Source: Synergistaceae bacterium
GTDB lineage: Bacteria; Synergistota; Synergistia; Synergistales; Aminobacteriaceae
Length of the DNA: 54,732 bases
Assembly: GCA_012521675.1 (NCBI GenBank)
Contig: JAAYLU010000070.1
Span: forward strand, 1-54,732
Direction of reading: 5' to 3'
The translations under genes were made by a program, and so were the position numbers. Positions 1 to 54,732 of the stretch are shown piece after piece. The notes beneath the pieces were generated by a model that searched no databases, was not told the DNA's origin, and saw only the letters and a program-made list of their open reading frames with translations. Positions within the stretch are counted from its first letter, which is position 1. Each line of letters opens with the position of its first letter.

Positions 1-144
1 GAGCAGGGCTATCTCCGTCTCCTTCTTGGTGAGGTCGAAGGGCTCGAGCCTCAGGCGGATCCGCATCTCGGAGCGCGAGATCTTCCTCCTGCGCTCTTCT
101 TGAGGCGCACCCTGCCCGTCGGAACCGCTCAGAGCCGTCTGCAT
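1..144 (-). CDS. LuxR-type helix-turn-helix protein, N-terminal part (cut by window edge)
   Basis: Only the first 48 codons are inside the window; the C-terminus runs off the left edge. The ATG at 144 has a strong ribosome binding site (GGGGAGGTGAT, about 5 bases upstream). After a charged, Arg-rich, probably disordered stretch the protein reads FDLTKKETEIALL, which matches FNLTRQETEIALL in the membrane-bound LuxR-type regulator at 6390-7772, where the same motif opens the DNA-binding domain. This is therefore probably a short soluble regulator without a membrane domain. It follows the leucine-rich-repeat gene by 57 bases on the same strand and is probably the last visible gene of the PspA-type operon. 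The HTH call rests on the start of the domain only. Confidence 0.6.
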   Translation of the reverse strand, partial: MQTALSGSDGQGAPQEERRRKISRSEMRIRLRLEPFDLTKKETEIALL

Positions 145-201
145 ACGGATCACCTCCCCTTAGCGTCGGAGGAGGGAGAATTCCCTCCTCCGAAAGGCCC
201 C

Positions 202-1422
202 TTATTTTTGCACCTGGGCCTTGTCGCCCAGCGCCTCTATCTGCTCGTCGGGGAACTGCCCTTCCTTGACGCTGACCCTCTTCAGCTTGGGCAGGTCCTT
301 GAATACCGAGACGTCCTCGATCCCCGTCGTGTCTATCAGTATCAACCACTCAAGCTTCGGCAGCGCCGCGACGGCGGGTGCGTTCTTGACCTCCGAGCCG
401 CGGACGAACAGGTTGACAAGCTTCTTATGCTCCGAGAAGACCGACAGGTCTATCGGCGCACCCTTCATGGACTCGAAGCTGACCTTGGTCAGCTCGGGGC
501 ACTTGGCGAGCGGCGAGTAGTCGTCTATCTCCTCGCGGAGCATGCTGATCTCCTTGAGCTTGGGCATGTTCTCCACGTACTCGAGAGTGTCGAGGGCGGA
601 GAGGCCGCCGGCCAGCTCCTCCAGCTTGGTCAGCTTCGCCAGAGGCGAGTAGTCCTCGAACTTGGTCGCGTAGATCCAGATGTATTTCAGCTCCGCCAGG
701 TTCTCCACCGGGCTCATGTCCTTTGCGGGAATCCCGTAGAGGCTCAGCCTCTTCATCTTGGTCAGCCCCGAGATGGGGGACAGGTCCTCCACGCTGGTCA
801 TGTAGAGGCTGAGGTCCTCGAGATCCTCCATGTCGGCCAGCATCGAGATGTCCTCCACTCCGCCCTTCGCACCGCCGTAGAGGTGCAGCTTCTTGAGCTT
901 GACCTTGCCCTTCAGCGAGGATGCGTCCGTGATTCCCTCGGGCATCATGAAGAAGGCCAGGGACTCCAGGTCGTTCATTCCGGTCAGGAAATCGAGGTCG
1001 GGGTACTGGACTCCGCGGATCTCGAGCTCCTTCATGTTCACCAGCGCGCCTAGCGGAGCGAGGGTGGTCACCTCCCTGACGCTGTCCAGCTTCAGGTATG
1101 TCAGCCCTACGAGGGCGGACAGGGGCGACAGGTCGGTGATCTCGTTGTTCCTCTCGATCAGCAGTCCGGTCAGCATGTCGGCTAGCGGAACCAGCTTCTT
1201 GAGGTCTTCATCGCCAACGTCCTTGCCTATGCGAAGGGGCTTTCCGGCTGCTATGTCCGGATCCTCTCGGATCATGTCCACGAACTCGTCCGTGATGCCG
1301 CCCGTTATCATCGGGCCGAACGTCTTGCTGCCCTTGTACACCGGGTCCGCCGCGAACCCGGCCGACGCCGACACGATCAGAAAAGCAAAGACCAGAACTG
1401 CTGCAAGCATCTCTCTTTTCAT
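202..1422 (-). CDS. Secreted leucine-rich-repeat protein
   Basis: 406 residues. An N-terminal signal peptide (hydrophobic core, then a cleavage site near AGFAA-DP) sends the protein across the inner membrane. The rest is a run of roughly 22-residue leucine-rich repeats of the bacterial LxxLxxLxxLxxLxL type, with units such as ISMLADMEDLEDLSLYM and LSPISGLTKMKRLSLYG. This fold normally binds other proteins; the partner is unknown and no catalytic domain is visible. The ATG at 1422 has GGGAGGTG 8 bases upstream. It lies 29 bases after the GIDE gene in the same operon. I infer a periplasmic or outer-surface binding role within an envelope-stress module. Confidence 0.85.
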   Translation of the reverse strand: MKREMLAAVLVFAFLIVSASAGFAADPVYKGSKTFGPMITGGITDEFVDMIREDPDIAAGKPLRIGKDVGDEDLKKLVPLADMLTGLLIERNNEITDLSPLSALVGLTYLKLDSVREVTTLAPLGALVNMKELEIRGVQYPDLDFLTGMNDLESLAFFMMPEGITDASSLKGKVKLKKLHLYGGAKGGVEDISMLADMEDLEDLSLYMTSVEDLSPISGLTKMKRLSLYGIPAKDMSPVENLAELKYIWIYATKFEDYSPLAKLTKLEELAGGLSALDTLEYVENMPKLKEISMLREEIDDYSPLAKCPELTKVSFESMKGAPIDLSVFSEHKKLVNLFVRGSEVKNAPAVAALPKLEWLILIDTTGIEDVSVFKDLPKLKRVSVKEGQFPDEQIEALGDKAQVQK

Positions 1423-1451
1423 GGTATACGCACCTCCCTAGTTTTTTAGTC

Positions 1452-2240
1452 CTAGTGCATGAATGCGGCGACCGCCGCGCCTATCACCATCAGCGCTATT
1501 CCAAGATAGAAAGTTCCTTTCGCGGAGCCCTTGAGGTTCTCTATGACCTCCTCCGCCGACCTGGTCGAGACTATGAAGGGCTTGCCCGCCTCGGACGGCT
1601 TGCCTATGCGCAGCGCGCCCCCCGACTTCCTCCCCTCCCCGACCACGTACAGAGGGTGACCGAGCGGTATGATACTTTCCTTGTAGCGGAAGCCCAGTGT
1701 GCCGCCGCTCGCGGGCGCCGTGAACTGCACCCCAAAGAAGCTGTAGGTCTTCTTGCTGTCGAACGGCTCGAAACGGTCCTCTCCGTCCCGCAGGTAGAGG
1801 GATGCCCCGTCCATGTCCACTGCGACCCTGACGTCTCCATCGGCGATGTAGAGCGGAGAGGGACTCTTTCTGGACGAGATCGTCTCGGAGCTTCTCCTGG
1901 TCGTCACCCTCATATTTCCGTCCTCGTCCCTCTTCCTTTCCTCCTTCTCGAACTCGCGTATCACGGTCGCCTCGAAGTAGGCGCAGGGAGTCTCGCTGTA
2001 GGGCGCCTTCAGCTCTCCGTCCGTCTCGGCCTTTCCGTGGGTCGCCACCATGTCGCGGAAGCTGTCGCCAAGTCCCTCGTCCGCGAGGGATTTCCACGTG
2101 TCGCTGAACTCCGCGAGGGACAGTGGCCTCATGAACTTCAGCTCGGTGATCTTCCCCTCCGTCTTCTTCTTCTGGACGAAGGAGAGATAGGCACCTCCGG
2201 CGACCAGCAGGCCGCCGACTCCGATCGCAAGCATGTTCAT
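1452..2240 (-). CDS. Membrane protein with GIDE-like domain
   Basis: 262 residues with a transmembrane helix at each end (about residues 4-22 and 240-260) and a soluble domain between. The middle has the pattern of the GIDE domain, named from the mitochondrial E3 ligase MUL1: TPCAYFEATVIREFE, then SPLYIADGDVRVAVDMDGA, then PLGHPLYVVGEGR. No RING finger follows, so ubiquitin-ligase activity is not implied. Bacterial GIDE proteins are poorly understood. The ATG at 2240 has AAGGAGGAG upstream. It sits 12 bases after the YbjN-like gene. I infer a membrane role linked to PspA. The family call comes from motif resemblance, not a search. Confidence 0.65.
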   Translation of the reverse strand: MNMLAIGVGGLLVAGGAYLSFVQKKKTEGKITELKFMRPLSLAEFSDTWKSLADEGLGDSFRDMVATHGKAETDGELKAPYSETPCAYFEATVIREFEKEERKRDEDGNMRVTTRRSSETISSRKSPSPLYIADGDVRVAVDMDGASLYLRDGEDRFEPFDSKKTYSFFGVQFTAPASGGTLGFRYKESIIPLGHPLYVVGEGRKSGGALRIGKPSEAGKPFIVSTRSAEEVIENLKGSAKGTFYLGIALMVIGAAVAAFMH

Positions 2241-2252
2241 CTGATCTCCTCC

Positions 2253-2693
2253 TTAGTAGTACTCCTTCAGAATATCGTCGTACTGGTCGGCGTAGGCCGC
2301 GACGGTCTGCAGGGCGCCGAGAAGCTCGCTCTTGTCCAAGTTCGCCCCCGGGATGGAGCAGGAGAGCATAACCGTGTTGTCGAAGACGAGGGAGAAGGCC
2401 CCCAGGGGCAGCTCGGCGTTCAGTCTCATGAAGTCCACCGCCGCCCTCCTGCCGTCCACGTCGTCCGCCAGGTAGGAGAACACCTTGACCAGCACATCCT
2501 CGCTGTGCCACGGGTTGACCGTAACCTGTATGGTCGCGCTGCCGAACTCGAACTGAACGAGGTCGTCCACCTTCGTCAGATCGCCCTCGTCGAAAAACTC
2601 ATCCAGCCATTTGTCCACCTTGGCGCGCGCTTCGGCGAGCAGCTTCTCGTTGACTCCGTCCTTCAGGATCGGGAACTTATGCATCGTCCCCAC
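2253..2693 (-). CDS. YbjN/CesT-like small cytoplasmic protein
   Basis: About 146 residues, acidic, with no signal peptide. The alternating strand-helix pattern with FEFGSATIQVTVNPWHSEDVL and LNAELPLGAFSLVFDNTV resembles the YbjN/type III secretion chaperone-like fold (a peptide-binding chaperone class). The start is uncertain: a GTG at 2693 overlaps the end of pspA by 17 bases, while an ATG at 2684 (giving MHKF) has a G-rich stretch just upstream; both are in the same frame. Either way, translation is probably coupled to pspA. Its place between PspA and the GIDE protein suggests an accessory role in the same complex or stress response. The exact function is unknown. Confidence 0.65.
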   Translation of the reverse strand: MGTMHKFPILKDGVNEKLLAEARAKVDKWLDEFFDEGDLTKVDDLVQFEFGSATIQVTVNPWHSEDVLVKVFSYLADDVDGRRAAVDFMRLNAELPLGAFSLVFDNTVMLSCSIPGANLDKSELLGALQTVAAYADQYDDILKEYY

Positions 2694-3351
2694 CCCCCAT
2701 CTTCTCCATCAGCTTGGCCATCTCGGCCTCCAGCGCCATGTCCTTCTCCATCGTCCTGAAGGCTTCGTCCTCGGGAAGCTCGCCGGTCAGCTCGCCGAAC
2801 GCCTCAGCCTCAGCCTCCATCCCCTCTATCTTCTTCTCCATCTTCTCGAACTTCGCGAACGCGCTCTGCGAGGTCGCTCCGCTCATCGCGCTGGAGAACT
2901 CCTTCTGGGTCTTGGCGGTCTGGGCGCGCGCCACGAGAGTGGACTGCTTCATCCTGGCCTCGTCGAGCTTCATCTTAAGGGTGTCGAGCTGTCCCCGAAG
3001 CTGCGACACGGTGGACGACGCCTGAGCGACCATCGACTCGTACTGCTTCGCCTGCCCGTCGAAGACGATCTTCTTGGAAAGGGCCTGCTTGGCCAGGTCG
3101 GCATTGCCGCCCTTCATGGCCAGAGCCGCCTTCTCCTCCCACGCCTTGGACTGTGTGATGGCGTTGTCCTGCTGCTTGCGCAGATCCTTCTCGTTGGCCA
3201 TGGCCTTTGCAAGGGCCGCGGTGGACTTGACAAGCCCCTCCTCCATCTCGATGATCATCTGCTTGACCATCTTCTCCGGATCTTCCATCCGGTCCAGCAT
3301 GTCGTTGACGTTGGACTTGAAGATGTCCGTCACTCGCGCAAAAATGCTCAT
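2677..3351 (-). CDS. pspA: PspA/IM30 family membrane-stress protein
   Basis: 224 residues, almost entirely coiled-coil helix. The N-terminus MSIFARVTDIFKSNVNDMLD is the amphipathic membrane-binding helix, followed by EDPEKMVKQMIIEMEEGL, the hallmark of the PspA/Vipp1 family. Family members bind stressed inner membranes, form ESCRT-III-like polymers and help keep the proton gradient. The ATG at 3351 is chosen because GGAGGGGG lies 5 bases upstream; an in-frame ATG 18 bases further upstream has no such site. No PspB, PspC or PspF gene is nearby. Instead PspA is surrounded by secreted, GIDE, YbjN-like and LRR proteins, pointing to a non-classical Psp system. Confidence 0.92.
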   Translation of the reverse strand: MSIFARVTDIFKSNVNDMLDRMEDPEKMVKQMIIEMEEGLVKSTAALAKAMANEKDLRKQQDNAITQSKAWEEKAALAMKGGNADLAKQALSKKIVFDGQAKQYESMVAQASSTVSQLRGQLDTLKMKLDEARMKQSTLVARAQTAKTQKEFSSAMSGATSQSAFAKFEKMEKKIEGMEAEAEAFGELTGELPEDEAFRTMEKDMALEAEMAKLMEKMGGGDDA

Positions 3352-3385
3352 GTTCCCCCTCCTTTGCACTTTTGTTTTTTCCGTT

Positions 3386-4846
3386 TTAGAACGGCTCGAA
3401 CGTCAGAGCCGGCTCCAGTCCCAGCGACCTTTTACGCTTGGCGTGATCCTCCATCATCATTCTTATGGTCTTGACGGCCTCGACTCTCTCGACGATGAAA
3501 TCGGACAGTGCGTAGTCCGCCTCTATCTGCTCGGGGTGCTGGCGGCGTTCGAGCTTCTCGAGCGTACTTTTCGCCTCCTGACGCCAAGCGGGAGGATCAT
3601 CGTTCTGCACTCTCGGATCCTCCAGATACCGCTTGAGCGCATCTATCTGCTCCTTCCCCCCGGCAGCTGTGTCCGCCGCCCTCTTGAGCCTCCTGTACAC
3701 CTCCGGGCCGTACTTCTCATCGTAACGCCTGATCTGCTCCCTCTCCAACGCCGTGAGATGCGCATCGTCCTTCAGGGCCTTCTTGCGTCGGGCCATGTCC
3801 TGCTCCTGCCCCTCCAACGCCATAAGCAGCGACAGCATGGTGATGCGAGCCTCGTCGGCGACCGCGGAGAGCCCGACGAACCTTATTCCCTCGAAATGGG
3901 GTATTCCCTTGAAGATCTCCTCCCTGAAGAAGGCCGCGTAGGCGTCCATATAGTCCGCCCTGGACTTCTTGTACAGATCCAGCCTGGCCTTGGGAAGAGG
4001 CGCCCACCTGGCGACCCCCTCGGTTATCTCCCTTGCGATCAGAGGATACCGCTCCCCTGAGTTCCTCCAGGACTCGACGATCTTTTCCACTATCTTGTAC
4101 TCCTCGTCGAGCTGCTCGGCCGTGTCGAGGCGGATCGCCTCCACCATGTACAACAGGCTCTCCTGAGCGTTCCTCGATACCGCCGCGAGCTGTATCGACT
4201 CCTTCGCATACTCGAGGACCCTGCCCTTGAGCGAGGCCAACTCCGACTCGCTCAAACCGATCATGCTGCTAGGTACCACCTTGAACATCTCGGTCAGTTT
4301 TTCGCCGACGCCCTTCATCTCGTCGACGTAGGCGGCCATTCTCACCGGCGCGCTGGCTATGTCGTGCTGGATCGAGGCTATGTGGCGGTTGATCTGCAGC
4401 ATCCACCCGATCACCCTGCCCGCATCCTGAATCTCTCGGGAGAACCTCAGCAGCTCCTCCGCCTCGTCGTACACGTCCTGAGCGACATCGGGGCCGATAT
4501 TCCCCGCCTGAACCGCGCCGAAGCGGACCCTCTCGATCGCCCTGTCGAGCGCCGGGAGAAGTTCCGCCAGCTCCACGACCTCAGGCGACGAGTAGCTTCT
4601 CTCCACCAGCTCTCTCCACTTGCCGGTCATCTTCGATGCATCGGTCGACATCAGCTTCATTACGGCCTCCACCTCGCCCGACGCCGCCATCAGCTGCTCC
4701 TGGACCTCGGAGATCCTCCTCTCTACAGAGGAGACCATCTCCGACAGGACGGAGGGCAGCCCCTCCTGTGCTTGGCACGCCTGACAGGTGAAAAGGGCCA
4801 TTATCAGCAGAAGCACCGAAAGAATCGTTCTGAATCTCGTCTTCAT
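3386..4846 (-). CDS. Secreted helical protein of unknown function
   Basis: 486 residues. It begins with a signal peptide (MKTRFRTILSVLLLIMALF), followed by CQACQAQ; the Cys context is a poor lipobox, so simple cleavage near AQA is about as likely as lipidation. The mature part is largely alpha-helical and charged with coiled-coil character (for example EMVSSVERRISEVQEQLM and SRADYMDAYAAFFREEIF) and shows no catalytic motif I recognise. It is placed directly upstream of pspA (34-base gap) and 13 bases after the gene at 4860-6206, so it belongs to the same transcript. It may be a periplasmic partner or sensor for the PspA module; this is inference from position. Confidence 0.75.
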   Translation of the reverse strand: MKTRFRTILSVLLLIMALFTCQACQAQEGLPSVLSEMVSSVERRISEVQEQLMAASGEVEAVMKLMSTDASKMTGKWRELVERSYSSPEVVELAELLPALDRAIERVRFGAVQAGNIGPDVAQDVYDEAEELLRFSREIQDAGRVIGWMLQINRHIASIQHDIASAPVRMAAYVDEMKGVGEKLTEMFKVVPSSMIGLSESELASLKGRVLEYAKESIQLAAVSRNAQESLLYMVEAIRLDTAEQLDEEYKIVEKIVESWRNSGERYPLIAREITEGVARWAPLPKARLDLYKKSRADYMDAYAAFFREEIFKGIPHFEGIRFVGLSAVADEARITMLSLLMALEGQEQDMARRKKALKDDAHLTALEREQIRRYDEKYGPEVYRRLKRAADTAAGGKEQIDALKRYLEDPRVQNDDPPAWRQEAKSTLEKLERRQHPEQIEADYALSDFIVERVEAVKTIRMMMEDHAKRKRSLGLEPALTFEPF

Positions 4847-4859
4847 ATCCGTCGCCCCC

Positions 4860-6206
4860 TTAGAACGGCTGCTCGAAGTTGTCGATGTACCAGCGTCCCT
4901 TGTCCCTGCGTACCAGGTAGTGAGGCTTGGGCGACCCGTACTGGCGCCCGTTCTCGTCCCACGCCCTGGTGACGACTGTCGCCTGCTCGACCAACTCCCC
5001 GGATATCTCCCGTATCTTATCCTTCTGCTCCTCGTCGAGGAAGAAGTCCTCCATCCCGGTGCCGCTGTCGAACCCCTTGATCACCTCGATAACGGCTTCA
5101 TCCGTCTCCACGTGGACGTAGAATCTGGCGAATCGCTCCAGGTGCAGGTCCCAGTGGTACCGCAACAGGGACATCTCGGAGCGGGTCCTCGTGCGCTTGG
5201 GGTCTATGCACTCAAGGTAGAGGTCGAAGTTCTTCTCTTTTATGGAGGCCGCGAAGATCTCCACGAGCCTCTCCGGCGTCACGTCCGACGGCACGTAGCG
5301 AACCGTGTAGAGCGGGCTCTTTATCTCCTCCATCCTCTCCTCCCCCGCGAACAGACCGCCGAGCTCCTCGGTCGGGTCGTACAGGGTGAAGGTGTGCCCT
5401 GGGATGTGGATGGCGACCGGAGTCACAACCCACCCCCACTGAGGCGCAATAGTCTTGACCTTCTCCGCCTGCGGGACGACCATCTCTATTCCGGTGATCC
5501 TGCCCAGCAGGGTCCACTTCCCCTCCTCGGGGAGATCCCTGTTGATCAGCCTGCGATAGCGCTTCAGCGCCTCGTAAGGCCCGAGCCAGTTGCGGTTCGA
5601 AATCTCCACGTAATAGTAGCCTTTAACGCCGCTGCCCACGGAGACGAACTCCCTGCCAAGGTCTATGAACTGCCCCGCCGGGTACTCGAACTCCTCCAGG
5701 ATGACGTACTTTCCCGCCAGCTCCTCGATCGAGACCTCGGTCCTGTCCGGGGAGGGAAAGGCCTTCGGGAGGGCCACCGGACCGGTGAGAATCTCGTCGG
5801 TGAACTCCTTCCACTCCCGGTCGGCGAGGTCGCCGAACAGTTTTTTGAGCTTCTGCTCGTTCTCGCGGTAGACCAGCATCTCGGGGGTGATCTCCATGAA
5901 GTCCCCCTTGCTCTTCATGAGCGCGGCCTTCGCCCTCTGGAACAAGGCCTCGACCGCCGGGTCCTCCGGGTACTTCTCCTTGAGATCCCTTACTCGCTTG
6001 AGGGCCTCGTTTTCGTCGTACCCGAGCTTGAAGGGCTGCCCCCTGGAGCGGACCACCCTGTCCTCGAACTTCTTAAGAAAGAACTCCGCTCGTGTCACGT
6101 CGTTCTTGGGTGCCTGCTCGGCCGCCTCCGTACGCGCCGAAATGACAGAGACAAACAGGACGACGATAAAAAGCAGGAACCAGACTCTTTTCAAACGACA
6201 GCTCAT
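4860..6206 (-). CDS. Secreted protein of unknown function, first gene of the PspA operon
   Basis: 448 residues from the ATG at 6206, chosen because AGGAG lies 9 bases upstream and it starts directly at a signal peptide (MSCRLKRVWFLLFIVVLFVS, cleavage near TEA-AEQ). An ATG 9 bases upstream is possible. The N-terminal third is helical with a TPR-like look (ALKRVRDLKEKYPEDPAVEALFQRAK). The middle is mixed strand. The last 120 residues (VEIFAASIKEKNFDLYLECI ending KGRWYIDNFEQPF) resemble NTF2-like/DUF4878-type domains, which often close with a W-Y-I-D segment. I do not recognise the full-length family. It is the promoter-proximal gene, about 35 bases downstream of the putative start site. Confidence 0.72.
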   Translation of the reverse strand: MSCRLKRVWFLLFIVVLFVSVISARTEAAEQAPKNDVTRAEFFLKKFEDRVVRSRGQPFKLGYDENEALKRVRDLKEKYPEDPAVEALFQRAKAALMKSKGDFMEITPEMLVYRENEQKLKKLFGDLADREWKEFTDEILTGPVALPKAFPSPDRTEVSIEELAGKYVILEEFEYPAGQFIDLGREFVSVGSGVKGYYYVEISNRNWLGPYEALKRYRRLINRDLPEEGKWTLLGRITGIEMVVPQAEKVKTIAPQWGWVVTPVAIHIPGHTFTLYDPTEELGGLFAGEERMEEIKSPLYTVRYVPSDVTPERLVEIFAASIKEKNFDLYLECIDPKRTRTRSEMSLLRYHWDLHLERFARFYVHVETDEAVIEVIKGFDSGTGMEDFFLDEEQKDKIREISGELVEQATVVTRAWDENGRQYGSPKPHYLVRRDKGRWYIDNFEQPF

Positions 6207-6247
6207 AGGTTTCATCTCCTCTCGCCTTCGGGATGTCTTCAGAATGC

Positions 6248-6274
6248 ATTGTAGCATCATCAAGCCTTTGTCAC
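6248..6274 (-). promoter_or_regulatory. Putative promoter of the PspA operon
   Basis: On the minus strand a -10-like TACAAT (6248-6253) follows a -35-like GTGACA (6269-6274) with a short 15-base spacer, as expected of a promoter that needs an activator. The inferred start site near 6241 gives a leader of about 35 bases to the ATG at 6206. The palindrome at 6296-6317 is centred about 65 bases upstream of the start, a usual site for a LuxR/NarL-type activator. A CCCCATCCC element (6274-6282, plus strand) lies between and recurs at the other promoter (7923-7931). Confidence 0.5.
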
Positions 6275-6295
6275 CCCATCCCGAGGCTAAAATAC

Positions 6296-6317
6296 AGGGG
6301 TGGTATTTCCCACCCCT
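6296..6317. promoter_or_regulatory. Palindromic operator, copy 1 (upstream of PspA operon)
   Basis: A perfect inverted repeat: arm AGGGGTGG (6296-6303), spacer TATTTC, arm CCACCCCT (6310-6317). The inner 16 bases differ by one base from the palindrome at 7947-7962 upstream of the membrane LuxR-type regulator gene. In both cases the centre lies 53.5 bases from the near edge of the -10-like box. It is the best candidate binding site for that regulator. Confidence 0.65.
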
Positions 6318-6389
6318 AAGAGGACTTCCGTCCCCATCCGTGTTTTCATCCTCAAGGGTGACAATACTCACCCCTTCCTCACCCCTCGA

Positions 6390-7772
6390 CTAGCCCAAAT
6401 TCTCCCTTAGCTCCAGTCGATTGGCGGTGCCCGTTTTCCTGTAGATGTTGCGCAGATGGTACTTCAACGTGTTCTGAGTTATAAAGAGCATGGAGCAGAT
6501 GTTCCGGTCCTTCTGTCCCTTGAGCAGCAGCAGGGCTATCTCCGTCTCCTGCCGGGTCAGGTTGAACTCCATTAGCCTCGCTCGCAGCAGGAGCTCCTCC
6601 TCCGCCTTCTTTTCCTCGGGCGTCGCCGACTTGACCGGCTCCCCGGCTCCGTCAGCGACGGGAGAGGGATCCTCCCCGCTCCTCTCCGGCTGAAGCGGCA
6701 CTTCCGCTCCGTCCCAGAGGACCAGCATCAGCAGAAGCAGACAGACGCCGGGGACCAGCAGCGAGATATATCCCGTCTCGCCGGAGAAGGCGGGCAGATG
6801 GACCGTACCTCCGGCCAGGACGATCAGAAAGAGCCCTCCGTGAACCACCCTCTTGCGCCCCTCCCCGGAGCGCGAAGCAAAGTAGATCAGGAGCAGCCAG
6901 GCGTAGAGATCCAGAAAGGCGAGCCCTGTCTCCAACAGCAGGCTCGGCAGGGCGTACAGCGGCGAGAAGGCCATAAGAAAGAGGGCTGTGGCGATGAAGG
7001 GGAACGCCCCCTTGTAGAAGGTCCGCAACTCCGCCCTGGGATAGAAGCGGAAAGCAGCAGCCGCGGCCAGGGATGCGACGACGCCGGTCAGACCGTCGAT
7101 GAACGGGGCGGCCGAGCGCTGCGCATGAAAGAGAGCGGGCTTTAATCCCAGCAAGAACCCGTTGGCCGCGTACAGGCAGAAGAGAAAGACGGACAGCCTC
7201 CAGAATGGCAGCCTTGCCGTCCTTGCAGGGGCTTCCTTCGCCTCGGGCCCCCCCGCCGTAGAGAGGATGAGGCCCGCAGACAGAACGGGGGCCAGGATCG
7301 ACAAGAGCAGAGGGGCGACGAGCGAGGCGAGGAGTCCCGCGATGGCCGCGACCAGCGGCGCCAGTCCGAAGACGACGGCGACATCGTCGGGGATGAGCGA
7401 TGTCAGCGACATGCCCAACATGCCTATCAGCATGGCGGCCCCCGCAGCGGATAAGACCAGGCCCGACACCGCCGCTATAGACGAAAACGGCACGCCGAGC
7501 CTGGTTGAAAGGTGCAGAAGAAGCGGCAGCAAGAGCATCGAGATAGCGCCGAGGAGGCCCGTGTGACGCTCGTCGCCTGGCCCGCCCGGAATTATCGCCT
7601 GCACCAAGTAGGTCAGCCCGTGCACCCCCAGGAAGAGATGCACGGGGTTCCAGCCCGAATACCCCGCCTCCGACAACCGTTCCATAAGACCGTACCGGAG
7701 GAAGACGGATCCCATCCAGGCGAAGAGCAGACCCATCCCCGCCGCGGCGGAGACGATTCTGCGGACTCTCAT
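6390..7772 (-). CDS. Membrane-embedded LuxR-type transcriptional regulator
   Basis: 460 residues from the ATG at 7772 (G-rich ribosome binding site 9 bases upstream; an ORF extension to 7862 adds 30 residues that do not look like a membrane start). Residues 1 to about 370 form ten to twelve hydrophobic helices, like a transporter-type sensor. A charged linker (about 375-400) leads to a C-terminal LuxR/GerE DNA-binding domain: LTRQETEIALLLLKGQKDR, then the recognition-helix region ITQNTLKYHLRNIYRKTG. No kinase or receiver domain is present, so it may sense a small molecule or the membrane directly (a one-component system). It lies just upstream of the PspA operon on the same strand, and its own promoter region has the same palindrome, suggesting autoregulation. 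Confidence 0.85.
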   Translation of the reverse strand: MRVRRIVSAAAGMGLLFAWMGSVFLRYGLMERLSEAGYSGWNPVHLFLGVHGLTYLVQAIIPGGPGDERHTGLLGAISMLLLPLLLHLSTRLGVPFSSIAAVSGLVLSAAGAAMLIGMLGMSLTSLIPDDVAVVFGLAPLVAAIAGLLASLVAPLLLSILAPVLSAGLILSTAGGPEAKEAPARTARLPFWRLSVFLFCLYAANGFLLGLKPALFHAQRSAAPFIDGLTGVVASLAAAAAFRFYPRAELRTFYKGAFPFIATALFLMAFSPLYALPSLLLETGLAFLDLYAWLLLIYFASRSGEGRKRVVHGGLFLIVLAGGTVHLPAFSGETGYISLLVPGVCLLLLMLVLWDGAEVPLQPERSGEDPSPVADGAGEPVKSATPEEKKAEEELLLRARLMEFNLTRQETEIALLLLKGQKDRNICSMLFITQNTLKYHLRNIYRKTGTANRLELRENLG

Positions 7773-7895
7773 AGGAGGACCCCCTTGCCAAGCGACCGTC
7801 CTCCGGAAAGCAACGGGGGGGCCGCCAAATACCTTGAGCAGTCCGATCGGCAGTTCATGCAAATCATCCCCTTCCGTCCTCGGCTTTACGGTACT

Positions 7896-7964
7896 ATTCT
7901 ACCAGTGCAGCGGAGACAATTCCCCATCCCCTGTCGGATCTCCGAGGTGGTTTTTCCCACCCCG
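7896..7964 (-). promoter_or_regulatory. Regulator-gene promoter with palindromic operator, copy 2
   Basis: On the minus strand a -10-like TAGAAT lies at 7896-7901. The palindrome GGTGG-TTTTTC-CCACC (7947-7962) is centred 53.5 bases from the -10 edge, the same distance as at the PspA operon, and differs from copy 1 by one base in the inner 16. A CCCCATCCC element (7923-7931) lies between them, as in copy 1 (one base offset in spacing). No good -35 is visible, which fits an activator-dependent promoter. The rest of the 7773-8053 gap is AT-rich near 8000-8040 and contains the rubrerythrin ribosome binding site. Confidence 0.55.
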
Positions 7965-8053
7965 TACGAGTATCGGCACCCCTCTTTTCACATCCACGGA
8001 CAATATGATATCCTTTTTTTCGGGAATAACTATTTTTAAGGAGGAACATTTAC

Positions 8054-8608
8054 ATGTCCGTAAAGAATGCTATGACAGCGGAGTTCCTGCGCTCCGCCTA
8101 CGGCGGAGAGAGCATGGCTCAGATGCGCTACCTCAGCTGGGCCGACAAGGCCGACAAGGAGGGCTTCCCGATGATCGCCCGCCTCTTCAGGGCGGTCGCT
8201 TATGCCGAGCAGGTTCACGCCAATAACCATTTCAACGTACTCGGAGGCGACGTCGCAGACACGGCGGTGACCGCCGGGGCCGTGTTCGGCATCAAGGACA
8301 CGGCGGAGAACCTGCTGGGCGGGATCATGGGCGAGGACCACGAGATAGAGCAGATGTACCCGGTCTACTACGAGGCCGCGAAGTTCCAGGGAGAGAAGGA
8401 TGCGATGCGCACATTCAACTTCGCCCTCCAGGCGGAGAAGCAGCACGCAGACCTCTTCAGAAAGGCCAGGGAGTGCGCGCTGGAGAAGAAGGACGTCGGC
8501 TTCCAAGCGATCTACGTTTGCCCCGTCTGCGGTCACACGATCGAGGACGAGGCGCCGGACAAGTGCCCGGTGTGCGGCGTCGCGAAGGACAAGTACAGGA
8601 GATTCTGA
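8054..8608 (+). CDS. rbr: Rubrerythrin
   Basis: 184 residues. The N-terminal ferritin-like domain carries the di-iron motifs (ESMAQMRYLSWAD near residue 20, EQVHANNH near 53, EKQHADLF near 125) and the C-terminal rubredoxin-like domain has two CPVCG knots (about residues 157 and 174) that hold one Fe(SCys)4. The enzyme reduces hydrogen peroxide in the cytoplasm of anaerobes using electrons from rubredoxin or NADH. The ATG follows AAGGAGG at a proper distance. It is a single-gene unit: the neighbour on the left is divergent and a strong terminator follows. A -10-like TATGAT at 8004-8009 may be part of its promoter, but I see no clear -35 or PerR-type box. Confidence 0.96.
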   Translation: MSVKNAMTAEFLRSAYGGESMAQMRYLSWADKADKEGFPMIARLFRAVAYAEQVHANNHFNVLGGDVADTAVTAGAVFGIKDTAENLLGGIMGEDHEIEQMYPVYYEAAKFQGEKDAMRTFNFALQAEKQHADLFRKARECALEKKDVGFQAIYVCPVCGHTIEDEAPDKCPVCGVAKDKYRRF

Positions 8609-8621
8609 TTCAGGACAGCGA

Positions 8622-8652
8622 AGAGGGGGGCGGAACGCCCCCCTCTCTTGTT
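8622..8652 (+). terminator. Intrinsic terminator after rubrerythrin
   Basis: A perfect 11-bp stem AGAGGGGGGCG / CGCCCCCCTCT with loop GAA (8622-8646), followed by CTTGTTT. It sits between the rubrerythrin stop and the stop of the convergent subtilisin gene at 8660. Confidence 0.85.
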
Positions 8653-8659
8653 TATCGCC

Positions 8660-11600
8660 TCAGTTGGTCTCTTCCTCGGACGCCGAGTGCTCGTCATCCA
8701 CCTCGCCAACAGGCTCCTCGACCACCGGCTCCTCAGGCTCTACCACCTCTTCAACTTCAACCGGCACCTCGGCCTCTTCGACAGCCTCTTCAGCCTCTTC
8801 GGCCTCCTCGACCTCTTCGGCCTCCTCGACTATCGGCTCTTCTTCAGGCTCGGATTCGTCAACCTCGACCACCGGCTCCTCGAACTCAGGCTCTTCCACC
8901 TCTTCGACTTCAACCGGAGCCTCGGCCTCTTCGACAGCCTCCTCGACCTCTTCGGCCTCCTCGACTATCGGCGCCTCCTCCGGCTCGGCATCGTCAACCT
9001 CGACCACCGGCTCCTCGAACTCAGGCTCTTCCACCTCTTCAACTTCAACCGGCACCTCGGCCTCTTCGACAGCCTCATCGACCTCTTCGGCCTCCTCGAC
9101 TATCGGCTCCTCCTCAGGCTCGGATTCGTCAACCTCGACCACCGGCTCCTCGAACTCAGGCTCTACCACCTCTTCAACTTCAACCGGCACCTCGGCCTCT
9201 TCGACAGCCTCTTCAGCCTCTTCGGCCTCCTCGACTATCGGCTCCTCCTCCGGCTCGGCATCGTCAACTTCGGCAGCAGGCTCCTCGACCAACGGCGCCT
9301 CCACCTCTTCAACTTCAACCGGAGCCTCCGCCTCTTCGACAGCCTCCTCGACCTCTTCGGCCTCCTCGACTATCGGTTCCTCCTCGGGCTGACTGTAGAC
9401 GCCGGTCACCGAGCTCAAACTCCCCGCTTCAACCTTCGCCGCGATCGGATCAGGAGCGATCCAGCCCTCGACGTCAGAGAATGATATCTCGTGCTCGCCG
9501 GGGGTCAGGCCCTGCACCACCTCGCCGCTCGAGTACTCCCCCTCGCCATCCAGGCACCACAGAGCCTCCTCCGGGCCCTCGATGACGGCGGAGACGGATC
9601 CCTTCACCTGCTCGTACTCCGCTTCAACCGGGGTTATCTCGTCCTTTTCGACCGTTACAGCGAGCGGTTCTGGCGCGATCCAACCCTCGGCCTCGCCGAA
9701 GCCAACGGTGTGCTCTCCCGTCGGAAGGCCCCGGACCACCTCTCCGCTGGAGTACTCGTCCTCGCCTCCCAGGTTCCACAGGGCGTCCCCGGGCCCTTCG
9801 ATGGAGACTGAGAGAGAGCCAGTGTGACGCTTGTAATCTCCCGCGGCTATGGTGGTCACGTCACGGAACACCGTTATCGGCTGATCCTCGGGCGTCTCCC
9901 ATCCCTCGACCTCAAGGAAGCTCACCTTGCGATCACCCACGGGGACGACCTTCGACGCCTCGCCCGCTGCATGAGCTCCTTCGACGCCCTCCACGAACCA
10001 CCTGGCCTCCTCCGGCCCCTCGATGTAGACGGCCACGGTACCGACATGCTGCAAGTACCAGCCTCTCAGCTCCGTCACCGCGTCCTTTGCTACGACGAGC
10101 CCGTGGTCAAGCGGCTTGTCCCAGCCCTCGACGTCGGAGAAGATTATCGTATGCTCGCCTGTTGCAATATCTCCTACGGTAGCTCCGCTGTGGTGGCTCC
10201 CCTCGCCGTCGACGCTCCAGCGCGCCGTGGCCGGCCCCTCGATTGTCACAGCCACCGAGCCGAGGTGCCGCTTGTAGCCGGGTTCAGCCTTCGCCAAGGA
10301 ATCCTTAGCCACAGTCAGCTGGAACTCCTTCGGGGAGTCCCATCCATCCACCTGCGAGAAGCTGATCCTGTGCGTTCCAACAGGAACTCCGTCCACAGTC
10401 TCGCCCTTCTCGTAGCTCCCCTCCCCGTCAAGGATCCAGCGCCCCTCCCCGGGTCCGCTGAAGGGGATCCTGATCGAGCCCCTGTGGATGGTAAACACCG
10501 CATCGACCTTCGCCGTCTCGTCCTTGGTCACTGTGACCGAGACATCGTCCGGCTCGTCCCAATCTAAAAGATCGTAGAATGTCACGGTGTAATCGCCCAC
10601 AACGAGGTCCCTGACCACCTCGCCGTCCTTGTGGAAGTTCTCTCCGTCCATAGTCCAGCGGGCCTCCACCGGACCGTCGATATTCACCTGGATCGCGCCC
10701 CTATGGCGCTTGTAGGCGACCTCCGCCTTTGCAAGGGCTTCGTTCGCCACTGTGACCGTCAGGCTCTCCGGCTCGTCCCAATCGTCCACCTTCGAGAAGG
10801 AGATGCTATGCGCCCCGACGACCACGCCCTGAACGACCTCGCCGCTGGCGTAGACTCCTTCGCCGTCCAGGTGCCAGGTGGCCTCCTCCGGCTCGGTGAT
10901 GTCGACGGTTATCGAGCCCCTGTGCTCCGAGTATGCGCCCTCGGCCTTGGCCGTCGCGTCCTTGGCCACCAGGACCGTTGCTCGCTCCGGCGTGTGCCAG
11001 TCCGGGACATCCGAGAAGACGACCGTGTACTCGCCCACGGGCACACCCGACAAGACCTCGCCGGCCGCGAGAGCCCCGTCAACTCCGTCCAAGTGCCACT
11101 TGGCCGCCTCGGGCCCTTCGATCGCCACTGCCACCGAGCCAGTGTGCTTCTCGTAAGCCTTGTCCAACTCCGCCACGGAGTCGCGCTTCACGGACACCTG
11201 GATCGAGGCGGGGCTGTCCCAGTCGCGGACCGCGGAGAAGGAGATCGTGTAGTCGCCCACCGGCAGATCGGACACCGTCTCGCCGTTCACGTAGAGACCC
11301 CTGCCGTTTATGGCCCAGCTTGCGTCGTCCGGGCCTTCGATGTTCACCTTTATCGAGCCGACATGCCGGACGTAGACCCCGCGAGAGTAAATCGTCGAAT
11401 CCTTCTCCACCTGTATGGCGATGTCGGCGGGCCTGTCCCAGTCGGGAACATCGGCGAAGCCTATGGTGCGCTCGCCTGTCGGTATGTTCTCGGCGGCCTC
11501 TCCTCCGGCATATTCGCCCTCTCCATCGAGCCCCCAGGACGCGCCTTCCGGCCCGACTATCGTCACGACCACCGACCCGGTCTGCCTCTTGTAAACGCCG

Positions 11601-13264
11601 GTCAGGGCAAGAGGCGCGTTTCCGTGGACAGTCACGGCCTGCGGCTCCGGCGAATCCCACCCGGGGACGTCGGAGTAGGTGACTGTGCGCTTCCCTGCCA
11701 CCTTGCCTATTGTCTGGTCGCTTTCGAACAGTTCCTCGCCGTTCAGCGACCAACGCCCCTCCACCGGCCCCTCGACCGTGACCCAGAGGGAGGCCTTGTG
11801 CTGACTGTACTGCCCCTCCACCTCCGTCTGTTCATCGACCGCGACGGCTATGTCCAAATCGGCAGGCTTGGACCACAGGTCGACCTCGTGGTAGGTGACC
11901 GTGTGATCCCCGACCGGCACACCGGACAGGATGTAGCCGCTCTCGTACCGCCCCTTGTCGTCGAGGCCCCAGCGGGACGAGCCCGGTCCCTGGATCGCGA
12001 CCGTCACCGAACCTCTCTCGTTCTTTACAGCCGCGCCGACGTTAAGAGCGCCGTAAGCGACCCTGCCCGCCAGCGCCTTGTCCCTGGCGGCAAACTCGAG
12101 TATGCGCTCCTTGACCCCGGAGGCCGAAAGTTCCGGGTCGGCGATGGCCACAAGTGCCGCCGAGCCCGCCGCGAAGCCGGAGGCCGCGGACGTGCCGTTG
12201 ATAACCTGGTAACCGCCGTCCAGAGCCGTGCTCAACACCTCGAAACCTGGTGCGGCGATGTCCACGGCAAGCCCATGGTTGGCCGACTTCACAGGATTAC
12301 CGTTCTCCATCACCGCGGTTACCGTCAGGACTCCCTCGGCGGAGAGAGAGGCGGGGTAGATCTTGTTCCCCTTGTATCCGCCGCCGGCAGAGTCGATGTT
12401 CTGCCCCTCGTTGCCCGCCGCGGCGACGAGAAGTATCCCCGCGTCGGAGACGGCCCTGCAGGCAACCGCGAACGGGTCGGATTCGAGGTCTTCGACCTCG
12501 GGCGTCCAGGCGCCGAAGGCCATGTTCGCTACTCGTATGTTAAGGCCGCGCTTCTTCTGCCCTAGGACGTAGTCGAGACCGGCCATGACGTGTCCGTAAC
12601 TGCCCGCGCCATTGGCGTCAAGGACCTTAACCGAGAGAAGGCGCGCACTGTCGCCCGCCGTGGCGCCGACTATCCCCGCGACGAGGGTCCCGTGCCCGTT
12701 GTCGTCAAACGGTCCCCTGACGACGCTGACGAGGTTCTTCCCGAACTCCCCGTCCTTGTCGCTTCCTGCGTTTGAGGCAAGGTACTCGTGGTCCGCCTTT
12801 ATTCCCGTGTCAAGGATGGCGACATACACCTCGTCCCCGCCGGTCGCAAGTGCCCAGGCATCAAACGCCCTTATATACTCGATCCCCCATGACGACTCGA
12901 GCTCAGGGTCGTCCTGGCTCGCCAGGATTTTGACTATGTAGTTAGGCGTCGCTCCCCTGACACCAGGGAGGGCACGGACCTCCTCCAGAAGCTCGTCAAC
13001 AGGCTTCTCCGCCGACTTGATCTGGAAGATGCACTTTCCCGAGGCGTCCGCTATGGCCTCGTAGGTGCGTATGACCTTGGAACCGGTGGCCTCTGCGACT
13101 CGCCCGGAAAGGGGCTCCACCTCCGACGCGCCGCCCGGCGCGTCCATCAGAACAAGCACGTCCCCCCTCACGAACTCCAGGTTCGGGGCCTTCGGCTGCG
13201 CACAAGCACAGCCACCATATAGGAATAGCAATAACAGTGCCAACGCCAGTTTCACTTTCTTCAT
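8660..13264 (-). CDS. Giant secreted subtilisin-like protease with twelve repeats and acidic tail
   Basis: 1534 residues from the ATG at 13264 (an ORF extension to 13354 has no signal peptide at its start). Order: signal peptide (1-20, with a possible but imperfect lipobox YGGC), inhibitor-like propeptide (about 33-112), S8 catalytic domain with Asp152 (LDTG), His191 (NGHGT), oxyanion Asn285 (AAGNEG) and Ser359 (NGTSAA), then twelve repeats of about 73 residues (418-1292), then a highly acidic Glu/Pro/Val tail (1293-1534). The repeats have the core IEGPEEARWxLDGEGxY and end GWDxPE; they look like small beta domains of PEGA type. The protease is probably active outside the inner membrane and the repeats may bind a surface or substrate. 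No Synerg-CTERM or other anchor is visible at the C-terminus, which ends with hydrophilic residues. Confidence 0.88.
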   Translation of the reverse strand: MKKVKLALALLLLFLYGGCACAQPKAPNLEFVRGDVLVLMDAPGGASEVEPLSGRVAEATGSKVIRTYEAIADASGKCIFQIKSAEKPVDELLEEVRALPGVRGATPNYIVKILASQDDPELESSWGIEYIRAFDAWALATGGDEVYVAILDTGIKADHEYLASNAGSDKDGEFGKNLVSVVRGPFDDNGHGTLVAGIVGATAGDSARLLSVKVLDANGAGSYGHVMAGLDYVLGQKKRGLNIRVANMAFGAWTPEVEDLESDPFAVACRAVSDAGILLVAAAGNEGQNIDSAGGGYKGNKIYPASLSAEGVLTVTAVMENGNPVKSANHGLAVDIAAPGFEVLSTALDGGYQVINGTSAASGFAAGSAALVAIADPELSASGVKERILEFAARDKALAGRVAYGALNVGAAVKNERGSVTVAIQGPGSSRWGLDDKGRYESGYILSGVPVGDHTVTYHEVDLWSKPADLDIAVAVDEQTEVEGQYSQHKASLWVTVEGPVEGRWSLNGEELFESDQTIGKVAGKRTVTYSDVPGWDSPEPQAVTVHGNAPLALTGVYKRQTGSVVVTIVGPEGASWGLDGEGEYAGGEAAENIPTGERTIGFADVPDWDRPADIAIQVEKDSTIYSRGVYVRHVGSIKVNIEGPDDASWAINGRGLYVNGETVSDLPVGDYTISFSAVRDWDSPASIQVSVKRDSVAELDKAYEKHTGSVAVAIEGPEAAKWHLDGVDGALAAGEVLSGVPVGEYTVVFSDVPDWHTPERATVLVAKDATAKAEGAYSEHRGSITVDITEPEEATWHLDGEGVYASGEVVQGVVVGAHSISFSKVDDWDEPESLTVTVANEALAKAEVAYKRHRGAIQVNIDGPVEARWTMDGENFHKDGEVVRDLVVGDYTVTFYDLLDWDEPDDVSVTVTKDETAKVDAVFTIHRGSIRIPFSGPGEGRWILDGEGSYEKGETVDGVPVGTHRISFSQVDGWDSPKEFQLTVAKDSLAKAEPGYKRHLGSVAVTIEGPATARWSVDGEGSHHSGATVGDIATGEHTIIFSDVEGWDKPLDHGLVVAKDAVTELRGWYLQHVGTVAVYIEGPEEARWFVEGVEGAHAAGEASKVVPVGDRKVSFLEVEGWETPEDQPITVFRDVTTIAAGDYKRHTGSLSVSIEGPGDALWNLGGEDEYSSGEVVRGLPTGEHTVGFGEAEGWIAPEPLAVTVEKDEITPVEAEYEQVKGSVSAVIEGPEEALWCLDGEGEYSSGEVVQGLTPGEHEISFSDVEGWIAPDPIAAKVEAGSLSSVTGVYSQPEEEPIVEEAEEVEEAVEEAEAPVEVEEVEAPLVEEPAAEVDDAEPEEEPIVEEAEEAEEAVEEAEVPVEVEEVVEPEFEEPVVEVDESEPEEEPIVEEAEEVDEAVEEAEVPVEVEEVEEPEFEEPVVEVDDAEPEEAPIVEEAEEVEEAVEEAEAPVEVEEVEEPEFEEPVVEVDESEPEEEPIVEEAEEVEEAEEAEEAVEEAEVPVEVEEVVEPEEPVVEEPVGEVDDEHSASEEETN
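8663..9388 (-). repeat. Acidic 45-residue tandem repeats at the protease C-terminus
   Basis: Five units, each beginning PEEEPIVEEAEE (one reads PEEAP) and four of them exactly 45 codons (135 bases) long. Units differ by small substitutions such as VDESE/VDDAE; the last unit is longer and carries an extra EEAEEAEE stretch. The DNA is nearly identical between units, so length change by slippage or recombination is likely between strains. Confidence 0.9.
9389..12013 (-). repeat. Twelve diverged 73-residue protein repeats
   Basis: Counting starts of the type SVxVxIEGP gives twelve consecutive units of about 72-74 codons. Each has a Trp about 5 residues after IEGP (ARW, SRW, AKW), a DG-x-G segment, a G-E-x-V turn, a VG-x-(H/Y)-T strand and a W-x-x-P before the next unit. 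Unlike the acidic tail, the DNA copies are well diverged, indicating an old amplification under selection on the protein. Confidence 0.88.
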
Positions 13265-13310
13265 CAAGATCACCATCCATTTAACTGTGCTGTAAAAGTA
13301 CGCCTTGTTT

Positions 13311-13338
13311 ATCGTACACCATCGCTTCCAGATGTCAA
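13311..13338 (-). promoter_or_regulatory. Putative sigma70 promoter of the giant subtilisin
   Basis: On the minus strand TTGACA (13333-13338) and TACGAT (13311-13316) are separated by 16 bases, 47 bases upstream of the chosen ATG at 13264. It implies transcription separate from the RND genes upstream. The remaining bases to 13403 hold nothing I recognise. Confidence 0.5.
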
Positions 13339-13403
13339 TTGCGTGAGCAGCCATCCTGACGCAAGTTCAGTCGGTTTTCGCGCGGAGTACACCGGTTCTC
13401 CGG

Positions 13404-16400
13404 TCAAGCCCCGAAGCCCAGTTTTGCCTTCAGCCCCCAGACCATCTTGTACACGGGCGGTATCAGGAAAAGGGCCAGCACTCCCCCCGCTATCAGCCCT
13501 CCTATCGAGACGATGGCCATCGGCGAGCGGTAGGATCCCCCTTGGCCGATCCCCATGGCGAGCGGTACCATCGCGATGACCGACGTCGCATCGGCCATAA
13601 TTATCGGGCGAAGACGCACCCTGCACGCCTCGACTATCGCCGACGCCGGATCCTTGCCCTCCTTTCTCAGGATCTCGGCGAAGTCCACGACCACTATGGC
13701 ATTGTTGACCACCAACCCCACCAGCATGATGACCCCCATCAGAGCGTAGACGGACAGAGGCGTGCCGGTCAGCAGCAGCGCCGGGATCACGCCTATTATC
13801 GAAAGGGGGACCGTAAGCATTATCACCAGCGCGAAGACGAACGACTCCAGTATGGCGGCGATCATCAGGAAAGTCAGCAGTACCGCCAGGGCGAGGGCCA
13901 AGTTCAGAGTGCCGAAGTTCTCCTGTATCGACCTTATCTCGCCCGCGTAGGAGAAGCCGTAACCCAGCGGGAGCGGCACCTCCTCCAGCCTGCTTCTTAT
14001 CGCCCTGTACACGTCACCGACGGTGACACCCTGCACGTCCGCCTCGACTGTTATAGAGCGCTGCCTCTCCTTGCGAAGAATCTGGGTGGGCCCCATTGTG
14101 TGCTTGAGCTCGGCCAGGTCCCTAAGAGAGACGAATCCCGCGGACGTCGGGAAGGGAAGGTCCGGAAGCTGGAAGGGGCTTGCCACCTCGTCCGCTTTCA
14201 ACTTTACCAGGATGTCGTACTCCTTCCCCGCCTCGCGGAAGACCCCTGCACTCAGCCCTGTGACGTAGCCGCGCAGCGTATCGGACAGGCTCTCGGTATT
14301 GAAGTTGAGCCTGGCCATCCTGAGGCGGTCCGGGACTAGCTGTATCTCCGGACGCCCCGTCCTCCAGTCCAGGTCAACGTCGACCACGCCGTCAATCTCG
14401 CGCAGAGCGTCCATGACGGTGACAGCGAGGGAGTTAAGAGTTACGGCGTCCTCCCCCCTGACGACCACCTGGATCGGCTTGCCTCGCACGCCGCCTCGCC
14501 CTCCTCCGGCCGACACGCTCGACTTCACGTCCGGCAGAGACGCAAGCAGGGGACGCAGCGGTGTCGCGAATGAAAAGCTGGACGGCCTGTCGGGCGCGTC
14601 ATCCAGATATATGCGGATGGACGACCTGTTCAGCCCGGACCTCGAACCCCCTCCGCCTATCACGACGCTGGCGCCCGACACGTGAGGCAGGGACAGCACG
14701 TGGCTCTCCACCTGCCTGGTCAGGCGATCGGTCATGGCCAGCGAAGCCGACGCCGACGTCTCCATGCTGATCGACACCTGCCCCTCGTCGGACATGGGGA
14801 AGAACTGGAAGCCGACCTTTCCGGCCAGCATCACCGAGCCAACGCACAGAGCGACGAACAGCAGAATCGTCGTCGCCGGGAAGCGGACCGCCAGCCGCAC
14901 CAGCACGTGGTGCAGCTCCTCGAACCCTTGGTAGAGCCACTGCCACCAGCCGGTCAGCAGGCGGCTGAGTGTCGATGGCCCGGAGGATCGCCCCATCCGC
15001 GCCGCAAGCATCGGGGTCACCGTCAGCGCAACCCAGAGGGAGAAGAGCGTCGAGAAAACGACCGTCATCGCGAAGGGGTTGAACATCTGTCCCATGGGCC
15101 CTCCCGCCAGGGCTATCGGGATGAAGACTCCCAGGTTGGTCGAGGTGGTGGACAGCACCGCCAGAGCGATCTCCCTTGTCCCCAGCTCCGCGGCCTGCAG
15201 CCTATCGTGTCCCAGCTCCCGGTATCTGATTATGTTCTCTATCACGAGTATCGAGTTGTTCACCAGTATGCCAGTCGATATTGCAAGGCCGAGCGTAGTC
15301 ATAAGGTTGAGGGAGTAGCCCGCGAGAACCATCGGCATGAAGGTCGCCACCACCGCGGTCGGCATCACGAATGCCACCAGCAGGGTGGCTGACATCCTCC
15401 CCAGGAATAAGAAGAGTATCAGGGCGGTCAGCAGAGTGCCGATTATCATGTCCCGGAAGACGTTCCAGATGGACTCGGAGATCAGCTCCCCGTCGTCGAA
15501 CGGGATCGCCATGGAGAATCCGGGCGGCAGATCCGGAACGATCTTATCCAGCAGCTCGCGCACGGCCCGGCTCGCCTTCACCACATTGCCGTCGGGGACC
15601 GCCGTGAGATATAGGATGAATGAGTCGCTGCCGTTGTAGCGGGCCAGGCGGCGCACCTCGGCGGTGGAGTCAGTCACCGACGCTATGTCCGCAAGCCGCA
15701 CAGACACGCCCTTCGACAGGGGTATCTGCAGCTCCTCAAGCTCCCGCACCGTGGCCGACTCGCCGACCACGCGCAGGATCGACTCCTGGTCCTCCAACGA
15801 TATGCGCCCGGAGGGAGAGCTGTAGTTGCCGCTCCTGATCATGTTCGTCACCTGGCGTATGCCAAGGCCGAGGCTGGCGAGAGCCACAGGGTCGAGGTCC
15901 ACGTGTATCTCTCGCGTCAACCCGCCGTCCAGCGAAACGTCCGCCACGTCGGTCACCTGCGACAGCCTTCGCTGAACCCTGTCCTCCAGTATGTCGTACG
16001 CCCTCTGGGGCGGCAGGGTGGAGGTGAAGACAATCGACATGAAGGAGCGAGCGTTCATGTCGAACTTCCTGACCACCGGATCGTCCGCGTCCTCGGGAAG
16101 TCGCACCGTCCTCACCCGGTTGGCCACGTCGAGCGCCGCGTCCGCCAGGTCCACGTCCGCGTCGAACTCGACGAAGACGAAGGACAGCCCCTCCAGCGAG
16201 GAGCTCTCTATCTTTCTGCTACCCTGCACCTGGCTGATAGCATCCTCAAGCGGCTTGGTAACGAGCATCTCCATATCCTCCGGCCCGGCGCCCGAATAGC
16301 GGGTGATAACGGAGACGAAAGGGACCTCTATCTTGGGAAGCAGAGATATTCCCATGCCGTTCATGGCCGAAAGCCCCAGCAGCACGGCGAGGATGACGAT

Positions 16401-16448
16401 CACCAGGGTCAGCACGGGACGCCTGATGGATAGTCCGATTATGCCCAT
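13404..16448 (-). CDS. RND family efflux transporter, inner-membrane permease (AcrB-like)
   Basis: 1014 residues, the usual length of HAE1-type RND pumps, with the typical start MGIIGLSIRRPVLTLVIVILAVLLG, two large periplasmic domains and twelve membrane helices. It exports hydrophobic or amphipathic compounds using an ion gradient, together with the adaptor encoded directly upstream (stop codon and ATG abut: TAGATG). No TolC-like gene is in the window. Odd point: the proton-relay positions equivalent to AcrB D407/D408 and K940 read Asn-Asn (GILVNNSILVIEN, helix 4) and Asn (GLVVNNAIVVVDF, helix 10), so the usual acidic residue in helix 4 is missing. Substrate unknown. Confidence 0.93.
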   Translation of the reverse strand: MGIIGLSIRRPVLTLVIVILAVLLGLSAMNGMGISLLPKIEVPFVSVITRYSGAGPEDMEMLVTKPLEDAISQVQGSRKIESSSLEGLSFVFVEFDADVDLADAALDVANRVRTVRLPEDADDPVVRKFDMNARSFMSIVFTSTLPPQRAYDILEDRVQRRLSQVTDVADVSLDGGLTREIHVDLDPVALASLGLGIRQVTNMIRSGNYSSPSGRISLEDQESILRVVGESATVRELEELQIPLSKGVSVRLADIASVTDSTAEVRRLARYNGSDSFILYLTAVPDGNVVKASRAVRELLDKIVPDLPPGFSMAIPFDDGELISESIWNVFRDMIIGTLLTALILFLFLGRMSATLLVAFVMPTAVVATFMPMVLAGYSLNLMTTLGLAISTGILVNNSILVIENIIRYRELGHDRLQAAELGTREIALAVLSTTSTNLGVFIPIALAGGPMGQMFNPFAMTVVFSTLFSLWVALTVTPMLAARMGRSSGPSTLSRLLTGWWQWLYQGFEELHHVLVRLAVRFPATTILLFVALCVGSVMLAGKVGFQFFPMSDEGQVSISMETSASASLAMTDRLTRQVESHVLSLPHVSGASVVIGGGGSRSGLNRSSIRIYLDDAPDRPSSFSFATPLRPLLASLPDVKSSVSAGGGRGGVRGKPIQVVVRGEDAVTLNSLAVTVMDALREIDGVVDVDLDWRTGRPEIQLVPDRLRMARLNFNTESLSDTLRGYVTGLSAGVFREAGKEYDILVKLKADEVASPFQLPDLPFPTSAGFVSLRDLAELKHTMGPTQILRKERQRSITVEADVQGVTVGDVYRAIRSRLEEVPLPLGYGFSYAGEIRSIQENFGTLNLALALAVLLTFLMIAAILESFVFALVIMLTVPLSIIGVIPALLLTGTPLSVYALMGVIMLVGLVVNNAIVVVDFAEILRKEGKDPASAIVEACRVRLRPIIMADATSVIAMVPLAMGIGQGGSYRSPMAIVSIGGLIAGGVLALFLIPPVYKMVWGLKAKLGFGA

Positions 16449-17540
16449 CTAGCCGCCGTCGCCCCCGTTCGCGCCCGTGCGCAGCCTGCCGTCCGAGACT
16501 GTCACCTTGGCCCCCTCGTACAGGTTGCCCGCCCCCAGCTTCGCCACCATGTCGCCGGGCGCGAGGCCGGAGAGCACCTCCATGAAGCCGCCGCTCCCCT
16601 CGCCCGCCTCTATATCGCGGCGAGCCGCCAAGCCCCCCTCGACGATGAACACGTAGGGACGCCCGTCCTCGCGCAGGATGCACTCGTACGGGACGGCCAG
16701 GGCGTCCTCCTTGCGCACCATGAGGACCTCCATCCGCGCATAGTCGCCCGGTATCAGGGAACAGTCCGGCGGAAGCCCGACTATACCCCGGAAGAAGCCG
16801 GTCTGAGGATCCGCCTCCGGGTCCAGGCGCAAAATCGAGCCGGTGGCCTCACCGCCCCAGGGAGCTCTGACCAGGACCTCCATGCCCGGCTTTATAAGCC
16901 CTCGGATCGTCGGTGAGATCAGCATCTCGACCTCCCGCCTGTCGAAGTCCGCGACGGCGAGCAGCTCGCGCCCCGGGTCGGCGAACTCCCCTACCTCGAC
17001 GCTCTTTCGGACCACCACGCCGTTGAGGGCCGAGCGAATCTGGACGCGCGACACGGTCGTGCGCGCATCGCGCAGCCTCGCGGCCTCCTCCTGCACCGCG
17101 ACGTTGGCCCTGTCCAGCTCCTGCTTCGACGCGCCGCCCGCCTCGAACAGGCTCTTGAGGCGATCGTAGCGGGACTTCGCTTCATCGTAGGCCGCCTTTC
17201 GAGCGCCCAGCAGCGCCACCTGGCTCTGCCCCGCGAGGGACACAAGCACGTCCCCCTTCTTCACCAAGTCGCCGACCTCGACGTTGACCTCCTCCACGAC
17301 CTCGCGCGATGGCGCCGATACCTTCTGCACCTGCGCCGAGCGAACCGTGCCGAAGAAACTGCGCCTTATCTCGAAGAGCTGCGGCCGCACCTCGTAAACC
17401 GTGATGGTGATCCCGGCCGAAGGAGGGGGAATCCTGCTCTGCGCCCCCGACGGCACTGCTATCCTGTAGCCCAGGAAACCCAAAGTCCCGGCCAGGAGAA
17501 ACACCCAGAAAAGAACGTTCGCTTTTTTCAATACCGACAT
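16449..17540 (-). CDS. RND efflux periplasmic adaptor subunit (membrane fusion protein)
   Basis: 363 residues from the ATG at 17540, which has AGGAGGGT 3 bases upstream; an in-frame ATG 15 bases earlier overlaps that site. An N-terminal membrane anchor (VLFWVFLLAGTLGFLGY) is followed by a lipoyl-like half motif (VSAPSREVVEEVNVEVGDLVKKGDVLVSL), a helical hairpin (about 105-150) and the returning barrel strand (IRSALNGVVVRKSVEVGEF), then beta-barrel and membrane-proximal domains. It links the inner-membrane pump to an outer-membrane channel. It is the first gene of a two-gene operon with the pump. Confidence 0.93.
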   Translation of the reverse strand: MSVLKKANVLFWVFLLAGTLGFLGYRIAVPSGAQSRIPPPSAGITITVYEVRPQLFEIRRSFFGTVRSAQVQKVSAPSREVVEEVNVEVGDLVKKGDVLVSLAGQSQVALLGARKAAYDEAKSRYDRLKSLFEAGGASKQELDRANVAVQEEAARLRDARTTVSRVQIRSALNGVVVRKSVEVGEFADPGRELLAVADFDRREVEMLISPTIRGLIKPGMEVLVRAPWGGEATGSILRLDPEADPQTGFFRGIVGLPPDCSLIPGDYARMEVLMVRKEDALAVPYECILREDGRPYVFIVEGGLAARRDIEAGEGSGGFMEVLSGLAPGDMVAKLGAGNLYEGAKVTVSDGRLRTGANGGDGG

Positions 17541-17595
17541 CGCACCCTCCTGCAACTCGCGTTGCTCCGATGTAATCTCGGTTTATTCTATCACC

Positions 17596-18759
17596 TCAAT
17601 TGAAAAGATGTCCGAACACCACACCCGCAGTCGCAGAAAGCAGCACCACCAACGATATAAACGCAAGAGTTTTTTTAGGACCCAGTACCCCGCTGATTAC
17701 CAGCATGCTGGGCAAGGATAGTGCAGGCCCTGCAAGCAGGAGTGCAAGTGCAGGGCCTCTTCCCATTCCTGCGCCGATCAGCCCGTCGAGGATGGGAACC
17801 TCGGTAAGAGTAGCGAAATACATGAAGGCTCCGGACAACGATGCGAAGAAGTTTGCACCAAACGAGTTCCCTCCCACCAACATCGCCACGTAACGAGCCG
17901 GGATCAGCGCCTCGTGCCCCGGACGGCCGAGCAGGAAGCCAGCCCCAAGCACACCCGCGAACAGCAGCGGCGTTATCAGCAGCGCGTAGTCGCGGGAAGA
18001 GGCCACCCACTCCTTTCGCTCGTCACGCGAGAACCAGGCCCGCGAAGCGAAGATCACCAGCGAGAGCGAGAGCCCGGAGAGCAGCCATTTTATCTCGTAA
18101 ATCCCGCTCCACAGGCCGCCTGGTGTGCGCGGCGGCGCCCAGTTTGCGAATAAGAGAAAGAGCACCATGCCTCCTATATGCGCGACCGTTCTCCAAGGGC
18201 GCTCGTCCCCCGGCTCCGGTACCGTTGCAAATCCCTCCTGCCGAGCACCCTCCTCCCGTCCAAAGAGCGCTCCCATGATCAATCCTATCAGCAGGCTGAT
18301 TACAATCGCTCCAACAGCTCGCGCGACGCCCAGCTCAAAACCGAGCACCCTGGCGGTTAAAACTATGGCCAGGATGTTTATCGCCGGCCCTGAGTACAAG
18401 AAGGTGGATGCCGGGCCAAGCCCCGCTCCCCTCGAATATATCCCCGCGAACAGAGGCAACACTGTGCAGGAACAGACCGCGAGCACACCTCCCGATACCG
18501 ATGCAACCGAGTAGGCGAGCCATCTATTCGCGCGTCCCCCCAAATATCTCATCACGGACTGCCTGCTGACAAAGACCGAGACCGCCCCCGCGATAAAGAA
18601 CGCGGGCACTAGACACAGCAGCACGTGCTCCCTGGCATAATCGTGCATCATGGCAACCGATTCTGCCAAGGCATTCCAGACTCTCTCGTTGTCAGCGGGA
18701 ATAAAATAGAACACCAGGAAAAATGCGGCTATCCACAAGAACTTCACCCTGTCGCTCAT
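17596..18759 (-). CDS. Permease of the ArsP/YraQ (DUF318) family
   Basis: 387 residues with about eight to ten membrane helices. The signature SVSGGVLAVCSCTVLPLFAGIY contains the CSC-x-x-x-P motif of the family, and SGPAINILA follows; a second half has related GGNSFGANFFASLSG and AGPALSLPSML segments, indicating an internal repeat. Members include ArsP, which exports trivalent methylated arsenicals. The start at 18759 (MSDRVKF) is preferred over an upstream ATG because the extension reads as non-membrane sequence; the ribosome binding site is a weak G run. The neighbours ArsR, a small thioredoxin-like protein and ArsM make export of methylarsenite the best guess. The candidate operator at 18782-18807 suggests its own regulated promoter. 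Confidence 0.82.
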   Translation of the reverse strand: MSDRVKFLWIAAFFLVFYFIPADNERVWNALAESVAMMHDYAREHVLLCLVPAFFIAGAVSVFVSRQSVMRYLGGRANRWLAYSVASVSGGVLAVCSCTVLPLFAGIYSRGAGLGPASTFLYSGPAINILAIVLTARVLGFELGVARAVGAIVISLLIGLIMGALFGREEGARQEGFATVPEPGDERPWRTVAHIGGMVLFLLFANWAPPRTPGGLWSGIYEIKWLLSGLSLSLVIFASRAWFSRDERKEWVASSRDYALLITPLLFAGVLGAGFLLGRPGHEALIPARYVAMLVGGNSFGANFFASLSGAFMYFATLTEVPILDGLIGAGMGRGPALALLLAGPALSLPSMLVISGVLGPKKTLAFISLVVLLSATAGVVFGHLFN

Positions 18760-18781
18760 CAAAAACACCCCCCCGGTCAAA

Positions 18782-18807
18782 TATATGTGGCATTTTCTGC
18801 ACATATA
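18782..18807. promoter_or_regulatory. Candidate ArsR operator, copy 1 (before the permease)
   Basis: Perfect inverted repeat TATATGTG (18782-18789) / CACATATA (18800-18807), 10-base spacer. The start ATGTGGCA and spaced CAC match the site at 19468-19488 in front of arsR. It lies 23 bases upstream of the permease ATG. A stem-loop acting on RNA is an alternative, but no U-tract follows. Confidence 0.45.
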
Positions 18808-18844
18808 ATGCGAAAAAAAATTCCCCCTTCAGGGAGTCGCCGGA

Positions 18845-19096
18845 CTAAACAAGCTTCGATAGCAGCTCTTTGATCTTCTCAAGCGACGGCGATCCCCCCG
18901 CGAACAACAACTTTCCGTCCGCCATGAGTGCAGGAGTTGCAACCACTCCCCTCTCCATTATCTCCATTATGGAGGTCACCTTCACGACCTCGCAGTCCAG
19001 CCCCAGCTCCGTCGCAGCCTGCTTCGTCAGCTCCTCCAGTTTCCTGCACTTCGCGCAGCCCGTTCCCAATACTTCTATTCTTGCCAGTGTCATCAT
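18845..19096 (-). CDS. Small thioredoxin-like redox protein (redox-active disulfide protein type)
   Basis: 83 residues with a thioredoxin-like beta-alpha-beta fold and the redox motif GTGCAKCRKLEEL (Cys14 and Cys17) near the N-terminus, followed by a cis-Pro-type loop VVATPALMADGKLLFAG. This family (TM0996/MTH895-like) is often found beside ArsR regulators and DUF318 permeases. It may deliver electrons to, or hold a thiol-reactive metalloid for, the permease or ArsM. Its ATG shares one base with the arsR stop (TAATG), so translation is coupled. Confidence 0.88.
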   Translation of the reverse strand: MMTLARIEVLGTGCAKCRKLEELTKQAATELGLDCEVVKVTSIMEIMERGVVATPALMADGKLLFAGGSPSLEKIKELLSKLV

Positions 19097-19434
19097 TACC
19101 GCCTCGCTTTCCGCGGATCACAATCGCATCTGGCCAGAAAAAGCTCTGGCTCCTCCCCAAGCACAACCCTCTCCACACAGGAGAGCAGCTGAGCGAGACA
19201 ACCCATCCTCAGCGAGTAGTACACATTCAGTCCCTCCTTCCTATCCTCCAGTATGCCCAGCGACTTCATCATCGCAAGGTGCTTGCTTATCGTGGTCCTG
19301 TCGAAATGAAACATATCGGCGATATCACATACGCACATCTCGCGGCTCGCAAGGGCCTCAACTATAGTCATACGGACCGGATGCGCCAGCCCCTTGAGTA
19401 TGGCGGTCTTTTTGCGCTGAGTGTCGTCGATCAT
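19096..19434 (-). CDS. arsR: ArsR family metalloid-responsive repressor
   Basis: 112 residues from the ATG at 19434, which has GGAGG 6 bases upstream; longer ORF starts lack this site. It is a winged-helix protein with the arsenic-binding motif CVCDIA (Cys34 and Cys36) at the head of the recognition region, then FDRTTISKHLAMMKSLGILEDRKEG. Extra cysteines occur in the C-terminal tail (MGCLAQLLSC and RCDCD), possibly a third ligand. It should repress itself and the downstream genes until As(III) or a similar metalloid binds. It is divergent from arsM and co-transcribed with the thioredoxin-like gene. Confidence 0.93.
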   Translation of the reverse strand: MIDDTQRKKTAILKGLAHPVRMTIVEALASREMCVCDIADMFHFDRTTISKHLAMMKSLGILEDRKEGLNVYYSLRMGCLAQLLSCVERVVLGEEPELFLARCDCDPRKARR

Positions 19435-19467
19435 TCTCATCCTCCATTGAAGGGCATCGCTCTTTTT

Positions 19468-19503
19468 ATGTGGCAATTCTACCACTTACCTTGGTTCGGT
19501 CAA
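19468..19503 (-). promoter_or_regulatory. arsR promoter with overlapping candidate ArsR operator, copy 2
   Basis: On the minus strand TTGACC (19498-19503) and TAGAAT (19476-19481) are 16 bases apart. The imperfect palindrome at 19468-19488 (plus-strand core ATGTGGCAATTCTACCAC) covers the -10 box and shares about two thirds of its bases with the site before the permease. Repressor binding here would block arsR. Confidence 0.55.
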
Positions 19504-19510
19504 GCCCCTC

Positions 19511-19539
19511 CTGAAAACCCAGGACAAAGCTGTTACAAT
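19511..19539 (+). promoter_or_regulatory. Putative arsM promoter
   Basis: CTGAAA (19511-19516) and TACAAT (19534-19539) with a 17-base spacer on the plus strand, about 30 bases upstream of the arsM ATG and next to the divergent arsR promoter. The -35 is only a moderate match. Confidence 0.4.
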
Positions 19540-19570
19540 CGTGCCATATACGGTGTGAGGAGTGGCTTCC

Positions 19571-20347
19571 ATGGACGAAGTGCGAAAATACGTGGAGAAG
19601 AGATACGCCGAGGCCGCGCGGTCACCGCGGAGATCCGGCATCATCAACATGACGAGGAGAAACTACGACGGGGCGACACTCGCGGCAGCTCCCGGCGGAA
19701 TGGCGGCGCGATCCTTCGGCTGCGGCAACCCGGTCGAGCATGCTGAGCTGATCCACGGCGAGACTGTGCTCGACCTCGGCTGCGGCGCCGGGCTCGACAT
19801 GTTCATCGCGTCGAAGGCCGTCGGTCCGGAGGGCAGGATCATAGGCCTTGACATGACCGGGGAGATGCTGGCGGAGGCCGCAGGGAACCTGAAGGAGCTG
19901 GAAAACGTCGAGCTCCTAAGGGGATACATCGAGGACATACCACTAGCGGACAAGTCCGTGGACGTCGTCATCTCCAACTGCGTGATCAACCTCTCACCGG
20001 ATAAGCCCGCCGTGCTGAGGGAGGCCTACAGGGTCCTTAAGCCCGGAGGCAGGTTCTGCGTCGCGGACATGCTCTTTATTCGCCCCGTCTCGGAGCGTAT
20101 AGTCAGTAACCTCGCCGCATGGTCGGGGTGCATCGCAGGCGCGCTGCTGGAGGAGGACTACCGGCGTCTGGCGGAGGAGGCGGGCTTCATCGAGGTTGAG
20201 ATACGCAGGATCAAGGTCTTTCCCATCCCCGAGTCGCTGGCCTCTATGGCCTTCCCGGAGCTGTCGGAGAGCGAGAGGCGCGAGATCGACGGGGTGCTGG
20301 CGAGCGCCATCGTCATCGGCAGGAGGCGCCGCGCGAGGTCGGTGTGA
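19571..20347 (+). CDS. arsM: Arsenite S-adenosylmethionine methyltransferase
   Basis: 258 residues from the ATG at 19571 (GAGGAG 8 bases upstream; a GTG 9 bases earlier is in frame). The SAM-binding motif is VLDLGCGAGLD (66-75). The three cysteines that bind arsenic in ArsM enzymes are in the expected contexts: Cys51 (SFGCGNP), Cys137 (ISNCVINL) and Cys187 (SGCIAGAL). The enzyme methylates As(III) to more volatile or exportable methylated forms in the cytoplasm. It is divergent from arsR and followed 26 bases later by the candidate selenoprotein ORF, with one terminator after both. Confidence 0.92.
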   Translation: MDEVRKYVEKRYAEAARSPRRSGIINMTRRNYDGATLAAAPGGMAARSFGCGNPVEHAELIHGETVLDLGCGAGLDMFIASKAVGPEGRIIGLDMTGEMLAEAAGNLKELENVELLRGYIEDIPLADKSVDVVISNCVINLSPDKPAVLREAYRVLKPGGRFCVADMLFIRPVSERIVSNLAAWSGCIAGALLEEDYRRLAEEAGFIEVEIRRIKVFPIPESLASMAFPELSESERREIDGVLASAIVIGRRRRARSV

Positions 20348-20373
20348 TATAATACTCCCAGGGGGTGATTTTA

Positions 20374-20490
20374 ATGAGTGAAAGGGAAAAAGAATCCCGC
20401 GGCTTCGTCTGTCCTCCGTGAATCCTAGTGTTCCTGGCCGCGGCGGGCATCGCGGCGATATCCTGGGTGATCAACTGGTTCAGGGGGTAG
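20374..20490 (+). CDS. Candidate small membrane selenoprotein with a C-P-P-U motif (in-frame TGA)
   Basis: Read from the ATG at 20374, the frame gives MSEREKESRGFVCPP, then TGA at 20419-20421, then continues ILVFLAAAGIAAISWVINWF-RG to TAG at 20488. If TGA is read as selenocysteine the product is a 38-residue peptide: charged N-terminus, a Cys-Pro-Pro-Sec redox motif, and one transmembrane helix. The start has a good ribosome binding site (GGGGGTGAT, 4-5 bases upstream). A perfect 6-bp hairpin with a G-containing 8-base loop lies 16-35 bases after the TGA, as in bacterial SECIS elements. It lies between arsM and a terminator, so it is probably in the arsM transcript. Sec machinery is not in the window. 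The alternative is a 15-residue peptide or an inactive ORF. I do not recognise the family. Confidence 0.5.
20437..20456 (+). other. SECIS-like hairpin after the in-frame TGA
   Basis: Stem GCCGCG (20437-20442) pairs with CGCGGC (20451-20456), loop GCGGGCAT. The loop starts 22 bases after the TGA, within the range known for bacterial SECIS elements, and begins with G. The region is GC-rich, so chance pairing is possible. Confidence 0.45.
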
Positions 20491-20496
20491 TTTTGG

Positions 20497-20526
20497 GCGG
20501 CGCTCGTCGGAGACGCCGCTTTTTTT
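20497..20526 (+). terminator. Intrinsic terminator after arsM and the small ORF
   Basis: Stem GCGGCG (20497-20502) / CGCCGC (20514-20519) followed directly by seven T residues. It begins 7 bases after the TAG of the candidate selenoprotein. Confidence 0.85.
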
Positions 20527-20594
20527 GCGCCGCCTCGTTCCCGTTGCGGCGTGCTATCCGTGCGTGTATCATCTTATATGGGAGCTGAGCGCGG

Positions 20595-22751
20595 ATGACC
20601 TGGAGACCCGAGCATGAAGAAGAGCATAAGGGCGGGAAGGAGCGCAACGACCGAAGGAAGTTCTCCTGGTCGAGGGCGGTCTGGAGGACCTTTCTGTTCT
20701 TCGCCGTCATCCTGGTGGACCAGGCCATCCTCTTCGGAATAGCCTGGTACTCGTGGGAGTTCGCCGTCGACTCGGCCCTCAGACTGGAACTCCAGGGCAT
20801 ACCCTCCATCGACGAGCTTCGTTCGTACAGGCCGATGAAGACCACCGTGCTCTACGACGCTCACAACGAGCCATTCGCCAGGTTCTTCATCGAGGACAGG
20901 GTGGAGATCCCCCTTCACCGGGTCTCGCCCTGGCTCCGCAAGGCTGTCATAGCCGCCGAGGACGCCCGGTTCATGGACCACGGCGGAATAAACCTGCTGT
21001 CCATCGGCAGGGCCGCCCTGGAGAACAGGAGGGCCGGCGGCATCCGCCAGGGGGGGAGCACGATAACCCAGCAGCTCGCCCGCACCATGTTCTTGACCAA
21101 CGAGCGCACTCTGGAGCGCAAGCTTCGCGAGGTGATAATAGCCTTCAGGCTGGAGAGCGCCTTCAGCAAGGAGGAGATCCTGGAGAAGTACCTCAACGAG
21201 ATCTACTTCGGCAGGGGCGCATGGGGGGCGGAGACGGCGTCTCGGGTCTACTTCGGGAAGAGCGCCTCCGATCTCTCACCGGGCGAGGCGGCTCTTTTGG
21301 CCGCCCTGATCCCCTCGCCTAACCGCCTGCCGCCCGGCTCGCCGACCGACGCGGCGGAGGCGGCGAAGAGGCGAGTTCTAGCCCGAATGCTCGAGACGGG
21401 GGCGATCACAGAGGAGGAGTACAGGGAGGGCTCCCCCCCGGTCGCGGTGGCTGACCACGCCCTGGATCGGCCCGAGGCTCGCGTGAAATACCCGTATTTC
21501 GCGATGAGGGTCCTCAACGAGACTCTGCTGCCCAAGTACGGCGTCCGGGGCGCCTACGGCGGAGGCCTGCACGTATACACCACTCTCTACCCGGACCTGC
21601 AGGAGGCGGCGGAGCGAGTAGCGGCCAAGTCCAAGCTGCAGCTGGCCATCGTCGGGCTCGACCCCGCCACCGGCGCTGTTATGGCACTTGTCGGCGGCAG
21701 GACATGGGACGAGAGCCAGTTCAACAGGGCCGTCCAGGCCTATCGCCAGCCCGGATCTTCATTCAAGCCTCTCGTCTACGCGGCCGCCTTCGAGGAGCTG
21801 GGATGGCGCCCCATGTCAAAGCTCGACGACTCTCCCCTGACGCTCAGGTACGGGACGGAGCTGTGGTCCCCGCACAACTACGACCGCAAGTTCCGCGGCA
21901 GGGTCACCGTAGAGAGGGCGCTTGTCAGCTCGCTCAATGTTCCCGCCGTGCGCGCCTTCCTGGCCACGGGCGAGGGGGCCGTGACTAGGACCGTGCGAAA
22001 ACTCGGCATTACCACCCCTTACCTGCCGGAGAGCCCCTCCATGGCCCTCGGCTCGGCATCCCTGACCCCGCTCGAGATGGCGACGGCCTTCTCCGCGTTC
22101 GCCAACGGAGGCTACAGGGTCTTTCCACACATGGTGAGAGAGATTCGGGACGACGACGGCAACTTGCTCTTCAGGACGGAGGACGACCGGATACGGGCCA
22201 TCTCGGAGCAGGCGGCGGGAGAGATAAGGGATACATTGATAAAGGCCGTGAACCACGGGACCGGGACTGCGGCACGCATAAAGGGGTACGAGGTCTTCGG
22301 CAAGACCGGGACGACCAACGACTTCCGCGACGCCTGGTTCATCGGCGGCTTCCCTGGGCTCTGCACGGCGGTCTACACGGGGCACGACGACAGGAAGCCG
22401 ATAGGGGGCGGAGCGACAGGCGGAAAGATAGCCGCGCCTATCTGGCAGGAGTTCATGAAGGAGGCCGCGGACATTCTATCCCCGGAGCTATCCTTCCCGA
22501 AGTACGCCGTCACCTCTGCCAAGGTCCCGCACGACGAAGGCGCGGAGGAAGAAGAGCCGGAAGAGGAGGAGGTATTCACTTCACCCCCCGTCGAGGTAAA
22601 ACCCACGCAGACTCCCATCGTACCCCGCCCGTCGACCCGCCCCTGGCCCGGTCAGGAGAGGGAGAGGCAGCACCACCCATCGATGATAATCCAATCGGAG
22701 ACGGACGCGAAGCTGGAGGAGCTGCTGAAGAAGTACAAAGTCGGCGATTGA
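20595..22751 (+). CDS. Penicillin-binding protein 1A (bifunctional transglycosylase/transpeptidase)
   Basis: 718 residues. A cytoplasmic, charged N-terminus and one membrane helix (about 33-55) are followed by a GT51 glycosyltransferase domain (EDARFMDHGG with the catalytic Glu, RQGGSTITQQLAR, KYLNEIYFGRGAWG) and a transpeptidase domain with the three active-site motifs PGSSFKP, SLN and KTGTTN. It polymerises and cross-links peptidoglycan at the outer face of the inner membrane. The C-terminal 80 residues are Glu/Pro-rich and probably disordered. GGGAG lies upstream of the ATG. It is flanked by terminators and is a single-gene unit. Confidence 0.95.
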   Translation: MTWRPEHEEEHKGGKERNDRRKFSWSRAVWRTFLFFAVILVDQAILFGIAWYSWEFAVDSALRLELQGIPSIDELRSYRPMKTTVLYDAHNEPFARFFIEDRVEIPLHRVSPWLRKAVIAAEDARFMDHGGINLLSIGRAALENRRAGGIRQGGSTITQQLARTMFLTNERTLERKLREVIIAFRLESAFSKEEILEKYLNEIYFGRGAWGAETASRVYFGKSASDLSPGEAALLAALIPSPNRLPPGSPTDAAEAAKRRVLARMLETGAITEEEYREGSPPVAVADHALDRPEARVKYPYFAMRVLNETLLPKYGVRGAYGGGLHVYTTLYPDLQEAAERVAAKSKLQLAIVGLDPATGAVMALVGGRTWDESQFNRAVQAYRQPGSSFKPLVYAAAFEELGWRPMSKLDDSPLTLRYGTELWSPHNYDRKFRGRVTVERALVSSLNVPAVRAFLATGEGAVTRTVRKLGITTPYLPESPSMALGSASLTPLEMATAFSAFANGGYRVFPHMVREIRDDDGNLLFRTEDDRIRAISEQAAGEIRDTLIKAVNHGTGTAARIKGYEVFGKTGTTNDFRDAWFIGGFPGLCTAVYTGHDDRKPIGGGATGGKIAAPIWQEFMKEAADILSPELSFPKYAVTSAKVPHDEGAEEEEPEEEEVFTSPPVEVKPTQTPIVPRPSTRPWPGQERERQHHPSMIIQSETDAKLEELLKKYKVGD

Positions 22752-22755
22752 CGAA

Positions 22756-22793
22756 GCCCCGGCCGGAAGACCGGACCGGGGCCTAGGCTTTTT
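22756..22793. terminator. Intrinsic terminator after the PBP gene
   Basis: Stem GCCCCGG (22756-22762) / CCGGGGC (22776-22782) with an inner CCGG-AAGA-CCGG stem, then CTAGGCTTTTT. It lies between convergent genes and may serve both. Confidence 0.8.
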
Positions 22794-22805
22794 CACGGCG
22801 CCCGC

Positions 22806-23912
22806 CTATCGGTCCAGGACCTTCACACTGCAGAGCATGTCCTTAATCCAGCCGGCCGCGTCCTTGTAGCTTTCCTTCGGGACGCGGACTCCGAGCGCGA
22901 CTCCAGTTCCCTCCCACGCGACCGAGAGGACAGCGTCCACGCCGTCGCCGCTCTTCTGGGAAAACAGGGTTACCTTCAGGTCCCCGTCGCCGCACTTCAG
23001 GGTGCTGGTCCCCTGCTCGCGCGCCCCCGCAGTGCGTTCTTTCATCATCTCCGCTACGGCCTCGGGCCCCTCCATCAGCACGATGTAGATCTCCGAGCCG
23101 TCGGGCCCCGCGACCCGTATCTCGTCGTCGTCGCGATCCATCTCCTCCGCTCCGTCGGGCAGCTCTATGAAGATCGAGGTGCCTCCGATGGTGAAAACAC
23201 CCTCCTCCTCGTCGTCGACGAACTCGGGAAGTCCATCGTCCTCGTCGTCTTCGTCGAAGGCAGGAAGACCGTCGTCTTCGTCCTCGTCATCGTCGATTGC
23301 AGGAAGCCCATCGTCTTCATCGTCCTCCTCGTCGTCGAGGAAGGAGAGAGCCTCCTGTTCTTCTTCATCCTCTTCATCCTCATCCTCCGGAGTCGCCTCC
23401 AAGGCCGGCGGGAACTTCAGCACGCCCTTGACGAAGGAAAGGAACTTGGGCTGCAGCGCCTCGAACCACTCGTCGGTAGTGTCGAACAGGAAGACATAGC
23501 CGGTCTCGTCCAGTACGAAAACATACATCTCTCCCTTGAGCGTGTCCCGCTGGTTCGAGAAGTGGAATCGATGGATGAACGCATTCCAGCCGTGAAGCAT
23601 CGTCGCCTCGTCCTCAAGGGGAGAATACTCGGCGAAGCCGGGCATGCTGTTCTCCTTAAGGGCTTGCAAGTAGTCCGAGAGCGGAAACCGACTCGGGATA
23701 TCCTCCTCGAGCCAGATCATCTCCGCAAGGACTGTGCCCTTCTCCTGATATAAGAAGTACCTGTGAATCGACTCGTCTACGGGCTCCTGCTCCATCCATC
23801 CGGACGGAATCCTGCCCAGCGAGACCTCTCCGGCCACAGCTGCGGATGGCATGGAGACAAGACCCAACAGCGCAAAAAGAAAGATGATGGAGAATAACAA
23901 CCTCTTCACCAT
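22806..23912 (-). CDS. Secreted protein of unknown function with an Asp/Glu-rich linker
   Basis: 368 residues from the ATG at 23912 (GGGGG 6 bases upstream), starting directly at a signal peptide (MVKRLLFSIIFLFALLGLVS, cleavage near AVA-GE). Two globular parts of about 130 residues, SLGRIPSGWMEQEPVDESIHRYFLYQEKG... and GGTSIFIELPDGAEEMDRDDDEIR..., have the strand pattern of PsbP/DcrB-like domains. They are joined by a linker of about 65 residues almost wholly Asp and Glu, with three DDGLPxF/I units. Such linkers may bind divalent cations or act as entropic spacers. It is transcribed toward the PBP gene. Function unknown. Confidence 0.72.
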   Translation of the reverse strand: MVKRLLFSIIFLFALLGLVSMPSAAVAGEVSLGRIPSGWMEQEPVDESIHRYFLYQEKGTVLAEMIWLEEDIPSRFPLSDYLQALKENSMPGFAEYSPLEDEATMLHGWNAFIHRFHFSNQRDTLKGEMYVFVLDETGYVFLFDTTDEWFEALQPKFLSFVKGVLKFPPALEATPEDEDEEDEEEQEALSFLDDEEDDEDDGLPAIDDDEDEDDGLPAFDEDDEDDGLPEFVDDEEEGVFTIGGTSIFIELPDGAEEMDRDDDEIRVAGPDGSEIYIVLMEGPEAVAEMMKERTAGAREQGTSTLKCGDGDLKVTLFSQKSGDGVDAVLSVAWEGTGVALGVRVPKESYKDAAGWIKDMLCSVKVLDR

Positions 23913-24111
23913 AGATACCCCCTTAAATAAATTGGATTCCACGCCCCGAGGAGACGGCGTAGATACACGTTTCAGGTGCCTTTGGGCGCCTATCGTTGAA
24001 GTAATTTTAGCACTTTTACGCCCTTTTAGATAGGGCGGCATTTGCGACAACAGAGCTCTTCCATGTCATAATTAAACGAAACCCTGATTTCTAAAAAAGG
24101 AGAGATCTTCG

Positions 24112-24554
24112 ATGACAAGGGCCAGGGTAGTGGAGACAAACGAGGGCATCCAGAGCGAAATAACGGTGGAGATGTTCGACAGGTTCGCGCGGATCATGAG
24201 GGACAAGGGCTGGCTCAACGTGGACAGCCTGCATAATGCAGGACTCTTGGCGGGGCGTGCCCTCGAGGTAGGCCCGGGCCCAGGCTACGTCGGGCTCGAA
24301 TGGCTGAAAAGGCAGGGGGAGAATGCACGGCTTACGGGGCTTGAGATAAGCCCGGCGATGATCGAAATCGCCGGCAGGAACGCCCGCGAGTACAGCCTTG
24401 ACGGCAGGGCCGAGTACGTTCTGGGCAACGCCATGGAGATGCCCTTCCCCGACGGTAGTTTCGACTCGGTCTTCTCGAACGGGCAGGGCTGCACGGATGC
24501 GAGGCTCTCAGGGAGTTCTTCGGGATGAGCATCATCGGCGCGAAGCCCACTTAA
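24112..24554 (+). pseudogene. Decayed SAM-dependent methyltransferase, copy A
   Basis: From the ATG at 24112 (AAGGAGAG upstream) the frame encodes a normal start of a class I methyltransferase: ALEVGPGPGYVGLEWLK (SAM motif I), GLEISPAMIEIAGRNA (motif II) and GNAMEMPFPDGSFDSVFSN (post-II). After this the frame runs into unrelated residues and stops at 24528. The natural C-terminus, LREFFGMSIIGAKPT, is still visible in another frame ending at 24554, so an internal deletion removed roughly the second half. A methyltransferase of this type normally has over 200 residues. Copy B downstream keeps the same two ends. Confidence 0.8.
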
Positions 24555-24577
24555 AAAGCACGCTATTGGAGTTTGAT

Positions 24578-25120
24578 ATGCGACGTGTCGCGAATCAGAT
24601 CCGCAGCTTCCCCACCGCGTCGCACCCCGACGCAGTGGCGCTGATCCTGGGCAGCATGCCGGGGGAGGCGTCGCTGAGGGCGGGTCAGTACTACGCCCAT
24701 CCGCGCAACGCTTTCTGGCCGGTGATGGAGGCTGTGCTGGGCGTCGGGGCGGACCTCCCCTACGAGGAGAGGATCGCCGCCCTGATCGACAGGCGAGTGG
24801 CGCTGTGGGACGTGCTGGCATCCTGCGTGCGGCCGGGCAGCCTCGACTCGGACATAGTGGACTCCACCGCAGTCCCTAACGACTTGCCGGGCTTTCTCAC
24901 CGAACACCCGCTGGTGCGAACGGTCTTCTTCAATGGCACGAAGGCCGAGCAGGCCTGGAGAAGGCACATCGCGCCCGCCTTGCCGGGTTCGCCGCTCCGC
25001 CTCGTCCGCCTCCCCTCCACCAGTCCGGCCAACGCGTCGTACAGCACGGAGCGGAAGATCGAGGCTTGGCGGGTGGTGCCCCTTGCGGTCGAAGTCCCAC
25101 CGGAGGGGAGACGGTTATGA
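24578..25120 (+). CDS. DNA-deoxyinosine glycosylase (uracil-DNA glycosylase superfamily)
   Basis: 180 residues from the ATG at 24578 (GGAG upstream). The motifs ALILGSMPGEASL-(x)-GQYYAHPRNAFW near residue 20-45 and PSTSPANA near 150 are those of the hypoxanthine-DNA glycosylase group of the UDG fold. It removes deaminated bases (hypoxanthine, perhaps uracil) from DNA for base-excision repair. Its stop overlaps the ATG of methyltransferase copy B (ATGA). Copy A of the methyltransferase precedes it, so an ancestral pair was duplicated in tandem. The gene is complete and looks functional, unlike its neighbours. Confidence 0.85.
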   Translation: MRRVANQIRSFPTASHPDAVALILGSMPGEASLRAGQYYAHPRNAFWPVMEAVLGVGADLPYEERIAALIDRRVALWDVLASCVRPGSLDSDIVDSTAVPNDLPGFLTEHPLVRTVFFNGTKAEQAWRRHIAPALPGSPLRLVRLPSTSPANASYSTERKIEAWRVVPLAVEVPPEGRRL

Positions 25121-25238
25121 CAAGGGCCAGGGTCGCTTTGACGAACGAGGTCGTCCTGAGCAGGGTTACGGCCGAGACCTACGACAGGTTCGCGCGGAGT
25201 TCTTCGGAATGAGTATCACCGGGGAGAAGCCTGCTTGA
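25117..25238 (+). pseudogene. Methyltransferase copy B, large internal deletion
   Basis: The first 27 codons (MTRARVALTNEVVLSRVTAETYDRFAR) match the start of copy A, then the sequence jumps directly to EFFGMSITGEKPA, the end of the same gene, in another frame ending at 25238. Everything between, including the SAM site, is gone. The start retains a good ribosome binding site (GGAGGGGAG). Confidence 0.78.
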
Positions 25239-25262
25239 AGCGTGCCATCGTAGTTCAAGGAT

Positions 25263-25375
25263 GTGCGCCGTATCGCGACACGTGACAACAGCTTTCCCTT
25301 CGCGTCGCGACAGGACGTGGAAGTGCTGATCCCGGGCAGCATGCCCGGCGAGGCGCCCATTTCAACCGGATCAAA
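25263..25375 (+). pseudogene. Remnant of a second deoxyinosine glycosylase gene
   Basis: From a GTG at 25263 the frame reads RRIATRDNSFPF then VEVLIPGSMPGEA, matching RRVANQIRSFPT and VALILGSMPGEA of the gene at 24578. Similarity fades by about 25375, just before the stop codon of the convergent YhcG gene, so the 3' five-sixths is lost. Confidence 0.75.
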
Positions 25376-25389
25376 AGGCGGGTATGCGC

Positions 25390-26415
25390 TCACTCTTCAA
25401 TCCCCTCCATCAGGGCGGCGATTTCCTCCGGCTGAGGTAGCTGCCCCTTCAGCTCTTTCGGCAGCGACCTGGTGTTTTCGTAGGTCGCGACGCCTATGGG
25501 CTTTGTGGCGGAGTGGAGGGTGTATTCGACTATGGTGCGATTCTTCTCCTTGCACATGACGATGCCGATGGACGGGTTTTCGTCCTCCTGACGGACCTGT
25601 CGGTCCAATGCGGTCAGGTAGAACTGCATTTTGCCCGCGTACTCCGGCTGGAACTCGCCGACTTTCAGCTCTATGGCGACCAGGCTGCGCAAGCGGCGGT
25701 GGAAGAGCAGCAGGTCGATGAAAAAGTCCCTGCCGTCCACCTCGATGCGGAACTGGCTGCCCATGAAGGCGAACATGCCGCCCATTGCACGAAGGAAGTC
25801 CTCGATCCTGGCGATCAGAGCCCGTTCCAGCTCCCGCTCGCTGTACTCCTCCCCCAAATCCAGGAAGTCGAAGGTGTATTCGTCTTTCACAGCCAACTTT
25901 GCCTGGGCGCGAAGCTCCGGGGTCAGCGTTCGGTTGAAATTGGTCTGACCCAGCATGGATTTTTCGTAGGTCTGGCTCTCTATCTGGTGCATGAGCACGT
26001 TTTTCGACCAGCCGTATTTGCGGGTCATGCGGACGTAGAATTCACGTTCGAGCGGGTCCTTGCACTTGCTCATTATGACCAGGTTGTGAGACCAGGCAAT
26101 TTCTCCAACCAGTGGTTGGAGTTTTTCATGTCCGCAGTATTCGAGGAAGAATTGCCGCATGTACCAAAGGTTCTGCGGGGAGAAACCGGTAATTCCCGGA
26201 AACTCCCGCCTCAAGTCCGCGGATAGGTTTTCGACGACAGACCGTCCCCATCCGGCTGCATCCTGACGTTCCACAATCATCCTGCCAATATCCCAGTACA
26301 GCCCCACCAGCTCCTTGTTGACCGCTTTCAGAGCTGCGTACTGCGCAGAACGAACTCGCTCCTTCACCTCGGCCAGTAGGCGCGCATAGTCCGCGTTTTG
26401 AGTGATCATGGTCAT
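25390..26415 (-). CDS. YhcG/DUF1016 PDDEXK-type nuclease
   Basis: 341 residues from the ATG at 26415 (GGAG 8 bases upstream), start MTMITQN. The N-terminal half (YARLLAEVKERVRSAQYAALKAVNKELVGLYWDIGRMI) is the DUF1016 N-terminal domain and the C-terminal half is a PDDEXK nuclease-like domain with FFIDLLLFHRRLRSLVAIELKVGEF holding the Asp and the E-x-K pair. The family is common in mobile and defence-rich regions next to restriction-modification genes, but its role is not settled. Here no partner gene survives. It is read toward the decayed glycosylase and may have arrived with the AlbA-type remnant upstream. Confidence 0.9.
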   Translation of the reverse strand: MTMITQNADYARLLAEVKERVRSAQYAALKAVNKELVGLYWDIGRMIVERQDAAGWGRSVVENLSADLRREFPGITGFSPQNLWYMRQFFLEYCGHEKLQPLVGEIAWSHNLVIMSKCKDPLEREFYVRMTRKYGWSKNVLMHQIESQTYEKSMLGQTNFNRTLTPELRAQAKLAVKDEYTFDFLDLGEEYSERELERALIARIEDFLRAMGGMFAFMGSQFRIEVDGRDFFIDLLLFHRRLRSLVAIELKVGEFQPEYAGKMQFYLTALDRQVRQEDENPSIGIVMCKEKNRTIVEYTLHSATKPIGVATYENTRSLPKELKGQLPQPEEIAALMEGIEE

Positions 26416-26502
26416 GGCTGTCGCTCCTTTCATCAGGGGGCTCGATCATTTTCGCGGTGTCGGGAAGATGGTTCGGGGCGAGAACCCTCTTCTTTGGTGT
26501 TG

Positions 26503-26742
26503 TCATTCGATAACCTTCCAGTAGCCGCCACTGGCCGGACCGACGCGCTTCAGTCTGCCGTGCGACTTCAGTTTCGCAATCTGCTTGAGTAACGCGCGTT
26601 TGCTCATGCCGAGCGCATCGCCCAGAGATTAAGCGCGTACCACGGCATCCTGCCGCATCAGTTCGATGATTCGATCCTCTGTTTTCGGTGAACTTTCCGG
26701 TGAACCTTTCGGTGAACTTTTTGCTGAATCGAGTTGAGCCAT
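26503..26742 (-). pseudogene. C-terminal remnant of an AlbA/winged-helix ATP-binding protein
   Basis: On the minus strand from 26742 a frame reads MAQLDSAKSSPKGSPESSPKT, then EDRIIELMRQDAVVRA, a TAA stop, then SLGDALGMSKRALLKQIAKL and ending GRLKRVGPASGGYWKVIE at 26503. This is the typical tail (Ser/Pro/Lys repeats then a winged helix) of AlbA_2-type, RecG-like ATP-binding proteins. Body missing and one in-frame stop, so non-functional. Confidence 0.65.
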
Positions 26743-27033
26743 TCGCACAGGCCTCGGTTATGACGCTGCCGGGAAACCATTATCGTATCGAGGAGAGGGC
26801 CCTGCTTCAAAGGCAAAGCGGGGCTCCGTGAACTAATGGCTCGGATCAATACTACACTGGAAGCGGGACTTTTGCACGGTCCGTTCTCTAAAAGACGGAA
26901 ACGGCTTCCGGAAGGGAAATGGCAACGAGGAAATGCGGATCACCGGGGCCAAGCCGGCTTGACGGACCGGCATCCAGCCGCGACAATGGATGTAAGGTTG
27001 GGAAGCCGATTTTACCCTCGGGAGGCGATTGTT
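26743..27033. other. Intergenic stretch without a recognisable gene
   Basis: About 290 bases between the AlbA-type remnant and the first mop gene. ORFs crossing it have no family signature or plausible ribosome binding site. The last 43 bases (from 26991) belong to the repeated block shared with 29686 onward. Confidence 0.5.
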
Positions 27034-27335
27034 ATGAGGCTAAGCGCGAGAAACCAAATCAAGGGAAGGGTCACGGCGATAAAGGAGGGAGCGGTGGAGG
27101 CCCAGGTGACGGTGGACATAGGCGGCCAGTCGATAGTGTCGGTGATAACGGTGGACTCGGTGAAGAACCTCGGCATCGCGGTGGACTCGGAGGTCGTGGC
27201 CGTGATAAAGGCAGACAGTGTCATGCTGGGAGTCGATTAGTCAAAATACTTTTCGGCCTCGTGTTCGAGGCGCTTTCCTTCTCTTTTTTTCGTCTGACGG
27301 TTACGTCGGAGCCTTTTCCCTTTGGGAGAGAGGAG
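26991..27335 (+). repeat. Direct repeat block, copy 1 (mop gene plus pyr-leader-like tail)
   Basis: From 26991 the sequence matches 29686 onward with only a few changes through the mop gene and to about 27252. It then continues with GCCTCG-TGTT-CGAGGC and the T-rich stretch that in copy 2 forms the pyrR leader (30043-30122). Copy 2 has about 95 extra bases (29950-30042) between the two parts. The two copies flank the subtilisin at 27366-29234. Confidence 0.88.
27034..27240 (+). CDS. mop: Molybdopterin/molybdate-binding TOBE-domain protein (Mop), copy 1
   Basis: 68 residues: MRLSARNQIKGRVTAIKEGA then AEVxVDIGGQSIVSVIT and the closing EVVAVIKADSVMLGVD. This is a single TOBE/Mop domain, which in the molbindin family forms oligomers binding molybdate or tungstate in the cytoplasm. 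The ATG at 27034 has GGGAGGCG upstream. Its protein differs from copy 2 at one position (Asp for Gly in AVxSEVVAV). No molybdate transporter is in the window. Confidence 0.92.
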   Translation: MRLSARNQIKGRVTAIKEGAVEAQVTVDIGGQSIVSVITVDSVKNLGIAVDSEVVAVIKADSVMLGVD

Positions 27336-27358
27336 GGCTTGTACGCCCTACCTCTCTC
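27256..27358 (+). terminator. Hairpins between convergent mop and subtilisin genes
   Basis: A 6-bp stem GCCTCG-TGTT-CGAGGC (27256-27271) precedes a T-rich stretch. A second, larger stem GAGAGAGG / CCTCTCTC with inner GGGC / GCCC (27326-27358) lies 8 bases from the subtilisin stop. In the pyr leader the equivalent region is a clean terminator; here the right arm has been replaced. Terminator function is likely but weak. Confidence 0.5.
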
Positions 27359-27365
27359 TCAAGCG

Positions 27366-29234
27366 CTACTTCGAGCCCCTGCCGAGGAATACGGCGAGCG
27401 GCGCCAGCAGCAGCAGGGCGAGCGGCAGGGCCGACCCTGCGCCTGCGGAGCATCCGCCGCCTCCGCCTCCTCCGCCCCCTCCGCCCCCGCCGACCATCAC
27501 GTCGCAGGTCGCCGTGAAGCCGCCGTCCTGGGTCGTCACCGTGATTGCCGCCGTGCCGGGCGCTTTTCCGGTCAGCGTGGCGGTGAATCCGGACTGCGTC
27601 CCGTAGACTATATTCGTTTCGCTCGTGGTCCAGTTCACATCCTGATTAGTCGCGTTCGCGGGGACAATCGTGGCCGTCAGAACGGCGCTCTCTCCGACGG
27701 CAAGGCTCAACGAGGCGGGGCTCACGCTCACTCCGATCACCGGGACGATTAACGGGGGAGGCCAGGGGATCGGCGTGGGCGGGGGGGGAGGAGGCGGCAT
27801 GGGAATAGGCTTGGGAGGCGGCATGGGAATAGGCTTGGGAGGCGGCTTGGGAATAGGCAGTGGCGGTGGTTTCTCGCCCCTGATGGCCGCGTTGACGTTG
27901 AGGTGTCCGTTCCGAGCGACCTTGCCTTTGAAGTGGGTGTTAATCCTGACGTATTCGAGGATGCGCGCCTTGATCTGTGTCGCGGTCATGCCAGGGTGCT
28001 TCGCGGCTATGAGGGCCGCAGCCCCCGCGACGTGGGGCGCGGCCTGGGAGGTCCCGCCTATGGATTTGTATTTGTTCGCCGAGTACGAGCTGAATATGAG
28101 TCTTCCCGGGGCCGCGAGGTCGACGTAGTTTGGGCTGTAGTTGGAGAAGCTGGGCCGCTTCCAGTCCGAGTCCATGGCCGCCACGGTTATCGTGTTGGCG
28201 AATCGGAAGCAGGCCGGGTAGCAGAGCTGCCCGTTCAGGTCCACCCATCCCTCAAAAAAGTCATCGTATCCTGTCGGATCGTCCAGGTCCTGGCCCTCGT
28301 TCCCCGCCGCGAACACCATTACGACGCCCGCGTCCGCCAGGGCCTTGACCGCTATCCCGTAAGGATGCGTGCTCGGATTGGCGATAGAATCCCTCCACCC
28401 TCCCAACGACATGTTGGCAACCCTGATGTTGAGCCCCAGGTTCTTCTGGTCGAGCAGGTAGTTCAATCCCGCTATGATCCATGAATCCCAGCCGCTTCCG
28501 TTTTTGTCAAGTACCTTGACCGCCAGCATGCCGACCTTCCAGTTAACGCCAACGACCCCGGTGTTGTTGTTTCCCACCGCGCCGATGATGCCGGCCACGT
28601 GCGTGCCGTGCCCGTTGAAATCCATGGGATTGGTCGGATCAATGCCGACGAAGTTGCGGCCGAAGTTTTTATCGAGGTCGCGCTGGATGTTGCCCGCCAG
28701 GTCCATGTGAGTGTACTCTATGCCTGTGTCCAGTACCCCGACGTAAACGCTCTTGCTTCCGGTCGCGACGTCCCAGGCATCCGGAGCTTCGATCGCCTCC
28801 ATGCCCCAGAGCTTGTCGTACTCCGGGTCGTTGGGAGTCTTCATAGCGTGCTGGATGTAGTTCGGGGACGCTCCGATCACGCCGGGCCTGCCGCTCAGGG
28901 CCGTCAGCAGCTCCATGGTGCTCCTGCCCTCGGCCTTCATGTGGACGATGTTCCTGCCGGTCGCGGCGGCTATGGCGCCGTACGCCCGAACCGCTCGGGC
29001 GCCGATCGACTCCGCCGTCGACTGGCCGGCGGACAAGAGCGCGGTCTCGTAGGCGGCGCCCTCGGCCGACGCGGCGGCGGGGACCTCGAGCACCACCAAC
29101 ACCTCCCCGTCGACGTGCTCGCCGCGCACGGGAGCGCCGTCGAACGTGTAGACGGTCTTGAGCGGCGTGTCGGCGAACGCCGAGCCTGCGCAGAGGAGCA
29201 GCGCGATAATCAGAATAGGCAACTTTTTCCTCAT
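27366..29234 (-). CDS. Secreted subtilisin-like protease with Big_2 domain and Synerg-CTERM signal
   Basis: 622 residues from the ATG at 29234 (AGAAGG 9 bases upstream; an in-frame GTG lies 9 bases earlier). Signal peptide (MRKKLPILIIALLLCAGSAFA), inhibitor-like propeptide (about 40-130), S8 domain with Asp169, His209, Asn312 and Ser396, a long Pro-rich linker (about 465-505), a Big_2 Ig-like domain (VIGVSVSPASLSLAVGESAVL...VNWTTSETNIVYG), thirteen glycines, then CSAGAG, a hydrophobic helix and GRGSK. The end matches the Synerg-CTERM sorting-signal pattern, so it is probably processed by an archaeosortase/rhombosortase-like system and held at the cell surface. It resembles the catalytic part of the giant protease at 8660. 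The two mop copies flank it. Confidence 0.93.
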   Translation of the reverse strand: MRKKLPILIIALLLCAGSAFADTPLKTVYTFDGAPVRGEHVDGEVLVVLEVPAAASAEGAAYETALLSAGQSTAESIGARAVRAYGAIAAATGRNIVHMKAEGRSTMELLTALSGRPGVIGASPNYIQHAMKTPNDPEYDKLWGMEAIEAPDAWDVATGSKSVYVGVLDTGIEYTHMDLAGNIQRDLDKNFGRNFVGIDPTNPMDFNGHGTHVAGIIGAVGNNNTGVVGVNWKVGMLAVKVLDKNGSGWDSWIIAGLNYLLDQKNLGLNIRVANMSLGGWRDSIANPSTHPYGIAVKALADAGVVMVFAAGNEGQDLDDPTGYDDFFEGWVDLNGQLCYPACFRFANTITVAAMDSDWKRPSFSNYSPNYVDLAAPGRLIFSSYSANKYKSIGGTSQAAPHVAGAAALIAAKHPGMTATQIKARILEYVRINTHFKGKVARNGHLNVNAAIRGEKPPPLPIPKPPPKPIPMPPPKPIPMPPPPPPPTPIPWPPPLIVPVIGVSVSPASLSLAVGESAVLTATIVPANATNQDVNWTTSETNIVYGTQSGFTATLTGKAPGTAAITVTTQDGGFTATCDVMVGGGGGGGGGGGGGCSAGAGSALPLALLLLAPLAVFLGRGSK

Positions 29235-29430
29235 TGAAAGCACCCTTCTTTCTTTTTCATGAAAAACAGGTCTCGTCGAAAAACAGCATTCCTCCTCGGC
29301 GCCGAAAGCCTGGTTGACGACGGCAAACGCCTCTGTAACTCGTCGCGCGACACGCCTTCGATCAGCGGATTTGCCTGCATGTCCTGAAGGCGCAACAAAT
29401 TCTCATAACCTTGCGACATATTGTAAAAGC

Positions 29431-29458
29431 ATTATAGCATAGCTTGACAATTGTCAAG
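29431..29458 (-). promoter_or_regulatory. Putative promoter and 16-base palindrome upstream of the subtilisin
   Basis: On the minus strand TTGACA (29452-29457) and TATAAT (29431-29436), both perfect, are separated by 15 bases. The perfect palindrome CTTGACAATTGTCAAG (29443-29458) overlaps the -35 box and is a likely repressor site. Start near 29424 gives an untranslated leader of about 190 bases to the ATG at 29234. Confidence 0.6.
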
Positions 29459-29647
29459 TATGCCTTTTTTGTATTCAATGATGCGTTTCTCGATTAATGA
29501 AAAAATGACGGGAAGGGGAAGCATAAGCAAGAGCACGGCCGGTATGGCCGCTCCGGCCGCGATCCCGGTTATTGTGACGGTGAGTCCGAAGTGCGACCCG
29601 ACGACTACGCTGGGATCGCTCGTGGTCCAGTTCACATTTCGTGACAA
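29432..29647 (-). pseudogene. Remnant of a second Big_2/Synerg-CTERM protein
   Basis: On the minus strand the frame reads RNVNWTTSDPSVVVGSHFGLTVTITGIAAGAA then IPAVLLLMLPLPVIFSLIEKR. It matches VNWTTSETNIVYGTQSGFTATLTGKAPGTAA of the intact subtilisin, then jumps to a CTERM-like hydrophobic segment. The catalytic domain and glycine linker are absent. It lies directly upstream of mop copy 2, mirroring the intact gene beside mop copy 1. Confidence 0.7.
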
Positions 29648-29685
29648 CGGTTATTCAACTGTCAAGGTCCTGCGAATGTTGAGGG

Positions 29686-31652
<1,967 letters not shown>

Positions 31653-31656
<4 letters not shown>

Positions 31657-32960
31657 GTATCATGCTTAAGAACGGCATCATCTTCGACGGCTTCACTCTG
31701 GGGACAGAGAGCGAGGATATTCTGCTGAAAGACGGAGTAGTAGCCCGCAGGAACGCTGGCTTGGCGGCGGAAGGGGCCAAAGTGATCGACTGTGCCGGGC
31801 GCATCGTCTGTCCGGGCTTCATCGATCTGCACGCCCACTTCCGCGACCCAGGCTTCGAGTGGCGCGAGGACATAATGAGCGGAGCCAAAGCCGCTGCGGC
31901 CGGCGGGTACGCCACCGTGGTCACGATGCCCAACACGGAGCCGGCGGTCGACTCTCAGGTCGCGGTCGAGTACGTGATCAAGCGTGGCGAGACGGCCAAA
32001 GGGGCGCGTGTTCTTCCTGCGGCCTGCGTCAGCAGGGGGCGCAAGGGCGGACGGATCGCGGAGCTTGGGCTGATGGCTCGGTCGGGAGCCGTGTTCTTCA
32101 CCGACGACGGCTCGCCCGTGTCGAACGGCGGGCTGATGAAGACAGCCCTGCGCTACACGAAGGACCTCGAGGTCAGGGTGATGGAGCACCCGGAGGAGCC
32201 GTCTCTCACAGAGGGAGCGCAGGTGAACGAGGGCGCCGTGTCCGCCTCGTCCGGGCTCAAGGGATGGCCCTCCTCCGCGGAGGTCATCGACATAGAGAGG
32301 GGCATCGCCTTGTGTCGCGAGACCGACTCCCCCATCCACTTCACCCACGTGAGCACGGAGCACGGGATCGACGCGATTCGGCGCGCCAAGCGCGAGGGGC
32401 TGCCGGTCTCCTGCGACGTGACGCCGCACCACCTGACTCTTGACGAGAACTACGTCCTCGTGGGGCGCTTCTCCTCCGCATACAAAGTAAATCCTCCACT
32501 GAGGACCCGCAGGGACGTGAAGATGCTCTGGAAGGCCGTCGAGGACGGAACGGCGGACGCGATAGCGACGGATCACAGCCCCTACCACATGGACGACAAG
32601 GACGTCCCCTTCCAGGAGGCGCCGTTCGGCATCGCCTCGATAGAGTGCTCGGTGGCCGTCGTACTGGACGCGTGGAGGAAGCTTGGCCGCCCGGTGCCGC
32701 TGGAGCGGTTGCTATCGCTCTTCACCTCCGGGCCGGCCGCGCTTATGCCCCGCTCCTGGCGCTCGCTGGGCGCGCTGAAGGAGGGGGCGCGGGCGGACGT
32801 CACCGTGATCGACATGGAGGAGATAAGGACGGTGGACGTGAACGAATGGAAGAGCAAGGCCCGCATATGCCCGTGGGACGGCGAGATGCTGCAGGGATGG
32901 CCGATGCTGACCCTGGTGGACGGGCTTATAAGGATGAACCGGCTGGAGGGCGGCGAGTGA
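31653..32960 (+). CDS. pyrC: Dihydroorotase
   Basis: 435 residues, type I (long) dihydroorotase. The metal-binding motif is DLHAHFRDPGF (about residues 57-67), the MPNT motif follows, histidines appear in FTHVSTEHG and DVTPHHL, and the catalytic Asp is in IATDHSPY. It closes carbamoyl-aspartate to dihydroorotate with zinc. The ATG overlaps the pyrB stop (ATGA). The next gene's GTG overlaps its own stop. Confidence 0.95.
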
Positions 32961-33748
32961 GCGGCGAGGGGGCGCGCGACCACGAGGCGAGGGTCGCCGG
33001 GGCGAAGGCTCTGGACGACCGCACCCTCCTGCTGGCGGTCGAGTGCCCGGCGATAGCCGACTCGGCCGTGCCCGGACAGTTCGTCATGGTCAGGGCGGGA
33101 AGCTGCGCGGATCCCTTCCTGGGGCGTCCGCTGGCAGTGGCCGGGGCCTCGGACGGCGTCTTCAAGCTGGCATTCAGGGTGGTCGGCAGGGGGACGGAGC
33201 TTCTGGCGGCCAAACGAAAAGGAGACCTCCTCGTCGTAAGGGGGCCTCTGGGCAGGGGATTTTTCGACCGTTCAGGCGGCTCATCCATCAGGGTCTTCCT
33301 CGCGGGGGGCGGCGTAGGCTCGGTCCCGCTTGTCTTCGCGGCGAAGCGGCTGGGGATGGGCAGGATAGCCGGCGCGACGATGGGAGTCTCGGGGGCCGGT
33401 TGGGAGGGGTTTGCCGACTGGCTGAAGACGGCCATGCCGGGCGCGGATCTTCACTCCGACGACGGCGGCATAGGGTCCAGGGGGACCGCGCTGGACGGCC
33501 TCCCCGCCGATCTTCCCGAGGGCGCGGAGATCTGGGCCTGCGGCCCCGCAGGGATGCTGCGGGCGCTGGCGGCCAGATTCCCGAACGACGGGGGCAGAAT
33601 CATGGTGTCGCTGGAGTCGCGGATGGCGTGCGGGGTGGGCGGGTGCCTCGGGTGCGTGATCCCGACCGTGAACGGCAACCGCAGGGTCTGTTCGGACGGC
33701 CCCGTGTTCACCGTAGGGGAGGTGCTGTGGGATGAGCTCGAGGACTGA
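32957..33748 (+). CDS. pyrK: Dihydroorotate dehydrogenase B, electron transfer subunit
   Basis: 263 residues from a GTG at 32957 overlapping the pyrC stop; GGAGGG precedes it. It is a ferredoxin-reductase-like protein: FAD-binding region with FLGRPLAVAG, NAD-binding glycines LAGGGVGSVPLVFAA, and the C-terminal [2Fe-2S] site CGVGGCLGC followed by a fourth Cys in RRVCSDGP. With PyrD it forms the heterotetramer that passes electrons from dihydroorotate to NAD+. It overlaps pyrD by 17 bases. Confidence 0.94.
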   Translation: MSGEGARDHEARVAGAKALDDRTLLLAVECPAIADSAVPGQFVMVRAGSCADPFLGRPLAVAGASDGVFKLAFRVVGRGTELLAAKRKGDLLVVRGPLGRGFFDRSGGSSIRVFLAGGGVGSVPLVFAAKRLGMGRIAGATMGVSGAGWEGFADWLKTAMPGADLHSDDGGIGSRGTALDGLPADLPEGAEIWACGPAGMLRALAARFPNDGGRIMVSLESRMACGVGGCLGCVIPTVNGNRRVCSDGPVFTVGEVLWDELED

Positions 33749-34652
33749 CCTGTCGGTCGAGGTTGGCGGCCTGAAGCTGAACTCGCCGGTGATAACCGCG
33801 TCCGGCGTGTGGCCGCAGGAGGCGGAGTTCTGGACTCCGGAGAGGCTGGAGGGGGTCGGCGCCCTCTGCACCAAGGCCGTCGGACTAAACCCGCGCCCCG
33901 GCAACAGGGGCGCGCGCGTCCACGAGACCCCCTGCGGCCTGCTCAACAGCGTGGGGCTGCAGAACAGCGGGATGGCGGCCTTCATCGAGGATTACCTGCC
34001 GCTGGCGCGCTCTTGCGGGCGTACCTTCCTGGTGAACCTTATAATGGAGTCGGAGCGAGAGGTACGGGAGAGTCTTTCCGCCCTTCGCGACGCGCCGGGC
34101 GTCCCGGCGGTCGAACTGAACATCTCCTGCCCGAACGTCGAGGGGGATGGGATGGAGTGGGGGCTGCACCCGGAGGGAGCGGCGCGTGCCGTTCGCATAG
34201 CCAGGAGCGAGTGGAACGGCCCCCTGTGGGCGAAGCTCACCCCCCAGTCGCCCGACCTGGCGGCAGTGGCCAGGGCCGTGGAGTCCGAGGGTGCGGACGC
34301 GGTGGTATGCTGCAACACCTGGCTTGGAATGGCGATGGATATAGATACTGGTCGTCCCGTCTTCCGCAGGGTCGTCGCGGGGCTGTCCGGCCCGGCGATC
34401 TTCCCGCTTGCGCTGCGCACCGTTTGGCAGGTTAGCGGGGCCGTCTCGATCCCGGTGGTGGGCTGCGGTGGCGTATCCGGCTGGCGGGACGCCGCGGCGA
34501 TGCTCATGGCGGGCGCGTCGGCGGTGGAGGTCGGCTCGGCTCTGTTCGCGGACCTGGAGATTCCTCGCAGGATCGCCGACGGGCTGTCGGACTGGATGGC
34601 GGAGCGGAATATCGACAGCGTGCCCGGGCTGATCGGCCTCGGACGCCGCTGA
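33732..34652 (+). CDS. pyrD: Dihydroorotate dehydrogenase B, catalytic subunit
   Basis: 306 residues, FMN TIM barrel of class 1B. The active-site Cys lies in ELNISCPNV, with NSVGLQNSG near the start, VVCCNTW near residue 195 and the phosphate-binding loops VVGCGGVSGWRDA and AGASAVEVGSA. It oxidises dihydroorotate to orotate and works with the PyrK subunit encoded just before it. The ATG at 33732 lies inside the pyrK frame. Confidence 0.95.
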   Translation: MSSRTDLSVEVGGLKLNSPVITASGVWPQEAEFWTPERLEGVGALCTKAVGLNPRPGNRGARVHETPCGLLNSVGLQNSGMAAFIEDYLPLARSCGRTFLVNLIMESEREVRESLSALRDAPGVPAVELNISCPNVEGDGMEWGLHPEGAARAVRIARSEWNGPLWAKLTPQSPDLAAVARAVESEGADAVVCCNTWLGMAMDIDTGRPVFRRVVAGLSGPAIFPLALRTVWQVSGAVSIPVVGCGGVSGWRDAAAMLMAGASAVEVGSALFADLEIPRRIADGLSDWMAERNIDSVPGLIGLGRR

Positions 34653-34672
34653 TCGACTGGAGGAGCAAAATC

Positions 34673-35389
34673 ATGAGAGAAGGACTTGAACACCTGATTC
34701 TGGCGCTCGACGTGGAGCGTCCCGACGAGGGCAGGGAGCTGCTGGCTTCGCTCAGAGGCGGCCTGAAGTACGTGAAGATCGGGCATCAGCTCTACGCGCG
34801 CGGAGGCACTGCCTTCCTGGGGGAGCTTCACGGAATGGGGCTGTCCATCTTCCTCGACCTCAAGCTGCACGACATCCCCAACACGATACTGCAGGCCGTG
34901 GAGGCTCTTGCGGACCAGGGGCTCTGGGCCCTGACCCTGCACTCCGCCGGCGGAAGGCGAATGCTGGATGAGGCGCGCAGGGCTAGGGACAAAAGCGGAT
35001 CGGGCATGTCGCTGCTAGGAGTAACCGTGCTGACCAGCTTCGACGAGGGCTCGTGGGCGGAGGTCGTCCCCGGATGCTCCCTCTTTGACGCTCTGAGAGC
35101 ACGAGCGGCGCTCTGCCACGAGGCGGGGATCGACGGCCTTGTCTGCTCCCCGCTGGACCTTGCCTCGGTGCGTGCTTCCGCCCCGGGGCTTTTCACCGTG
35201 GTCCCCGGCGTCCGGCCGCAGAGCGCGTCGGACGACCAGGCCAGGGTGGCTACGCCGAGGGAGGCGATCGCCTCGGGCGCTGACTATATAGTCGTAGGCA
35301 GGCCGATACTCGGCGCTCCCGACAGGGTCGAGGCGGTGGAGAGAATTGCGCTCGACATCGAGGGGGGGCTGAAATGCAGGAAGAGTTAA
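34673..35389 (+). CDS. pyrF: Orotidine 5'-phosphate decarboxylase
   Basis: 238 residues. LILALDVERPDEG starts the barrel and the catalytic Asp-Lys-x-x-x-Asp set is seen in FLDLKLHDIPNT. GVRPQSASDDQARVATP and DYIVVGRPIL close the phosphate site. It makes UMP from OMP. The ATG has GGAGGAG about 8 bases upstream. It overlaps pyrE by 16 bases, an unusual order in which the last step precedes the second to last. Confidence 0.95.
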   Translation: MREGLEHLILALDVERPDEGRELLASLRGGLKYVKIGHQLYARGGTAFLGELHGMGLSIFLDLKLHDIPNTILQAVEALADQGLWALTLHSAGGRRMLDEARRARDKSGSGMSLLGVTVLTSFDEGSWAEVVPGCSLFDALRARAALCHEAGIDGLVCSPLDLASVRASAPGLFTVVPGVRPQSASDDQARVATPREAIASGADYIVVGRPILGAPDRVEAVERIALDIEGGLKCRKS

Positions 35390-35952
35390 TAACACAGCGT
35401 CTGCAGGAGATGATGAAGGAGAGCGGCGCTCACCTGGAGGGGCACTTTCGCCTGACGTCCGGCTTCCACAGCGGCGACTACATCCAGTGCGCGCTGCTGC
35501 TGCGCTACCCCCGCTACGCCAAGTTCGCCGGGAAGGCGCTCGCCGACAGGGTGCGGAAACTCTCCCCCGAGATGATCGCGTCGCCCGCGATCGGAGGAAT
35601 AGTGATAGGGCACGAGGTTGCCCGTGCGCTAGACGTCCCCTTCATCTTCTGCGAGAGAAGGGACGGAACCATGACCCTCAGGCGCTTCCCCATGCCGGTC
35701 GGGACGAGAATGGTGGTCATAGAGGACGTGATCACCACCGGCGCCTCGTCCGGCGAGGTCGGGAAGGTGCTCGAGGAGGGCGGCGCCGTCTGGGCGGGCA
35801 CGGGAGCGATAATAGACAGAAGTGGCGGCGAATCGTCGCTTCCCCACATCCCGGAATCCCTCTGGCAGGCCGTCTTTCCAGTCTGGCAACCGGAGAAATG
35901 CCCCCTGTGCAGGCAGGGCATTCCCGTGGTGAAGCCGGGAAGCAGGGTTTGA
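35374..35952 (+). CDS. pyrE: Orotate phosphoribosyltransferase
   Basis: 192 residues, with LTSGFHSGDYIQCALLL near the N-terminus and the PRPP motif MVVIEDVITTGASSGEV (about 110-126). It joins orotate to PRPP to give OMP, the substrate of PyrF. The C-terminal CPLCRQGIPVVKPGSR is typical of the longer, thermophile-type members. It is the last pyr gene. No carAB is present, so carbamoyl phosphate synthase is encoded elsewhere. Confidence 0.95.
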   Translation: MQEELITQRLQEMMKESGAHLEGHFRLTSGFHSGDYIQCALLLRYPRYAKFAGKALADRVRKLSPEMIASPAIGGIVIGHEVARALDVPFIFCERRDGTMTLRRFPMPVGTRMVVIEDVITTGASSGEVGKVLEEGGAVWAGTGAIIDRSGGESSLPHIPESLWQAVFPVWQPEKCPLCRQGIPVVKPGSRV

Positions 35953-35994
35953 TAATCTCTACTCTCGCGAACACATAACGAGGATACAGCGAAT

Positions 35995-36040
35995 CGTCGT
36001 CCCGAACGACCGACGGGAGGAGGAATCTCGCCCTTGGCGG
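35995..36040. repeat. REP-like dispersed repeat, partial copy
   Basis: CGTCGTCCCGAACGACCGACGGGAGG and the nearby GGAATCTCGCCCTT share the GTCGTCCCGAAC and GAGATCC/GGAATCTC pieces of the longer element at 38961-39063. It is intergenic, between pyrE and the flavoprotein gene. The rest of the 35953-36158 gap is AT-rich and shows no gene. Confidence 0.45.
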
Positions 36041-36158
36041 CACCACGTAAGCATAATAAAGACCCACTCTAAACAATCTACGGACTAATAACAATTTATC
36101 CTTGCCTCTATTCCACTTTTGATGTAGCATTCGCTCAAAGCGCGGAAGGAGGAAATCC

Positions 36159-38090
36159 ATGTACCCAAATCTAAGGTCCGAGGGGAAGATCGGGAGGCTT
36201 GTAATTCCCAACAGGGTGGTGATGCCGGCCATGGGGGTCAACTTAGCGGCCCCGGATGGCGGCGTCACCGACGACATAATTGCGTTCTACGAGGCGCGGG
36301 CGAGGGGCGGCGTCGGTCTGATAATCACGGAGGTCACACGAGTCGAGGGCGGCAGGGGGAGCAGCGATCCATGCCAGCTCTCGGCTCATAAAATTTCTGA
36401 CATAGCCGGTCTTCAGCGATTGACCGGCGCGGTGCACAAGTACGGGACCAGGATATTCATTCAGCTTCAGCACCCCGGACGCATGGCCTCCCCGGGGGTG
36501 ACCGGCGAGACCTCGGTGGCACCCTCCCCGGTGGCGGACCCATCGACACCGGACAACGTTCCCCGGGAGCTGACCGAGGCGGAGTGCGCCGAGATGGTCG
36601 GCAAGTTCGTCTTCGCTGCCTACGTGGCAAAGTCCGCGGGAGCGGACGGAGTTGAGCTTCACGGTGCGCACGGCTATCTGATCAACGAGTTCCTGTCCCC
36701 CGCGATGAACTACCGGACCGACAGGTACGGCGGGTCTTTCGAGAACCGCATGAGGTTCGTCGAGGAGATAGTCGCGGGGATCAAGAGGGGCTGCGGAGCT
36801 TATTTCCCCGTATCAGTCCGCATCAACGCGGAGGAGGCCCTCCCGGGCGGGATAGACCTCGAGGAGGCCGCCAGGATCGCCGCCGCGCTGGAGAGGGCGG
36901 GGGCCGACGCGATCAACGTGAGCTGCTACAACCTCGGCTGCATCGAGCCTGGAACTTACGAGCAGGGATGGAAGAGCTACATGGGGGCCGCGATCAAGAA
37001 AGTCGTATCGATCCCGGTGATAGCGGTGAACAACATCAAGGATCCGTCCGTGGCCGAGTCGCTGCTTGAGAAGGGGGTCTGCGATTTCGCGGGGCTTGGA
37101 CGAGCCCTTCTGGCGGACCCGGAGTGGGCCGCCAAGGCATTCTCCGGCAGGGACGACGAGATACGCAGGTGCATAGGTTGCCTCTGCTGCTTCGCGGAAA
37201 TAGCCAACGTCAGGCAGGTGCGCTGCGCGGTGAACCCGAGGACCGGGCGCGAGCGGGAGTACCTGCACCCGGTTCGCGACGGCGACGGGCGCGTTGTCGC
37301 GGTGATAGGCGGCGGCCCGGCTGGTATCGAGGCCGCACTGGTGCTCAAGGAACGTGGTTTTGACCCGGTGATATTCGACGGCGCGGAGAGGCTCGGCGGA
37401 ACTCTGAACACCGCCGACAAGGGATACGGCAAGGACAAGATTACAAAGTACGTGGACTCCCTGGTCGCCCAGGTCGAGAAGGCCGGCATAGAGGTCAGGC
37501 TCGGCCAAGAGGTCGCACCGGAGGACGTCGCGGAGCTGAAACCGTGCGGAGTCCTTCTGGCGTGCGGCGGAGAGCCGTGCGTCCCGCCCGTCCCCGGAAC
37601 GGACCTCGACTTCGTCTGCACAGCGGAGGACGTGCTGCTGGGGCGCACACGCCCGACGGGTAGGGTCGTCATCATCGGCTCGGGCATGACCGGGCTCGAG
37701 ACGGCGGAGACCCTGGCCCTGGAAGGGTGCAAAGTCACGCTGGTGGAGATGCTGGGCGAGCTCGGGCCGGGCATGTACCATTTGGTAGTGATGGACGTGA
37801 TGAACCGCATCGGGCCGCACGATCCGGTGATATTGACCGGTCACAGGCTGGAGCGGATCGTGCCCGGCGGCGTGAAGCTGTTGCGCCTGTCGGACGGAGA
37901 GATGGTCGAGGTAAATGCGGACGGCGTCGTGCTGGCGGTCGGGGTCGCCCCCAGGAGGGAGGTAGTCGATAGCTTCAAAACCGCCTTTCCGGACGTCGTG
38001 GTCATCGGCGACGCAAAATGCTGCGGACGCGTGCTGGAGGCCACGCAGGACGCTCGCGGAAGGGCTTTCACCTTCGAGCCGCGAGCCTGA
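36159..38090 (+). CDS. NADH:flavin oxidoreductase of the Old Yellow Enzyme / 2,4-dienoyl-CoA reductase family
   Basis: 643 residues, the length of FadH/2-enoate reductase/BaiCD-type enzymes. Residues 1-340 are an FMN TIM barrel (GRLVIPNRVVMPAMG, QLQHPGRM, GVELHGAHGYLINEFLSP). CIGCLCC followed by Cys in VRCAVNP at about 335-360 holds a [4Fe-4S] cluster. Residues 375-643 are a pyridine nucleotide and FAD domain (VAVIGGGPAGIEAAL and VVIIGSGMTGLETAETL). It should reduce an activated C=C bond in an alpha,beta-unsaturated substrate; the substrate is not identified. It leads a three-gene cassette with an ADC-like protein and an SDR. AAGGAGG precedes the ATG. Confidence 0.92.
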   Translation: MYPNLRSEGKIGRLVIPNRVVMPAMGVNLAAPDGGVTDDIIAFYEARARGGVGLIITEVTRVEGGRGSSDPCQLSAHKISDIAGLQRLTGAVHKYGTRIFIQLQHPGRMASPGVTGETSVAPSPVADPSTPDNVPRELTEAECAEMVGKFVFAAYVAKSAGADGVELHGAHGYLINEFLSPAMNYRTDRYGGSFENRMRFVEEIVAGIKRGCGAYFPVSVRINAEEALPGGIDLEEAARIAAALERAGADAINVSCYNLGCIEPGTYEQGWKSYMGAAIKKVVSIPVIAVNNIKDPSVAESLLEKGVCDFAGLGRALLADPEWAAKAFSGRDDEIRRCIGCLCCFAEIANVRQVRCAVNPRTGREREYLHPVRDGDGRVVAVIGGGPAGIEAALVLKERGFDPVIFDGAERLGGTLNTADKGYGKDKITKYVDSLVAQVEKAGIEVRLGQEVAPEDVAELKPCGVLLACGGEPCVPPVPGTDLDFVCTAEDVLLGRTRPTGRVVIIGSGMTGLETAETLALEGCKVTLVEMLGELGPGMYHLVVMDVMNRIGPHDPVILTGHRLERIVPGGVKLLRLSDGEMVEVNADGVVLAVGVAPRREVVDSFKTAFPDVVVIGDAKCCGRVLEATQDARGRAFTFEPRA

Positions 38091-38109
38091 ACGAAAGGAG
38101 AGGTTTTGC

Positions 38110-38958
38110 ATGGACATGGGGTATAAAATCCCGGAGGAAGAGCTTTCGAACTTCATGAAGGACGGCGCCATGAACGACCAGTACGGCATCCAGCTCTTCT
38201 TCAACACGGACCCTAAGAGGGCGAGGGAGCTACTGCCGCCTCCCCTGGAGCCGGCGGATCCGGCCAACCCGATGTGCTACGTGTATGTAGTCAACATCAG
38301 GCAGCCGACCTTCTCGCCCTGGTACATGGAGGGAGGGCTGGGGATAATGGCTCGCCTGGGCGACTACGAGGGCATCTACTTCCTCGGCCTGATGCTGAGC
38401 GGCCCAGGCTCGTTGATGGGGGTGCTCTCCGGGCGCGAGGGCTCAGGGCTCGCCAAGAAGCTGTGCGAAAGAATCCTTGTCGAGAGGACGGGCGACGTAG
38501 GAAGATGCCTCATCAGGAGAGACGGAGTGGACCTGCTGGACGTTAAACTGAAGATAGGCAGCTACAACCAGAAGGGCTTCGCCACGGCTCAGGAGGGGAG
38601 CACGCGGGAGAACCCGACGACAATCGGCGGAGGGTGCCTGAACCACGTATACGAGATAAGACAGGGCGGTTTCTCCAACCTCAAGGTAATCTACTACGAC
38701 AGCCCGACCATGATCTACTCATGGGATCCCGCCGAGGCCGACCTGTCCCTGGCCTCGTCGCTCAACGACAGGTGGGGGGAGCTGCCCGTGACCAACGTCA
38801 TCGGCGCAGGATGGATGGTCAGCGACAACTGGGTCATCAGTCAGAAGGAGATCTACGAGTACACCGACAAACAGGAGCTGACTCAGGCGATGTCACTGCT
38901 GCTGCCGGGCCGCTTCGACCGCTGCACGTTCCTGAAGGACCACCAGACCTACGAATGA
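38110..38958 (+). CDS. Acetoacetate decarboxylase family protein
   Basis: 282 residues. GREGSGLAKKLCE has the paired lysines that in acetoacetate decarboxylase form the Schiff base and tune its pKa, and the surrounding strands (MCYVYVVNIRQPTF, YFLGLMLSGPGSLMGVLSG) fit the family. Not all members decarboxylate acetoacetate; some act as aldolase/dehydratase-like enzymes on other keto acids. The gene starts 19 bases after the flavoprotein and is followed by the SDR, so the three probably act in one pathway on a keto or enoyl substrate. GAAAGGAGAGG precedes the ATG. Confidence 0.85.
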   Translation: MDMGYKIPEEELSNFMKDGAMNDQYGIQLFFNTDPKRARELLPPPLEPADPANPMCYVYVVNIRQPTFSPWYMEGGLGIMARLGDYEGIYFLGLMLSGPGSLMGVLSGREGSGLAKKLCERILVERTGDVGRCLIRRDGVDLLDVKLKIGSYNQKGFATAQEGSTRENPTTIGGGCLNHVYEIRQGGFSNLKVIYYDSPTMIYSWDPAEADLSLASSLNDRWGELPVTNVIGAGWMVSDNWVISQKEIYEYTDKQELTQAMSLLLPGRFDRCTFLKDHQTYE

Positions 38959-38960
38959 TT

Positions 38961-39063
38961 GCTGTCGTCCCGAACGGTGCGTAGCACCGGAGGGACCTCG
39001 GGGTTGAGGCGGTTAAAGGCGAGATCCCTCGCATACGCTCGGGATGACTCGAAGCAGCAGTCG
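38961..39063. repeat. REP/MITE-like imperfect palindromic repeat
   Basis: The outer arms GTCGTCCCGAAC (near 38964) and GCTCGGGATGAC (near 39036) and the inner GGAGGGACCTCG / CGAGATCCCTCG pairs make a long imperfect palindrome. It shares its first arm with 35995-36040. It lies in the 137-base gap between the decarboxylase-like gene and the SDR. Confidence 0.55.
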
Positions 39064-39095
39064 TTTGAATCGATGATGAAAGGCGGGACGCACAG

Positions 39096-39956
39096 ATGGA
39101 GTTCGATGAAAGCTACTACAGGGGCAAGACGGCTGTCGTCACAGGGGCGGCGTCGGGAATAGGACTGGGGCTCGTCGAGGAGCTGCTGGCCTACGGAGCG
39201 GAGAAGGTCGTCCTCGCGGACTTCAACAAGGAGAACCTTGAAAAGCATACAGCCCGCCTGTCGGCCGAGTACCCAGAAAAGGTGAAGGGCATACTCTGCG
39301 ACGTGACGAAGGAGGGCGAGGTCGTCGACATGATCGCAGGGGCGGCCGATTTCTTCGGCGGTAGGATCGACCTGCTTATCAACAACGCGGGAGGAGGCAT
39401 GATGGGGCTCTTCGTCGAGCCGCACCCCTCGGCTCCCGAGGAGGAGCTCAAGGAGATCAGGGTGCAGACCAACGAGGACTGGGAGAGATCCTTCGCCCTC
39501 AACTTCTACGGGGCCCTGTACGGCTGCCGCGCGGTCATACCGGTGATGCGGAGGCACGGCGGCGGACAGGTGATCAACGTGATCTCCGGCATAGCCTTCT
39601 ACCCCATGCCCTACCAGACTATGTACGCCGCCACAAAGGCAGCGCTCAACGGCATGACGCTGTCGCTGCGCTACGAGTACTGGGACGAGAACATCAAGTT
39701 CAACTCGGCCACTCCCGGAACCACCGCCACGGCGATCTGGGGCGACTTGCCCGCGCCCCCGACCGCCCAGACACCGCAGCAGTCCGCGAGGCGCATCCTG
39801 GCCCAGGCGGCGAGGAACAGAAGAGTTATTTTCGGGGACGACCCCGACGAGTCCGGGGCGAAGACCTGCTTCCACCCTGACCACGAGGAGATCCCGGACA
39901 CATATCTTCTGGAGGTGGCAAGAGCCAGAAGGGGCGGCCAGATGACCAGGGTCTAG
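39096..39956 (+). CDS. Short-chain dehydrogenase/reductase
   Basis: 286 residues, classical SDR: nucleotide site TGAASGIG (residues 16-23), NNAGG, catalytic Ser in VISGIAFYP and Tyr-x-x-x-Lys in YAATKAALNG. The acidic DFNKEN after strand 2 favours NAD(H). It should interconvert an alcohol and a ketone, possibly the product or precursor of the neighbouring flavoprotein and decarboxylase-like enzymes. The ribosome binding site (GGCGGGA) is weak. A terminator follows. Confidence 0.9.
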   Translation: MEFDESYYRGKTAVVTGAASGIGLGLVEELLAYGAEKVVLADFNKENLEKHTARLSAEYPEKVKGILCDVTKEGEVVDMIAGAADFFGGRIDLLINNAGGGMMGLFVEPHPSAPEEELKEIRVQTNEDWERSFALNFYGALYGCRAVIPVMRRHGGGQVINVISGIAFYPMPYQTMYAATKAALNGMTLSLRYEYWDENIKFNSATPGTTATAIWGDLPAPPTAQTPQQSARRILAQAARNRRVIFGDDPDESGAKTCFHPDHEEIPDTYLLEVARARRGGQMTRV

Positions 39957-39968
39957 CAAGATAATGAA

Positions 39969-40000
39969 AGATGCCGCCGGGAGAGCGTCCGGCGGCATCT
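39969..40000. terminator. Bidirectional stem-loop between convergent genes
   Basis: A perfect 12-bp stem AGATGCCGCCGG / CCGGCGGCATCT with 8-base loop. The minus-strand reading is followed by TTTCATT. It serves the SDR and the radical SAM gene. Confidence 0.8.
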
Positions 40001-40026
40001 ATGGTCTTCGCGGAAGTTCGCCCCCG

Positions 40027-41181
40027 TCACATCTGCTGCATGTTCTCGATGAAGTGGCTGAAAAACTTCTTGTACCCCTCGCACAGGTAGTTCTTTCCCC
40101 TCAGTCCGTCCTCCGACGGAACGATGCGGTGACTCGGACAGCCCCCGAAGCACAGGGTGATATAAGGGCAGTCGAAGCAGTCATCGGGGAGCCCTTCGGT
40201 CTTGTTCATGCAGAAAGGGCGATTGCGCTCCACTATCTGGGAGAGAGGGGTCTCCAGCAGATTTCCCAGCTTGTACTTCGGATAGGCGTACCGTTCGCAC
40301 GAGTAGACATCCCCGTTCACCTCGACCGAGACGCCGTGACCGCAGAGCGGGTTGTGGGCGCAGGTCCCTCCCTGGTTTCCCAGCATGTTTCGGGCGGTCG
40401 CATCGAATAGGACGACGGTTTTCAATCCCCCGTCAAGCTCCATCCAACTGTCGAAGACCTCTGCCAGGAAAGATCCGAACCCCTCGGGCGAGACCGAGAA
40501 CGGCTCGACGGACTTACTCTGGACGGGTGGGCCTTTTATCCCCGGAGGCATGGAGAAGCACTGGCCATCTTCCAGTTCGTGGAAAGCGGCCTCTCTCTCC
40601 ACTACCGGGGTGAACTGCATGCGGTCGGCGATGCCGCGCAGAAAGCCGTAGACCTCGCGCGGGTGCGACTCGTTCGCCGCGTGGACCCTGGCAAGGGCGC
40701 CGAACCGCACCCCGTGCTTCTTCAGCAGGTCGACCCCCGCCATCACCTTGTCGAACGTGCCCCCGTCGTGCCCTACCCTGTAGACGTCGTTCAGCTCCTT
40801 TGGACCGTCGATGCAGACCTCTACATGGAAGCCATGCTTGGCTAGGAGGTCGCACCACCCGTCGTCGAGCAGAGTGCCGTTGGTCCGGATGCTGTTCTTG
40901 GCCCCGCCACCTCGCCTCTCCTGGAGCTCCATCGCCCTCTCGAAGAACGGAAGCCCGGCAAGAAGAGGCTCGCCGCCGCTCCAGACGAATTCCGCCTGGC
41001 CGTCCTCGTCGAGATCGAATACCCGGTTTACGTAAGATTCAAGGACTTCGTCGGACATCCTCGGCATCTCCTGCGCCAAAAGCCCGGGCTTTTCCGAGTA
41101 ATAGCAGTAAGTGCAGCGCAGATTGCAAAGCCCTCCCACTACCTTGGCCATAACAGTGAACGCGCACCTCTCCCCTTCCAT
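40027..41181 (-). CDS. Radical SAM/SPASM protein, anaerobic sulfatase-maturase type
   Basis: 384 residues from the ATG at 41181 (AAGGAGG lies 12 bases upstream and GGAGG closer; the ATG at 41217 would be nearly leaderless). CNLRCTYCYY binds the SAM-radical [4Fe-4S] cluster. The C-terminal SPASM region has CAHNPLCGHG, a Cys in VYSCERYAYP, and CFDCPYITLCFGGCPSHR for two auxiliary clusters. anSME enzymes turn a Cys or Ser of a sulfatase into formylglycine; related SPASM enzymes modify peptides. No sulfatase or precursor peptide gene is adjacent, so the substrate is unclear. Confidence 0.9.
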   Translation of the reverse strand: MEGERCAFTVMAKVVGGLCNLRCTYCYYSEKPGLLAQEMPRMSDEVLESYVNRVFDLDEDGQAEFVWSGGEPLLAGLPFFERAMELQERRGGGAKNSIRTNGTLLDDGWCDLLAKHGFHVEVCIDGPKELNDVYRVGHDGGTFDKVMAGVDLLKKHGVRFGALARVHAANESHPREVYGFLRGIADRMQFTPVVEREAAFHELEDGQCFSMPPGIKGPPVQSKSVEPFSVSPEGFGSFLAEVFDSWMELDGGLKTVVLFDATARNMLGNQGGTCAHNPLCGHGVSVEVNGDVYSCERYAYPKYKLGNLLETPLSQIVERNRPFCMNKTEGLPDDCFDCPYITLCFGGCPSHRIVPSEDGLRGKNYLCEGYKKFFSHFIENMQQM

Positions 41182-41225
41182 CGCCTCCGCAACCCTCCTT
41201 GCTACCATCCATTTCATTATAATGA

Positions 41226-41253
41226 ATTATACACCCAAAGCACCGGCGAACAA
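41226..41253 (-). promoter_or_regulatory. Putative promoter of the radical SAM gene
   Basis: On the minus strand TTGTTC (41248-41253) and TATAAT (41226-41231) with a 16-base spacer. Start near 41219 supports the ATG at 41181 rather than 41217. Confidence 0.5.
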
Positions 41254-41342
41254 AAACAGAACATTTAGTTATCGCCTCGCCCCTTGTCAAACTCTGGAAA
41301 TATGGTAATATACTCCCCGCACGCCGTATAATGCGTATAAAC

Positions 41343-41416
41343 TGGGGAATCGTCCAATGGCAGGACACCTGACTCTGGATCAGGCAATCTTGGTTCGAAT
41401 CCAGGTTCCCCAGCCA
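41343..41416 (+). tRNA. tRNA-Gln (anticodon CTG)
   Basis: 74 bases with the acceptor stem TGGGGAA / TTCCCCA, anticodon stem-loop CCTGA-CTCTGGA-TCAGG (anticodon CTG), T-loop GGTTCGAATCC and encoded CCA at 41414-41416. A -10-like TATAAT stands about 10 bases upstream. It is 9 bases before tRNA-Glu and probably co-transcribed. Confidence 0.97.
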
Positions 41417-41425
41417 GCAAGCAAA

Positions 41426-41501
41426 GGCCCCATCGACTAGCGGTCTAGGTCGTAACCCTCTCAAGGTTAAAACACGGGTTCGAATCCCGTTGGGGCTACC
41501 A
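41426..41501 (+). tRNA. tRNA-Glu (anticodon CTC)
   Basis: 76 bases, acceptor GGCCCCA / TGGGGCT (G-U first pair), anticodon stem-loop TAACC-CTCTCAA-GGTTA (anticodon CTC), T-arm ACGGGTTCGAATCCCGT and encoded CCA at 41499-41501. Confidence 0.96.
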
Positions 41502-41535
41502 AATATATCCGTACCGGCGTACGGTGATAATAGTG

Positions 41536-41563
41536 AAAGGCCGTCGTCCTGGCGGCCTTTTTT
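41536..41563 (+). terminator. Intrinsic terminator after the tRNA pair
   Basis: Stem AAAGGCCG / CGGCCTTT followed by more T (six in a row), 35 bases after tRNA-Glu. Confidence 0.85.
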
Positions 41564-41667
41564 CGTGGCGCAAGCCCCCTTTGATCCACCCGTTCACGGG
41601 TGATATTATTGTCTTCGCAGACGGTCCTGCCCTTGTTGTTGGAGGTGCGCCCTGAAAGGAGGACGCC

Positions 41668-41952
41668 ATGGCCGTGGTCCGCAGGAGTTTTCTGGTCAAG
41701 GGAACCGTGCAGGGAGTGGGGTTCCGCCACAGCGCGGCGAGGACGGCCCTTAGGCTGGGGCTGGTCGGATGGGTGCGAAACCTTCCCGACGGATCGGTGG
41801 AGGTTCATGCCCAGGGTGAAGCCGAGTCCGTCGCCACCATGGAGGACTGGCTTCGCGAAGGTCCGCCCATGGCGACCGTGACGAGGCTGATCGCGATGGA
41901 GGTCCCTCCCGAGACGGGCGAGAGCTCTTTCACCGTCCGCTACTTCCGATGA
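41668..41952 (+). CDS. acyP: Acylphosphatase
   Basis: 94 residues with the family signature KGTVQGVGFRHSA (catalytic Arg at about residue 20) and GLVGWVRNLPDGSVEV (catalytic Asn near 38). It hydrolyses acyl-phosphates such as acetyl phosphate in the cytoplasm. AAAGGAGG precedes the ATG. It overlaps the next gene by four bases (ATGA), so the two are co-translated although no functional link is known. Confidence 0.96.
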   Translation: MAVVRRSFLVKGTVQGVGFRHSAARTALRLGLVGWVRNLPDGSVEVHAQGEAESVATMEDWLREGPPMATVTRLIAMEVPPETGESSFTVRYFR

Positions 41953-43013
41953 TGACCGTTCTCTCCTTTTTCTCCCCATACCTGCTGCTTCTCTTGGTCG
42001 GCCTGGCCGGCTTCCTCGTCTTCAAAAAGCTCTCCGTGCCTGTGCCTGCGCTGCTGGGGCCTCTCTTTTTCGCCGGGATGCTAAATCTGATCGGGCTCTA
42101 CCCCGAGGCAGACATGCTTTGGCCCTCCCGCTGCAGCAACGTCATCATCGGCGCTCTCGCCGGGTCGAGGGTGAGCAGAAGGTCGGCGCGGCTCCTGGGA
42201 GAGCTGCCCCTCCCCGCCCTTGTAGTGTCCGCGGGGATGCTGGCCCTGTCGCTGTGCGGGGGCGCTCTGCTCTACCTGTCCACGGACCTCTCCCCGAGGA
42301 CGGCGTTCATAGGCTCCACCACGGGCGGGATATCGGAGATGGCGCTGCTCTCGATCTCCATGGGGGCGGACGTAGCGACAGTCACCCTGCTTCAGACGGC
42401 GCGAGTGCTGATCGCTTTGACGCTATCGCCCATGATCTGCAGGGCGCTCCCGGCCATACTGGGCCGCGACAATGCCGGGCAGGAAGAGCCCGGGCCGGGA
42501 GAGCCCGAAGTTCGGCACCGCACGGCATCCGGCTACGCCCTACTGGCCGCGGCTGCCGTCTCGGGCGGCTTCGCAGGCTACATGCTGCGCCTGCCAGCAG
42601 GGGTGATGACAGGGGCAATGATCGGGACTGCGGCGGCGAATCTGCTGCGCGAGGGGCTGCCCTCTGTTCCGCGGGTGCTCGTGTCCACCGCCCAGGCCAT
42701 CATAGGACTGACGATAGCGTCCAACATCTCCGCCTCGACATTCGGCGGCTTGGGCCGGCAGTGGCTGCCCGTGTCGGTGGTGCTGATGCTGATGCTGCTG
42801 GGCAGCATTGCGATAGCCGAGCTGCTGCACAGGATGACCGGGTGGAACTACCCGACCTGCCTGCTGTCGGCCTCGCTGGGAGGCCTTTCGCAGATGATCG
42901 TCATAGCTGACGAGATGGGGGCAGATCCCCTGAAGGTCACCCTGCTCCAGACCGTCCGACTGCTGAGCATTATCATCGTGCTGCCCCTGGTATTCTCGCT
43001 CTTCTTCCTCTGA
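41949..43013 (+). CDS. AbrB-family membrane protein (duplicated membrane domain)
   Basis: 354 residues, about ten helices in two similar halves. Both halves carry related segments: FIGSTTGGISEMALLSISMGADVATVTLLQTARVL and LLSASLGGLSQMIVIADEMGADPLKVTLLQTVRLL, the hallmark of the AbrB/YdgG-type (once called ammonia monooxygenase-like) family. It is a transporter of unknown substrate and is unrelated to the AbrB transcription factor. It is co-transcribed with acyP. Confidence 0.88.
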   Translation: MMTVLSFFSPYLLLLLVGLAGFLVFKKLSVPVPALLGPLFFAGMLNLIGLYPEADMLWPSRCSNVIIGALAGSRVSRRSARLLGELPLPALVVSAGMLALSLCGGALLYLSTDLSPRTAFIGSTTGGISEMALLSISMGADVATVTLLQTARVLIALTLSPMICRALPAILGRDNAGQEEPGPGEPEVRHRTASGYALLAAAAVSGGFAGYMLRLPAGVMTGAMIGTAAANLLREGLPSVPRVLVSTAQAIIGLTIASNISASTFGGLGRQWLPVSVVLMLMLLGSIAIAELLHRMTGWNYPTCLLSASLGGLSQMIVIADEMGADPLKVTLLQTVRLLSIIIVLPLVFSLFFL

Positions 43014-43086
43014 TCGGGGCTCTTTCTCTGGTATCATTCTCCCTGGAATGACAGAACCCTTGCAACGCTAGGAGTGAGACAGAGCC

Positions 43087-43959
43087 GTGACAGAAAAACC
43101 TCCCGTATCTCCCTGGATAGTCCTGTCCATAGGGGTGTTCGCCATATCGACGGGCGCCATCTTCACGCGGATGGCATCCGCGCCGCCGCTCGTCATATCC
43201 GCCTACAGGGTGGGGCTGGCAACCCTATTCCTCTCGCCCTTCACCATCCGCAGGGCCGTCGCGGAGCTCTCCTCGCTCGGGCGGAGGGACGTGCTCTGCG
43301 GCGCGGCGTCCGGGCTCTTCCTGGCCCTTCACTTCGCCGCCTGGATCTCCTCTCTTTTCTACACCTCGGTCGCAAGCAGCGTGGTGATCGTGAACGCCAT
43401 CCCCCTGTGGACAGGGCTCTTCTCCCCCTTCCTGACAGGCGAACCATTCTCGAAGGCCCTGAAAAGAGGGCTGCTCATCGCGCTTCCCGGCGCTCTGATC
43501 ATAAGCTGGGGGGACTTCGCCACCGGCTGGGCGGCACTGTGGGGGGACTTCCTGGCCCTGCTGGGGAGCCTGTTCGCCGCTCTGTACATCCTGCTGGGCC
43601 GCAGGATAAGGCCGCACGTGTCGCTCGGCACCTACGTGACCCTTAGCTACGGGGTGGCGGCGGCCGTGCTGTGGGCGGCAGTCCTAGCGGCGGGACTGCC
43701 TGTGTCCGGCTTCTCTGGAACGACGTGGAGCGCCCTCTTCCTGATGGCGCTCGTGCCCCAGGTACTCGGCCACTCGAGCTACAACTGGGCGCTCAGGTGG
43801 ATGAGCGGGGGCACGGTATCTCTCTGCCTGCTCGGGGAGCCGGTCGGCAGCTCGATCCTGGCCGCGCTCCTCCTGGGCGAGCCTCTGACCCTGGTCAAGA
43901 CCGTCGGGGGCGGGCTCATCCTTGCGGGAATCGTGCTCGCATCCAGGGAGGAGCGGTAG
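43087..43959 (+). CDS. EamA/DMT superfamily transporter
   Basis: 290 residues, ten helices with two EamA repeats (first half SIGVFAISTGAIFTRMASAPPLVISAYR, second half WGDFLALLGSLFAALYILLGR). The end LLLGEPLTLVKTVGGGLILAGIVLASREER is typical of metabolite exporters of this group. Start is a GTG at 43087 with AGGAG about 12 bases upstream, somewhat far. Substrate unknown. Confidence 0.9.
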   Translation: MTEKPPVSPWIVLSIGVFAISTGAIFTRMASAPPLVISAYRVGLATLFLSPFTIRRAVAELSSLGRRDVLCGAASGLFLALHFAAWISSLFYTSVASSVVIVNAIPLWTGLFSPFLTGEPFSKALKRGLLIALPGALIISWGDFATGWAALWGDFLALLGSLFAALYILLGRRIRPHVSLGTYVTLSYGVAAAVLWAAVLAAGLPVSGFSGTTWSALFLMALVPQVLGHSSYNWALRWMSGGTVSLCLLGEPVGSSILAALLLGEPLTLVKTVGGGLILAGIVLASREER

Positions 43960-43971
43960 CGATCCCAGGGG

Positions 43972-45885
43972 CTACTCCGGCTTCAGCATAACCGCCCCGA
44001 GGGGAGGCAGGTTGATGGTCAGAGGGTGCCAGTCCGAGCCGGACGCCTCTCTCGCCGTCACGCCGCCCAGGTTGCCGATTCCGCCGCCTCCGTAGGCCTC
44101 GGCATCGCTGTTCAGCAGCTCCTTCCAGTTCCCTCCGACGGGCACGTGGAGTGTGTAGCCGATTCGAGGCACGGGGGTGAAGTTCAGCGCCGTCAGAACC
44201 GTCTCCCCCGACTCGCTCCTTCTGAAGAACGAGACCACGCTCTGCTCCCAGTCCGAAAAGTCGCACCAGCTGAATCCCTCGTGCGAGAAGTCCCTCTCGT
44301 GCAGGGCGGGCTCCTCCCTGTAGACCCGGTTAAGGTCCCTCACCCAGCGCAACATCCCCTCGTGGCGCGGGTAGTTCAGCAGGTCCCAGAAGAGGCTGTC
44401 GTCGTGGTCCCACTCCCGCCCCTGAGCGAACTCGCTACCCATGAAGAGAAGTTTCTTGCCCGGATGGGCGTACATGTAGCCGAGCAGCAGCCTCAAATTG
44501 GCGTACTGCTGCCACTCGTCGCCCGGCATCTTGCCAAGCATCGACCCCTTGCCGTGCACCACCTCGTCGTGCGAGAAGGGAAGCAGGAAGTTCTCGGTGA
44601 AGGCGTACATGATGCTGAATGTGATCTTGTTGTGCTCGTACTTCCTGTGGACCGGGTCCTTCCTCATGTACTGCAGCGTGTCGTGCATCCACCCCATGTT
44701 CCACTTCATGCCGAAACCGAGCCCTCCCAGGTAGGTAGGGCGGGTGACCATCGGCCACGCGGTGGACTCCTCCGCCATCGTCTGCACGTCCGGGAACTCC
44801 TTGTAGATCGCCTCGTTCATCCTCTTAAGGAAGGAGACCGCCTCCAGATTCTCGTTGCCGCCGTACTTGTTAGGCACCCACTCCCCCTGCTTTCGCGAGT
44901 AATCCAAGTAGAGCATGGACGCCACCGCATCGACCCTGAGTCCGTCGGCGTGAAATCGATCCAGCCAGCAGAAGGCGCTGCTGATGAGGAACTCTCGCAC
45001 CTCGTTGCGTCCGAAGTTGAAGACCCTGCTGCCCCAGTCGGGCTGGAACCCCTGCCGCGGGTCCTCGTGCTCGTAGATGCAGGTGCCGTCGAAACGCGCC
45101 AGCCCGTAGCCGTCCTCCGGAAAATGAGACGGCACCCAGTCCAGGAATACGCCTATCCCCATCTGGTGCAGCACGTCGATCATGTACATGAAGTCCTCCG
45201 GCGTGCCGTAACGGCTCGTCGGCGCAAAGTAGCCCAGTGTCTGATATCCCCAGGATGCGTAGAAGGGGTGTTCCATCACCGGAAGCAGCTCCACGTGGGT
45301 GAAGCCGGCGTCCAGCACGTACTCGCCGAGCTCGTGCCCGAGCTCCCTGTAGGAGAGGGAGCGGAAGCCCTCCGCAGGCTTTCTTCGCCACGAGCCGACG
45401 TGGACCTCGTAGATGGACATCGGGGCGTCAAGGGCGTTTCGCTCGCGCCTGTTCTTCATCCAGTCGCCGTCGCCCCACTTGTAGTCGACGGGCCAGACTA
45501 TCGAGGCTGTCTTGGGGGCTATCTCCCAGAAGGAGGCGAACGGGTCGCCCTTCTCCACGACCGAACCGCTCCTGGTCCGCAGGGAGAACTTGTACAGAGC
45601 GCCCTTGCCCACCCCGGGGACGAACCCCTCCCATATTCCGGAGCTGTCCTTCCTTGGCGATAGGTAGTGCCGCGTCCTGTCCCAGCCGTTGAACGAGCCG
45701 ACCACGCTGACCTCGCGAGCGTTGGGCGCCCAGAGGCCGAAGTACGTGCCTCTCTCCTTGCCGTCGTCCACCACCTGGGCGCCCAGCTTCTCGTACAGGC
45801 GGAAGTGATTCCCCTCCCTGAACAGGTACGAGTCCATCTCCCCGAAGACCGAGAAGTCGTAGCGTATTTTTCCAGCCTTTGACAT
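43972..45885 (-). CDS. glgB: 1,4-alpha-glucan branching enzyme
   Basis: 637 residues: N-terminal CBM48 (about 1-130; GTYFGLWAPNAREVSVVGSFNGWD), GH13 catalytic barrel and a C-terminal all-beta domain. GH13 motifs are DWVPSHF (region I), GLRVDAVASML (nucleophile Asp), TMAEES (acid Glu) and LPFSHDEVVHGKGSM (third Asp). It makes alpha-1,6 branches in glycogen. The ATG has GGGAGGGGGAGG upstream. No other glycogen gene is in the window. The stop is 13 bases from the convergent DMT gene. Confidence 0.96.
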   Translation of the reverse strand: MSKAGKIRYDFSVFGEMDSYLFREGNHFRLYEKLGAQVVDDGKERGTYFGLWAPNAREVSVVGSFNGWDRTRHYLSPRKDSSGIWEGFVPGVGKGALYKFSLRTRSGSVVEKGDPFASFWEIAPKTASIVWPVDYKWGDGDWMKNRRERNALDAPMSIYEVHVGSWRRKPAEGFRSLSYRELGHELGEYVLDAGFTHVELLPVMEHPFYASWGYQTLGYFAPTSRYGTPEDFMYMIDVLHQMGIGVFLDWVPSHFPEDGYGLARFDGTCIYEHEDPRQGFQPDWGSRVFNFGRNEVREFLISSAFCWLDRFHADGLRVDAVASMLYLDYSRKQGEWVPNKYGGNENLEAVSFLKRMNEAIYKEFPDVQTMAEESTAWPMVTRPTYLGGLGFGMKWNMGWMHDTLQYMRKDPVHRKYEHNKITFSIMYAFTENFLLPFSHDEVVHGKGSMLGKMPGDEWQQYANLRLLLGYMYAHPGKKLLFMGSEFAQGREWDHDDSLFWDLLNYPRHEGMLRWVRDLNRVYREEPALHERDFSHEGFSWCDFSDWEQSVVSFFRRSESGETVLTALNFTPVPRIGYTLHVPVGGNWKELLNSDAEAYGGGGIGNLGGVTAREASGSDWHPLTINLPPLGAVMLKPE

Positions 45886-45951
45886 TGCGCCTCCCCCTCC
45901 CGACCTGAACTATGTCCATTTTAACCCAGAGGAGGCTGCGCCGATACCCCC

Positions 45952-46467
45952 TTAGCTTCCCGAGTCCAGCCTGCTAAGCCTCGGCCAGACCAGGTAGGCG
46001 AGAAGGACGCAGACCACGAGATTCGGGGCCATGAAGGTCGCATTGTACACGGACGAATAGACCCATACGTTCGTCCCCTCCGGTGCGAACGACCCGAAGA
46101 AGACGACTCCGGACAGCACGTGGCAGACAAAGCGGAGAAACGCCCCGACGACGAGGCCTATCCAGATGGGTTTGTCCCTGAGGAAGCCTGCCGTCCCTAA
46201 AACTCCGAAGGCGATCGGGTAGTCGAGAGCGGCTTGTACCGGGTGTGCTATGTAACCGCCGGTGATGAGCTGCAATACGCCCGATACCGCCCCGGCGGCG
46301 CAGCCGTGCTTTCCGCCGCGGCGCAAGGCGAACAGGAACAACGGAAGCATCTCGAGGGTTATGGACCCTCCCTGTGGCATGCTGAAAAGCCTGAGACCGG
46401 AGAAGACTACCGAGAGGGCCACGGCGAGCGCGCCCTCGACCAGGATGGTGATTCGCGAGTTAAACAA
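45952..46467 (-). CDS. thiT: Thiamine transporter, ECF S component
   Basis: 171 residues, six membrane helices, with the ThiT features ILVEGALAVALSVVFSGLRLF near the start and GGYIAHPVQAALDYPIAFGVLG in the middle. It binds thiamine in the membrane and uses a shared ECF energy module encoded elsewhere. Start is a TTG at 46467, giving MFNSRITILVEG, which fits the family; the nearer ATG at 46475 gives only MSFV then stop. A TPP riboswitch lies 48 bases upstream, so thiamine represses it. Confidence 0.93.
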   Translation of the reverse strand: MFNSRITILVEGALAVALSVVFSGLRLFSMPQGGSITLEMLPLFLFALRRGGKHGCAAGAVSGVLQLITGGYIAHPVQAALDYPIAFGVLGTAGFLRDKPIWIGLVVGAFLRFVCHVLSGVVFFGSFAPEGTNVWVYSSVYNATFMAPNLVVCVLLAYLVWPRLSRLDSGS

Positions 46468-46469
46468 AA

Positions 46470-46507
46470 GACATTCCCCCTTTGACAGATATCATCGGTG
46501 GAATGTC
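46470..46507 (-). promoter_or_regulatory. Candidate expression platform of the TPP riboswitch
   Basis: The RNA segment GACATTCC can pair perfectly with GGAATGTC that contains the G-rich ribosome binding site just upstream of the TTG start (arms at 46500-46507 and 46470-46477). No U-run follows, so translation block rather than termination is inferred: this hairpin would hide the ribosome binding site. Confidence 0.55.
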
Positions 46508-46515
46508 CTATAAAA

Positions 46516-46606
46516 GCGGCACCTTCCCTTCGCCGGCATTACCCGGATCAGGTTCCAGGAGTCGGGGCCGTATCGCCCCCTCTCAGTCCGTGTCGGACTC
46601 CCCCGA
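46516..46606 (-). ncRNA. TPP (THI-box) riboswitch
   Basis: On the minus strand the conserved parts occur in order: GACTGAGAGG, then CCTGATCCGGGTAATGCCGGCGAAGGGA in short, closed by a P1 stem at the ends. It binds thiamine pyrophosphate and shuts off thiT when thiamine is plentiful. The 46650-46783 stretch further upstream is non-coding. Confidence 0.95.
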
Positions 46607-46619
46607 TGCATTTAAACGA

Positions 46620-46649
46620 ATTATACACCCGTTTTACGAAAAGTGTCAA
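46620..46649 (-). promoter_or_regulatory. Promoter of the TPP riboswitch-thiT unit
   Basis: On the minus strand a perfect TTGACA (46644-46649) and a perfect TATAAT (46620-46625) with an 18-base spacer; start about 10 bases before the riboswitch. Confidence 0.8.
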
Positions 46650-46783
46650 AGCCCAGGGCGAAATCAAACCGCCGGTGGTATCATCTTACCGGAGGCGGGA
46701 GCTCCCGGGGGTAGAGTCCTGCATACTGGCGGGGCTTCCCGGCCAGACCGCCCGCTCTGTAGCCGACTCCATCCGGTTCGCCG

Positions 46784-48010
46784 CTACACGCAGGACACGG
46801 GAGTCTGCGAGAAGACCTCGCTGATCGCCTCGATCGCCTGGTCTATCTCCTGCCTGGTTATCACCAACGGCGGCGCGAAGCGGATGATCCAGTCGTGGGT
46901 CTCCTTGCAAAGAAGCCCCTTCTCCTTGAGGGCTGTCGTATAGAGTCGCGCCTTTCCTGCGGATTCGTTCAGCACCACCCCTATTAGCAGCCCCTTGCCT
47001 CTCACCAGCTTTATCCCGGGCGAGTTAATCGCCCTCAGACCTTTCATGAAGTACTCGCCTAGCTCCGCGGCCCTCTCGGTCAGATTCTCCTCAACCAGCA
47101 CGTCGATGGCCGCTGTCGCCACGGCGCAGGCCAGGGGATTTCCGCCGAAGGTGGACCCGTGGGTCCCGGGCTTGAAGACTCCGAGTATATCCCTGTTCGC
47201 CGCTACCGCAGACACGGGGAATACGCCGCCTCCGAGTGCCTTGCCCATGATGATGATATCCGGGTCTATTCCCTCGTGCTGGAACGCGAAATCCTTTCCG
47301 GTGCGGCAGAATCCGGTCTGTATCTCGTCAACTGCCAAGAGAATTCCGTTCCTGCGCGCGATGGACTCAAGCCCCTTGAGGAAGCCGTCGCGGGGGACGA
47401 CCACGCCCGCCTCGCCCTGTATGGGCTCGACCAGGATACCGATGGTGTTTTCGTTCACCGCCCGCTCCACCGCCTCAAGGTCATCGTATGGGACCACCCT
47501 GAACCCCGGGGTGAAGGGGCCGTAGCCTTCCGTCGCGTCGGGGTCGGTGGAAAACGAGATTATGGTGATGGTACGGCCGTGGAAATTGCCGTCGAAGACG
47601 ATGATCTCCCCCCTGTCCTTCGGCGTGCCCCTCACCGTGAAGCCCCATTTTCTTATGGTCTTCAGGGCCGTCTCCACCGCCTCCGCCCCCGTGTTCATCG
47701 GAAGCACCATCTCCTTGCCCGTGAAGGCGGCGAGCTTCCGCGCGAAGAGCGGCCACCGGTCGTTGTAGAAGGCGCGCGAGGTGAGGGTGAGGACGTCCGC
47801 CTGATCCTTCAGCACCTTGATTATCTTCGGATGCCTGTGCCCCTGGTTCACCGCCGAATAGGCGGACAGCATGTCCATGTAGCGCCTGCCCTCCGGGTCC
47901 TCGGCCCAGATGCCCTCCGCCTTCGATATGACCACCTCTAACGGGTGATAGTTGTGCGCTCCGTACTCGTTCTCCATCTCCATAAGCTCTTCAGATATGC
48001 TGCTCGACAT
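46784..48010 (-). CDS. rocD: Ornithine--oxo-acid transaminase
   Basis: 408 residues from the ATG at 48010 (AAGGGG upstream; the ORF extends further without signal). A class III PLP aminotransferase: LPMNTGAEAVETALK, VFDGNFHGRTITIISFS, LVEPIQGEAGVVVPRDGFL, AVDEIQTGFCRTGK and the PLP-lysine in IIMGKALGGGVFP. This pattern, including the early NYHPLEVVISKAEG, fits ornithine aminotransferase, which makes glutamate semialdehyde and glutamate from ornithine and 2-oxoglutarate. It lies downstream of rocB on the same strand. Confidence 0.92.
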   Translation of the reverse strand: MSSSISEELMEMENEYGAHNYHPLEVVISKAEGIWAEDPEGRRYMDMLSAYSAVNQGHRHPKIIKVLKDQADVLTLTSRAFYNDRWPLFARKLAAFTGKEMVLPMNTGAEAVETALKTIRKWGFTVRGTPKDRGEIIVFDGNFHGRTITIISFSTDPDATEGYGPFTPGFRVVPYDDLEAVERAVNENTIGILVEPIQGEAGVVVPRDGFLKGLESIARRNGILLAVDEIQTGFCRTGKDFAFQHEGIDPDIIIMGKALGGGVFPVSAVAANRDILGVFKPGTHGSTFGGNPLACAVATAAIDVLVEENLTERAAELGEYFMKGLRAINSPGIKLVRGKGLLIGVVLNESAGKARLYTTALKEKGLLCKETHDWIIRFAPPLVITRQEIDQAIEAISEVFSQTPVSCV

Positions 48011-48058
48011 GCTGCCCCTTCTTTCTCCGTTGATATACCCGCGCTCGAACAAAAATAA

Positions 48059-48087
48059 ACCATAGTTTAGTATTTCATAACTTGTAA
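48059..48087 (-). promoter_or_regulatory. Putative rocD promoter
   Basis: On the minus strand TTACAA (48082-48087) and TATGGT (48059-48064) with a 17-base spacer in an AT-rich, 166-base gap between rocB and rocD. Moderate matches only. Confidence 0.4.
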
Positions 48088-48176
48088 ATTCTGGTTCGGT
48101 CAGGTTGAGAGTATTATGCCCCTCGCCGCGGATAATTGCAACGCGCGAGAGGAGAAATACATAATATTTTCTTCTT

Positions 48177-49835
48177 TTAGGGGTTATTAGAGCGGTTTTC
48201 GAGGCCTCGTTCCCCCTCGGCATCCGCCTCAAGGGCCATCAGCTCGACGAATCTCATGAACAGCGGCGGCAGAACGCGAAGGAAGTACGGAAGGTTGATG
48301 CGTTCGGAGTTCTTGTGATCATCCTTGCCCAGCGGACCGAAATTCGCTATCGGGACGTCCAGGCTTTTGAGGTCTTCGAGAGGGAATCGGTAGGCGCTCC
48401 CCCACAGGGGCATGTTTTCGGCGAGGGCATCAAGCTCGGAGGGCTCGCCCTGGAATCCCAAGTAGCTCATGTCCATTATGCCCTTGAAGACCTCCACCAT
48501 GCTGATCTCCACGCCCGAAGGGGCGGCCTCCTCCACCAGCCTGCGGGCGGCTCGAAGCAGGGAGAGCTCTCCCGGCGTCTCCCGCCTGTTGAGCCTCGGA
48601 GGGTAGTAGGGGGGCAGGAATCCGACCACTATCAGCGGACCCTTCTCGCCCGACAGGTCGAGAAGAAAGGAGGCCGCCTCGATGCATCTCTCCCGCTCGT
48701 CCAGAGAATCGGGAAGAGACTCGGTGAACTCCTTCAGCGCTGCGTCAAATCCGTCGGTGCGCCTTCGCGCACGTTCCGCCAGTTCGGCGAATGAGAGCAC
48801 CCTGCCCGCAAAGCGAGTGCCCGTGCCCGCTTTTTCCCCGTACCCGGCGAGTCGCTCCAGCGTCATGTCAAGCGCTCGCTCCGCCGTCTCCTTCATCTCG
48901 TCCAGGACCCGCGCCGGGGTCTTCGAGACAGTGAGGACGTTATAACAGGCTACCGCCCTCTCCGGTATCGTGACGGAATAGTTCCTGACCAGGTCGCGGA
49001 AGCGCAGACACGCCGCCGGGGGGAACCTCTCTCCCTCGTGTTCCTCCGCCGTCTCCGGCGCCCCCTCGAGCAGCATCGCAAGGTGCGCCATTACCAGGGA
49101 CGAACTAACCCCGTCGTAGTAGTCGCCCACGTGAGCCTCTCGAGCGGCGCACAGGAAGAAGGGCATCAGCTTGCCGATGGTGCCGACGTACACGGCGGCG
49201 GGAGAGCTTCGGCCTCCCACCGACGGCTCGGCGTTGAGGCATGCGACATAGTCCACCCCCCACTCCTCGCGCAGGCGAACCAACCAGGGCACGGCGCCTC
49301 TCATGCCGGCGGAGCTGTTCTCCTCGTCGGGGACCGCGAGAAAGAGCACGTTCGCCGGGAAAGAATCGAGGCGGGATACCTCTGCGAGCAGGCACATCTC
49401 GAGGGCGATGCCCGCCTTCATGTCCGAGACGCCGCGGCCGAACAGGTATTCGCCGCTCGCCAGATCCGCCCTGGCCTCCTCCGGTATCTCCAGCTCCCCC
49501 ACTCGCCTCGTGTACTCCTCCGGGGAGAAGGCCAGGTGCTTGAGGTGGCCGCACGCCCCGGCGTCCACCACGTCGAAGTGCCCGGTGATGACGACCGTCC
49601 TTTCGGTCGCGGGGGCACTCTTCACCAGGGCCGCCACGGCGCTTCTGCCCAGCCTGTCCTCGTCGATCGGTAGCAGGCGCAGGTGCGAGGGGTTTCGACG
49701 GAAGTAGTCGAGCTCTCCCAGAATCCCGACAATAAACTCGGCAACCCGGTTCTCCTCCGCCGAGTACGATACGCTCGGAATCGAAACGAGATCGAGCAAC
49801 AGGCGGTACAGATCCTTTTCATTCAAGGAGAGCAC
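48177..49835 (-). CDS. rocB: M20 family peptidase, arginine-utilisation protein RocB-like
   Basis: 552 residues, longer than a standard M20 peptidase, as for RocB. Metal sites are visible: VVITGHFDVVD, GRGVSDMKAGIALE and AVPDEENSSAGMRG, plus GPLGKDDHKNSERINLPY near the end. RocB is linked to arginine catabolism in Bacillus; the exact reaction is not settled. The GTG start at 49835 has AAGGAGGT 8 bases upstream and lies 3 bases after the stop of the channel gene, so the two are co-transcribed. rocD follows, which supports the arginine/ornithine link. Confidence 0.88.
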   Translation of the reverse strand: MLSLNEKDLYRLLLDLVSIPSVSYSAEENRVAEFIVGILGELDYFRRNPSHLRLLPIDEDRLGRSAVAALVKSAPATERTVVITGHFDVVDAGACGHLKHLAFSPEEYTRRVGELEIPEEARADLASGEYLFGRGVSDMKAGIALEMCLLAEVSRLDSFPANVLFLAVPDEENSSAGMRGAVPWLVRLREEWGVDYVACLNAEPSVGGRSSPAAVYVGTIGKLMPFFLCAAREAHVGDYYDGVSSSLVMAHLAMLLEGAPETAEEHEGERFPPAACLRFRDLVRNYSVTIPERAVACYNVLTVSKTPARVLDEMKETAERALDMTLERLAGYGEKAGTGTRFAGRVLSFAELAERARRRTDGFDAALKEFTESLPDSLDERERCIEAASFLLDLSGEKGPLIVVGFLPPYYPPRLNRRETPGELSLLRAARRLVEEAAPSGVEISMVEVFKGIMDMSYLGFQGEPSELDALAENMPLWGSAYRFPLEDLKSLDVPIANFGPLGKDDHKNSERINLPYFLRVLPPLFMRFVELMALEADAEGERGLENRSNNP

Positions 49836-49838
49836 CGG

Positions 49839-52142
49839 CTAGACCTCCTTCGGAGTCGCTTCCTCGGACTCGCCATGATCGAGCTCGGCCTGCTTCGGTC
49901 GGTCCAGCCAGACGTACATCCTCGGCGGAGCAATCTTTATCCCCTGCTTCTCGAACAGAGATACCAGGCGGAAGCGGATGTCGCTGCACACCTTCATGCC
50001 GGACGCGTTGCCCATGTCTATCCACAGGTAGAGGGTGAACTCAAGGGCGTTCGTCCCGATATCGCCGAAGACCACGAACGGCTCGGGGTTCTTCAGCACT
50101 CGGGTATGGTCGGTGGCCGCCAGCAGCAGCAGCTCCTCCACCTTTCTGACATCGGAGCCGTGAGCAACGCCCACCTTGACCATCGTCCTGATCCTCTTGT
50201 CCGTGAGGGTCCAGTTGACGATCTTGTTGTTCAGGAAGTAGCTGTTGGGCATCAGAACGTCAATGTTGTCGAAGGTCTTTATGCGCGTGGCGCGGCTCCC
50301 TATCTCCTCCACCGTGGCGAACTGTCCGTCGATCTCAATAATGTCATCGACCCTGATGGGCATGCTGAACATGATTATGAATCCGCTTATCAGGTTGTTG
50401 AAGAAGTCCTGCGCGCCGAATCCGATTCCGATGGCGAGGGCTCCGCCGAGGAAGGCAAAAGCGGTCAGTGGTATCCCGACCAGGTCGAGCGCGACGAGGA
50501 TGAAGGCCCCCATCAACAGGAAGAAGAGTATCTTCTTTCCGGCCATCCTCGCCATGTTGTCCATTCCAAACCGGGCGAAGAGCATCCTGCTCAGGGCCTC
50601 CGTCAGCCTGCCGCTTAGCAGAAACGCTCCCAGGAAGAGGGCCACGGCCAAGGAGAGCTTCCAAACCGTGATGTCGAAGCCCTCTCCGGACCACAGGGTT
50701 ATGTTCCAGAAGGCCAGGAAGCGCTCCTTGCCGAACGCCGTCACCCTCTCGGCTATGTTCACCGCGTCTATGCGATCGTTTATCTCCTCCTCCAGCCGGT
50801 TGTACTGGCTGATGACGGGGAAAACCATCGCCATGGTCGCGTTGGCCGCCTCAGCTGTGCGATGCAGCAGGTTCAGCCGCGAGCGGATGCGCGCCGCCAC
50901 GGACAAATTCTCGCTCTCCTCCAGCTCCTTCTGGGCCGAGACTATCTCCGCCTGTATGGACGAGGCGCTCCTCTGGCGGACCATTATCACGTTCTCCAGG
51001 TTCTTCTGGCGCGCCTGGGCCTCGGCCCTCATGTCCCAGATCTCCTGCCCCTTGAGGCTCCCCTCTATCAACATGTATCTCAGGCCCCAGATACGCTGCT
51101 CCTCCTCCAGGAACTGGACCTCCTGCTCGGCCTGCTCCAGCACGACCTGGGCAAGCTGAAGGGCGACCTGCTGCTCCGCAACGGCGGCCTGGGCTAGCTG
51201 CCTCTCCTTGTCGCTGCGGGCGCTGGTGAGAGCTCCCTGCTTTCTGGACAGGGCCAGGCGGGCCTTCTCCCTCTCATCCCTGAGAGCAGGCAGCTTCTCC
51301 CGGGCCTGGGCCATGCGCTCCCCGATGCTCTGCAGCCGGTCGTCCCGGTCCTTCTCGTCGAACACGAGGTTCTCCTCGACATGGGCGAGCTCCTTGGCCA
51401 ACTCGTCCCTCTCCGCCTGCGCCCTGGCCTGGAGGATCCTCTGAGTCTCGATGCTGATACTCTGCGCCTCTCGCGAGACCTGCGCGGCCTCGAGGTCCGC
51501 ATCGGCCTCGGTGATGTGAAGGGACCTCCTCAGACGCTCCGGCCCGCTCGACGGCTCCGGCGCCTTCAGCAGCTCCCGGTAGCGCTCCGTCAGCCTCTGC
51601 TCATGCTCCTTGAGGGAGACAAGGTTGCTCTCGGAGAGGCGGATGCTGGACGTGGTCGAGTCCAGCTTGTGAACCGCCGTCTCGAAGCGGTTCAGCACAT
51701 CCTCGTAATATGAGAGATTGTAACCGGGCTTTCCCGGGGCGACTCCCTCCGTCTTTCGAGGAAGTTCCTCCTCCCCGTTCCTGGCCTCCTCGAGCCTGTC
51801 GATCACGGTCAGGTACCTGGAGTAGACGTTCTGCAGCGAACCCAGCGATATCAGCGCCCTGCGGATGTCCTCCTCCTCCGCCAAACGCTCCTCTATCAGT
51901 ATGTCCTTCTCGGAGACTATCGAGTCGATCTCCTTCTGGATCTCGTCTATCCTCGCGTTCACGCTCTGTTTTGAGAACCCCTCGAACGGCGTCTTCGGGA
52001 CCTCTGACCGGGCGACGGCGGGGGGGTCGGACGTGTCCGTCGCCTCCTCGGCCATCGCGGGGCCGGGCATCACCGAAGCTATCAACAAAGCGCACAACAG
52101 TCCTAAAACGACCGGCGCAAAGACCGTCCTGGCTCCTCTCAT
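49839..52142 (-). CDS. Mechanosensitive channel of the MscS family with long coiled-coil N-terminus
   Basis: 767 residues from the ATG at 52142 (GGAGG upstream). Signal peptide (cleavage near AMA-EEA), a periplasmic helical coiled-coil domain of about 440 residues (residues 60-510), three to four membrane helices, then the MscS core: the pore helix region FAFLGGALAIGIGFGAQDFFNNLISGFIIMF and the beta domain DIIEIDGQFATVEEIGSRATRIKTFDNIDVLMPNS. It resembles the larger MscK/MscM channels, which release solutes on osmotic downshock. The stop lies 3 bases before the rocB start. Confidence 0.93.
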   Translation of the reverse strand: MRGARTVFAPVVLGLLCALLIASVMPGPAMAEEATDTSDPPAVARSEVPKTPFEGFSKQSVNARIDEIQKEIDSIVSEKDILIEERLAEEEDIRRALISLGSLQNVYSRYLTVIDRLEEARNGEEELPRKTEGVAPGKPGYNLSYYEDVLNRFETAVHKLDSTTSSIRLSESNLVSLKEHEQRLTERYRELLKAPEPSSGPERLRRSLHITEADADLEAAQVSREAQSISIETQRILQARAQAERDELAKELAHVEENLVFDEKDRDDRLQSIGERMAQAREKLPALRDEREKARLALSRKQGALTSARSDKERQLAQAAVAEQQVALQLAQVVLEQAEQEVQFLEEEQRIWGLRYMLIEGSLKGQEIWDMRAEAQARQKNLENVIMVRQRSASSIQAEIVSAQKELEESENLSVAARIRSRLNLLHRTAEAANATMAMVFPVISQYNRLEEEINDRIDAVNIAERVTAFGKERFLAFWNITLWSGEGFDITVWKLSLAVALFLGAFLLSGRLTEALSRMLFARFGMDNMARMAGKKILFFLLMGAFILVALDLVGIPLTAFAFLGGALAIGIGFGAQDFFNNLISGFIIMFSMPIRVDDIIEIDGQFATVEEIGSRATRIKTFDNIDVLMPNSYFLNNKIVNWTLTDKRIRTMVKVGVAHGSDVRKVEELLLLAATDHTRVLKNPEPFVVFGDIGTNALEFTLYLWIDMGNASGMKVCSDIRFRLVSLFEKQGIKIAPPRMYVWLDRPKQAELDHGESEEATPKEV

Positions 52143-52236
52143 CGACACCGCCTCCTCGATACAACTACCAGACAAGGCGGGAGCCTCTCCCCCGCCTTGT
52201 CCTTTGAAACCCCGGATGGAAATGCCCCGGCCGAGC

Positions 52237-53322
52237 CTAAATATCCTCGCCGGGGAAGAACTCGCGCATTATATCGGCCACGTGCTGCATCTCGGTAATC
52301 TTGACGACGTTGGAGCCGCAGAAGAAGAGCCCCTCCTCCCAGTTGCCGCGGAAGGAGTCTATCAGGGCCTGGGCTATGCAGAAGGTCTCCTTGTCCGTCT
52401 TGTAGCGGCAGTGAGTGAGGCAGTTTGCCATGCAGGGCTTGCTCTTGACGTCGCCCTCCAGGTACTGCCTGACGAATGGGGATTTCAGCGCCCGTCCCGG
52501 AAGCCCGGCGGGGCTCTGGATTATCACTACGTCCTCCTCCGTGGCGTCGATGTAGGCCTGCTTGAAGCGGTCGGAGGCGTCCCCCTCGAAGGTGCAGGCG
52601 AAGCGCGTGCCGACCTGCACTCCCTTCGCACCGAGCGAGAAGACATTCAGCATGTCCTCCCTCCCCCAGATGCCACCCGCGCCTATCACGGGGATGTCCC
52701 TGCCCAGCTCCTTCTCTACGTACTCCACCAGCTCCGGGATTACCTGTTCCAGCGAGAACTGTTCGTCGTCCACCTGGTCCATCTTGGTGACCCCGAGGTG
52801 TCCCCCGGCGTACTTGGGCGTCTCCATCACGAAGCCGTCCGGGGCCCTGCCGTAGGTCTTCTCCCAGCGCCGGGCGATGAGGGCGGCCGCCTTCTTGGAG
52901 CTTACTATCGGCACCAGGGCCACGTCGGGAAAGTCGCGCGTGTACTCAGGCAACCTCAGCGGAAGCCCGGCACCGGATATTATTACGTCGACTCCGCCCT
53001 CGCATGCGGAGCGAGTCTGCCTGTCGTAGTCGGTGAGGGCGACCATGCAGTTAACCGCTATAACGCCGTCCGGGCCGGCGATCTTCCGCGCATCCGCGAT
53101 CGCCTCCTTTACGGCTATCTGGTTCGCCTCGAAGTAGTTCTTGCCGTTGTAGTGGGGAGAGTTCGCAGCAAGCCCCACGCTGGCTATGGTCCCCACTCCG
53201 CCGCATTTTGCCACGTGTCCCGCGAGACTCGGGCCCGAGATGGCGACGCCCATCCCGCCTTGGACAAGCGGAAAGCGGGGCGTGTGCTTACCTAATTTCA
53301 GTACCGGAAGTGTTGTGGTCAA
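52237..53322 (-). CDS. Nitronate monooxygenase-like flavoprotein (NPD/FabK group)
   Basis: 361 residues, FMN TIM barrel. PLVQGGMGVAISGPSLAGHVAKCGGVGTIAS at the start, IISGAGLPL, the phosphate-binding VIGAGGIWGREDML and GAKGVQVGTRFACTFE are typical of 2-nitropropane dioxygenase-like proteins and the related enoyl-ACP reductase FabK. A Cys-rich part near residues 295-320 (KPCMANCLTHCRYK) is unusual for FabK and may bind a cluster or metal. Start is a TTG at 53322, with GGAGAG about 8 bases upstream. Function as nitronate monooxygenase or another NAD(P)H flavin enzyme cannot be separated here. Confidence 0.85.
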   Translation of the reverse strand: MTTTLPVLKLGKHTPRFPLVQGGMGVAISGPSLAGHVAKCGGVGTIASVGLAANSPHYNGKNYFEANQIAVKEAIADARKIAGPDGVIAVNCMVALTDYDRQTRSACEGGVDVIISGAGLPLRLPEYTRDFPDVALVPIVSSKKAAALIARRWEKTYGRAPDGFVMETPKYAGGHLGVTKMDQVDDEQFSLEQVIPELVEYVEKELGRDIPVIGAGGIWGREDMLNVFSLGAKGVQVGTRFACTFEGDASDRFKQAYIDATEEDVVIIQSPAGLPGRALKSPFVRQYLEGDVKSKPCMANCLTHCRYKTDKETFCIAQALIDSFRGNWEEGLFFCGSNVVKITEMQHVADIMREFFPGEDI

Positions 53323-53546
53323 AAAACTCTCTCCTCTGCTTAGTGTTCCGCCAGTCCTCTACTTCAAGGAAAAAGACATGGCCGCGACGACTCATTCTAT
53401 ACTATATCGAAGGATACAGGCAATAGCAGCATGACGATTGCATCTCCTCGGGCGGGCAGGCATCACAGCAGCCAAGCAACCCCGCCGGACCCTCTTCGAC
53501 CAAAATACCAGCGAGCCCCAAGCGCTGATTCAGGGCCCCACCAGCC

Positions 53547-53575
53547 TCGACAGAGAGGTAAAATCGACATATAAT
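53547..53575 (+). promoter_or_regulatory. Putative promoter before the cysteine desulfidase-like gene
   Basis: TCGACA (53547-53552) and TATAAT (53570-53575) with a 17-base spacer, 84 bases upstream of the ATG. The remainder of the 336-base gap 53323-53658 has no convincing gene; it includes short repeats of CCTCG type only. Confidence 0.55.
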
Positions 53576-53658
53576 CATCAGACAGTTATACCATCCGCCC
53601 GCACGGGCGAGTCCAAGAATAACAGGCTAGTCAGTTTTCTGCATGGAGGGGAGATACG

Positions 53659-54732
53659 ATGTTCACCATCAAGGAGTTCCTGGAGAGCGAAGTGAAGCCT
53701 GCACTCGGGTGTACCGAGCCCGGAGCGGTGGCTCTTGCCGTCGCCCGGGCGAGAGAGGAGCTGTCCGAGCCGGTCAAGAGCGTCCTCGTGACCGTCAGCG
53801 ACAGCATCTACAAGAACGGCATGGACGTTGGTATCCCGGGCACCGACGGACTCAAGGGCAACAACGTCGCCGCGGCTCTCGCAGTCCTGTGCGGTCGTTC
53901 GGAGTACGGTCTCGAGGTGCTGAAGGACTGCGGCGCCGACCATGCCGCCGAAGCGATGAAGCTGATCGAAAGGGGCGCGATCAAGATCGTCCCCGACATG
54001 GACCGCCACGGGGTCTACGTGGAGGCGTCGCTTCGCTCCCCCGGCCACGAGGCGGTCTGCCGCATCGAGGGGACCCACACAGGCATAGTCGAGGTCGAGG
54101 TGGACGGCTCGGTCGTCTTCACCGCCGCCTCCTCGGGGGATGAGAATCAGGGCAAGAACATACCCGACGAGGTTGCGGCCATGGGCTTCTCCGAGCTCGT
54201 CTCGCTGGTGGACACGATGGACGAGGAGGACATCGACTACGTGCTCGAGGGGGTCGAGATGAACATGGCCATCGCCGAGTACGGCTTCGACCAGGACCAC
54301 GACACGGGGCTGAACATCGGAAAGACCATCCGCAAGGTCTCCGGCGCGTGCTACAACTCCGAGGATCTGAGCCTTAAGATAAAGTCCTTCGCGGCCGCCG
54401 CCTCCGACGCTCGCATGGCCGGAGTGTCGATGCCGGTGATGAGCAGCGCGGGCAGCGGCAACCACGGGGTGACCGCCATACTGCCGGTGGCGATCTTCGC
54501 GGCCCATCACGGGGCGAGCCGGGAGGAGACGGCCAAGGCGGTGGCCTTCAGCCACCTGGCCACCAGCTACGTCAAGAGCCGCACGGGCCGGCTTACACCT
54601 ACCTGCGGCTGCTCCGTAGCGGCGGGCGCGGGCGCGGCGGCGGCGATGGTCTACCTGAAGACGAGGGACGTCGCCAAGGCGGCCCAGGCGATGCTGATCA
54701 TCCTCGGGAACCTCGTAGGCATGGTGTGCGAC
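53659..54732 (+). CDS. L-cysteine desulfidase / UPF0597 family protein (cut by window edge)
   Basis: 358 residues visible, the frame is open at the window end. ALGCTEPGAVALAVARA near residue 18 carries the conserved Cys of the [4Fe-4S] cluster, PTCGCSVAAGAGAAAAM near 312 has two more, and VGMVCD at the edge has the fourth. The enzyme (CyuA-like) breaks cysteine into pyruvate, ammonia and sulfide; some members of the fold act as serine dehydratases. GGAGGGGAG precedes the ATG at 53659. It is transcribed away from the flavoprotein gene. Confidence 0.9.
   Translation, partial: MFTIKEFLESEVKPALGCTEPGAVALAVARAREELSEPVKSVLVTVSDSIYKNGMDVGIPGTDGLKGNNVAAALAVLCGRSEYGLEVLKDCGADHAAEAMKLIERGAIKIVPDMDRHGVYVEASLRSPGHEAVCRIEGTHTGIVEVEVDGSVVFTAASSGDENQGKNIPDEVAAMGFSELVSLVDTMDEEDIDYVLEGVEMNMAIAEYGFDQDHDTGLNIGKTIRKVSGACYNSEDLSLKIKSFAAAASDARMAGVSMPVMSSAGSGNHGVTAILPVAIFAAHHGASREETAKAVAFSHLATSYVKSRTGRLTPTCGCSVAAGAGAAAAMVYLKTRDVAKAAQAMLIILGNLVGMVCD

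Follow-up and report, generated by a model that had tools for sequence, protein, structure and literature searches.

A candidate family of very small membrane selenoproteins with an invariant Cys-Pro-Pro-Sec motif in Synergistota

The locus

The window (the whole 54,732-nucleotide stretch of DNA analyzed here) carries a group of arsenic-related and efflux genes and, directly behind arsM, a short reading frame containing one in-frame TGA. The features needed below are, in window coordinates:

13404-16448, minus strand: RND pump, with its adaptor at 16449-17555
17596-18804, minus strand: ArsP-type permease
18845-19096, minus strand: ArsE-family thioredoxin
19096-19485, minus strand: ArsR-type regulator
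19562-20347, plus strand: arsM, arsenite methyltransferase (NCBIfam NF008823 at 254.8 bits, cut-off 263; tblastn synteny)
20345-20353, plus strand: extended -10 promoter-like element TGATATAAT, from sequence, overlapping the arsM stop
20353-20367, plus strand: palindrome TACTCCCAGGGGGTG (ACCCCCAGGGGGT in relatives), lying over the expected transcription start and the Shine-Dalgarno sequence
20361-20367, plus strand: Shine-Dalgarno GGGGGTG, from sequence, kept in relatives
20374-20490, plus strand: putative selenopeptide gene, 38 codons including selenocysteine (Sec, U) and then TAG, with homologs in 23 of 188 Synergistota genomes
20410-20421, plus strand: invariant C13-P14-P15-U16 motif, with C, P, P, and TGA the same in all homologs
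20422-20478, plus strand: predicted single transmembrane helix, residues 17-35 (Kyte-Doolittle, AlphaFold2)
20437-20456, plus strand: SECIS-like hairpin (covariation; fits the bSECIS limits of PMC13188914)
20495-20526, plus strand: predicted intrinsic terminator of the peptide gene (fold)

The peptide gene starts at ATG 20374 and ends at TAG 20488-20490, both on the plus strand; its TGA (20419-20421) is codon 16 and follows TGT CCT CCG, encoding Cys-Pro-Pro. With the TGA read as Sec, the product would be MSEREKESRGFVCPPUILVFLAAAGIAAISWVINWFRG. A first-pass annotation had picked out the ATG, the ribosome binding site, the TGA at codon 16 with its preceding Cys-Pro-Pro, the helix-encoding frame, the hairpin, the stop, and the terminator, and every one of these landmarks was found where it had been placed. 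The adjoining arsM ends in TGA (20345-20347), and TGA is thus an ordinary stop in this DNA. Neither arsM nor the permease is itself a selenoprotein. The window ArsM lacks the Cys pair or cluster that its relatives at loci L081-L083 have at the N-terminus. A TPP riboswitch and two tRNA genes also occur in the window, at 46507-46614 (minus strand) and 41343-41498 (plus strand).

Homologs and the invariant TGA

The peptide, with stops read through, was searched against 188 Synergistota genomes and gave ten matches (E 4e-21 to 3e-5), each with exactly one TGA. A profile was then built from 13 sequences (alignment A1) and run on the same 188 genomes; homologs were detected in 23 of them, spanning 10 genera and three families (E 4e-21 to 4e-5). 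All 23 homologs have exactly one TGA, invariably at that codon and behind Cys-Pro-Pro; the next residue is Ile or Leu, and the frame then stays open for 21-36 residues to a proper stop. Residues G10, C13, P14, P15, U16, L18, and A24 are invariant in A1. Two examples from other genomes are MEKKPRARRGFACPPULLIALVAAVVAGISWLVKWFRE and MFKRRPGGCPPULLLLPFVAVAAIFPWITAQFKKITSKKNDDTSKEE.

No sense codon, whether TGG, TGC, TGT, or any other, was found at the Sec position among the 23 homologs, yet the profile held Cys in the Sec column and so favored Cys forms. The first-pass annotation had suggested looking for relatives with CPPC or CPPU at this place: CPPU is present in 23 of the 188 genomes and CPPC in none. 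Relatives without the downstream hydrophobic frame, which it had named as telling against its reading, are absent, the frame being kept in 23/23 genomes. Cys-type homologs, customary though not obligatory for a bacterial selenoprotein gene, were found neither in the 188 Synergistota genomes nor in 398 Bacillota genomes, 14 further genomes (those holding arsM relatives), plasmids, or viral contigs, and outside Synergistota none of these sets gave a TGA homolog either; the best matches in the 398 Bacillota genomes were short and without the motif.

Weak matches in Synergistota (e.g., in G148, and 15-amino-acid-frame matches in genus g10 at E ~0.05) were left uncounted; those inspected (G148, G084, G112, G032, and G063) proved to be unrelated sequences. 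A chance reading frame was ruled out by the 23-genome comparison: because the peptide, its TGA, and the covarying hairpin described below are conserved in 23 of 188 genomes, the signal is beyond chance.

A covarying hairpin downstream of the TGA

The window hairpin, GCCGCG-GCGGGCAT-CGCGGC, lies 16-35 bases after the TGA, and its loop opens with G. Published bSECIS limits are a stem of 4-16 bp, a loop of 3-9 nt that has G among its first two bases and lies 16-37 nt from the UGA, and a minimum free energy (MFE) of at most -7.5 (PMC13188914 Fig. 2). The window hairpin falls within all of them, with a 6-bp stem, an 8-nt loop whose first base is G, 21 nt between UGA and loop, and -11.1 kcal/mol.

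Alignment A2, which comprises the 48 bases from the TGA, contains a six-pair helix (columns 21-26 with 31-36) closed by a four-base loop that is mostly GGTC but also GGGC, AGGC, AGTT, or AGGT. Pairing is kept in 97% of cells, and three of the six pairs show double changes in A2; the compensatory changes include C-G to U-A, A-U, and G-C at the base of the stem, G-C to C-G, and G-C to A-U. The covariation score was 0.394 vs 0.254 +/- 0.017, and 0 of 500 shuffles reached the observed value on any of the five measures. No slid register came near the consensus register on pairing or score, and RNAalifold, unprompted, returned the same six pairs. In the window the consensus register pairs 20439-20444 with 20449-20454 around a loop at 20445-20448; five of the six consensus pairs form, the innermost being C-A.

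At the family's own hairpin, 19 of the 23 sequences pass the bSECIS test. Three (G025, G130, and G131) fail the simple single-hairpin test; in G020 it is another hairpin that passes, and the single-sequence fold differs too. The single-hairpin test is of course permissive in such DNA: 25 of 237 in-frame positions of the neighboring arsM pass it as well, which bears out the caution in the first-pass annotation about chance hairpins in GC-rich sequence. In single-sequence folding, the window hairpin is no stronger than shuffled sequence (z -0.4). Because this z is not significant and hairpins are common in arsM, hairpin strength by itself was set aside as evidence. The SECIS loops of selD and grdA from the same genomes do not resemble one another, and no shared loop emerged from comparing them with the hairpin; for some sequences this comparison took in a TGA lying 5' of the gene rather than the one for Sec.

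Coding constraint after the TGA

Over the 20 codons after the TGA in 22 distinct sequences, pN/pS was 0.59 in the proposed frame, and the two alternative frames gave 0.89 and 1.38. In the proposed frame it was 0.53 for the nine codons located 3' of the hairpin; the constraint acts on the protein and not on the hairpin alone. Further stops after the TGA numbered 0 in the proposed frame vs 20 and 3 in the other frames.

Were the TGA a true stop, the gene would yield a 15-residue hydrophilic peptide or none, and the downstream frame would be accidental. The use of TGA to end arsM speaks for such a reading, as does the capacity of GC-rich DNA to yield long frames together with chance hairpins such as the 25 counted in arsM. 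However, three families conserve the protein sequence encoded 3' of the TGA, over 21-36 amino acids and with constraint in the right frame only; a proper stop, a terminator, or the next gene comes behind it; and both TGA and frame are kept in 23/23 homologs. We find a true stop hardly credible.

Selenocysteine machinery

Synergistota is a phylum known to be rich in selenoproteins. In the organism's own genome (G000), a 2.2-Mb draft in 121 contigs with 97.6% completeness, selA and selB are adjacent on contig 24. The selD of this genome has an in-frame TGA where Sec usually stands (IDMSTSSG-U-AAKIG), and its grdA has an in-frame TGA in TECFV-U-TAAGAMD; the four genes are on contigs C24, C25, and C16. 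The first-pass annotation had proposed a check for selA, selB, selC, and selD; three of these are thus present, and only the tRNA-Sec gene, selC, was not found in the 121-contig draft. Because tRNA-Sec exceeded the Rfam cut-off in 15/15 other bearers tested, an assembly gap is the likely cause. All 23 bearers have selA (truncated by a contig end in G037 and in G041) vs 139 of the 188 genomes overall, an enrichment whose p of 6e-4 assumes independent genomes, which Synergistota genomes are not. On contig 21 of G020 (L088, 7700-8700), mraZ is closely preceded by three genes in a row, those for tRNA-Sec, an Hpt-domain protein, and the selenopeptide.

The TGA might instead be read without selenium, through codon reassignment or through natural suppression by a near-cognate tRNA (e.g., tRNA-Trp). 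Some half of the sequences show the leaky context TGA-C, and tRNA-Sec was not found in the organism's own draft assembly; but the other half have TGA-A, no homolog has TGG, TGC, or TGT at the position, the covarying hairpin lies as far from the TGA as a SECIS would, every bearer has selA, and the residue would form part of a C-x-x-U motif. Selenium-free readthrough was judged most improbable.

Because the bearers have Sec machinery and TGA is otherwise a stop, Sec insertion is the only good reading, and from the sequences we infer that it takes place. SelB and tRNA-Sec would decode the TGA at codon 16 as Sec, guided by the SECIS hairpin 16-35 bases downstream, and the product would be a 38-residue single-pass membrane protein with CPPU at the membrane surface. 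The term selenoprotein, used from the first pass, is backed by an unvarying TGA within a conserved frame, by covariation in the hairpin, and by the Sec machinery in the bearer genomes. On this comparative evidence, it is very probable that the window peptide is the founding member of a Sec-decoded, Sec-only family in Synergistota; that estimate excludes any statement about a partner.

The predicted protein

The best 19 residues of the window peptide have a Kyte-Doolittle mean of 2.4, with 1.7-2.5 across members. AlphaFold2 predicted a helix at residues 14-37 (pLDDT ~90 in the core) behind a disordered N-terminus; a thioredoxin fold around CPPU is absent from this 38-amino-acid model, which consists of the disordered N-terminus and the one helix. 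Members share the layout G-F/G-x-C-P-P-U, a hydrophobic helix, and then a basic or aromatic end. The N-terminus is basic in most members (net +1 to +4; ~0 in the window peptide), and both ends are basic in many. In the model, Cys and Sec would lie where the helix begins, level with the membrane surface.

C-x-x-U is a standard thiol/selenol redox motif. The first-pass annotation had called the product a membrane redox peptide; the invariant CPPU beside one transmembrane helix agrees with the description, and the redox role is a fair inference from the motif. The protein would then be a membrane-tethered redox peptide in which C13 and U16 might cycle between a dithiol-like form and a selenenyl-sulfide as a redox-active pair at the membrane surface, and the pair could reduce or regulate a membrane partner.

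Gene neighborhood

Loci were compared in the window's own family (f1, nine loci), in family f8 (13 loci), and in G020. The selenopeptide gene is solitary in f1, with an RND pump and adaptor beside it in 7/9 loci. By tblastn synteny, arsM is near the peptide gene in six of the nine f1 loci: it directly precedes the peptide gene in G000, G040, G041, and G042, directly follows it in G103, and is separated from it by an arsR in G025; ArsR, the ArsE-thioredoxin, and ArsP are also near it in G000 and G103. At the 14 loci outside f1 (13 in f8 plus G020), arsM was seen at none as far as the flanks reach, some being short; these loci instead carry ptb-buk, DUF308, ccdA/tlpA, or selC-Hpt/mraZ. Because the f8 and G020 neighbors differ in this way, the arsenic link is a trait of one clade and not of the whole family.

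The f1 gene also appears to be a transcription unit of its own. In 7/9 f1 loci, TATA(C)AAT is followed directly by a CCCC(C)NGGGGG palindrome overlapping the Shine-Dalgarno sequence. TATAATAC plus the palindrome is conserved in seven genomes and occurs nowhere else in them; the corresponding TATAAT and CCCC(C)NGGGGG unit of the window (20345-20367) is conserved across three genera and is unique per genome. A simple scan upstream of the -10 found no match to a -35 element. The palindrome is possibly an operator or a translation-control hairpin. A shared CsoR/FrmR-type operator was considered and rejected, TATAAT plus ACCCCCAGGGGGT being found, within three mismatches, only at the selenopeptide gene of each genome; because the unit occurs only there, no regulon can be read from it, and the literature did not settle the CsoR/FrmR-type idea. 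At the other end, the window terminator hairpin (-18.6 kcal/mol, z -2.3) starts seven bases after the first base of the stop codon and ends in a T run, and a hairpin lies 3' of the stop in 8/9 f1 loci.

The placing of the peptide in the arsenic response by the first-pass annotation is not established by this comparison: arsM is a neighbor in 6/9 loci of one family only, and the gene is flanked by a promoter-like site and a terminator of its own. Neither conserved linkage to ars genes nor co-transcription with them was found, an own terminator being present in 8/9 f1 loci. The peptide could still be a part of arsenic or metalloid detoxification, with CPPU binding or reducing As(III) or methylarsenicals and passing them to ArsM, ArsP, or the RND pump. 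The adjacency of arsM (or its position one gene off) in the six genomes named, the ars genes near the peptide gene in G000 and G103, the RND pump and adaptor in 7/9 f1 loci, and the many selenoproteins tied to Hg and As resistance (PMC13188914) point that way; against it stand the lack of visible ars genes at the 13 f8 loci and G020 (some with short flanks), the variable place relative to arsM (before, after, or one gene away), and the gene's own promoter-like site and terminator. We consider this detoxification role unlikely; for f1, a part in protecting or regulating metalloid or RND efflux is a possibility of similarly low probability.

In f8, a DUF308 (PF03729, HdeD-like) gene lies 0-25 nt 3' of the peptide gene in 13/13 loci (e.g., L089, L090, and L188 in G135, G128, and G165). 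A Cys in the C-terminal tail of its product (GxGCS) is conserved in 12/12 sequences that reach that tail. A DsbD-type (ccdA-like) gene is convergent downstream in eight f8 loci; after it, where read, comes the gene of a TlpA-like redoxin bearing WCPPC. So close a downstream gene would also suit a selenium-responsive leader, in which the outcome at the early UGA, Sec insertion or termination, would set the expression of that gene and the peptide itself has little function. However, the f1 gene is solitary and has its own terminator in 8/9 loci, and protein-level conservation extends to the residues encoded 3' of the hairpin, W/R-rich end included; a leader is very unlikely. Returning to a functional Sec peptide, its partner in f8 may be the DUF308/HdeD-like protein of the same operon, acting via the conserved C-terminal Cys, an assignment that we offer tentatively.

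Comparison with known selenoproteins

The suggestion of a family outside the well-known selenoproteins stands with respect to Pfam and NCBIfam 20.0, in which no model matches the peptide, and to two published inventories (Table 1 of PMC9312934, 2022, and of PMC13188914, 2026), which have no such entry. No relative was found in the PDB, and a literature search on the CPPU motif found nothing relevant.

According to the 2025 deep-Sep paper, all known selenoproteins appear to have Cys homologs, and deep-Sep may by its own account miss selenoproteins that lack them (PMC12013277). Two current approaches to finding selenoproteins rely on Cys homologs, and the CPPU family appears to have none in the ~600 genomes searched; at 35-50 residues, it is also below the usual gene-calling limits. 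Because no Cys forms were found and the peptides are so short, the family slips past both nets. The findings suggest that very small membrane selenoproteins exist in Synergistota and that more may be findable through conserved short frames with an invariant TGA. Perhaps, and we advance this only as a tentative proposal, these membrane peptides, with CPPU as their sole conserved chemistry, are the first bacterial selenoprotein family without any Cys counterpart and provide an integral membrane protein with a redox subunit that depends on selenium; in one clade that membrane protein would be the DUF308/HdeD-like one, engaged through its conserved C-terminal Cys. The DUF308/HdeD-like protein is a directly testable partner, and the pair could show what selenium does beyond sulfur.

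The closest comparison set is that of bacterial CxxU selenoproteins (SelW-like, AhpD-like, GrdA, DUF1858, the CC/Se motif NF041239, and MerT-like proteins with C/SxxU). Like these, the peptide combines C-x-x-U with a TGA and a SECIS hairpin in Sec-using anaerobes (PMC13188914 Table 1); unlike them, it has 35-50 residues, far smaller than a thioredoxin-type domain, consists of a single helix, and has no Cys counterpart that we found. GrdA (PF04723) also has CxxU and is present with its TGA in the same genomes, but it is a soluble enzyme subunit of ~150 residues. To our knowledge, GrdA was long held to be the sole selenoprotein without Cys homologs. Cys homologs of GrdA have since been reported (PMC12013277), whereas none was found for the peptide in the genomes searched. 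SaoC/SaoT/SaoL, UXX-star, Sec-type ArsM, and the SO_0444 Cu/Zn exporter resemble the peptide in being small or membrane Sec proteins near metal-resistance genes (PMC13188914); the peptide, however, has no homology to them, and its ars linkage is confined to one family. The window permease is a distant relative, below cut-off, of the SaoE and SO_0444 transporters.

In layout, the peptide also recalls eukaryotic proteins. SelK and SelS are small single-pass membrane selenoproteins of eukaryotes, with one Sec next to a membrane partner. SelS is described in PMC3628699. In contrast to the peptide, both are eukaryotic and carry Sec near the C-terminus; there is no sequence similarity, and the likeness is one of layout only.
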